From IMG/VR virus record IMGVR_UViG_3300029286_000163, positions 1 to 32,559 of that record: DNA of 32,559 nt; one strand, given 5' to 3'. The notes under the pieces are model-generated. The model had not been told where the DNA came from and searched no databases. It saw only the letters and a list, made by a program, of their open reading frames with translations. This document shows, in pieces, positions 1 through 32,559 of this stretch (its first letter is position 1; each line of letters opens with the position of its first letter). This DNA is from a virus. A program made the position numbers and the translations under genes.

Positions 1-146
1 GTGGAGCCGTAGCCGTCGATGCCGCTCTCTTCCTCGCCGTCAAAGTAGGCGTGCCAGTCGAGTGTGCGAACCGGGATCGGCGGGTAAACGTGGGTGGTGA
101 CAATCCTCGGCAACTGCTCGTTGTGTTTGCGGCTGGTGATGGTCAT
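1..146 (-). CDS. Small hypothetical phage protein (3' end beyond window)
   Basis: Leftward reading frame from ATG at 146 that stays open to the window edge, so only the first 48 codons are visible. The product starts MTITSRKHNEQLP and contains IPVRTLDWHAYF followed by an acidic stretch and GIDGYGS. Short proteins with an IP-R--DW-A-F segment and an acidic stretch leading to GYG are, from memory, common in alphaproteobacterial phages and have no known function. A GGAGA ribosome site lies 6 nt upstream. It is the first gene behind promoter 191-219. I cannot assign a role. Confidence 0.7.
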   Translation of the reverse strand, partial: MTITSRKHNEQLPRIVTTHVYPPIPVRTLDWHAYFDGEEESGIDGYGS

Positions 147-164
147 GTTGGTCTCCAGAGGTTG

Positions 165-181
165 GGCGGAACCGTTCCGCC
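165..181. promoter_or_regulatory. 17-nt perfect inverted repeat in a 5' leader
   Basis: GGCGGAAC-C-GTTCCGCC is a perfect inverted repeat with a 1-nt centre, in the leader between promoter 191-219 and the start codon at 146. It could be a protein-binding site, or a leader hairpin with stem GGCGG and a 7-nt loop. No T-run follows on the minus strand, so an intrinsic terminator is unlikely. Confidence 0.4.
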
Positions 182-190
182 GATGAAGTG

Positions 191-219
191 ACCCTACAGG
201 ACCACTTCCATGATGTAAA
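191..219 (-). promoter_or_regulatory. Candidate sigma70 promoter for the leftmost gene
   Basis: On the minus strand, TTTACA (219-214) is followed after 17 nt by TAGGGT (196-191). The -35 box forms the last six bases of operator 214-230. The -10 box is weak, so the call leans on the matching layout at 1995-2023. Confidence 0.45.
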
Positions 220-230
220 GTCATTTTACA
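214..230. promoter_or_regulatory. Operator-like near-palindrome, copy A
   Basis: TGTAAAGTCATTTTACA is a 17-bp near-palindrome with one mismatched pair around a central base. It matches the copies at 1442-1458 and 2018-2034. It overlaps both the stop codon (221-223) of the upstream gene and the -35 box of the next promoter. This position suits a repressor or activator site; the cognate protein is unknown. Confidence 0.6.
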
Positions 231-433
231 CGAGATGCATACTCGACCAGCGCTTTTCCCTCTTCGACCCAGCGGTCGAGGCTCAGGTTGCTCAGGTTAA
301 TGACAGGGATAGAGCGGCTTGCGTGTATGTTCCGGTCGAGGTCGTCATAGATGAAGTACCAGTAGCCCTTGCCCTTATAGAGGTTCAGGATCGGGCACCC
401 GATGGCCTTCAGGATCTTGTGCGTGGTGATCAC
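221..433 (-). CDS. Small hypothetical protein with aromatic-rich GYWYFIYDD core
   Basis: 70 aa from a GTG start at 433, which overlaps the stop of the upstream gene by 4 nt (GTGA), so the two are translationally coupled. The N-terminal part reads HKILKAIGCPILNLYKGKGYWYFIYDD, a pattern I recognise from conserved small phage proteins without known function. The C-terminus (LSLDRWVEEGKALVE) is predicted helical. No signal peptide or membrane segment is seen. The stop codon lies inside operator 214-230. It could be an early host-interaction protein, but that is inferred from position and size only. Confidence 0.75.
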   Translation of the reverse strand: MITTHKILKAIGCPILNLYKGKGYWYFIYDDLDRNIHASRSIPVINLSNLSLDRWVEEGKALVEYASRVK

Positions 434-582
434 TGGCGGCCTCCCTGCGTGCGCGCCTCGGCGAGGATGCGCCGCACCTCAGCGGTGACCTCGGCGTCCG
501 TGGGGGACCGGCCAAGCTTCGCGGAGAGGCGGTTCCATATCGTGTCGGGGTTGGAATTGTGCCATGTCGTAGTGATGTTCAT
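430..582 (-). CDS. Small hypothetical protein (50 aa)
   Basis: 50-aa frame, MNITTTWHNSNPDTIWNRLSAKL and onward, ending in GGRQ. It starts at ATG 582, just 4 nt after the stop of the upstream gene, and overlaps the next start by 4 nt. GGGAG about 9 nt upstream can serve as a ribosome site. The middle part (RLSAKLGRSPTDAEVTAEVRRIL) is charged and probably a helical hairpin. The tight spacing on both sides is the main evidence that it is real. No family recognised. Confidence 0.65.
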   Translation of the reverse strand: MNITTTWHNSNPDTIWNRLSAKLGRSPTDAEVTAEVRRILAEARTQGGRQ

Positions 583-586
583 GGTG

Positions 587-772
587 TCAGGCTCCCTTCA
601 GGTTGGCGACAGCGATGTCGGCGAGCTTGGCCATGCGGGCCAGTTCGTCGCGGGCGTCGGCGCGCCCCTTGGCGCTCCCGCTTTCGATCAGCAGCAGCAG
701 GGTGGGCAGGATGCCCGACCACGTGGGGGTGATGTCGATGGTCTGCACGGCGTCGGGTTGGGCGCTGTTCAT
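587..772 (-). CDS. Small hypothetical protein (61 aa), helical
   Basis: 61 aa from ATG 772, preceded by GGAGA at a good distance. A TTG 12 nt further upstream would fall before that ribosome site and is rejected. The product has an ITPTWSGILPTLLLLIE segment followed by an Ala/Arg-rich helix (DARDELARMAKLADIAVANLKG). From memory, the TPTWSGILP...ARMA-LAD pattern recurs in small phage proteins of unknown role. The hydrophobic PTLLLLI run is too short for a clear membrane span. Confidence 0.7.
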   Translation of the reverse strand: MNSAQPDAVQTIDITPTWSGILPTLLLLIESGSAKGRADARDELARMAKLADIAVANLKGA

Positions 773-786
773 GGTGGTCTCCAAGG

Positions 787-1125
787 TTAGCGGTTGATGA
801 CGGGTGCGGCGTCGATTGTCGCCAACACTTTGTCAGCGCCGATGGAAAACACGGCATCGGCAATAGCGGCCTCGGCGAGTTCGCGCGGGGAAGGCTGGCG
901 GTGGTAGACGCTGTGCTGAACGAGGAACGACACGGCGAGCGCCTGCAGGTTACGGTGGAAGGCATAGCCGGAGGCGTAGTGCGTCAGCGAGCCAACCGAC
1001 CCGTCTTCGTGGCGCTCGATCAGGAAGCGGACCTTGCGCCCGCCGACGGGCAGGATCGCGACGGTGCCAGTCATTTCGCGCGTCTCACCATCACAGGGGA
1101 TGGCGATGGTCTTCAGTTTGGTCAT
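787..1125 (-). CDS. Hypothetical phage protein (112 aa)
   Basis: 112 aa from ATG 1125 with a strong AGGAGAT ribosome site. The N-terminal half alternates beta-like segments (KTIAIPCDGETREMTGTVAILPV, then KVRFLIERHEDGSVGSLTHYASGYAF). The C-terminal half is helical and Ala-rich (PRELAEAAIADAVFSIGADKVLATID). A motif with HYASG after a strand segment occurs in other short phage proteins, but I know of no function. It lies in a run of small leftward genes transcribed from promoter 1436-1464. Confidence 0.75.
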   Translation of the reverse strand: MTKLKTIAIPCDGETREMTGTVAILPVGGRKVRFLIERHEDGSVGSLTHYASGYAFHRNLQALAVSFLVQHSVYHRQPSPRELAEAAIADAVFSIGADKVLATIDAAPVINR

Positions 1126-1152
1126 GGTAGGGATCTCCTGTGTTTGAGCGGA

Positions 1153-1359
1153 TCAGGGCTCGTAGGGGGCGGTGAAGTCGCGGTCGCCAGAGTAGAATGC
1201 GTCTGCGGCGCGCTCGTTCGCCAGTTCCGCAGCCTCTAGTCTGGCGTCCTCTGCCTCGTCCTTGGTGAAAAAGCGGGCGAACTCTTCGTCGAACTCGTCG
1301 ATGACGGCGTAGCGGTACAGGCTGGTGCCCATCGGAAGCGCGATCACTGTGTAGGTCAT
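1153..1359 (-). CDS. Small acidic hypothetical protein (68 aa)
   Basis: 68 aa from ATG 1359 with AAAGGAA 9 nt upstream. The product begins MTYTVIALPMGTSLYRYAVID and then becomes very acidic (EFDEEFARFFTKDEAEDARLEAAELANERAADAF), with little basic character. Small, strongly acidic early phage proteins sometimes mimic DNA, but nothing beyond composition supports that here. It is the first gene after promoter 1436-1464 and so may be highly expressed early. Confidence 0.7.
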   Translation of the reverse strand: MTYTVIALPMGTSLYRYAVIDEFDEEFARFFTKDEAEDARLEAAELANERAADAFYSGDRDFTAPYEP

Positions 1360-1435
1360 TTTTTGGTTCCTTTGTGTGTTGGGGTTGGTGGGGTTAGGCG
1401 TCGTAAAGGTTGCGGGTTGGCGTTGCTGATGACCC

Positions 1436-1464
1436 TTTGTATGTTAAATCATTTTACAGGTCAA
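1436..1464 (-). promoter_or_regulatory. Candidate promoter with operator in the -35/-10 spacer
   Basis: On the minus strand, TTGACC (1464-1459) and TACAAA (1441-1436) are separated by exactly 17 nt, and those 17 nt are operator copy B. A regulator bound there would sit between the two polymerase contacts, as in MerR-type or classical repressed promoters. The next start codon is at 1359, leaving a leader of about 70 nt. Confidence 0.5.
1442..1458. promoter_or_regulatory. Operator-like near-palindrome, copy B
   Basis: TGTTAAATCATTTTACA, 17 bp, with the same consensus as copies A and D. A weaker half-site of the same type (ATTTTAC at 1480-1486) lies 29 bp upstream and overlaps the stop codon of the gene at 1478-1684. 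The pair could allow cooperative binding. Confidence 0.6.
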
Positions 1465-1477
1465 TGCCTCGGTCTAA

Positions 1478-1684
1478 TTATTTTACGCCTTCTGCGATCT
1501 GGTCATCGATATCGGACTTGGCGTCAATCAGGCTGTATGACCAGCCCCGGCGCTGGTCGTGCTCGACCTCCGCGTCGTCATGCTGCCAGAACCAGACCTT
1601 CTCGGTCGCCAAAGGGGAATACCCCTCTCGGATCACGTATCCCTTGTAGGCCACGACGCTGTTCTTCTTCTTGAACCCAAACAT
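1478..1684 (-). CDS. Small hypothetical protein (68 aa)
   Basis: 68 aa from ATG 1684 with the strong ribosome site GGAAGGAGAG. The product begins MFGFKKKNSVVAYKGYVIREGYSPLATEKVWFW, a basic start followed by a beta-rich aromatic part, and ends in an acidic helical tail (DAKSDIDDQIAEGVK). The stop codon lies in the half-operator at 1471-1487. No family recognised; no membrane segment. Its own expression must come through or past the hairpin at 1699-1725. Confidence 0.7.
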   Translation of the reverse strand: MFGFKKKNSVVAYKGYVIREGYSPLATEKVWFWQHDDAEVEHDQRRGWSYSLIDAKSDIDDQIAEGVK

Positions 1685-1698
1685 GTCTCTCTCCTTCC

Positions 1699-1725
1699 AA
1701 AAGGCGAGGGCCGCTTACGCGGCCC
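1699..1725 (-). terminator. Possible intrinsic terminator or attenuator
   Basis: On the minus strand, GGGCCGC-GTAA-GCGGCCC (1725-1708) forms a 7-bp GC stem with a 4-nt loop, followed by TCGCCTTTT. The stop codon of gene 1715-1945 lies in the loop. The tail is only moderately T-rich, so partial termination is more likely than complete. Confidence 0.4.
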
Positions 1726-1945
1726 ACTCCGGACGTTCAAACTCGATTTCGGCGGCTGCCCGGGAGGCGCCGGTCTTAGCCGCAAGCTCGCCGATCAGGT
1801 CGCCCTCGACGTAGCACTCAATTCCCTCGATGCGCTTATGCTCGCAGTAGATAATGCACTTGCCGAAAGACCAGTCGAGGGGGAGCAGCGCGCGCACCCA
1901 GACGCGGTCTATGCGGTTCCAGACGTTCACGGTGTTATTGTTCAT
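1715..1945 (-). CDS. Small hypothetical protein (76 aa)
   Basis: 76 aa from ATG 1945, which follows GGAGAGA. A longer frame upstream to 2023 would cross promoter 1995-2023 and starts with Arg-rich sequence, so it is rejected. The product begins MNNNTVNVWNRIDRVWVRALLPLDWSFGKCIIY and then has CYVEGDLIGELAAKTGASRAAAEIEF. The last part resembles a short helix-turn-helix but lacks a convincing signature. It is the first gene after the best of the left-arm promoters. Confidence 0.7.
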   Translation of the reverse strand: MNNNTVNVWNRIDRVWVRALLPLDWSFGKCIIYCEHKRIEGIECYVEGDLIGELAAKTGASRAAAEIEFERPEWAA

Positions 1946-1994
1946 GGGGTCTCTCCAGACGTTAAGGGGGCCACAGCGGCACCGCCATGACCCC

Positions 1995-2023
1995 CTTATA
2001 GAGCGACCCGTCATCCGTGTCAA
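1995..2023 (-). promoter_or_regulatory. Strong candidate sigma70 promoter
   Basis: On the minus strand, a perfect TTGACA (2023-2018), a 17-nt spacer and TATAAG (2000-1995). This is the best promoter match I found in the window. Its -35 box is the end of operator 2018-2034, so a bound repressor would block polymerase. It drives gene 1715-1945 and probably the small genes beyond. Confidence 0.75.
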
Positions 2024-2034
2024 ATTATTTTACA
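2018..2034. promoter_or_regulatory. Operator-like near-palindrome, copy D
   Basis: TGTCAAATTATTTTACA, 17 bp, same consensus as 214-230 and 1442-1458. It contains the stop codon (2030-2032) of the primase-helicase gene and the -35 box of the next promoter. Confidence 0.65.
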
Positions 2035-4375
2035 TCACCCTGTACACCACGCTAGGCATGCCGCCTTGAGCCGGGATTTTCTTGGTCTCCCCGATCACGC
2101 CGCTGTCGATGGCGCTCTTTAGGAGATCTTCCAGATCGCGAGCTTTCACCGCTCCGCGCAATTTCTGCAGCAGTATGCGGCGATGCAGGCTCTTGTTTGG
2201 CGCCGTCTCGATCATCCGGATGACCCGGTTGTACACCTTCTGGTTCTCGTTTTCGGCCATGTACCCAACGGCGGCGTTCTCCATGTTCCGTGCCGACCAC
2301 ATGGCCAACTCGCGCCCCCACTGCATGTCTTCCTTGTGGACCTCCAGCCGACCGCAACCCAGCGCGCAGATGGTCGCCAGACGCACCGCCATCTCCCCGG
2401 TACGGGCGTAGTAGGGGTCTCGGCTGTTATCCTCGCGGATCTTCTTGATCTCTGCCGAGAGGTCGTTCCAAGGGCCCCGCCCCCCGTTCCAGACCAGCTT
2501 CTTGACTGAACGAGGCGCTCCAATCGGAGAGGTTAAATCGGACGGGCTCAGCTGCATTGCCATGTTCCTGAGCGTTGCCAGCTTCAAAGCCAGATCATCG
2601 GGAACATCCCTCCCGTGCTGCGGATCCTGATCGTCCGCCGTCTTGTTGGTCGAGAAAATGAGGAAGCGGTTGAGGAAGCCGTTGCGGATGTCTCCGCCCT
2701 CCAGTCCCTCATAGAATTCCTCGATGGTGCTCACGCCGTAGAGGCTGAGCGCTGGGTTCTGGACCTCCGTGCTGGCCCGCTGCGCCCACTCGGGGGTGAG
2801 GTAGCTCTCAAAACTAATGCCCCAGATAGTGCGCAGGATCTTGCTGATCGACGCCTCATATCCCGAGGCGTTCTTGTTGCTCAGGCGCTTTAGCCACGCC
2901 CCGATCTCGTCCATCGCGCAGATCGACAGCGGCTGACGCTGGAGAAAATTAACCACGGACGGCATGCTGATGAATTCAGATGGCCCTAGCAAGTGCTTCA
3001 GATTTGCCGCGCCCATCAGCCTCTTGATGCACTGGAGGGGGTAATCCTTGCCCGCGCCAGACGGCGCCAAGCCGATGATGTAGGTGTGGGTCGCGCTGTC
3101 GGTCGGCCCGGTCACGCCATTGCCCACGAGCGTTCCCACCACGCCGATAGCCGGGCCAAGCGCCAGCGCCCGAGAGGGGCGGCGTGAGCCCCCAACGATC
3201 CAGTCCATGATCTCGCCCAGCAACCCGCTTGGGTGGAGCAAATGAGCGGGTATCTCGTCGAACGAATTCTGATCGAGGGCGATGGGAGCCGTGCTCACAG
3301 CCCCCTCAAAGACCTCTCCGGTCACGGGATCGAACTCGTCCTCCTCAAAGATCACCGAAGCTTCCGGAGGATTGCGTGGCGTTTCGACCTCGAGAGGGGG
3401 CGCGCGAAAAACCGCCTCCTCGGACATGCCCAGCCGCGTGGTCAGGAACTTGACGGCATCGTCGAGATCAATCGAGAGCGCCGTCAAGACCAGATCGATG
3501 GCGGTGTAGCTGTCGCCGGTCCCGAAATCTCGAGCCCCCTGCCCGGGCATGATCGAGAGGTTTGCGCTTCTCTCGGACAGAGACCGACCAGTGCTCGAGG
3601 TCCGCCAGTGTGCCACAGCCTTGTAGGCGCCGGTCGACGTGCGGGAGCACTTGTGCAGGTTCAGATCCGGCACCCACCGGTCGAGGTTGGCGTAGGCCGT
3701 GTTGTTAAGCACGCGCCAGAATTTCTGCTCGTCGTCGGGCAGCTGGATAAGCTTGGCCTGATGAGTAGGCGATGTCACCGGCTTCTTGGTCAGAACCTCG
3801 ACCTGCTCAATGAACCGCTCGAGGTCATCTTCGGTGAGGGTCGGCAAGCTGTGCGCGGGGGTGGTGAGCAGGGTGCTCGGGCCCATCCACGTGTATGGCT
3901 GGCCGGTGTCGGGGTGGACGCTGGGCGGGATCACGGTCTGGCGGGTGTCGGTCAAAAGCTCCACAATGGTCGTGCGGAAACCCTTGGTGCGAAGCGGCAC
4001 AAGGTAGAAGGCGGTGTAGCCGCGACGACCCCTCTTCTTGACGGGTGACGTCGGCAGGGCGCTCTCGAGGTCCGCTAGGATGTCCGGGTCGTCGGTGTCA
4101 TAGTCGACGCAGGCGACCATATGCGTGGCCGTGGCTTTGGTGCCGGTGACGATGCCGATGTTACAATCCGGCCAAGCTGCCCACATTTTTGCGATGAACG
4201 GCCTCGCCGGATCGTTGCGAAACTGTTCCCACTTTTTCATGGGGTACCAATGCCCCGACCGGTACTCGGACGGAGCCTTGCTGTTTGGTGCGACTGGCAA
4301 AACTGAGTAGCCGTTAGCTGCCAGTTGCTGCCAAGCTGCGTCGAAGGGCGAGCGAGGCTCTGCCGCTGCCAACAT
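2030..4375 (-). CDS. Primase-helicase: N-terminal Prim-Pol, C-terminal DUF3987-like P-loop ATPase
   Basis: 781-aa replication protein, likely to prime and unwind phage DNA. Residues about 10-185 match the bifunctional primase-polymerase (Prim-Pol) fold: GYSVLPVAPNSKAP, NIGIVTGT, the metal-binding pair D91/D93 in VDYD, and IPPSVHPDTGQPYTW. Residues about 380 onward hold a P-loop ATPase with Walker A APSGAGK near 437-443 and Walker B ICAMDE at D489/E490, resembling DUF3987-type helicase domains. ATG 4375 has GGAGAGA in front; the in-frame ATG at 4396 has no ribosome site. It is encoded downstream of gcrA and the zinc-finger gene with a gap of about 23 nt, so probably in one operon. The Prim-Pol plus ATPase architecture is known in phages and mobile elements; the exact helicase class is inferred. 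Confidence 0.88.
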   Translation of the reverse strand: MLAAAEPRSPFDAAWQQLAANGYSVLPVAPNSKAPSEYRSGHWYPMKKWEQFRNDPARPFIAKMWAAWPDCNIGIVTGTKATATHMVACVDYDTDDPDILADLESALPTSPVKKRGRRGYTAFYLVPLRTKGFRTTIVELLTDTRQTVIPPSVHPDTGQPYTWMGPSTLLTTPAHSLPTLTEDDLERFIEQVEVLTKKPVTSPTHQAKLIQLPDDEQKFWRVLNNTAYANLDRWVPDLNLHKCSRTSTGAYKAVAHWRTSSTGRSLSERSANLSIMPGQGARDFGTGDSYTAIDLVLTALSIDLDDAVKFLTTRLGMSEEAVFRAPPLEVETPRNPPEASVIFEEDEFDPVTGEVFEGAVSTAPIALDQNSFDEIPAHLLHPSGLLGEIMDWIVGGSRRPSRALALGPAIGVVGTLVGNGVTGPTDSATHTYIIGLAPSGAGKDYPLQCIKRLMGAANLKHLLGPSEFISMPSVVNFLQRQPLSICAMDEIGAWLKRLSNKNASGYEASISKILRTIWGISFESYLTPEWAQRASTEVQNPALSLYGVSTIEEFYEGLEGGDIRNGFLNRFLIFSTNKTADDQDPQHGRDVPDDLALKLATLRNMAMQLSPSDLTSPIGAPRSVKKLVWNGGRGPWNDLSAEIKKIREDNSRDPYYARTGEMAVRLATICALGCGRLEVHKEDMQWGRELAMWSARNMENAAVGYMAENENQKVYNRVIRMIETAPNKSLHRRILLQKLRGAVKARDLEDLLKSAIDSGVIGETKKIPAQGGMPSVVYRVM

Positions 4376-4398
4376 GACGGTCTCTCCAGAACGCATAA

Positions 4399-4839
4399 TT
4401 AAAAGGGGATGTCGTCGGGCTTTTCGACCGTCAGGTTGAGACGCATTTTATTGCTGTAACTCACCAGCGTGTTGACCAATGCGTTTTTGAAGTCGCCGCC
4501 CTCGTAGATCTTCTCCACCATGGGCGCGAAGCGCTCCGCCGTAATGGCGTCGAGATCGCGAATGTCGTTTTCCCACAGCGTAGCCATGACCGCAGCCACA
4601 ATATCCTGCATGTGCTCGCGAATTGCCTCGTCGAGGGCCTTGGCTTCATTCTCTTCCAGACGGATCGGGCTCATGTTGTGCGCCACCTTCATTGCTAGTT
4701 TGATTGAGCAAAGCCCACACATCCACATGGGCTCCAGTTTTTTCGAGCGGCCAGAAATGCATAACGTGATCGCCTCTCGAGCGCACACGCCGCAGATCGT
4801 GGGGTCTTTTGACCGGCGCCCGACTAGAACGCCCGCCAT
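4399..4839 (-). CDS. Small zinc-binding protein, DUF6511-like
   Basis: 146 aa from ATG 4839, overlapping the 3' end of gcrA by 16 nt. Two Cys pairs, C16-x2-C19 and C41-x2-C44, probably bind one zinc. The spacing and the following CSIKLAMKV resemble DUF6511-type phage proteins, but the match is from memory and tentative. The rest is helical and acidic (KALDEAIREHMQDIVAAVMATLW), ending in KPDDIPF; C-terminal acidic-hydrophobic tips of this kind occur in ssDNA-binding proteins. Sitting between a regulator and the primase-helicase, it may act in replication or transcription, but no activity can be claimed. Confidence 0.75.
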   Translation of the reverse strand: MAGVLVGRRSKDPTICGVCAREAITLCISGRSKKLEPMWMCGLCSIKLAMKVAHNMSPIRLEENEAKALDEAIREHMQDIVAAVMATLWENDIRDLDAITAERFAPMVEKIYEGGDFKNALVNTLVSYSNKMRLNLTVEKPDDIPF

Positions 4840-5423
4840 TTCTTTGCTTTCCCAATTTTAACCGGAGCCGTCGGGAGGTAGCACATTGCGTGATGATCAG
4901 GGCAGTAGGCGGATCCGTCCTGCTTTTCATCGTTGCAAAACACGTGCTGGTTCTTTGCGTTGACGCGGATGGAGTAGAGGCACCCCCACACGTCCTCCAG
5001 CAGCGCGGGCCCCGTCTTTTGCTCTTTCGTCGGGAAGGGGACGACATTCTCCCTTATGACAGACCGCGCAGCCGAAAATTTGATAGGGGCCGTCGGCCTT
5101 GCCGCAGGAGCAGGAGCAGGAGCCGTCGGCCTTGCCGCAGGAGCAGGAGCAGGAGCGGCGGCCTGATCCTGTACCTTGGGACGACGCGGGCGGCTCGTGT
5201 GATCCTTGGCCTCCCTTGGCCGACTTTCTCCACGGGCGAGCATTACGCCAGCATGGACCAGCCGGTGAATTTTGCCAATGATGGCATTTCGGGTAATTTT
5301 CAGTCCAAACATTTTACTCATCTCTTGAGCTACAACCGTGGCGCTTTTGCCCTCGTGCCACAGCCTGTTCAGTTCATCGATCCGCTCTGGGGACCATCCC
5401 GTCTGCCACTTGTCACGTGTCAT
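4824..5423 (-). CDS. gcrA: GcrA family transcriptional regulator
   Basis: 199 aa. Residues 10-60 (WSPERIDELNRLW, EGKSATVVAQEM, TRNAIIGKIHRL) match the GcrA N-terminal HTH domain, which binds DNA. The C-terminus has the family's zinc/sigma-binding pattern: GC148LYSI, FC163, AYC174, H177/H178, then YLP. In Caulobacter, GcrA binds sigma70 and activates promoters carrying CcrM-methylated GANTC. A Pro/Ala-rich linker between the domains (about 88-114) contains a tandem 11-residue repeat. ATG 5423 follows GAGGAT by 7 nt; the frame is open further upstream but overlaps the HTH gene. Phage GcrA copies are known; one in a genome nearly free of GANTC is notable, since it may redirect host RNA polymerase rather than read phage methylation. 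Confidence 0.92.
   Translation of the reverse strand: MTRDKWQTGWSPERIDELNRLWHEGKSATVVAQEMSKMFGLKITRNAIIGKIHRLVHAGVMLARGESRPREAKDHTSRPRRPKVQDQAAAPAPAPAARPTAPAPAPAARPTAPIKFSAARSVIRENVVPFPTKEQKTGPALLEDVWGCLYSIRVNAKNQHVFCNDEKQDGSAYCPDHHAMCYLPTAPVKIGKAKKWRAF
5089..5154. repeat. Two tandem 33-bp repeats inside gcrA
   Basis: Units 5089-5121 and 5122-5154 are identical on reading, and each encodes 11 residues of the Ala/Pro linker. GCAGGA triplet-like runs within each unit suggest slippage. Linker length is probably variable between relatives. Confidence 0.8.
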
Positions 5424-5622
5424 GGCCCGGATCCTCGTAAATATCCGGCCTAAGCTCCCAGCGCGGGATCCCGGTGATCTCGGATATCGCAATCGCGCGC
5501 CAAAAGGGCACCTCGCCCCGCTTCTGCCAGTGAGAGATGGTGCTGGGGCAGATCCCCAGCAGGGCGGCGAGCATCGAGCGCCTACCGCGCTCAGCCTGAA
5601 ACCATTTGTAAAGTTCGTTCAT
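5413..5622 (-). CDS. Cro/YdaS-like helix-turn-helix regulator
   Basis: 69 aa from ATG 5622, preceded by the very strong GAGGAGAT. Residues about 12-52 (RGRRSMLAALLGICPSTISHWQKRGEVPFWRAIAISEITGI) form a lambda-Cro/YdaS-type HTH, with TISHWQKRG as recognition helix. It is the first gene of the leftward arm next to the divergent region, the usual place for a Cro-like repressor, and its end overlaps gcrA by 11 nt. It is the best in-window candidate to bind the 17-bp left-arm operators, though that is inference. No CI-type repressor partner is visible. Confidence 0.85.
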   Translation of the reverse strand: MNELYKWFQAERGRRSMLAALLGICPSTISHWQKRGEVPFWRAIAISEITGIPRWELRPDIYEDPGHDT

Positions 5623-5808
5623 GATCTCCTCGTGCAAACATGCGTCTCGCACCATGCTCCCGTTCCGCGTCCGGCGTCCATCTCACTTTTTTACATTTTC
5701 TAAAAAAATAATGTTGACGGTTTTTGAGGGCGGCCCTACACCGATGTGGTCAGCCCGAGATGCGGGCAGCACCCCACCTACCAACGAACCAACGAACGAG
5801 CGTCTGAA
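5623..5808. promoter_or_regulatory. Divergent early control region
   Basis: 186 nt between the leftward HTH gene and the rightward recombination arm. It has an AT-rich core (5688-5713) including a T-run, TTACA and an A-run. For leftward transcription there is a weak TCAACA/TAAAAA pair with an 18-nt spacer. No full copy of the 17-bp operator is present, only one half-like TTTTTTACA near 5688-5694. No GANTC site. CCAACGAACCAACGAACG (about 5781-5798) is a short direct repeat. Confidence 0.6.
5714..5742 (+). promoter_or_regulatory. Candidate rightward early promoter
   Basis: TTGACG (5714-5719), 17 nt, then TACACC (5737-5742). The -35 box is good and the -10 box weak, which could mean the promoter needs an activator. 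It fits as the start of the recombination operon. Confidence 0.45.
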
Positions 5809-6072
5809 ATGCACAACTTGCCTAACGCCACCCCCAGCTACGCCTTCGACGCGTACCTTGGATATGGCGAGCGTACCGAGAGCGAAGACATCGACGACTG
5901 GGCGACTGCCGCTCTGCCCGAGTTTGCGGACCTGATCGAACGGTCCTTTCGCAACAAATTCCCACACATCGTCACGCATGCAAAGTTTGGCCGCGCCGCG
6001 CTCATCGCGCACCTGTGCGACGCGCTGACCGATGCCGTCCGTGACATTCAAAAAGATCTGGAGAACGAGTAA
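5809..6072 (+). CDS. Hypothetical protein, first gene of rightward arm
   Basis: 87 aa from ATG 5809; a GTG at 5746 in the same frame is possible but would lie at the predicted transcript start. Neither has a good ribosome site, so the start is uncertain. The product begins MHNLPNATPSYAFDAYLGYGERTESEDIDDW and ends in a charged helix (DALTDAVRDIQKDLENE). Its stop overlaps the next start (TAATG), giving translational coupling with the Sak4-like gene. No family recognised; a helper of the recombination genes is possible. Confidence 0.65.
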   Translation: MHNLPNATPSYAFDAYLGYGERTESEDIDDWATAALPEFADLIERSFRNKFPHIVTHAKFGRAALIAHLCDALTDAVRDIQKDLENE

Positions 6073-6848
6073 TGGCGATCTCATTGGATAGCCTCAAAAC
6101 GTCCAGCAATACGCTGGAGCCCATGCTGCTGGTCTACGGCACTGCGGGCATGGGCAAGACCTCTCTGGCGCTCGAGGCGCCGGACCCGGTTTACATTCAG
6201 GTCGCCCCTGAGCGCCCCCCGGTAGGCATCAACACCATCGGCTTTGGCGAGATCACGTCGTGGGATCAGTTGCTGCAGGCGCTTGAGGCCCTGAACAGCG
6301 ACAAGAACCAGTTCAAGACGCTTGTCGTGGACAGCCTCGACGCCCTCGAGCCGATGATCTGGCGCGACGTGTGCGTGGCCAATCAGTGGGCCAGCATCGA
6401 AACGCCGGGCTATGGCAAGGGCTACATCATTGCCGATGCCCATTGGCAGCAGCTGATCGAGATCTGTGACTTTCTGCGCCGTGAGCGGCACATGACGATC
6501 ATCTGGCTGGCCCTCGCGCTTGCCAGCAATCACGAGGAGCCCGGCTCTCAGCCCTACAAGCGGTATGACCTGAAGCTGCACAAGCGGGCCGAGGGGCTGA
6601 TGACGCAGGCCGCTGATGGCGTGTTTTTCATCAACACCAAGGTGGTGATCAAAGAGGCGGAGAGCGGGTTTGGCAAGAAAGCCATTCACGCTGAGGGTGG
6701 CGGCACCCGCTGGCTGTTTGCCGATGGCCGCCCGGCTTTTGTTGCAAAACACCGGTTTCTGAAGATGCCGGATGCCTTCATGTTGCCCAAGGGCAAGGCG
6801 TGGGCTGAGATTTCCAAGTACCTCCACACCAACGAAGCAAACTCCTAA
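6072..6848 (+). CDS. Sak4-like RecA-fold ATPase (AAA_24), single-strand annealing
   Basis: 258 aa. Walker A GTAGMGKTS at 23-31 and Walker B LVVDSLD at 84-90 lie in a compact RecA-like core, followed by YIIADAHWQQLIEICDFLR and a KLHKRAEG segment typical of phage AAA_24/Sak4 proteins. These ATPases promote single-strand annealing or recombination together with an SSB-like partner. Here the partner is plausibly the next gene, as Sak4 and DUF669 genes are often adjacent in phages. The start overlaps the upstream stop and uses GGAG inside that gene. No truncation is seen. It acts in the cytoplasm on phage DNA. Confidence 0.88.
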   Translation: MAISLDSLKTSSNTLEPMLLVYGTAGMGKTSLALEAPDPVYIQVAPERPPVGINTIGFGEITSWDQLLQALEALNSDKNQFKTLVVDSLDALEPMIWRDVCVANQWASIETPGYGKGYIIADAHWQQLIEICDFLRRERHMTIIWLALALASNHEEPGSQPYKRYDLKLHKRAEGLMTQAADGVFFINTKVVIKEAESGFGKKAIHAEGGGTRWLFADGRPAFVAKHRFLKMPDAFMLPKGKAWAEISKYLHTNEANS

Positions 6849-6860
6849 AAGGAAAACAAA

Positions 6861-7460
6861 ATGGCACGTCTTTATGATCTCTACGAAGCTGGCTTTGACC
6901 CTAATTCGGTCGAAGCCCAAGCCTCTCGCGATCCGCTCCCCGAGGGCGAGTACCCGCTGGAGGTTGAGAGCACTGAACTGGTTGCCAACCGCAACAACAC
7001 CGGAACCCGCCTCGACATGATGTTCAACGTCCTCGAGGGTAGCGAGCGCGCGGGCCGCAAGCTCTTCATGACCTATAACGTGCAGCACACGAACGAGCAG
7101 GCCCGCCAGATCGGCATGTCCCAGCTTCGCGCTCTGATCGACGCCACCGGGCTCAGTCCCGATGCCGTTTACGACGATACCGACGTCCTGCTTCGCATGC
7201 CGTTCATTGGCAATGTCGTGCTCCGTCAGGACACCGTGAAGAACGCTTTCGGGCAGCGTGAAGTGAAGATCAACCCGGAGACGGGCCTGCCCTATCCTCC
7301 GCGCAACAGCATCGCGAGCTACAGGCCGTACGAGAGCGTCGTCGCGCCCCCGGTGCGTGCCCAGTCGACAGCACCCGCGCAGGCCCGCCCGACCGCCCCT
7401 GTAGCCGCCGCTGGCCGCCCTGCTACGCCGCAGGCTGGCAACCCCTTCGCTCGCCGCTAA
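6861..7460 (+). CDS. DUF669 protein, probable ssDNA-binding partner of Sak4
   Basis: 199 aa from ATG 6861 with AAGGAA upstream. Residues 1-145 match the DUF669 pattern: MARLYDLYEAGFDPN, PLPEGEYPLEVESTELV, then LDMMFNVLEG, and a GMSQLRALIDATG helix. The tail (about 150-199) is Pro/Ala-rich and disordered, ending in NPFARR; many SSB-like proteins carry such tails, though this one is basic rather than acidic. It sits 12 nt after the Sak4-like gene. An ssDNA-binding role is inferred from that pairing in other phages. Confidence 0.85.
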   Translation: MARLYDLYEAGFDPNSVEAQASRDPLPEGEYPLEVESTELVANRNNTGTRLDMMFNVLEGSERAGRKLFMTYNVQHTNEQARQIGMSQLRALIDATGLSPDAVYDDTDVLLRMPFIGNVVLRQDTVKNAFGQREVKINPETGLPYPPRNSIASYRPYESVVAPPVRAQSTAPAQARPTAPVAAAGRPATPQAGNPFARR

Positions 7461-7468
7461 TCAACAGG

Positions 7469-7486
7469 CGGGGGCTACGGCCCCCG
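7469..7486. other. GC hairpin between recombination genes
   Basis: CGGGGGC-TACG-GCCCCCG, a perfect 7-bp stem with a 4-nt loop, directly after the DUF669 gene. No T-run follows on the plus strand, so it probably stabilises or processes the message rather than ending it. Confidence 0.5.
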
Positions 7487-7505
7487 TCATCACTGGAGTG
7501 GGGCA

Positions 7506-7679
7506 ATGGCCGAGAAGAAACCCGACATCACCGAGAAGCTTGAGGACATCATCCGCGACTGGGACTGGCTGCACGAGGTGGACGGCCCGACCGTCCGAGA
7601 GGTTTGTCTCGAGGCCCTGCATGTCATTCTGCGCCGGGATAACCAGCTTCGCATCATCAAAAAGAAGTACGAAAAATGA
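7506..7679 (+). CDS. Small hypothetical protein (57 aa)
   Basis: 57 aa from ATG 7506 with GGAG 8 nt upstream; it is short enough to be missed by length filters. The product starts MAEKKPDITEKLEDIIRDW and continues with WLHEVDGPTVREVCLEALHVILRRDNQL, a charged, wholly helical protein ending KKKYEK. Its stop codon overlaps the next start by 4 nt (ATGA). From memory, similar short helical proteins lie between DUF669 and nuclease genes in other phages. Function unknown. Confidence 0.75.
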   Translation: MAEKKPDITEKLEDIIRDWDWLHEVDGPTVREVCLEALHVILRRDNQLRIIKKKYEK

Positions 7680-7969
7680 GCTTTGAAAACATATCGGACC
7701 CGGATCTGGCCGACCTGATTGGACAGATGAATTTCAAGCTTAAGGCCGATGAGGCCGAGCTTGACCGCTACAAGGACGAGTTCAAGCGGCGCGGGCTGTC
7801 GATCACCCGGGGCTACAATTGGATCGTCAGCGCGTCCACCAGCGAGAGCAGGCGCCTCGACACCAAGAAGGTGAAGGAGGTTCTCGGCGATGCCTTGGAC
7901 GATAGCTTCTTCGTCGTCTCCTCCTCCACTCGCGTATCCACAAAGCCCGTCCCCGTAGAGTTTGATTGA
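7676..7969 (+). CDS. Hypothetical protein, coiled-coil start and LDTKKVKE motif
   Basis: 97 aa, coupled to both neighbours by overlaps (ATGA at the start, TGATG at the end). The N-terminal 40 residues (DLADLIGQMNFKLKADEAELDRYKDEFKRRG) should form a coiled coil. The rest has a beta-rich SASTSESRRLDTKKVKEVLGD segment and a Ser-rich end. A coiled coil followed by S-S-R-LDTK-L occurs in several small phage proteins next to recombination nucleases. This may be a cofactor of the following nuclease, but only position suggests it. Confidence 0.7.
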   Translation: MSFENISDPDLADLIGQMNFKLKADEAELDRYKDEFKRRGLSITRGYNWIVSASTSESRRLDTKKVKEVLGDALDDSFFVVSSSTRVSTKPVPVEFD

Positions 7970-8910
7970 TGGCATCCATCACCCGTACCGCCGCCCAGAC
8001 CATCGTCGATCTGATCTACGATGACTACGCCAAGACCAACAATGAGCCGCCTCGAGGCTACCTCGGCATGTCCGGGTTTGCCACCGATTGCGACAGGGCG
8101 CTGTGGTACGGGTTCCGGTGGGCCGTCGATAAAGAGAAATTCTCGGGGCGTATGCTGCGCCTGTTCCAGACGGGGCACCGCGAAGAAGCTCGCATGATCG
8201 ATGATCTTAGGCGCATCGGGACCGAGCTCGAGGAGCGGGATCCAGCGACCGGCGAGCAGTGGGCCGTACGCGATAGCACGGGGCACATGCGCGGTCACAT
8301 GGACGGTGTAGCCGTGGATATCCCCGGCGCCGGCAGGGCCGTGCTGGAGTTCAAGACGCATAACGAGACCAGCTACAAGTCTCTGGTGTCTACCGGCGTG
8401 AAGGCGTCCAAGCCGGGGCACCTGCGGCAGATGATGCTCTACATGCACTTCTCGGGCATCCACAAAGCCTTCTACCTCGCCCACAACAAGAACAATGACG
8501 AGCTTTATGGGGAGATCATCGACTACGACCCGGCGGTCGGTCAGGCGTTAGAGCGTCGAGGGCAGCGCATCATCAAGGCGCAGAACCCCCCGGCGCGCCT
8601 GTTCGAGGATCCGACCAACAAGGCGGCTTACGTCTGCAAGACGTGCAACGCCTTTTCGGTCTGCCACAAGGGCCAGTTTGCCAAGCGGAATTGCCGGACC
8701 TGCCTGCACTCCACTCCCATCTCCGACGGGGAGTTTCACTGCGCCAAGTTTGACGAAAAACCCAGCCGGGAGTTTCAGGCAGAAGGCTGCGTTGCCCACC
8801 GGTACATCCCGAGCCTCGTCCCCGGCAAACTGAAATCTACGACCGACGAATTCACCGTCACCTACGAGCTAACGAGCGGCGGCACCTTCATCGATGGTCC
8901 GCACGACTGA
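7969..8910 (+). CDS. PD-(D/E)XK exonuclease, Cas4/RecB-like, with Cys-rich C-terminus
   Basis: 313 aa from ATG 7969; a TTG at 7966 is the only nearby alternative. The nuclease core shows GHREEARM (69-76), GHMDGV with D112, and LEFKT with E127 and K129, the PD-(D/E)XK triad, then a helix HLRQMMLYMH with the RecB-type Q. The C-terminal third has Cys at 223, 226, 232, 242, 245, 258 and 274, enough for zinc or an Fe-S cluster as in Cas4/AddB-type nucleases. It probably resects DNA ends to supply ssDNA for the Sak4-like protein. Metal content cannot be read from sequence. Confidence 0.85.
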   Translation: MASITRTAAQTIVDLIYDDYAKTNNEPPRGYLGMSGFATDCDRALWYGFRWAVDKEKFSGRMLRLFQTGHREEARMIDDLRRIGTELEERDPATGEQWAVRDSTGHMRGHMDGVAVDIPGAGRAVLEFKTHNETSYKSLVSTGVKASKPGHLRQMMLYMHFSGIHKAFYLAHNKNNDELYGEIIDYDPAVGQALERRGQRIIKAQNPPARLFEDPTNKAAYVCKTCNAFSVCHKGQFAKRNCRTCLHSTPISDGEFHCAKFDEKPSREFQAEGCVAHRYIPSLVPGKLKSTTDEFTVTYELTSGGTFIDGPHD

Positions 8911-8924
8911 CTGGAGAGACTTAA

Positions 8925-10568
8925 ATGCTGACCCTGCGCCCCTACCAGAGAGAGAGCATCAATAGCACCTATTCCCACTGGTTTGATGGGGGCGGTGATG
9001 GCCTGATCGTTATCCCTACCGGCGGTGGCAAGTCCCTGATCATCGCCCAGTTCCTGCAGGAGCTATTGCACGACTATCCGTTGATGCGTGTGTGCGTGAT
9101 CACGCATAGCAAGGAACTGATCGAGCAGAACCACGCCGAATTGGTCGGCATCTGGCCGGAGGCCCCGGCAGGCATTTTCTCGGCCAGCGTTGGTCGGCGG
9201 GACACCACGAACCCGATCATATTCTGCGGCATCCAGTCGGTTTACGACAAGGTCGAGAAGCTGGGGAAATTCGATTTGACGCTCATAGACGAGGCGCACC
9301 TTATTTCGAGAAAGGCATCGAGCATGTACGGCAAGTTTTTTGCCGGTCTGCGGAAAGTCTATCCCGATATGCGCCTGCTTGGGCTGACAGCTACCCCGCA
9401 CCGCCTCGATAGCGGTCGCCTCGACACTGGCGAGGACGCCATGTTCGAGAAGATCATCTACGAGGCCGACGTCGCGGATCTGATCGAGCAGGGGTATCTG
9501 TCGCCACTGGTGTCGAAGGCCACCGAGGCGGAGATTAACACCAAGGGCGTACACAGGCGCGGTGGCGAGTTTATCGCGGGGGAGCTTGAGCGTGCAGCCA
9601 TGGCTGACGATCTGGTGAAGCGGGCCGCCACTGAGATCGTGGCGCGCGGCGCCAATCGGCGTGCATGGCTCTGCTTTTGCTCTGGGGTCGATCACGCCAT
9701 CGCCGTGCGTGACGCCCTGCGTGACCTCGACATCACCGCCGAAGAGATCGACGGCAATACCCCGAAGAAGGAGCGTGAGCGCCTGATCACCAATTTTCGC
9801 GCTGGTGCCATCAAAGCCCTGACCTCGGTCAATGTGCTGTCCATCGGCTTCAACGTCCCCCACGTTGACCTGATCGCCCTGCTAAGGCCTACGGAGAGCC
9901 CGGGGCTATACATCCAGCAGGTCGGGCGCGGGTTCCGCAGGGCGCCGGGCAAGCGCGATTGCCTGATCCTCGATTTTGCCGGGAACGTCATGCGGCACGG
10001 CCCGGTCGACATGGTGGAGACCAAGGACAAGAAGAAAGCAGCAGAGCCCGGAGAGGCCCCCGTAAAAGAATGTCCGGCGTGTCAGGCGTACGTCCACATC
10101 AGCAAGATGGAGTGCCCGTATTGCGGTCATATGTGGGAGCGCGACCTCGAGCCGAAGCACGATGACCGACCCATGAATGTGGACATCCTGTCAAACAGCA
10201 AGGCGCGGAAGATGCTGACCCCCGCCATGGTCGCCACCGGGTGGGATGTCGTGCGATACGTCACGCCGTCCATCCACATGAAGATCGGGAAGCCGCCAAC
10301 GCTGAAACTGACATACACATTGGGCAACCATCGGAAGAAGGTGAGCCAGTGGATTTGCTTCTCTCATCCCAAGGGTACGTTCCCGCGCACCAATGCGGAG
10401 CGCTTCTGGCTGCGTGCTGGCGGTGGCAGGGACATCCCCGAGAACAGTCAGCAGGCGCTGGACCGTTTTGACGAATTGAAGAAGCCTGCCATCATCAAGG
10501 TGGGCGAAGAAAACGGGTTTACGGTCGTTCAGGCCGTTGAGTACGAAAAAGCAGGAGTGCCAGCGTGA
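8925..10568 (+). CDS. Superfamily 2 DEAH helicase with C-terminal zinc ribbon
   Basis: 547 aa with GGAGAGA before ATG 8925. Helicase motifs are complete: Q-like RPYQRESI (5-12), Walker A PTGGGKS (31-37), DEAH (122-125), LTATPHR (154-160), motif V region NVLSIGFNVP and motif VI QVGRGFR (332-338). A zinc ribbon follows with C383, C386, C397 and C400. The C-terminal 130 residues (from about 420) include a beta-rich part unlike standard RES helicases. It resembles UvsW/RadD-type branch-migrating helicases, so roles in recombination or replication restart are likely. It overlaps the RusA start by 4 nt. Confidence 0.9.
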   Translation: MLTLRPYQRESINSTYSHWFDGGGDGLIVIPTGGGKSLIIAQFLQELLHDYPLMRVCVITHSKELIEQNHAELVGIWPEAPAGIFSASVGRRDTTNPIIFCGIQSVYDKVEKLGKFDLTLIDEAHLISRKASSMYGKFFAGLRKVYPDMRLLGLTATPHRLDSGRLDTGEDAMFEKIIYEADVADLIEQGYLSPLVSKATEAEINTKGVHRRGGEFIAGELERAAMADDLVKRAATEIVARGANRRAWLCFCSGVDHAIAVRDALRDLDITAEEIDGNTPKKERERLITNFRAGAIKALTSVNVLSIGFNVPHVDLIALLRPTESPGLYIQQVGRGFRRAPGKRDCLILDFAGNVMRHGPVDMVETKDKKKAAEPGEAPVKECPACQAYVHISKMECPYCGHMWERDLEPKHDDRPMNVDILSNSKARKMLTPAMVATGWDVVRYVTPSIHMKIGKPPTLKLTYTLGNHRKKVSQWICFSHPKGTFPRTNAERFWLRAGGGRDIPENSQQALDRFDELKKPAIIKVGEENGFTVVQAVEYEKAGVPA

Positions 10569-10969
10569 CGCGTAGCATCATTTTCACCATCCCCGGGATC
10601 CCGACGGCATGGGCACGGGCTCGCACCCACGGGAAGATCCACTTCACCCCGGACAAGCAGCGCGCCGCCATGTCGGTGATCCAGACCATCGCCTATGACG
10701 CCATGAGCGGTATGGCCCCATTCGATAAGCCGGTGCGCATGGTAATCCACGCCTACTGGCCGTACCCCAAAACGATGAGCCAGAAGAAGCGCGCAGATAC
10801 CCATCACAGGCCTAGCAGGCCCGACTGGGACAACGTCGCGAAGCTGGTGGGGGATAGCCTCAACGGCATCGTCTACGTGGACGACGCGCTTGTGGTGGAT
10901 GGCCGGGTGCTGAAAATGTATGACGGTGAGAGCGCTGCCCGCACCGTCGTCCAAATCGAGGAGATTTAA
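10565..10969 (+). CDS. rusA: RusA-family Holliday junction resolvase
   Basis: 134 aa from GTG 10565, which overlaps the helicase stop (GTGA). The signature RPDWDNVAKLVGDSLNG with D87 and D89, plus VDDALV with D106/D107, matches the RusA active site, where three Asp residues bind the metal. The N-terminal FTIPGIPTAWARAR strand also fits. RusA dimers cut four-way junctions, so this enzyme would finish the recombination steps begun by the genes upstream and clear branches before packaging. Its TAA stop overlaps the stop of the opposing gene. Confidence 0.93.
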   Translation: MTRSIIFTIPGIPTAWARARTHGKIHFTPDKQRAAMSVIQTIAYDAMSGMAPFDKPVRMVIHAYWPYPKTMSQKKRADTHHRPSRPDWDNVAKLVGDSLNGIVYVDDALVVDGRVLKMYDGESAARTVVQIEEI

Positions 10970-11235
10970 GACGCGGGCGTGTCGGGCGTGGCGAGGATCG
11001 CGGCAATTTCTGCGTCTCTCGCAGCCTTCAGCGTGGCGTGCAAATCAAAGTAGCCGGTGAGCGTGGCATCGCTGTCGAGCCAAATGCGCTCGCCCTCGTA
11101 AAGCTCGATCCAACCTTTGGTGCCCAGCCATTGGATCACCCGGTAATTAGAATCCGGAGAAGTTAGGGTGGCGGCAAGCATCGGGACACCGTCCACCACA
11201 ATGTACTTGTCCGGAAAAATGACCGACAGTTCCAT
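10966..11235 (-). CDS. Small protein downstream of the tail fibre
   Basis: 89 aa from ATG 11235, 3 nt after the fibre gene. The product has an ILFPDK-like start (SVIFPDKYIVVDG), then YRVIQWLGTKGWIELYEG and a helical C-terminus (DLHATLKAARDAEIAAIL). The IQW-G-KGWIE pattern is shared by many small proteins found beside phage tail fibres; their role is unknown, though fibre assembly is often guessed. It is the last gene of the virion block. It contains one of the three GANTC sites (11150-11154). Confidence 0.75.
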   Translation of the reverse strand: MELSVIFPDKYIVVDGVPMLAATLTSPDSNYRVIQWLGTKGWIELYEGERIWLDSDATLTGYFDLHATLKAARDAEIAAILATPDTPAS

Positions 11236-11238
11236 GGT

Positions 11239-12672
11239 TTATGCCTTGATGATGTAGTTGAGCACGATGGTCGGCTGCACGTTGTTGTGGGCCAAGCCGC
11301 CACCAGTGGCATCAGAGGTCATGGTCTGATTTCCCCTGTCGCTATCGCCCGCCGAGGGCTGGAACTCGTTCGTTGGGTAGCTCTGATCGTTGGCGCCGTA
11401 ACGACCTGTCTTGGGGCCGTAGGTGTGTGTATGCGACGGGATCTGACTGGTGACGAGGGTGTTGCCTTCGGCGCCGCCGGACCCGCCGAGGATGTCGCCA
11501 TCAACACCCCCAGTGAGCGAGCCCGTCAACCGATTAGCCGATGTCCCTCCCATATCGTCTTGACCAGCGATAACGCGGCCACGCAGATCCGGTAGGTTGA
11601 ACGTAGTGGTCGTGTCGCCAGCACCATACGTGGTGCCGATCACTGCAAACAGGGAGGCGTAGGTCGTGCGACTGATCGCCTGACCGAAGCAAAGAAGCCA
11701 GCCGGAAGGAGCAGCAGCACCGGCAAAAGAGTTGACAATTCCGGTGGGAACCATCTGCGCCAAAAGATTGAGGTATGTGATTTTTTTGAGCCCCGGGTTC
11801 ACAATGTAAACCGGAGACCCGGTCACCGAGGCGTTGGAGGTGACGGTATAAGTGAACTGGGTCGGAGACGTAACGGTGATGGAGGACACACCGTTGACCG
11901 ACGTGTTGCCGGTGGCTCCCAAAATGGTCAGGGAATTGCCGGTCGTCAATCCATGGGGCGACCCGGTCGTCGCCGTGGCCGTGTACGTTGGCGATGACCC
12001 GGAAAACGTGAAGCCGGTAATCGCCACAACGGCGGCGCTATCGTAAACGGAAACTTCATCTGCATCTGCGAGCGAGGTCTTTGCTGCTAGACCGTTGACT
12101 GTGCTTGGCAGGAGCTTGGCGTTGGTAATCGAGTAATCAGCCAGCTTCGCCGTGGTCACAGCGCTGTTGGCGATCTTGGCCGTGGTGATCGAGCCGTCGG
12201 TGATCGTGCCGATATAGAAGCCGCCGCCGCTCACGGCGATCAGGCTAACCGTGTACGGGAGGCCATCCTGCGGCACGGCAAAGGTGGCGCTCGCCCCGGC
12301 GGTCAGGCTCGACAGCGTAATAGTATAACTTCCGGTCGTGCTGTTTCGGACGACCCATGTGCCACCGACACCGGACGGGATCGTATAGGTCACGCTGGCG
12401 GTCAGCGTGCCGGTGAGCAGCAGGACCATGGGCTGGTACTTGTCAGCCGTAAGCGCCACAGTGCCGGACGCGCCAGTCACAGAAACCGTAGCCGTGCCGC
12501 CCAGCACCACATCGAGCGCTGCCGCGTTGTAATTCTCCGGTACATCCCACGTGGTGTAGGCGGTTCCAGAGGTCAACCCGGAGGTCAAAACGGCGCTGGT
12601 CGGCAGGGTGCCATTAGCCGTGTTGTACGTCTGGACGACGAGGTTCTTGTTGGCGGTAATGCTATTGCTCAT
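11239..12672 (-). CDS. Tail fibre with phage collar domain
   Basis: 477 aa. The C-terminal 165 residues are a phage tail collar domain: GIVNSFAGAAAPSGWLLC, YGAGDTTTTFNLPDLRGRV, then IPSHTHTY and a terminal VLNYIIKA. Before it lie stalk-like heptad repeats (ITTAKIANSAVTTAKLADY) and a small HGLTTG beta domain (residues about 225-295). The N-terminal 150 residues are Thr/Ser/Gly-rich beta structure, probably joining the particle. It likely contacts the host surface. The start overlaps the upstream stop by 1 nt (TGATG). Low Cys and the repeats fit a trimeric fibre. Confidence 0.88.
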   Translation of the reverse strand: MSNSITANKNLVVQTYNTANGTLPTSAVLTSGLTSGTAYTTWDVPENYNAAALDVVLGGTATVSVTGASGTVALTADKYQPMVLLLTGTLTASVTYTIPSGVGGTWVVRNSTTGSYTITLSSLTAGASATFAVPQDGLPYTVSLIAVSGGGFYIGTITDGSITTAKIANSAVTTAKLADYSITNAKLLPSTVNGLAAKTSLADADEVSVYDSAAVVAITGFTFSGSSPTYTATATTGSPHGLTTGNSLTILGATGNTSVNGVSSITVTSPTQFTYTVTSNASVTGSPVYIVNPGLKKITYLNLLAQMVPTGIVNSFAGAAAPSGWLLCFGQAISRTTYASLFAVIGTTYGAGDTTTTFNLPDLRGRVIAGQDDMGGTSANRLTGSLTGGVDGDILGGSGGAEGNTLVTSQIPSHTHTYGPKTGRYGANDQSYPTNEFQPSAGDSDRGNQTMTSDATGGGLAHNNVQPTIVLNYIIKA

Positions 12673-15506
12673 CAGATCTTCTCATTCGCAATTGCGAGGG
12701 CTTTGGTGATGGCCTCATCCGGCACGTCCAGCAGCGGGCTGGTCCCGTCACTATGCCTGTTTTTCGCCTGCTCTGCAGCCCTAATCATCTTGTCCGCAGC
12801 AGACCCCGGATTGCCCACGCGGCCACCGCTCCGGCGCCCGATACGCCCACCGGCAAACATACTGCCAGCGGCAGGTCTCTCGCCGGGGTTTTGCTCGTAG
12901 TATCTTTCCCACTCCGCTTTACGGGCATTCTCGTAAAAGTCAGGCGGCTGAGGAAGTTCGGGGGCGTACTCCTGCTGCCCGACATAAGAGATTGCTCCAA
13001 GCTTTCCAGCCGCTTTCAGGCTGTCCTTAAAAAATTCATTCAGCTTGTTCATCTTCTCCGGCGTGGGCTGGCCAGCGAGAAGCGCCGCCTTAGATGGATC
13101 GCTCAGAATATCAAGAAGAGCCTGACCAGCATGCGCGCGAGACTTGTTGTAGAGCACGTCAAACGTCTTTATCGGGTCCGCCGCAACATTCATGGCGGGG
13201 AGAAACCCAAAATTTTTGAAGGCTGCAATCGACGGGAAAATGTTCACCGCCTGAGTAAGCGTTCCGATAGGAAGCGCGGCCAACTGTCCATACAGCATCG
13301 AAAAGATCGGCCTCTCCTTGAGAGCGTTCAAAAATGCCGGATCGTTCATTTTGATCGTGCCAGACTTCACGCCCTCAAAAAGAGCGGCAGAGTTCTGCAT
13401 GCCATCGAGCAATTCTTGCTGGTCAGGCGACGTGAAAGCCTTATCAAGCTCATCCCGGTTGCTGCGGATGAAGCCAGACAGGGCCGCAGGCTTCTGATCC
13501 ACAGACCCAAGCACATTAGACAAATCCATGCGGATACGGTCTTTGGCGGTGAGGCCAGCCAAAGCCGTTAATTCATCCTTCAAGCCGGGCACGTTCTCAA
13601 TAAGGATCCTGTTACGGTCATCTGCCATGAAGCGGCGAAGAACCGTCTCATTAAGGCGGGTAAGCTGCCCGCTATTTTCGGAAAGAAGACCGCCCAGAAC
13701 GTAATCCTTCACCTCAGCATCGATGTTGACGCCAGCACGACGCAGATCGCGGAGGTTTGTGTTGATATCACCACGGGTCAATAGGTCCATGAAGTCCTGA
13801 GGACTGCCAAATTCCCCCGCCTTGTTGCGAGACGCCAACGCTCCCAAAATAGTATTGGGATCGCCAAAAATCTCGTGTTTAGTGCGAGTGGCATCAACAG
13901 CGGCTTTAAAAGCGTCTCCAACGCCCGCGTTATCGATCCACTGCGCCGAAGTGTAGGTCAGGTTTTTGTCATCAAACAAATTATTAGACAGAGCGTCATA
14001 AAGTTTCTTCAGTTCGCTCTGCTCAATGCTGCCACTTGGGGCGGCTCCTAATTTTGCGCCAATATCGCTACGAATAAGCTTCAACTGGCTTGCAGAAAGC
14101 GTCCCATTGGGGCTCATTTTGTTAAGAAAATAATCTTCAGCAACACTGAGTCCACTGCGGATAGATGGATCAACACTTTCAAACGCATTGCGTGCAGCGG
14201 TAGCATCATATTCCGCAGCAGCCATAGCGGGATTAGACCAAAGCTGGTTCTCATTGGCTTCGACATCCTTAATGCGCTGCTGGAATTTACCAGCGGCGCT
14301 TGATGCCGTATCAATGGTGCTGGGGATGGCCTTGGGCTCTGCATAGAACGGTAGGGCTAAGTCAATCTCCTCATCAAGATGGGCGCCCATATTGCGTAGC
14401 TCGGCAAGCCGCGCGGTGTTATTTTCTCTTGCCTTAACGCCGACCTCATGAAGGGGCGATTTTTCAGGCAAATCTGCGAATTTCTCAACAGCAGCCTGAA
14501 CCGGTCGAAGCTCTGGAATGACATCGGCAGCGCGAGGCGTCAGGCCTTCATAATAGGGCCTCTGAGCAGCCTTAAGCGCAGCCTCCTTCGCCAAACGCGC
14601 AATCTCAGGATCTCGCAACTGACCAGCCACAACGGGATCTGCAAGGGATGTTGCCGCGCTCTTAGCCGCTGAACTCCAAGGCCCCTTAGTGACGGCCTTG
14701 CCCATGACATATCCGGGCAATTCAGATGCGAACTCGATTGCAGCGCCCGGGATCGTCCCCTTAAGGCCGGTAGCTTCAGTAAAGCCCTTCCCGCCTTGGG
14801 CAGTAAGGCCAGCCAAAGTTGCGGGAAGAATTTCACCCGCAGCAACGCGGGTGCCAGCAACGGCGCCACGAAGACCGCCGCCAACGAGCCCAGCAGCGCC
14901 GCCGACGGGAAGACCCGCCAAAGCAGCGCCAGTGTACTTGCTGACGTCCATAACCCCACGCTCCCAGTCGTTCTGGGGCTGGTAATTAATGAAGGGGACA
15001 CCTGCCTCACGTGCGCCCTGCACCACGGCTTCGCCGGTAGGAAGGTTCATGCCAAAAACATTGCCCGTTCTTCCGGCAAGCTCGTCCGGCGTCATGCCAG
15101 CGCGGGCTTTCTCAACCTCTGACATAAACGCCTTATTCGGGTCTGCGGTGCCTGCAGCGGCGCCCGGCAGATTGTAAAGCCAAGAGCCGACCGCAGGGCC
15201 ATAAGTGCGGGCCAAGTTTGAGATGTCAGCGGGAAGTCCAACCGTGCCAATGATCCCCTGCCCGACGCCCCCGATAGCGGCCTGAGCCGTCCCCACGGCG
15301 CGATCCAAAAGGGGGCGATCAGCCTCCCTCCGGGCCTGCTCCGAGCGCCACGCCGCATCGAGGTCAGCCGCCACAGTTCCAAGTTTTAACGGGTTTAGAT
15401 CAGGCGGGAGCCCAGAGCCAGCCCCCGGCGCAGGCTGCGCTGCAGCCTTTTCTTCATTTTGTTTCTTCCAAGCATCATAGAATGCATTCGGCGCAAAATT
15501 TGCCAT
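12672..15506 (-). CDS. Large internal virion / ejection protein candidate
   Basis: 944 aa. I do not recognise a catalytic domain. The N-terminus is charged (AFYDAWKKQNEEKAAAQ); residues about 60-130 and 195-275 are Gly/Ala-rich and hydrophobic (LPVGGAAGLVGGGLRGAVAG), able to interact with membrane. The middle is a long helical region, and the end has the basic Gly motif GGRIGRRSGGRVG. Size, composition and position beside the transglycosylase protein fit a podovirus-type internal protein injected with DNA. Parts of the gene (around 13.6-14.3 kb) look less GC-rich than neighbours, and one GANTC site lies at 14148-14152. Confidence 0.7.
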   Translation of the reverse strand: MANFAPNAFYDAWKKQNEEKAAAQPAPGAGSGLPPDLNPLKLGTVAADLDAAWRSEQARREADRPLLDRAVGTAQAAIGGVGQGIIGTVGLPADISNLARTYGPAVGSWLYNLPGAAAGTADPNKAFMSEVEKARAGMTPDELAGRTGNVFGMNLPTGEAVVQGAREAGVPFINYQPQNDWERGVMDVSKYTGAALAGLPVGGAAGLVGGGLRGAVAGTRVAAGEILPATLAGLTAQGGKGFTEATGLKGTIPGAAIEFASELPGYVMGKAVTKGPWSSAAKSAATSLADPVVAGQLRDPEIARLAKEAALKAAQRPYYEGLTPRAADVIPELRPVQAAVEKFADLPEKSPLHEVGVKARENNTARLAELRNMGAHLDEEIDLALPFYAEPKAIPSTIDTASSAAGKFQQRIKDVEANENQLWSNPAMAAAEYDATAARNAFESVDPSIRSGLSVAEDYFLNKMSPNGTLSASQLKLIRSDIGAKLGAAPSGSIEQSELKKLYDALSNNLFDDKNLTYTSAQWIDNAGVGDAFKAAVDATRTKHEIFGDPNTILGALASRNKAGEFGSPQDFMDLLTRGDINTNLRDLRRAGVNIDAEVKDYVLGGLLSENSGQLTRLNETVLRRFMADDRNRILIENVPGLKDELTALAGLTAKDRIRMDLSNVLGSVDQKPAALSGFIRSNRDELDKAFTSPDQQELLDGMQNSAALFEGVKSGTIKMNDPAFLNALKERPIFSMLYGQLAALPIGTLTQAVNIFPSIAAFKNFGFLPAMNVAADPIKTFDVLYNKSRAHAGQALLDILSDPSKAALLAGQPTPEKMNKLNEFFKDSLKAAGKLGAISYVGQQEYAPELPQPPDFYENARKAEWERYYEQNPGERPAAGSMFAGGRIGRRSGGRVGNPGSAADKMIRAAEQAKNRHSDGTSPLLDVPDEAITKALAIANEKI

Positions 15507-15510
15507 ATTA

Positions 15511-18500
15511 CTATCCCAAGGAGTAGTAGCGAATTACACCGGGGAACATCTCATTAAAATGAGCCGGGGTAACTATATGTTCATGCAAGGCTTGGATAGG
15601 CGTCATTGTACGCATATTACCATCCAAGTCTTTAACTTGGATTGGTGTCATGGCCTCTTGGAGGGGGCCGTTGTCATGATTATACACAGAAATCATATCA
15701 TTGCTAAAACCAATATCAGCTCCAGAAAGCATGGTATTGTTTTCTTGAGCCCACTTAGTGTAGTAATTACGTTGATCAATCGGTCTTTGAGCATCAATCA
15801 TCAGTTTGGCCATCACCTTCCGAGCCGCCGCCGGCTCGGTCTGCATAGAGGGCAATGCTTTCTGGAGACCCTCGATTATTGCCCCCGCCATTTGACCGCG
15901 CTCAGCCGCGATACCAGAGCCTGAAAGTTGTGTAATCTTGTTTATCACATCAATGGCGGCATTACCGTCAGCGATATTGGTGTTAATTTCTTGTCCAAAC
16001 ATGCGGTTAACTGTGGCTGCAAATTTCCCAATTTCTGCGCGTAGCTCTGGTGAGCTACCAGCGGCTAAAAACCCACCAAGCCCAGCAATCGTGCCGAGCG
16101 CTTGCGATAAATCGGCCAAGTCTTTTCTAGCGGAAATGTACTTGTTATAATTTACGTGGTCAGACAGATTGATCAAGACGTCATTATTAGCGTTGTGGTT
16201 AAACGTGGGCGGGTTGGCGGCAATGGCTCTCGACTCCGGGCTAATGCTGACAGACATAGCCGGGAAGTCATACCCTTCTGGATCGATAATATTCGGTTTG
16301 AAATTGTAATTAGCGGGAAGCGGATCTACTTCCGGGGGGAGGGGGCGCTCTTCCGGCACCGCCGGGGGTGTGGGCGGGGTCGTTATTTCAGGCACCGCAG
16401 GCACCGCAGGAGCGTCGGTGGCGGGGGCTCCTGCTGGGACTTCGGCAGGAGGAACCAAACCGCCGTCCGGGGTTGTTTCGGTGGCGGGAGGGGTTGGAGA
16501 GAGCCCGCCGCTGGGCGGCGGCTTCAGCCCAAGCTTATAAAGCTGGCCCATGTCCATGAGAACGTTTTGTCCAGTCTTCGGGTTGTAAACTAGGTAGAAG
16601 CCCGGGTTATTCGGATCTGGACGGACCAGCGTAGCCATCTGGGCATTTGCCTCAGCTGACTGAAGCTGACGCGACTGTTGCGCGTTCAAGATGTCGCTAA
16701 AGCTATTCGACCCAGCCACTAGTCCAGAACCGATAGAACCGGCAAGCGTCGGGCTGGCAGACGAAAGCATGCCGCCAATGCCAGAGAGCAGCGGGACAAT
16801 AAAGCTCTCGTTATCCTTACCCCACTGGTTGAATTTATCGATCCCCGCCTGCCAGTCGGCAGGCAGCAACCCACCTTCAGTCGATTTTCCTGCCCCCCCA
16901 CTGCCGCTGCCTGCATTGTAGGCGGCAGATGAGATGCCGTCGGGCATGCCCGAAATGTACTTGCGGGTCTCGCCGGGCAAATAATCCGTCCAGCTTCCGC
17001 CGTTTGCGCTAGCGCGGGCAACTGCCTTATCGACATTCCCCATTCCTGCATTGTAAGCGGCAGAAGCCAAAGTGGTGTCGCCGTTGTACCGGTTCACCAG
17101 ATTATTGAAATACGCTCGCCCCAACTTTTCGTTATACTCCGGGCTATTATAGAAGAGGTTTTCATCCCACCTCACCCCGGCCAAAGCGGCAGCTTCCGGA
17201 CCCGTTGACGGCAGCATTTGAGAAATACCAATAGCGCCAGCGCTTGACGTAAGCGGGTTTCCGTATTTATCAAACTGGCGACCGGCGCTTTCTCGCGGAA
17301 CAATGTTCGAGCCAAAAAAGTCTTCGGGATTGTACTTTTCAGTCGGGCCAAGCTCAGCCGTTCCAGCAGCGGTAGGAACGAGAGCCCTTCTCTCTGTAGG
17401 AGCAATATTGGGTCTATCCTCGGGGTTGCGGGGTGTTGGGGGCACTAGCCCCGGCTGGACCTCTCGGGTGCCTGCGGGCGCACCACCGGAGACACTCGCG
17501 GGCGAGAAGATCTGACCGATGCCAGCGGCATCTTCAGGGGAAAGGCCAGTATCCCCTTCGGTCAATTTCTTACGGAGTACTTCTTTAGGATCTACATCGA
17601 CAGCGCCGGTATTGGCGTACCCACGCCGACCGGCAACGCCGCCATTCGCCATGAAGCTGCCAATGATTTTGGCGATATCCGCGACCTTGCTCAGGCCGCT
17701 CTGGGCTTCCCCCGAGCTTTTCGGCTGAAGCAGTTCCGGGGTTTCCGTGGGCGCATTATTCGGCACGTAGCCCGTATTCTGGGGGTCGTAAGGCATGCCA
17801 CCAGAGGCGAGGCCGGGGCGAATTGCGCCGCCACGCGCATGAAGGTTAGTTGGGTTTTCGTCCAAGTCCTCAAAAACGTCGGGGTCGACAGAAGGTGACT
17901 TCGGTTTGTTCTCGTCCCACCATTTCCCGGCCTCTTTCGCGCCCTCATAAATCTTCCCCCCGGTGTCGACCAAATCAGAGATAGAAGTCTGCGGGGCGCT
18001 CTGCGAGATTTTTGCAGGGTTAAGCTGGCCGACCGGCAGGTTCGCTGGCGGTACAAACCCGCTCATGCCTATCCCTGTATTACCCTGCCCATAGGCCCCT
18101 GCATTCGGGTCCATGCCGCCGAAAAGCTGCTGCATGACCATGGAGGCATAATTCATCTGCGGAGCGCCGCCGTCGGCGTAGCCCTCGCCCATGTGCCCTG
18201 CGTTGACGTGCCCGCCCATGCTCTCGGGGACGAGACCGCCGCGCCGGTAGCTGACGCCCTCGACGACCTTCCCGCCGCGCTTGAGGCCAGAGAAGAACCC
18301 GGCAGGTTTCGTTTCCGTCGTGGTCGAGCCGGACAGGGCGCCCGTACCCATACCAATGTTGCCAAGGAACTGAGTGGTTTGGAACGGATAAGCGCGTTCC
18401 TGCTGGTACTGGTTATAGAGGGCAGACTTACCCGCCTGCTCGGTCTGCTGCTCCTGCGTGCCAGCACCAAGCAGGGCCTGACTTCCCGCCAAGGCGGCAC

Positions 18501-19125
18501 CCTGAGCGCCAGCACCCAACTGACCGATGCTCTGCCCGCCCTGCAATAGCCGGGCAAGGTTCGCCTGCCGAGACGCAAGATCCGCGCTCTGCTGCTGCTG
18601 GGCAACGCCCTGAGCCTGCATGTAGCCCTGATTGAGCAGGTTTCCGATGGTGCTGCCCATGCCCATCATCTGCTGCCGGTTCAGGTTGGCGGCGGCAATG
18701 CCGGACCGGTCACCAAACCCAGCACCCGACTGGATGGCCGTACCAAGCGCGCCAGACATGTCCTGCCGGTTCTGCTGGCCCAGAATGTCCGCCGTGCTCT
18801 GCACCACGTTTTGCAGATACGGGCTCATGTACTTGTTGGTGTCGAGTTCGCCCAGATTGGCGGAGCCCATGCCGCCCAACGTCGCTGCAGCACCGGTCTG
18901 GAAGTAAGGCTGCGCCATGCCGGACGCCTGCCCGATCTGGCCAATTGCCGCATTTTGCGTTTCCGTCATCGGCGCAACAAAGGCATTGGGATCGTAGGAA
19001 TATGCCTGAAACGGCGTCGACGCTACGTTTTCGGCCCTCGCATTGACCGCGTTATAGCGGGCAAGCACCTCCGGCGGGATCTGTACGGAAGATGTGGAGG
19101 TTTGAGTTTTTCCGCCGCCAGACAT
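15511..19125 (-). CDS. Giant virion protein with lytic transglycosylase domain
   Basis: 1204 aa. Residues about 595-725 form an SLT-type lytic transglycosylase: catalytic E612 in VPRESAG, GAIGISQMLPST, and SAAYNAGMGNVDKA. This would open peptidoglycan during DNA entry. The N-terminal 270 residues are Gln/Ala/Gly-rich helices (NRQDMSGALGTAIQSGAGFGDRSGIAAANLNRQQ), a pattern seen in podovirus virion proteins. Basic Gly motifs (KRGGKV, YRRGG, ARGGAIR, MANGGVAGRRGY) lie between 281 and 505. A Pro-rich linker (about 870-950) precedes a C-terminal domain of unknown type. The start codon overlaps the acetyltransferase stop (TAATG). The domain call is firm; the ejection role is inferred. Confidence 0.85.
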   Translation of the reverse strand: MSGGGKTQTSTSSVQIPPEVLARYNAVNARAENVASTPFQAYSYDPNAFVAPMTETQNAAIGQIGQASGMAQPYFQTGAAATLGGMGSANLGELDTNKYMSPYLQNVVQSTADILGQQNRQDMSGALGTAIQSGAGFGDRSGIAAANLNRQQMMGMGSTIGNLLNQGYMQAQGVAQQQQSADLASRQANLARLLQGGQSIGQLGAGAQGAALAGSQALLGAGTQEQQTEQAGKSALYNQYQQERAYPFQTTQFLGNIGMGTGALSGSTTTETKPAGFFSGLKRGGKVVEGVSYRRGGLVPESMGGHVNAGHMGEGYADGGAPQMNYASMVMQQLFGGMDPNAGAYGQGNTGIGMSGFVPPANLPVGQLNPAKISQSAPQTSISDLVDTGGKIYEGAKEAGKWWDENKPKSPSVDPDVFEDLDENPTNLHARGGAIRPGLASGGMPYDPQNTGYVPNNAPTETPELLQPKSSGEAQSGLSKVADIAKIIGSFMANGGVAGRRGYANTGAVDVDPKEVLRKKLTEGDTGLSPEDAAGIGQIFSPASVSGGAPAGTREVQPGLVPPTPRNPEDRPNIAPTERRALVPTAAGTAELGPTEKYNPEDFFGSNIVPRESAGRQFDKYGNPLTSSAGAIGISQMLPSTGPEAAALAGVRWDENLFYNSPEYNEKLGRAYFNNLVNRYNGDTTLASAAYNAGMGNVDKAVARASANGGSWTDYLPGETRKYISGMPDGISSAAYNAGSGSGGAGKSTEGGLLPADWQAGIDKFNQWGKDNESFIVPLLSGIGGMLSSASPTLAGSIGSGLVAGSNSFSDILNAQQSRQLQSAEANAQMATLVRPDPNNPGFYLVYNPKTGQNVLMDMGQLYKLGLKPPPSGGLSPTPPATETTPDGGLVPPAEVPAGAPATDAPAVPAVPEITTPPTPPAVPEERPLPPEVDPLPANYNFKPNIIDPEGYDFPAMSVSISPESRAIAANPPTFNHNANNDVLINLSDHVNYNKYISARKDLADLSQALGTIAGLGGFLAAGSSPELRAEIGKFAATVNRMFGQEINTNIADGNAAIDVINKITQLSGSGIAAERGQMAGAIIEGLQKALPSMQTEPAAARKVMAKLMIDAQRPIDQRNYYTKWAQENNTMLSGADIGFSNDMISVYNHDNGPLQEAMTPIQVKDLDGNMRTMTPIQALHEHIVTPAHFNEMFPGVIRYYSLG

Positions 19126-19631
19126 TATGGGATCTCGCTAGAAGGTTCGCTGAGGCCGGTCTTGGCCCCATAGAGAAAATAAACGCCCGCAGGCTGCCCA
19201 AACATCCGCTCATACAAGCGGATTTTCGCTTCAGTCCGGCTGTTTGAAAGCACGCCGATGGATAGCGGAATAGCAAGCTCCTCGGATGCCGTTTTCGCAA
19301 ACTCACACAGTTTGCGAGCCCGGCCACCCTTCGCGTTGCGATATTCTGGCGCCACAAACACCGCTCGTTCTTCCAGTACAGGTTCGTGACTGTACCATAG
19401 CTCTCCAAAAACCAAAAGGATCGCGCCTTCAAAAGCCTCACCCGGCCTCCCGATGATCCCCACGATGCCGTTCTGCCTAGTCAGGGCGCCCCACATGGTT
19501 TTGAGGAGCTTGGAGACGTCCGGTGAGATGAAGGCGTTTTCCTGCGTGGCGTCGAGCGCCAAGTGCATCATGCCGTCGAGATCTGCGGGGGTTCCTACAC
19601 GAACTGCGGGGGCGCCTGTGGCGTCTGTCAT
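19125..19631 (-). CDS. GNAT N-acetyltransferase in the virion block
   Basis: 168 aa from ATG 19631 with AGGAAAG. GNAT features: VRVGTPADLDGMMHLA at the N-terminus (beta1-alpha1), AVFVAPEYRNAKGGRARKLCEFA as motif A with acetyl-CoA loop residues, and LSNSRTEAKIRLYERMFGQPAGVYFLYG as motif B. The motif A loop (RNAKGGRA) is close to the family R-x-x-G-x-G/A. Substrate unknown. Similar acetyltransferases appear among structural genes of many phages and may modify a virion or host protein. It overlaps the next gene by 1 nt. Confidence 0.82.
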   Translation of the reverse strand: MTDATGAPAVRVGTPADLDGMMHLALDATQENAFISPDVSKLLKTMWGALTRQNGIVGIIGRPGEAFEGAILLVFGELWYSHEPVLEERAVFVAPEYRNAKGGRARKLCEFAKTASEELAIPLSIGVLSNSRTEAKIRLYERMFGQPAGVYFLYGAKTGLSEPSSEIP

Positions 19632-19643
19632 GCTTAATCTTTC

Positions 19644-20234
19644 CTAATCGCGCTTTGGCGGCGGGAGCTTTTGCAGGGTCTTTATGGTCTTCGCCCGGTA
19701 CTTTTTTACGAATTCATCCAAAATCTGATGCCCATGATCGAGGTCTCCTTCCCCGATCTTCACGACATCCTCCGGAGGAATAACGTACTCTCCACCAGCA
19801 GCGACGATGGGTACCGTATCCACCTCGCCACCACCCGCCTTTGCGACGGCGGGCGCATCGTAGGGCATATCTGCCCCGATATTCGGAGCCCCATAGGGCA
19901 TTTTGCTGAAAATGCTATTGGCGATCTTAAACCCGGCCATGCTGTTGCCTTCGCCCATGGCAGAGATGATGTCCGCCGGGATCACGTAGGAGCCGGATTT
20001 CACGTGCATCGGCAGGTGATCGGTGCGCCCCGCTACGTTGCTGTGGATCGGCCCGACATGCACCTTCCCTGTGGCGCCGCCCTTGGGCCGGGAGACCTGA
20101 GACCCTCGAGCGTGGGCCTCACGCGCCGTGCTCAGCGCAGCCGCTACCGCCTGATCCTGCGGACGCCCAGCGTGCATCATCTCGCTGATGTTGCCGCTGA
20201 TCGTTTCCCGAGAAGAGCCGTGCTTGAGAGGCAT
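19644..20234 (-). CDS. Conserved virion-block protein with internal repeat
   Basis: 196 aa. The N-terminus (SSRETISGNISEMMHAGRPQDQAVAAALSTAREA) is a pattern I know from many phage genomes, without known function. Two similar segments follow: SYVIPADIISAMGEGNSMAG and EYVIPPEDVVKIGEGDLDHG, about 75 residues apart, an internal duplication. The C-terminus is basic (KKYRAKTIKTLQKLPPPKRD). No membrane segment. It sits between a structural protein and the GNAT gene and may be a virion or scaffold-like component. Confidence 0.75.
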   Translation of the reverse strand: MPLKHGSSRETISGNISEMMHAGRPQDQAVAAALSTAREAHARGSQVSRPKGGATGKVHVGPIHSNVAGRTDHLPMHVKSGSYVIPADIISAMGEGNSMAGFKIANSIFSKMPYGAPNIGADMPYDAPAVAKAGGGEVDTVPIVAAGGEYVIPPEDVVKIGEGDLDHGHQILDEFVKKYRAKTIKTLQKLPPPKRD

Positions 20235-20236
20235 GA

Positions 20237-21517
20237 TTACACCGTGAGGTTGTAGAAGGCGATATTGCCGACGGCTACGCCCGTGCTGCCGGGGGCGGCT
20301 GTTCCCTGCACCGTACGGGCTGCAAGGGTATAGGTGTCGCTCGCGTTAGCCAACGAGACGCCAAGCTGCAGATCCCAGTTATATCCAGTCGGGACAAAAG
20401 CGCTTGCCGTCGATTGAGCGGACGAAGTCGCAAAGCTCTGCTGCACGATCTGATCTGTGGAGGCAATTGTCATCGCCGTGGCGGCGGTGTCCACATCCAC
20501 CTGCCCTGCGGCGAGCGTCGTGGCCCATGAGGCGCTGGTCAAGCCGGTGGCGTTTTTGACCAGAGCAAACTCATAATCTCCGTTAACCATCGGGAACCCC
20601 GTGATGGCAGACGGGATCACGATTGCGCCCAGAAAGCTTGAATTCAACCGTATGGAGATCAAGGGCACAAAGGTGGTCGTAAGGGTTGACGCATAAGGCG
20701 TCGTCAGCCGCGCATTGTACACCTGCGAGGTCTGCTCGTACCCGCCCTCAGAGACGACGCTGGAGCAGATTTGCTGAAGGACAGGGGTGCCGGTGGGGAT
20801 GGAGGTGGTCGTGATTTCAAAGCGCATCGGCAGGATGGCCGTGGTCATGTAGACGAACGACTGGATGTTGGCGTTGTTGAAAATATGAGCCACGTACAGC
20901 ACGCCATTAACGACGAACCCGCATCGGACAGAACCAACGCCAAGCCACTCGATGTCGATAAAGAAAATCTGCGTCTTGGTCAGATCGAGCGTCACGCCGC
21001 TGGGGCCGGTGCCGTCGAATTTATCAACATTCCATGCGCTCTTCAGCGCCTGCTGGTTGCCTGAGCCGCTGGCGCTTCTGATGTTGAGAGAGACGCCGGT
21101 CGGCAGAGACGTGCCAGCCTGCTCCAGATAGACGCCGTTCGCGGTGTTAAAAAGCCCGACGCGCTGCGTCAGCCCCGCCTGCTGTGCCGCCAACGTAAAT
21201 GTCTGAAGCGTGAGCAGGCTCTTTCCCGGCTGATACGGGAACGACCGGAACGACTGAGCCACGGCGCTGCCGGTCGCGCTGGTCCCCGGGTAAAGGTTTA
21301 CCGACGATTTATTGGTTTGCCATGTCGTCGTCGCGCCTGTGCCGGAGGTCGAATAGCTAAAAGCCGGGTCAGCGGCGTAGCGCGACTGGCTGTCAAACAG
21401 CGTGTACGGCTGAGACACGCGTAGGCGCCCGAAGGCGTCAACAGTCGTGCCGCCAAACGCGACGTAGCTTGGCTTTGCGCTGGAAGACCCGTACGGCGGA
21501 TAAACGGAGATAGTCAT
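20237..21517 (-). CDS. Conserved phage structural protein (AFGRLRVSQPYTLFDSQ family)
   Basis: 426 aa from ATG 21517 with GGAGGG. The VDAFGRLRVSQPYTLFDSQSRY segment near residue 30 is a landmark of a widespread phage virion family without assigned role. The rest is Ser/Thr/Gly-rich beta structure with a lectin-like middle (TQRVGLFNTANGVYLEQAG, FFIDIEWLGVGSVRCGFVVNG), as in jelly-roll particle proteins. It follows the gp10-like hub and a small virion protein, so a tail or surface location is likely. Confidence 0.78.
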   Translation of the reverse strand: MTISVYPPYGSSSAKPSYVAFGGTTVDAFGRLRVSQPYTLFDSQSRYAADPAFSYSTSGTGATTTWQTNKSSVNLYPGTSATGSAVAQSFRSFPYQPGKSLLTLQTFTLAAQQAGLTQRVGLFNTANGVYLEQAGTSLPTGVSLNIRSASGSGNQQALKSAWNVDKFDGTGPSGVTLDLTKTQIFFIDIEWLGVGSVRCGFVVNGVLYVAHIFNNANIQSFVYMTTAILPMRFEITTTSIPTGTPVLQQICSSVVSEGGYEQTSQVYNARLTTPYASTLTTTFVPLISIRLNSSFLGAIVIPSAITGFPMVNGDYEFALVKNATGLTSASWATTLAAGQVDVDTAATAMTIASTDQIVQQSFATSSAQSTASAFVPTGYNWDLQLGVSLANASDTYTLAARTVQGTAAPGSTGVAVGNIAFYNLTV

Positions 21518-21930
21518 CAGCCCTGCCCTCCGTTGAACATGACGGTCACAGTCGTCGCTGAGGCCGAAGCTTGGATCGTTCCGCCCGCTCCCAGCACCTG
21601 ATTACCCGTCCACTGCACGGTCGTGTTGCCCGGGATTGGCGCGCTGAAGAACAGAGCGTTGCCCGCGCTCGCGCTCCCCCCGGACGGCACGAGATAGATC
21701 GTGAAGGTCGCAGGTGCAGCCGACGCGTTGCAGATCTCGATGTCGTTCACCGTGAACTGCAGGCCCGGGTTCACGGTGTAGAGGGTCGTGGTGCCGGTCG
21801 ACATCGGAACCCGCGACAAGCTGTTGCCCTTGGTGAAGGTCAGTATGTTGTTCACGTAGTTGCCCAGCGTGTTGATCGCCACCACGCCGTTTTTCTGGGT
21901 TGTGAGGATGTCGTCGAGACTGGCGGGCAT
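21517..21930 (-). CDS. Small beta-rich virion protein
   Basis: 137 aa, overlapping both neighbours by 1 nt. It starts MPASLDDILTTQKNGVVAINTLGNYVN, a helix, and then has alternating strands (VNPGLQFTVNDIEICNASAAPATFTIYLVP and TTVQWTGNQVLGAGGTIQASASATTVTVMF). The last part reads like a small jelly-roll, the kind found in tail-associated or head-decorating proteins: an index of inter-subunit contact with ICNASAAPATFTIYL. The family is common beside FGRLRVS proteins. Function not known. Confidence 0.75.
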   Translation of the reverse strand: MPASLDDILTTQKNGVVAINTLGNYVNNILTFTKGNSLSRVPMSTGTTTLYTVNPGLQFTVNDIEICNASAAPATFTIYLVPSGGSASAGNALFFSAPIPGNTTVQWTGNQVLGAGGTIQASASATTVTVMFNGGQG

Positions 21931-24254
21931 CAGAACTTCCCATCGGGTTGCAGGCGGTACCTTATCCCACCGAGGCGCCAGAAGGTATCAAGGTCATTGC
22001 TCGAGATCTCGATGGACACGAGGCGCCCACGGAAGCGAGGCGTGATGTAGGTCGTAGCCTCCGTCAGGGTGTACGGGCCGTAGCTCGAGACCTGCCCGTC
22101 GGGGTAGTCCGCCACGTGGAAAGTGATCCCCACAGCGGCGTTTTTGGCCCCGTTGTAATAGCCCCACTTCATGTCGGGCCAGACCTGATCCACGAACATT
22201 TTTAGCTCGGCTTCGGACATCTGGAAGAAGCCCGTGCGGAAACTCGATGCCATCGGCTGGTCATCGGCGTTGAGCGACACTTCGTGCTGGTAAATGTACC
22301 CCGTGGGCGAGGCACCGATAGGCTGGCCAAGGACGCTCTGATCGAGCCACGCAGCCCGATCCAGCGTGCCGTAGTCCCACTGGTTGATGAGCACGTTCAG
22401 CTTCACGTAGCTGTCGTTCTCGCCGTTCACGCTGTCGTTCGACGGGTAGTACCACGCAATCTCGTGGAAGCTGGAATTCACCGCCACACGGATGTTGTCT
22501 GCGTAGTCCATATTTAGGTTCTGGAACACCACATCCCAGACCGGGCAATTCACCGGCTCGACGCCGCTGCCAGCGAGCTTGAAGAACTGCTTCAGGCCCA
22601 TCCAGTAGACGTCACCGTTGATGGCACCAGCAGCCTTCTCGGCGACCATCCCGCACCCGGCGCCGATCTCGTTGAACTGGTAGATGTAGGGCTGGCTGAC
22701 GTACTGCATGGCCCAGACGCCGAGGTCGGTCCAGATGAGCCCCTGCTGCGGGCCTTGGATGCCGCCGACGATGCGCGACCCCTTGGGGATGATGTAGGAG
22801 CCCGCCTGATTTGTGACCTGCGGCGACCAGACATTGAAGTTGCCAATGTCGCACCAGCGGACCAGCAGCGGCTGCTGGATGCCATTGTAGGTCGACCCAT
22901 AGGCGACGATCTGGCGCTGCGGCATGGCAATGAACATGCCCTGATTGGCAATGGGCGCCGTGGGGATCAGGGCGGAGCTTGCAGATCCCAGCTGCGGATC
23001 CCACTGGTAGATGCCGTTGTTGCGCGGGCAAGAGATCAGCGTCTCGCCCCAGTTGCCCAAAGACCAGTCCGTGGCGCTGCCGGTGGCGTAGCTGGTGAAT
23101 GTGACCGTGCCGCCCGAGCTATACGCGCCCGTTTCGGTTGATGCGATTACCAGTGTGCTGGTGTCGCCCGAGAGGCTTCCACGCGTCGACGAAACCACGC
23201 TGAACGGGTTGACGCTGTTGTAATTCGAAGGCGTCACGCCTGAAACCGTAAACTCGGACCCGGCAGGCACCTCGATCAGTGCGCGATTTCCTGCATCGCC
23301 GATGGTGTAGGTCACGAACCCGGCAGACGGCGTGGATGGCTGCACGTTGACGATGTCGTACTCGCGGCCATCCGATGGAATGGTGCCGATGCCGAAAGTG
23401 CCGACGCCAAATTCGCCCGTGCCGAACCCGGCAGCCGAAGGGGCGACGGTGTTCCCGAGGTAATACTCGTACTGAGCAAGGCCGCTGTTTAGGGAGGCGG
23501 AGCCGCTTGCCGTGGCGCTGTTAGACGCATTGATGGTGAAGGTGGTGGCCCCCGTCACGGATTGGATGACGTAGTTGCCCGAAAGAGTGATGCCGTTAAA
23601 AGTCGTGGGGACCAAGACCGGGAAAAACTGGTTTACCTGATAATCGTGGCTGGCCAGCGTGACCGTGACGATATTGCTGCCGCTCACCGTGGTGAATTGC
23701 GGAACGGCGCCGCCGTTGGATACGGTCGACGTAGCAAAAACGGGGTATCCCGCAGCGTCAACGACCTCGATCCGATACGTGTCAGGGTCGACGTACGTGC
23801 ATTGATAATTGCCAAACAGGACAAGGCCGCCCACGGCAATCTGCGTCTTGATAAAAACCGTGTCACCGCTCAGGATATTGGCTTCATCATCCACGATGGA
23901 GACCGTCGCGGACCCTGCTGTGGTCGACACAGAGACGGGCTTGCTGACCGTGTAGTACTGCCCGCTGATGCCAAGAAGCGCGCCGCCGCTGTTGATCGCG
24001 TACAGGCCGGTAGTCGATCCAATAGCCAGATACGGATCAGCGTAAGCGTCCTGCCACGCCCACAGGTTCCGAGGGACGCCCGGGACGACGCCGTTGTAAA
24101 ATTTGGTCCATCCCCCCAGCTTTTGCGGCAACGCCATGCCCTGCCGATCAGGCTGAAACCGGATAAGGTTGCACGACGAGATTGCAGCCTCGTTCAGCGT
24201 TGGCGTCCGGTTTTGATCGACGCCCGGGATCAATTTCATAGTTGCGTGGGGCAT
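21930..24254 (-). CDS. Tail hub / DNA stabilisation protein, P22 gp10-like
   Basis: 774 aa from ATG 24254. N-terminal IPGVDQNRTPTLNEAAISSCNLIRF and WTKFYNG, then PRNLWAWQDAYADPYLAIGSTTGLYAI, and later RIVGGIQGPQQGLIWTDLGVWAMQYV with FNEIGAGCGMVAEKAAG, match the beta-propeller-like gp10/tail-hub type proteins of podoviruses. Residues about 105-260 hold two small beta domains (STTAGSATVSIVDDEANILSGD; SGSNIVTVTLASHDYQVNQFF) of the inserted HGL-type. Likely closes the portal and joins it to fibres. Identity by pattern memory only. Confidence 0.75.
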   Translation of the reverse strand: MPHATMKLIPGVDQNRTPTLNEAAISSCNLIRFQPDRQGMALPQKLGGWTKFYNGVVPGVPRNLWAWQDAYADPYLAIGSTTGLYAINSGGALLGISGQYYTVSKPVSVSTTAGSATVSIVDDEANILSGDTVFIKTQIAVGGLVLFGNYQCTYVDPDTYRIEVVDAAGYPVFATSTVSNGGAVPQFTTVSGSNIVTVTLASHDYQVNQFFPVLVPTTFNGITLSGNYVIQSVTGATTFTINASNSATASGSASLNSGLAQYEYYLGNTVAPSAAGFGTGEFGVGTFGIGTIPSDGREYDIVNVQPSTPSAGFVTYTIGDAGNRALIEVPAGSEFTVSGVTPSNYNSVNPFSVVSSTRGSLSGDTSTLVIASTETGAYSSGGTVTFTSYATGSATDWSLGNWGETLISCPRNNGIYQWDPQLGSASSALIPTAPIANQGMFIAMPQRQIVAYGSTYNGIQQPLLVRWCDIGNFNVWSPQVTNQAGSYIIPKGSRIVGGIQGPQQGLIWTDLGVWAMQYVSQPYIYQFNEIGAGCGMVAEKAAGAINGDVYWMGLKQFFKLAGSGVEPVNCPVWDVVFQNLNMDYADNIRVAVNSSFHEIAWYYPSNDSVNGENDSYVKLNVLINQWDYGTLDRAAWLDQSVLGQPIGASPTGYIYQHEVSLNADDQPMASSFRTGFFQMSEAELKMFVDQVWPDMKWGYYNGAKNAAVGITFHVADYPDGQVSSYGPYTLTEATTYITPRFRGRLVSIEISSNDLDTFWRLGGIRYRLQPDGKF

Positions 24255-24257
24255 CTA

Positions 24258-25007
24258 TTAGCCTCTGGTCGGCGTTGCAACGACCGACGGGGACTGAGAC
24301 GTCCACCCAGAAGCCTCGTACTTCTTGCGGGCTTCCTCGACCGTCGCCCCCTTGAGCAGCGTCTGGTACTGCGTTTCGTAGGTGACGGGCATCTGCGGAT
24401 CGTTGCCGCCAGCCGACGAGAAATTGCGCTGGTAGGCCGCGACATAGATCATGGACGCCATGATCAGCAGATCGGGCAGGTACAGGCTGATGAACGTGCT
24501 GAGGTTCGTGGCCGACATGCTCGCGGGGCGCTCAGTCCCCACAACCTCGACGGTGTAGGCCGCGTCCGGGGCGGGCCCCAGATAGAAGAGATTGTCGTTG
24601 AACGGCGCGAAATACTGCGGCACGCCTCGGTTGGCCACGGCAGACGAGCCATAGACCGCGTCGAGGAACTCCTTCGTGACGGGCAGGCATGGGCTTCGGG
24701 TAGCCGCCACGCCGTCCGGATCCGTCTGCCCGACCGGCGTGATGATGTTGATCTGCTCGCTCACCACAAACGGATACCCGGCAAGCTGGAGCTTCCTACT
24801 TCCCGCCGTCAGAGTGAACGTCTGCGCCACGCTGGTGACGAGAAAATCAAGGTCACGATAGATGCGGTTCTCGGCGTACGTGATCGCCTGCGGGAGTATG
24901 ACCAGAAATTCAGGGTTGGCAGGGTCCACGACGGCCATGTTGGCGATCTGGGCCACGTAGCTGGTCGTTCCAGCGACGGTGCCGTCATAGCTCAAGCCGG
25001 TGGTCAT
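24258..25007 (-). CDS. Head-tail adaptor protein, SU10/gp6-like
   Basis: 249 aa from ATG 25007 with AAGG upstream. LVILPQAITYAENRIYRDLDFLVT (about 38-60) and a C-terminal helical part ending in KGATVEEARKKYEASGW fit the phage adaptor family that sits under the portal; the middle LTAGSRKLQLAGYPFVVSEQINIITP is a beta insertion. It lies between the holin and the tail-hub gene. A second adaptor-like gene at 26794-27540 may share the work. Confidence 0.75.
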   Translation of the reverse strand: MTTGLSYDGTVAGTTSYVAQIANMAVVDPANPEFLVILPQAITYAENRIYRDLDFLVTSVAQTFTLTAGSRKLQLAGYPFVVSEQINIITPVGQTDPDGVAATRSPCLPVTKEFLDAVYGSSAVANRGVPQYFAPFNDNLFYLGPAPDAAYTVEVVGTERPASMSATNLSTFISLYLPDLLIMASMIYVAAYQRNFSSAGGNDPQMPVTYETQYQTLLKGATVEEARKKYEASGWTSQSPSVVATPTRG

Positions 25008-25011
25008 GGCC

Positions 25012-25428
25012 TTAACCCTTTACGGTGGAGACGATCTTTTCGAGTGTTCTGCCCCCAATATAGCCGCCCAAGCACAATTTTACCAAGTCTATGATTTGGA
25101 GAAGCAGCGTGTCTCCCACGCGCAGCGGTGGCAGGCCAAACCAGCCCACGAATAGCGGCTGGAGGAAGCCAAACCAGAAGACGATGAACACGAACAGCAG
25201 AGCCGTGACCGGGCGCCAGAGCCGCTGGAGCGCGCTCTCGCCCCGCATCTCCGCCATGATCACGTCGCCCTGCGTCCGCGTCACCTCCGCAATCGTGCCG
25301 AGCACCTGCTTCTCGACCTCAGCGCGGATTTCCGCCTCTGAGACCTTACGATCCTGCATGGCGCCGAAAATGCCGACGATCTTGTCGATCAGCGGCCCGG
25401 CCAGCAACTTGGTGAGCAGCGAGAGCAT
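25012..25428 (-). CDS. Holin (3TM-type)
   Basis: 138 aa, overlapping the endolysin stop by 1 nt (TGATG). It starts with an amphipathic helix (MLSLLTKLLAGPLIDKIVGIFG) and a charged helix, then GESALQRLWRPVTALLFVFIVFWFGFL (membrane span) and a further hydrophobic part toward LCLGGYIGGRTLEK. The RLWRP motif just before the first span is typical of the holin family that includes gene transfer agent holins (Holin_3TMs). Placed directly after the endolysin, it should time lysis by opening the inner membrane. Confidence 0.85.
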   Translation of the reverse strand: MLSLLTKLLAGPLIDKIVGIFGAMQDRKVSEAEIRAEVEKQVLGTIAEVTRTQGDVIMAEMRGESALQRLWRPVTALLFVFIVFWFGFLQPLFVGWFGLPPLRVGDTLLLQIIDLVKLCLGGYIGGRTLEKIVSTVKG

Positions 25429-26132
25429 CAGATACCCCAGTCACGCTTGTGGACATACCGCTGGTAAACGATCCAGCCCAAGGCGCCCAGCACGACCACG
25501 GCGAGAACGCCGATCATGTTCTGCCCGGAGAACACAGCCGAGGCATTGTTGGCGATCTCCTTGGCAGAGGCGCTGATCGTTGCGGCAGCAGCTACGCCAG
25601 CGGCGACGTTGGTCGTGCTGAGGATCGAGGGCTTGCCGGTTGCGGCCTCCACCGGGGCCCGCTCTTCCTCCGGGGTGTCGACACTGCCGCTCCCCTTGAT
25701 GAACAACGCAGCCTCAGCGGCGCGGCGCTTCACGAGGCCGGAAAGGATCTTTCCGCCAGCGCGGTTCCAGAGAAGGAAGGCATCAGCCGCATCATCAAAC
25801 CTGCCCTGATTGATAAAGCGCAGGACGGAGGATTTTTTGAAATTGCCGGGCCCAATGTTGTAGCAGAGCGAAACGCAGGCTGAGTTCTGGTTGCTGGTCA
25901 AGGTAACCTTGACGGCATCGGCTACCGCCTTTTCATACGTCACGAGATCCCTCCGAAGCATGGCCTCGGCCTCTTCTCGAGTGATCACCATGCCGAGCTT
26001 GACCTCCGGGGCACCTGCAGCAGAGGTGTGGCCATACCCGATGGTCAGGATGCCGACGGGGTCTTTATAGGCCTTGAGCCTCAAGCCCTCAAAGATCTTG
26101 ATCAGGGAAAGACCTTCAGCGTTCGTCTGCAT
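25428..26132 (-). CDS. Endolysin, GH24 lysozyme with C-terminal membrane segment
   Basis: 234 aa from ATG 26132 with a strong AAGGAGG. The T4-lysozyme catalytic triad is present at identical spacing: E15 (FEGLRLKAYKD), D24 and T30 (ILTIGYGHT). The lysozyme domain covers about 1-150 (CVSLCYNIGPGNF is the C-lobe signature). Residues about 165-200 are Ala/Thr-rich, and about 204-222 (MIGVLAVVVLGALGWIVYQ) form a membrane span followed by RYVHKRDWGI. No N-terminal signal. The C-terminal anchor is unusual for a GH24 endolysin and may control its release or location. Confidence 0.9.
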   Translation of the reverse strand: MQTNAEGLSLIKIFEGLRLKAYKDPVGILTIGYGHTSAAGAPEVKLGMVITREEAEAMLRRDLVTYEKAVADAVKVTLTSNQNSACVSLCYNIGPGNFKKSSVLRFINQGRFDDAADAFLLWNRAGGKILSGLVKRRAAEAALFIKGSGSVDTPEEERAPVEAATGKPSILSTTNVAAGVAAAATISASAKEIANNASAVFSGQNMIGVLAVVVLGALGWIVYQRYVHKRDWGI

Positions 26133-26148
26133 GTTCGCCTCCTTAAGG

Positions 26149-26394
26149 CTATTTGTCCGCTTTGCCGTCGAGTTTTTCTGAGATCCGGATCAGCATCTCC
26201 TTGATCTCCTTCATCCCATCAGAAAACTGATTTTTCTGGATGTAATTGTTTGGGAGATCGACCTCAATCTGGTGGATGTCGTTCTTCAGCTTATCAACCG
26301 CATCCCACAGGGATCGGCCAAACCACCCTCCAACAGCGATTGCCACAGTGGCAATTATGTTGACCCATGTTTGCATATCAACGTCAGGAGGCAT
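26149..26394 (-). CDS. Small membrane protein with coiled coil
   Basis: 81 aa. One N-terminal membrane span (WVNIIATVAIAVGGWFGRSLW) is followed by a coiled coil with heptads (DKLKNDIHQIEVDLPNNYIQK, MKEIKEMLIRISEKL). Such proteins recur near phage lysis genes; a spanin-like or holin-related role is possible but not shown. The start at 26394 is taken; an internal Met at 26376 has no good ribosome site. It is next to the endolysin, 16 nt upstream of it in the operon. Confidence 0.75.
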   Translation of the reverse strand: MPPDVDMQTWVNIIATVAIAVGGWFGRSLWDAVDKLKNDIHQIEVDLPNNYIQKNQFSDGMKEIKEMLIRISEKLDGKADK

Positions 26395-26424
26395 CTATCT
26401 CTATCCAGCAAAGAGGTTGCGTTT

Positions 26425-26781
26425 TCACGGCGCTTCATCGTCAGGCGGAACGCTCAGAAACCCGCCTGAGGGCTCGGGGCTTTGCGCCATAGAGATCAAT
26501 GGCACAGGCCCTGCTGACGCCGCCACAAAATCCTGCGTACGCGGGTTTTGAATTGGTACGGGATCCGCAGGGATGACGATTGCCCGAAGCTGCGGCTGCG
26601 CGTTGTCGTAACAGGTGTTGCACACCAGCAGGCGGATGTTGGCCAGCGAGGCGCCGCGCCAGTCGTACTGCCAGCGCAGGTCAGAGTGCTGGTGAACAAA
26701 GCCGCATCTGTCACATATGCCTGCCGCAGTCGGCGCTGCCGGATTTGCGCGTGCCCGGCCCTGTTTTGAAGCGTATGACAT
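26425..26781 (-). CDS. Small zinc-ribbon protein of the virion block
   Basis: 118 aa from ATG 26781 with AGGAG. Zinc ligands C23/C26 (ICDRCGF) and C54/C57 (VCNTCYD) flank LRWQYDWRGASLANIRLL, then QLRAIVIPADPVPIQNPR. I recognise this layout from many podovirus-type genomes between the gp4-like protein and lysis genes, with no known role. The tail is Pro-rich and disordered. A structural, zinc-stabilised component or assembly factor is a fair guess. Confidence 0.78.
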   Translation of the reverse strand: MSYASKQGRARANPAAPTAAGICDRCGFVHQHSDLRWQYDWRGASLANIRLLVCNTCYDNAQPQLRAIVIPADPVPIQNPRTQDFVAASAGPVPLISMAQSPEPSGGFLSVPPDDEAP

Positions 26782-26793
26782 GACCCACTCCTA

Positions 26794-27540
26794 TCAGGCC
26801 CGGAAGTAACCGGCGAGTTGCGGGGAGATGAAGTAATTCGCAGTTTCTACGTTCTGAGCCGCAGCTATCTGGTATGCCTCGTCAGCCGCCGCCTTCAGGC
26901 CGACAGCCATCTGGGGGTTCCAGATCTTAGCCAGACGGTATGCAAGGCCATCAGCAAACGCCTCCATCCATAGGAACGGGATGTCGACCGTCTGACCGTT
27001 AGCGTAGTTCGAGGTCTGCGACTGCACGAGCCGGTAGTACTTCAGGTACTGAGCGCTGCTGCCATCGGGGACGGGCCACACGGTCACCTGCGGGCCAGTC
27101 ACAGGAGGCACTTCGTCGTCGCCCGGGCCCACCATGTCCGTCGGGCTCGTCAGGCGATCAAACCAATAGGTCGTCGTGAAGCCCTGCTGCCGCTTATTGG
27201 GATAGCTCGAGTATTCCGTGCGGCTGACGGGCAAGATGATCCGGTCAATGGGCGCACCAGACCCGTTATCGATGGTTACATACGCGTCGAGGATGACAAC
27301 CGTGCTGGGATCCACGGCATAGGTGGACTGGCCCTGAACCAGCGGAACCGTAACCAGATCAACCTTCCACAGGTTAACGCCCTGATTGCTGAAGCTCGCC
27401 AACATCATGTTCACAGCCATTCTGGCCGTGGTGAGGTGCTCCTGCACAATCGACGTGTTGCGTATACCAATCTGGTTATACGCGTACAAAACGAGTTCCC
27501 CCATTCCGGGGTTAAAATTATAGCTGCCGCTCGTTGTCAT
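26794..27540 (-). CDS. Tail accessory / head-completion protein, P22 gp4-like
   Basis: 248 aa from ATG 27540 with AGAGG. NPGMGELVLYAYNQIGIRNTSIVQEHLTTARMAVNMMLASFSNQGVNLW (9-57) is the helical start typical of gp4-type adaptors, followed by beta segments (QSTYAVDPSTVVILDAYVTI) and a helical C-terminus (FLWMEAFADGLAYRLAKIW). These proteins join the portal to the tail hub and seal the packaged DNA. It is separated from the gp10-like gene by the lysis cassette. Confidence 0.78.
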   Translation of the reverse strand: MTTSGSYNFNPGMGELVLYAYNQIGIRNTSIVQEHLTTARMAVNMMLASFSNQGVNLWKVDLVTVPLVQGQSTYAVDPSTVVILDAYVTIDNGSGAPIDRIILPVSRTEYSSYPNKRQQGFTTTYWFDRLTSPTDMVGPGDDEVPPVTGPQVTVWPVPDGSSAQYLKYYRLVQSQTSNYANGQTVDIPFLWMEAFADGLAYRLAKIWNPQMAVGLKAAADEAYQIAAAQNVETANYFISPQLAGYFRA

Positions 27541-27567
27541 GATGCGCCTCTATTCAGGTTCATGGCA

Positions 27568-27978
27568 CTACGCCCACACGCGGGCGCGACGGTTGATTAC
27601 GCCGGGATCGAACAGCCGCACGCCATTCGGCCCTTCGTATCCAGCCGGGACGCCTTCCTCGGTGATCGGCTTGAAGTCGAGGTCTTGGATGATCTGGAGC
27701 AGGTGCGTGCGCTGGAAGACATCGCCCTCCTGCGGCAGGCCGTAGGTCACCTGCTCGGCGAACTGTCCGTAGGCGCGGAGGTTGACGTGATGCCCATCGA
27801 CGATGACAGCGGGAGTATCTTCCGTAGCCGGGGTCTTGGTGATCGGCCCGAGTTCGTCGATCATCACGCCTTCGGTCGGGAGGAGTGTTTCGTCCTCATA
27901 GGTGGCGAGGCCGTTCGCGACCATGCCTTTGATGAACTGTTCGCGGGTTGGTGCCCATACCATTAGATCAATAATCAT
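27568..27978 (-). CDS. Hypothetical virion-block protein (136 aa)
   Basis: 136 aa from ATG 27978; an ATGA overlap couples it to the receptor-binding candidate upstream. The product reads WAPTREQFIKGMVANGLATYEDE near the start and contains HHVNLRAYGQFAEQVTYGLPQEGDVFQRTHLLQIIQDLDFKPITEEGVPAGYEG. No membrane segment or known motif. Coupling to a probable receptor-binding gene suggests a chaperone or fibre partner, yet the composition is GC-rich while that gene is not, so the overlap may mark a recombination boundary. Confidence 0.65.
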   Translation of the reverse strand: MIIDLMVWAPTREQFIKGMVANGLATYEDETLLPTEGVMIDELGPITKTPATEDTPAVIVDGHHVNLRAYGQFAEQVTYGLPQEGDVFQRTHLLQIIQDLDFKPITEEGVPAGYEGPNGVRLFDPGVINRRARVWA

Positions 27979-29699
27979 GTTGAGAGCGCCTGTAGTTCTG
28001 CGTCAGTCTTGCGCGTTGGGAAGTAGGTGAGGCGTTTGATGTGGCCGTTGGTTTGTTCGATGCCAGCTTGGTTCCCAACTTGTAGGACTGTAATGCCAGA
28101 AGGCATTGCTCCTCCGTCCGGGTCCACTCCAACAGCTGCCCCATTAACGGTCGCAACATAATCGTCAGTTGTGAACGCCACGGCGACTTTATCGCTTTGA
28201 CCAACAGTAAATGTGCCACCATCAACGGACGCCACAGTGCTCCCCAATGTGCGGACAAATAGCTGGCTTCCGTTGTCCAGATTGAGCGCAATTCGATTGG
28301 ACGCATCATTGTAGAGCACCGCTATGCGGCGAGAAACACTAAGGTTAGCCGCTCGTACTTCCGCAAACAAACTACCAGCCACCGCATTATACCCAAACGC
28401 ACTCGTCAGGATGCTGATCTGATCCGCAGCCCTAGTAACCTGTGAGGCAACTGTCGGAATGTAAGAAGTTGGGAAGGAACCTGCTTCGAGTTGAGCGCCC
28501 CATACAAGCAGGTCAGCGCTATCACTTGTTCCAGTTGTGCCACGCAAAATAATCTGGGCAAATGAGCAGGTTGGCTCTGTTGTAAAAAACCTTTGCCAGT
28601 CACCTGTAATAACACACAACGTGTAGGTGTTGTTAACTCTTAGTGCTACGGTCTTTGTACTTCCATCGGCGGTCTTAATCCAATATGAATTGGCTACAGG
28701 CACGCCTGATGGAATTGTTTGTTGTATTAAAGATTGATCTGAAAGTGTGGCGCCTGCTCCCTTATCCAGCTGTACTCTATCGGCTGTCATTGTCCCATCA
28801 GGGGCAGTTCCGTAGTTTGCAGTTACAACTACCGTTGAACCAGTACCACCAAAGCTCTTAATCCACGCCGCTCTATCAAACTCCTGCGAACGCAACAGCA
28901 GGTTAGTTCTCTGTTCCTCAATCAGCACACCCAATGGATCGAACGTGATGGGGTCATGGTCGATGGGAAGGGAGTACACTGCGGCGGAGGTTGTGGGGAT
29001 GTAGGTGTTGGAGTGGTTGGGAGTGAGCTGTAGCTGCGCCTTGTTGAACGTAATCGTATATCCCGTTGTATTTGAGCCACCGGGAGCAACAAAGTCTCTA
29101 AGGTCAATGCCCACGCTGGCGAAAGAGCCGGGTGTAAACGCGGGACTTGTTATTCTTTGTGGGACACCTGCTACAAAACTTGTGACTACGGGATAGTTTA
29201 CGGAGCCGTCAGAAAAAACGATGGGGACATTTGCTACCGTTGTATCACAAGTTACTTCGTAAGAAGCAACGCACGCCTTGTTGAGTGCTGAAAAATCCTG
29301 CCGGACGTAAACATACCCGCCATTCGCACTAACACTGACACTTCCATTAACCCTTGTACCGCTAGATATATACCCGTTTACCCAAGACGCGTTAGAAAAA
29401 TCTTCACTTCGCACGAAAAAATTATGCGGCGCATACCTCAGCACCCCATCCGACCCATAAACCATCTTCGGGCTAGGGGATGTGTAGGTGAGGATGCTGT
29501 CGGGGGTGGTCGTCGCTAGGTTGCGGGAGTTGTACCCAAGGCTGTCAGCGAAGTCGAGATCCAGCGCTGCGCCGGGCAAGACCCACGCAGGTGTCGCGTC
29601 AGCCAAAAAGCCCGGAGGCGTAGACAGCGAGGTGGAGCCGTACAGGAGCCCTGCAAAGCCACCCCAAAGGCCGGGAGCATTAGTCGAAAGACCCGCCAT
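27975..29699 (-). CDS. Modular tail / receptor-binding protein candidate
   Basis: 574 aa from ATG 29699 with AAGGAGG. Residues about 1-55 are a Gly/Ala-rich anchor. Two related carbohydrate-binding-like modules follow: the first opens NFFVRSEDFSNASWVNG and ends SNTYIPTTSAAVYS, the second opens NLLLRSQEFDRAAWIKS and ends TSYIPTVASQVTRAADQ. The last 130 residues (SLFAEVRAANLSVSRRIAVLYN to the end) look like a concanavalin-type lectin fold. Base composition drops here (27 of 60 bases are G/C in 28621-28680) and rises in the flanks, as in host-range genes swapped between phages. Likely binds a surface glycan; the call is by pattern only. Confidence 0.72.
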   Translation of the reverse strand: MAGLSTNAPGLWGGFAGLLYGSTSLSTPPGFLADATPAWVLPGAALDLDFADSLGYNSRNLATTTPDSILTYTSPSPKMVYGSDGVLRYAPHNFFVRSEDFSNASWVNGYISSGTRVNGSVSVSANGGYVYVRQDFSALNKACVASYEVTCDTTVANVPIVFSDGSVNYPVVTSFVAGVPQRITSPAFTPGSFASVGIDLRDFVAPGGSNTTGYTITFNKAQLQLTPNHSNTYIPTTSAAVYSLPIDHDPITFDPLGVLIEEQRTNLLLRSQEFDRAAWIKSFGGTGSTVVVTANYGTAPDGTMTADRVQLDKGAGATLSDQSLIQQTIPSGVPVANSYWIKTADGSTKTVALRVNNTYTLCVITGDWQRFFTTEPTCSFAQIILRGTTGTSDSADLLVWGAQLEAGSFPTSYIPTVASQVTRAADQISILTSAFGYNAVAGSLFAEVRAANLSVSRRIAVLYNDASNRIALNLDNGSQLFVRTLGSTVASVDGGTFTVGQSDKVAVAFTTDDYVATVNGAAVGVDPDGGAMPSGITVLQVGNQAGIEQTNGHIKRLTYFPTRKTDAELQALST

Positions 29700-29711
29700 T
29701 TACGAGCCTCC

Positions 29712-30362
29712 TTACGAGGGCACAACACTCGCCTGAGAGATTGTCGCCGTCACCACACCCGTGCCGCTGTTCAGCGTCACTTTCACAAACACAGGCGCGT
29801 ACCCGTAATTGCCCTGCACAGTCGTCGACGCACCAACCAGATTGGCGTCGGGATGATTGACCCACGTCACCAAGGCGGGAGCCACAGGCGAGATCAGGCT
29901 GTTGGGGTCGTCCAGCGTCTGCTGAACGGTGTAACTGACCGATCCGCTTACCGTACACTGGATGGCCGTCATCGGCATCGCCCAGCTATCAAGCGCCACC
30001 CAAGGCGAAGACGCCACGGCATTCGTGCCCACGGTGAGCGCATTAGCTGCAGTCGCGCTGATCGTGATCGAGGTTACGGTCTTGTAATCCAGAACCGACT
30101 GGGACGTGCTGGCGTTCGTACCCGCCAAGATCTCGGACTGGGTGCTGCCAGACCACGACGTGCCACTGATCGTAAACGTCTTGGCGCTTTCATTGCCCGT
30201 GCAGGTGATCAACACCCGCCGAGCCGTGTCCAGCGTTGCCACGCCTCCAGACGCACGAGCGCCATCCAGCGTCAGAGCGCCTGCCGACGGGGTCTGCGAG
30301 AGGCAAATCGCATTTGCAGAAGCTGCAACCAGCGGGCCCACAGTGACAGTAATCGGGCGCAT
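29712..30362 (-). CDS. Beta-rich virion protein (216 aa)
   Basis: 216 aa, start overlapping the upstream stop (TGATG). The sequence MRPITVTVGPLVAASANAICLSQTPSAGALTLDG at the start is a pattern common in phage structural genes, followed by ARRVLITCTGNESAKTFTISGTSW and a long Thr/Ser/Ala beta-rich stretch, ending VFVKVTLNSGTGVVTATISQASVVPS. It looks like a surface or decoration protein, with no enzyme motifs. Located directly before the receptor-binding candidate. Confidence 0.75.
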   Translation of the reverse strand: MRPITVTVGPLVAASANAICLSQTPSAGALTLDGARASGGVATLDTARRVLITCTGNESAKTFTISGTSWSGSTQSEILAGTNASTSQSVLDYKTVTSITISATAANALTVGTNAVASSPWVALDSWAMPMTAIQCTVSGSVSYTVQQTLDDPNSLISPVAPALVTWVNHPDANLVGASTTVQGNYGYAPVFVKVTLNSGTGVVTATISQASVVPS

Positions 30363-30556
30363 CAGCGCGCTCCTTGTGAATTAGCTCTTTTCGAGGCTTT
30401 TGAGGCCCTGATATTGTCTACCGCATTCGGGTAGGGCCGTCCAGCAGAGCGGGCCATGGCCTTCGCCTGAGCCACCTGCTTAGTCGTCATGGGCTTCGAT
30501 TTGTGGTCTTTAGGGAGACCCTTCTCCCAGACAGGAATGTCCTTTTTCATGGGCAT
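30362..30556 (-). CDS. Small basic protein (64 aa)
   Basis: 64 aa from ATG 30556 with AAGGAA. Very basic: KKDIPVWEKGLPKDHKSKPMTTKQVAQAKAMARSAGRPYPNAVDNIRASKASKRA. The WEKGLPK...AKAMARSAGRPYPN pattern is seen in other small phage proteins near DUF6321 genes. Perhaps a DNA-binding virion component. It overlaps the next gene by 1 nt and follows the endonuclease gene by 1 nt. Confidence 0.72.
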   Translation of the reverse strand: MPMKKDIPVWEKGLPKDHKSKPMTTKQVAQAKAMARSAGRPYPNAVDNIRASKASKRANSQGAR

Positions 30557-30557
30557 T

Positions 30558-30977
30558 TTAATGTTCCTTGTGAGAGAACAGAGGCAAGCCGCCCCAAACT
30601 GGTTTGCAATTACCGCAGGCGCACTGACCTTTTAGATATAAAGCCGCAAATTCCAGAAGCTCGGGGTCATCTTTAAAGTGCCCTAAACCCAGATTGCAGT
30701 TTGTGCATAAAGCCCCACGCACCATGCCCGTGGCGTGATCGTGATCAATAACGACAAAAACAGTTTGTCCGCATATTACACATACGCCGGTTTCTCTGGC
30801 GGCGTACGCCCTATTATGCTCTTCAGGCTTGATGCCATTAGGGAGCCTAGTCTGTTTTCTGTATTCAGACCGACACGTGCGGCACCAGCTATCCAACCCA
30901 TTGGTTTTCCGCTTATGCGGTGGAAAAAATTCCAGTGTTTCCGGTTTTTGCTGCTTGCAGCGGGCACATGTTAGCAT
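30558..30977 (-). CDS. Recombination endonuclease VII-like HNH nuclease
   Basis: 139 aa from ATG 30977; a GTG at 30989 would add four residues and cannot be excluded. Zinc pairs C4/C7 and C32/C35 form an N-terminal treble-like finger. The nuclease part has C66/C69 (CVICG), IDHDHATG (DHDH at 78-81) and C91/C94 with N95 (RGALCTNCNLGLGHF), the endonuclease VII/His-Me finger signature. Family members resolve branched DNA or act as homing nucleases. Free-standing among virion genes, it may clear branches before packaging, or may be a mobile intruder; RusA already offers a resolvase. Confidence 0.85.
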   Translation of the reverse strand: MLTCARCKQQKPETLEFFPPHKRKTNGLDSWCRTCRSEYRKQTRLPNGIKPEEHNRAYAARETGVCVICGQTVFVVIDHDHATGMVRGALCTNCNLGLGHFKDDPELLEFAALYLKGQCACGNCKPVWGGLPLFSHKEH

Positions 30978-31246
30978 TCGACATCCCACCTTCTAAGCGA
31001 CTTATTGATCCTGCTGTTTGGATCATTAGCCACTTTATCAGAAGTGAGCTTATTTTTCATGCCGCACATACGTTTTTTGAAATTTTCTCGCCTTTCGGCG
31101 TCAGCATCAGATTTTTGAGCCTGTTTTGAGGTAACCGGCCTCTTGATGTCGTGCCCCGCTGCCTTCAGCGAAGCGCGCCCCTTGTCGTTCAGGCCGCCGC
31201 TGGGGTCTTTCCCTGCTGAGCGGGTCCAAGCTGGTGTCTTAGCCAT
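30971..31246 (-). CDS. DUF6321-like basic protein
   Basis: 91 aa from ATG 31246 with GAGGG. AWTRSAGKDPSGGLNDKGRASLKAAGHDIKRPV, then FKKRMCGMKNKLTSDKVANDPNSRINKSLRRW, fit the DUF6321 pattern (WTR-GK-P-GGLN-KGR, R-FC-RM-GMK, ANDP-SRINKSLR-W). These small basic proteins of unknown function recur in phage structural regions. It is the first gene after terminator 31256-31286, so may need its own promoter or read-through. Its end overlaps the nuclease start. Confidence 0.78.
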   Translation of the reverse strand: MAKTPAWTRSAGKDPSGGLNDKGRASLKAAGHDIKRPVTSKQAQKSDADAERRENFKKRMCGMKNKLTSDKVANDPNSRINKSLRRWDVEC

Positions 31247-31255
31247 GATGCCCTC

Positions 31256-31286
31256 GGGAAAGAAAAGAGTGGGGCCGAAGCCCCAC
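31256..31286 (-). terminator. Strong intrinsic terminator with UUCG loop
   Basis: On the minus strand GTGGGGC-TTCG-GCCCCAC (31286-31269), then TCTTTTCTTT. A 7-bp GC stem, a super-stable UUCG tetraloop and a T-rich tail make this the clearest terminator in the window. It would limit transcription beyond the capsid, decoration and small basic genes, setting their high yield against lower expression downstream. Confidence 0.85.
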
Positions 31287-31289
31287 CAC

Positions 31290-31586
31290 TTAGTTCATCT
31301 GGATCTTGCGCCCGGCGGGGGCGGTACCCGAAGCAGCCGAAGACAGCGGGTTCATGTTGGAGCCCGTGCGGCCACCCGACTTGCGAGCCGTGCGCCCACC
31401 GTGCTTCTTGGCGGCCATGCCGTCAGCCTTGCCGACAGTCTTGCCACCGTGCTTACGCTCTTCGGCAGCGTCGTTCACCTTGCTCTGGTAGGTGTAACGC
31501 TGGTTCTTGTGAGCGAGATCCTGCTCATATTCCTTAGTGCCAACAGTGGCTTCGCCACCCGTAGCACGACCCTTGCGACCCTTCAT
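31290..31586 (-). CDS. Small basic Gly-rich virion protein
   Basis: 98 aa from ATG 31586 with the excellent AGGAGGAT. Basic repeats near the end (KKHGGRTARKSGGRTG) and MKGRKGRATGGEATVG at the start bracket a charged helical middle (YQSKVNDAAEERKHGGKT). The same basic Gly motif closes the 944-aa protein (GRRSGGRVG). No enzyme motif. Encoded directly after the decoration-type gene and before the terminator, so it should be abundant. A DNA- or capsid-contacting role is possible. Confidence 0.75.
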   Translation of the reverse strand: MKGRKGRATGGEATVGTKEYEQDLAHKNQRYTYQSKVNDAAEERKHGGKTVGKADGMAAKKHGGRTARKSGGRTGSNMNPLSSAASGTAPAGRKIQMN

Positions 31587-31602
31587 ATGATCCTCCTACG
31601 GA

Positions 31603-32061
31603 TTACGGGGCATTGATGGCTTGGACATAACGAACGACAAGCGTGCCGACACCGCCGGTACCGCCGCTCGAGAGAACGAAGATGCGAACGTCGCTCGAAC
31701 CTACGTTGATCCACTTGCCGGTCCGTGTTGCATCGGTACCCGGAGAGAGATTGGACAGACCAATCGCCTGCGGGCCAGTAGCCGCACTGACAAGCTCAGT
31801 CGCAGTGGCAGAGGTGCCAACGCTAACAGTGGCCGAGCTTGCCCAGCCAGTGCTCGCCAGCACGTCAATGCCAACGATAAGGCTGTAAGCCGGGACGACG
31901 ACACCCGTAGCGAGGGCGGTTGTCGACCCCGCCTGAGTGACCGACTGGGCCTGAGCCATCACAACGTAGCCGGTGTCGGCCACGTCCTGCCCGAGCGTAG
32001 TGCCCGAGGTATTCAGGATCGGACCCGAAATAAGAGGGCCGGTAAAATGAGAAGCACCCAT
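31603..32061 (-). CDS. Probable capsid decoration protein
   Basis: 152 aa from ATG 32061 with AAAGGAAAA. MGASHFTGPLISGPILN opens many small proteins encoded just after phage capsid genes. The rest is beta-rich (ALATGVVVPAYSLIVGIDVLA, ATVSVGTSATATELVSA, RIFVLSSGGTGGVGTLVVRYVQAI), with almost no charged patches, as expected of a jelly-roll surface protein. Position right after the capsid gene supports a head decoration or major virion role. No catalytic residues. Confidence 0.75.
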   Translation of the reverse strand: MGASHFTGPLISGPILNTSGTTLGQDVADTGYVVMAQAQSVTQAGSTTALATGVVVPAYSLIVGIDVLASTGWASSATVSVGTSATATELVSAATGPQAIGLSNLSPGTDATRTGKWINVGSSDVRIFVLSSGGTGGVGTLVVRYVQAINAP

Positions 32062-32080
32062 TGGCTTTTCCTTTCATTGT

Positions 32081-32103
32081 GGCCCCCCCTCGAAAGAGGG
32101 GCC
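32081..32103 (-). other. Hairpin between capsid and decoration genes
   Basis: Minus strand CCCCTC-TTTC-GAGGGG (32101-32086) gives a 6-bp GC stem with a 4-nt loop; G-runs follow instead of a T-run. It may protect the capsid message end or pause polymerase rather than terminate. Confidence 0.4.
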
Positions 32104-32113
32104 TTGGCCCAGA

Positions 32114-32559
32114 TTAAGACGGGAGCGAGCCCCAGATAGCGCGCCAATTGTAGTAGCCAAACGAGTAGCGCTCGTAACCCTTCACCAGAAGGTTGTCGGT
32201 CACGAAGTCCACCTGCATGTCCGTCTCGAACTTGATGCGTTCCATGTACGACAGGCCGTCGATGTTGGTCAGCAGGAACCAGTTGCGCGACGAGGTCAGG
32301 AAGTCGTTAGTGAGGAACCCTTCCGGCAGACCGCCGCTGGTGCCCTTGATCGCGTTCACGTCGTTGTCCGCAGTGCCCGGGCGCAGTTCCGTCTGGGTGA
32401 GGCGGATGGCAACCGGCTCAAGCTGCGGGGGAACGACGAGCTTGCGGGCACGCGCGAAGACCTTCAGACCAGCCTGATCCTTGAAGCTCGTACGAACCGA
32501 GATCATGCCGTTCAGCAGGGTGGCTTCGTTCAGGTCCACGTCAACCGACGGACGGTTGG
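32114..32559 (-). CDS. Major capsid protein, C-terminal part
   Basis: The frame is open beyond the right edge (NRPSVDVDLNEATL read in from the edge), so only the last 147 or so residues are seen. KVFARARKLVVPPQLEPVAIRLTQTE and RPGTADNDVNAIKG, then NWFLLTNIDGLSYMERIKFETDMQVDFVTDNLLVKGYERYSFGYYNWRAIWG, are typical of Mu gpT-like/HK97-fold major head proteins: the VPP-L---A followed by N-VN and the final YERYSFG-YNWRA. It heads the visible virion operon; portal and protease should lie off-window. Confidence 0.85.
   Translation of the reverse strand, partial: NRPSVDVDLNEATLLNGMISVRTSFKDQAGLKVFARARKLVVPPQLEPVAIRLTQTELRPGTADNDVNAIKGTSGGLPEGFLTNDFLTSSRNWFLLTNIDGLSYMERIKFETDMQVDFVTDNLLVKGYERYSFGYYNWRAIWGSLPS

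Follow-up and report, generated by a model that had tools for sequence, protein, structure and literature searches.

GcrA is a bacterial cell-cycle activator, and phage-encoded homologues of it are widespread; we counted no fewer than 265 such coding stretches in viral contigs. Among alphaproteobacteria, GcrA orthologues can substitute for one another in complementation, and they bind targets that are methylated (PMC3667746). Caulobacter phage phiCbK encodes such a protein, gp222, for which reprogramming of host replication has been proposed (Gill et al. 2012, PMC3556154), and the lytic alphaproteobacterial brucellaphage Y17 carries GcrA-like genes as ORF4 and ORF5 (PMC11836647). We found no experimental work on any phage GcrA in the literature.

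Here we analyzed a linear IMG/VR virus record of 32,559 nt, whose full length is called the window below, which encodes a 199-aa GcrA homologue on its minus strand. Like phiCbK gp222, this protein consists of a DNA-binding domain, a linker, and a Cys/His sigma-interacting domain (SID), whereas gp222 has a drifted recognition helix (TKSAVCGKADRL) and a SID that keeps W-P-x-GDP, and phiCbK itself is a giant siphophage that lacks the window's operon and has GANTC at 0.18 of expectation in a 49-kb piece. Brucellaphage Y17, by description a lytic phage of an alphaproteobacterium, resembles the window in having GcrA-like genes but has two copies. Roseobacter phage CRP-901 (OQ401623) shares the window's layout, in which an HTH gene heads a leftward primase unit divergent from genes for an ATP-binding protein, DUF669, an exonuclease, and a helicase; it differs in lacking both gcrA and ORF146 and in having GANTC at 0.35 of expectation, and its HTH protein gave no match when compared with the window's HTH protein. 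With C. crescentus GcrA (PDB 5yiu, 5yiv, 5yix, 7ye1), the window's protein has in common the domain order, the recognition helix, and the Cys/Cys/Cys/His set, and it departs from that protein by five residues inserted ahead of the recognition helix, nine replaced host-invariant SID residues, and tandem repeats in the linker. Phage-encoded gcrA is thus already known from phiCbK and Y17; the interesting part of this locus is the rewritten sigma-facing surface.

A leftward operon with gcrA

Four genes lie head to tail on the minus strand: a 69-aa Cro/YdaS-like HTH regulator that heads the leftward early operon (5413–5622), gcrA (4824–5423), ORF146, which encodes a CxxC-containing protein (4399–4839; phrog_19707), and a primase-polymerase with a DUF3987-type region that closes the unit (2030–4396; Prim-Pol PF09250, phrog_3022, E 4.5e-72). 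In profile searches, the HTH protein matched PF15943 at 37.4 bits (cut-off 30) and PF07022 at 27.6 bits (cut-off 22), and GcrA matched PF07750 at 66.4 bits (cut-off 26.9; E 4.8e-18). Four relatives keep the HTH protein at 60–90% identity and GcrA at 81, 80, 80, and 46%. The HTH gene and gcrA overlap by 11 nt (5413–5423, minus strand, as read from the sequence), gcrA and ORF146 overlap by 16 nt, and a 2-nt gap separates ORF146 from the primase gene. The initial annotation had placed the gcrA start inside the Cro/YdaS-like gene, and we confirmed this placement; the called start is supported because the corresponding codon also opens the gene in relatives (ATG in L002, GTG in L003 and L005), and GAGG can be read directly upstream of it.

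The initial annotation had also concluded that the overlap makes the two regulators co-produced. The tight operon and its retained order uphold this view, and HTH and GcrA are probably co-expressed, but the overlap itself is a variable feature. The HTH gene immediately precedes gcrA in the four relatives and also in the distant L091 and L193, whose GcrA proteins are about 30–32% identical to the window's, and the order HTH–gcrA–ORF146–primase is retained in relatives down to a GcrA identity of ~30%. The junction is an 11-nt overlap in L002, L003, and L005, an 8-nt overlap in L004, a 4-nt overlap in L091, and a 4-nt gap in L193; adjacency is therefore conserved and the overlap is not. Short overlaps are common among phage gcrA genes in general, and the YdaS and Cro profiles each match 3 of the 59 upstream neighbors scanned. 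The HTH gene is also present without gcrA in L187–L189, and the two are separable modules. Two of the 59 upstream neighbors match N6/N4 DNA methylases (PF01555), which makes phage methylase–GcrA pairs possible, and two others match a DnaA-type HTH.

ORF146 is co-conserved with the primase. It is better conserved than gcrA (97% identity to L002), and in L092 it stands beside the primase with neither HTH nor gcrA between the helicase gene and ORF146.

A divergent regulatory gap without GANTC (5623–5808) separates the HTH–gcrA side from plus-strand recombination genes, which encode a Sak4-like AAA protein, a DUF669/SSB-like protein, a Cas4-type exonuclease, a helicase, and RusA. We looked opposite the HTH gene for the CI-type repressor expected of a lysogeny switch, and in the window that place is taken by a 108-aa ORF/AAA unit; the HTH homologue of L187 does face an HTH repressor gene. 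The window's HTH protein probably works like Cro, and its membership of a lysogeny switch is unsupported in the window. Matches to the integrase profile PF00589 are absent from the window and its four relatives, as are matches to the N6/N4 (GANTC-type) methylase profile PF01555 in these possibly incomplete records. Relatives of 33.6 and 55.6 kb are colinear with the window, and both ends of the 55.6-kb relative map to adjacent window positions (6643 and 6665), indicating a nearly complete record with circular permutation. The best matches of the window's virion proteins include Puniceispirillum phage HMO-2011 and those of its primase are rhizobial phages, which together with the presence of gcrA suggests an alphaproteobacterial host.

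Domains of the phage GcrA and their constraint

The DNA-binding domain (aa 10–60; 5244–5396, minus strand) is modeled by AlphaFold with a pLDDT above 90, compared to a mean of 74.7 for the whole protein, and the best PDB match of its predicted fold is the C. crescentus GcrA DNA-binding domain (5yiu/5yiv; Z 7.5/7.2, rmsd 1.3/1.0). Compared to 48 bacterial GcrA proteins, it keeps 17 of 23 near-invariant residues, and its recognition helix alone retains 9 of 10 (TRNAIIGKIHRL, aa 44–55, 5259–5294, minus strand; TRNAVIGKVHRL in C. crescentus). Our scans for viral and host GcrA proteins used the search pattern TRN[AS][IV]IGK, which makes helix invariance in those sets partly a matter of construction; the helix comparison rests on named phages plus L091 and L193, which were found by other genes. 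The helix has drifted in phiCbK, Domovoi, and JY42, and since these named phages were found otherwise, its retention in the window is informative.

At the other end, the SID (aa 138–190; 4854–5012, minus strand) keeps C148, C163, C174, and H177, and its model matches 5yix_B modestly (Z 5.4, rmsd 2.3, 45 aligned). Only 5 of 14 near-invariant residues of the 48 bacterial proteins are kept (C, C, Y, C, and H), and the other nine are replaced (W120Y, P121S, G123R, D124V, P125N, F130H, G134N, A150C, and Q152L in C. crescentus numbering). Eight of these nine changes occur throughout the close clade, and most are also found in L091. One of the nine lies at position 153 of the window's protein, which is Gly in the near relatives and in over 90% of 50 aligned GcrA proteins and so nearly invariant in phages and hosts alike; the window's Arg there is unique among close relatives. 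As judged by alignment, the sigma-facing end is unlike that of bacterial GcrA, and the replacements suggest that sigma70 binding may be altered; they weaken the label of canonical sigma70 cofactor and leave GcrA family membership untouched. The initial annotation had described both ends as intact, which our comparisons bear out for the recognition helix of the DNA-binding end and for the Cys/His residues of the sigma-binding end; for the remainder of the latter, with nine residues replaced, the word is too strong.

Variation at the C-terminus takes other forms as well. In L003 and L005, GcrA ends six residues earlier at a stop codon and lacks KKWRAL, and L092 has a short open frame (L092:6093–6461), between its exonuclease and helicase genes, whose resemblance to GcrA is confined to the C-terminal Cys/His part.

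Between the recognition helix and the first Cys lies an Ala/Pro-rich linker of 92 aa (4983–5258, minus strand). As first noted, it contains two identical 33-bp repeats (5090–5122 and 5123–5155, minus strand; TRF score 139); each codes for 11 residues of an APAPAPAARPT repeat. The proposed length variability of the linker also held when relatives were compared, as it measures 78 aa in L002, L003, and L005, where the repeat is not tandem, and 105 aa in L004, which has a 30-nt tandem duplication of its own (PAPTTTKPPV twice). The GcrA linker has been described as unstructured (PMC7403470), and its length ranges family-wide from 55 to 116 in phages and from 54 to 113 in bacteria; changes in linker length through small duplications are therefore nothing unusual in this family.

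Of the operon's proteins, GcrA evolves fastest (81% identity to L002, compared to 97% for ORF146), and both of its domains are under purifying selection. The dN/dS ratio was 0.22–0.26 for gcrA as a whole, 0.20–0.37 for residues 1–61, and 0.10–0.15 for the sigma-interacting part, so that within the protein constraint is strongest on the SID. Both domains are therefore probably used.

Missing palindromes and phage promoters

The genome had been noted as free of GANTC, and this is nearly so: the window has three sites, compared to 134 ± 10 in shuffled sequences and a Markov expectation of 132.9, and all three lie inside coding sequences (11150–11154, 14148–14152, and 16232–16236, plus strand). 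CCWGG is absent (85.5 expected), as are CCGCGG, CGGCCG, and CGATCG, and GCCGGC occurs twice; GANTC is thus just one of several lost palindromes. The near relatives all share the loss of GANTC and CCWGG, and the window and these relatives, all with gcrA, have GANTC at 0–0.11 of expectation. These losses are most simply explained if the genome avoids the sites of type II restriction enzymes.

The link between gcrA and GANTC loss that the initial annotation implied fails on comparison. The cassette-bearing L091 and L193 have GANTC at 0.42 and 0.45 of expectation (with no and one CCWGG, respectively), whereas Rhodobacter phage RcTitan, with no gcrA match, has GANTC 1/152 and no CCWGG. These values, together with the window's own loss of CCWGG, led us to reject a purge of GANTC as a partner of gcrA. 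The gcrA-negative L260 has GANTC 1/49, and the median GANTC ratio was 0.28 in 70 gcrA-positive viral loci and 0.32 in 77 alphaproteobacterial chromosome pieces. A Mann–Whitney comparison of gcrA-positive and gcrA-negative helicase relatives gave p 0.003, a value that we set aside as evidence, for a sample in which the gcrA-negative set is bimodal and probably mixes host groups, some loci overlap on the same contig, and 2 of 10 gcrA-positive calls are weak (L092, C-terminal part only, and L243). In pelagiphages, GANTC depletion has been reported without reference to gcrA (PMC9516812). GANTC depletion says little about the role of GcrA, except that GANTC at this phage's promoters is not available to GcrA.

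Those promoters share a 17-bp palindrome, TGTAAAATNATTTTACA. Copies with no more than one mismatch lie at 214, 1442, and 2018 (about zero expected by chance), and a weaker one lies at 1471. The sites, which relatives have in the same positions, are on the minus strand, within intergenic promoter spacers that belong to the leftward unit: TGTAAAATAATTTGACA at 2018–2034 (same place in L002, G002, and G004), a site at 1442–1458 that exactly fills the TTGACC–TACAAA spacer, the weaker site with four mismatches at 1471–1487, and TGTAAAATGACTTTACA at 214–230. It is plausible that this palindrome is an operator for the HTH protein. We also considered a conserved GANTC in the HTH promoter and rejected it; L091 has one (8783), at the place where L193 has GATTT. 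In related phages, small early genes are preceded by copies of another promoter block, TTTTTTGTAGACTCAATTCTTAG or a form of it with AACTAAGAAT (L091:13020 and 13702; L193 reverse strand, 11310 and 11882).

Possible roles of the phage GcrA

We propose that this phage, probably of an alphaproteobacterium, expresses the Cro-like HTH protein, GcrA, ORF146, and the primase from a short early operon, in which the HTH protein would tune the phage's own early promoters through the 17-bp palindromic operators. The GcrA C-terminal domain would dock on domain 2 of host sigma70, and the host-like recognition helix would steer RNA polymerase to host promoters with methylated GANTC, perhaps pushing the host towards its replication program as phage DNA replication starts. 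The near absence of GANTC from the phage genome, with none outside genes in the window, suggests that GcrA works in trans on the host, and retention of the cassette down to ~30% GcrA identity at GANTC contents from 0 to 0.45 of expectation suggests a value independent of GANTC in the phage genome. Action in trans on methylated host promoters, via sigma70, is the most probable of the readings that we considered, at about even odds; the nine SID replacements and the modest SID fold match count against it. The initial annotation had offered action on host promoters or recognition of a site other than GANTC, and the resemblance of the recognition helix to that of hosts makes the second option the less likely one.

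The main rival reading is that the protein competes with host GcrA, reading methylated GANTC promoters without activation through sigma70, and so blocks or displaces host GcrA and stalls the cell-cycle program in a dominant-negative manner. A host-like helix joined to a SID altered mostly clade-wide is what such a competitor might look like, and phages do keep the DNA-binding parts of GcrA without a canonical SID, as in MD18, whose GcrA-like protein lacks the SID, and Domovoi, whose GcrA-like protein lacks its Cys residues. However, the strong constraint on the SID and its retained Cys/Cys/Cys/His set and predicted fold suggest binding to something, and we consider a competitor unlikely. Still less probable is that GcrA, with or without the HTH protein, acts at a non-GANTC site in promoters of the phage itself: the shared palindrome between −35 and −10, and the different motif that relatives keep at the same kind of place, would fit such a role, but a near-perfect palindrome suits a dimeric Cro-like HTH protein, whose gene is present, better than it suits GcrA, the recognition helix hardly differs from that of a GANTC-reading GcrA, and the GANTC at the −10 of the L091 HTH promoter is not shared by L193.

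Removal of GANTC because of gcrA, to bar GcrA of either phage or host, or CcrM, from phage DNA, would agree with the low values in the window and its near relatives. This explanation is largely refuted, and we judge it very improbable, as other palindromes are missing too, L091 and L193 keep GANTC alongside gcrA, RcTitan and L260 nearly lack it without gcrA, and gcrA-positive loci resemble host chromosome pieces. That gcrA is a functionless passenger is scarcely credible: its rapid evolution within the operon might be taken as a sign of this, but dN/dS is well below 1 in every segment and the cassette is conserved over large divergence.

One tentative reading of action in trans is that the phage GcrA has kept its reader of an epigenetic mark, with a rewritten sigma70-facing surface and a genome nearly free of that mark, and rewires or blocks the host CcrM–GcrA system purely in trans. 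The comparisons also carry a caution, that GANTC loss is a poor signature of GcrA: it occurs with or without gcrA, is missing from some gcrA carriers, and in this genome accompanies the loss of other palindromes. Should this GcrA act although the phage promoters lack GANTC, its targets would have to be host sequences, which makes the phage a clean test case.
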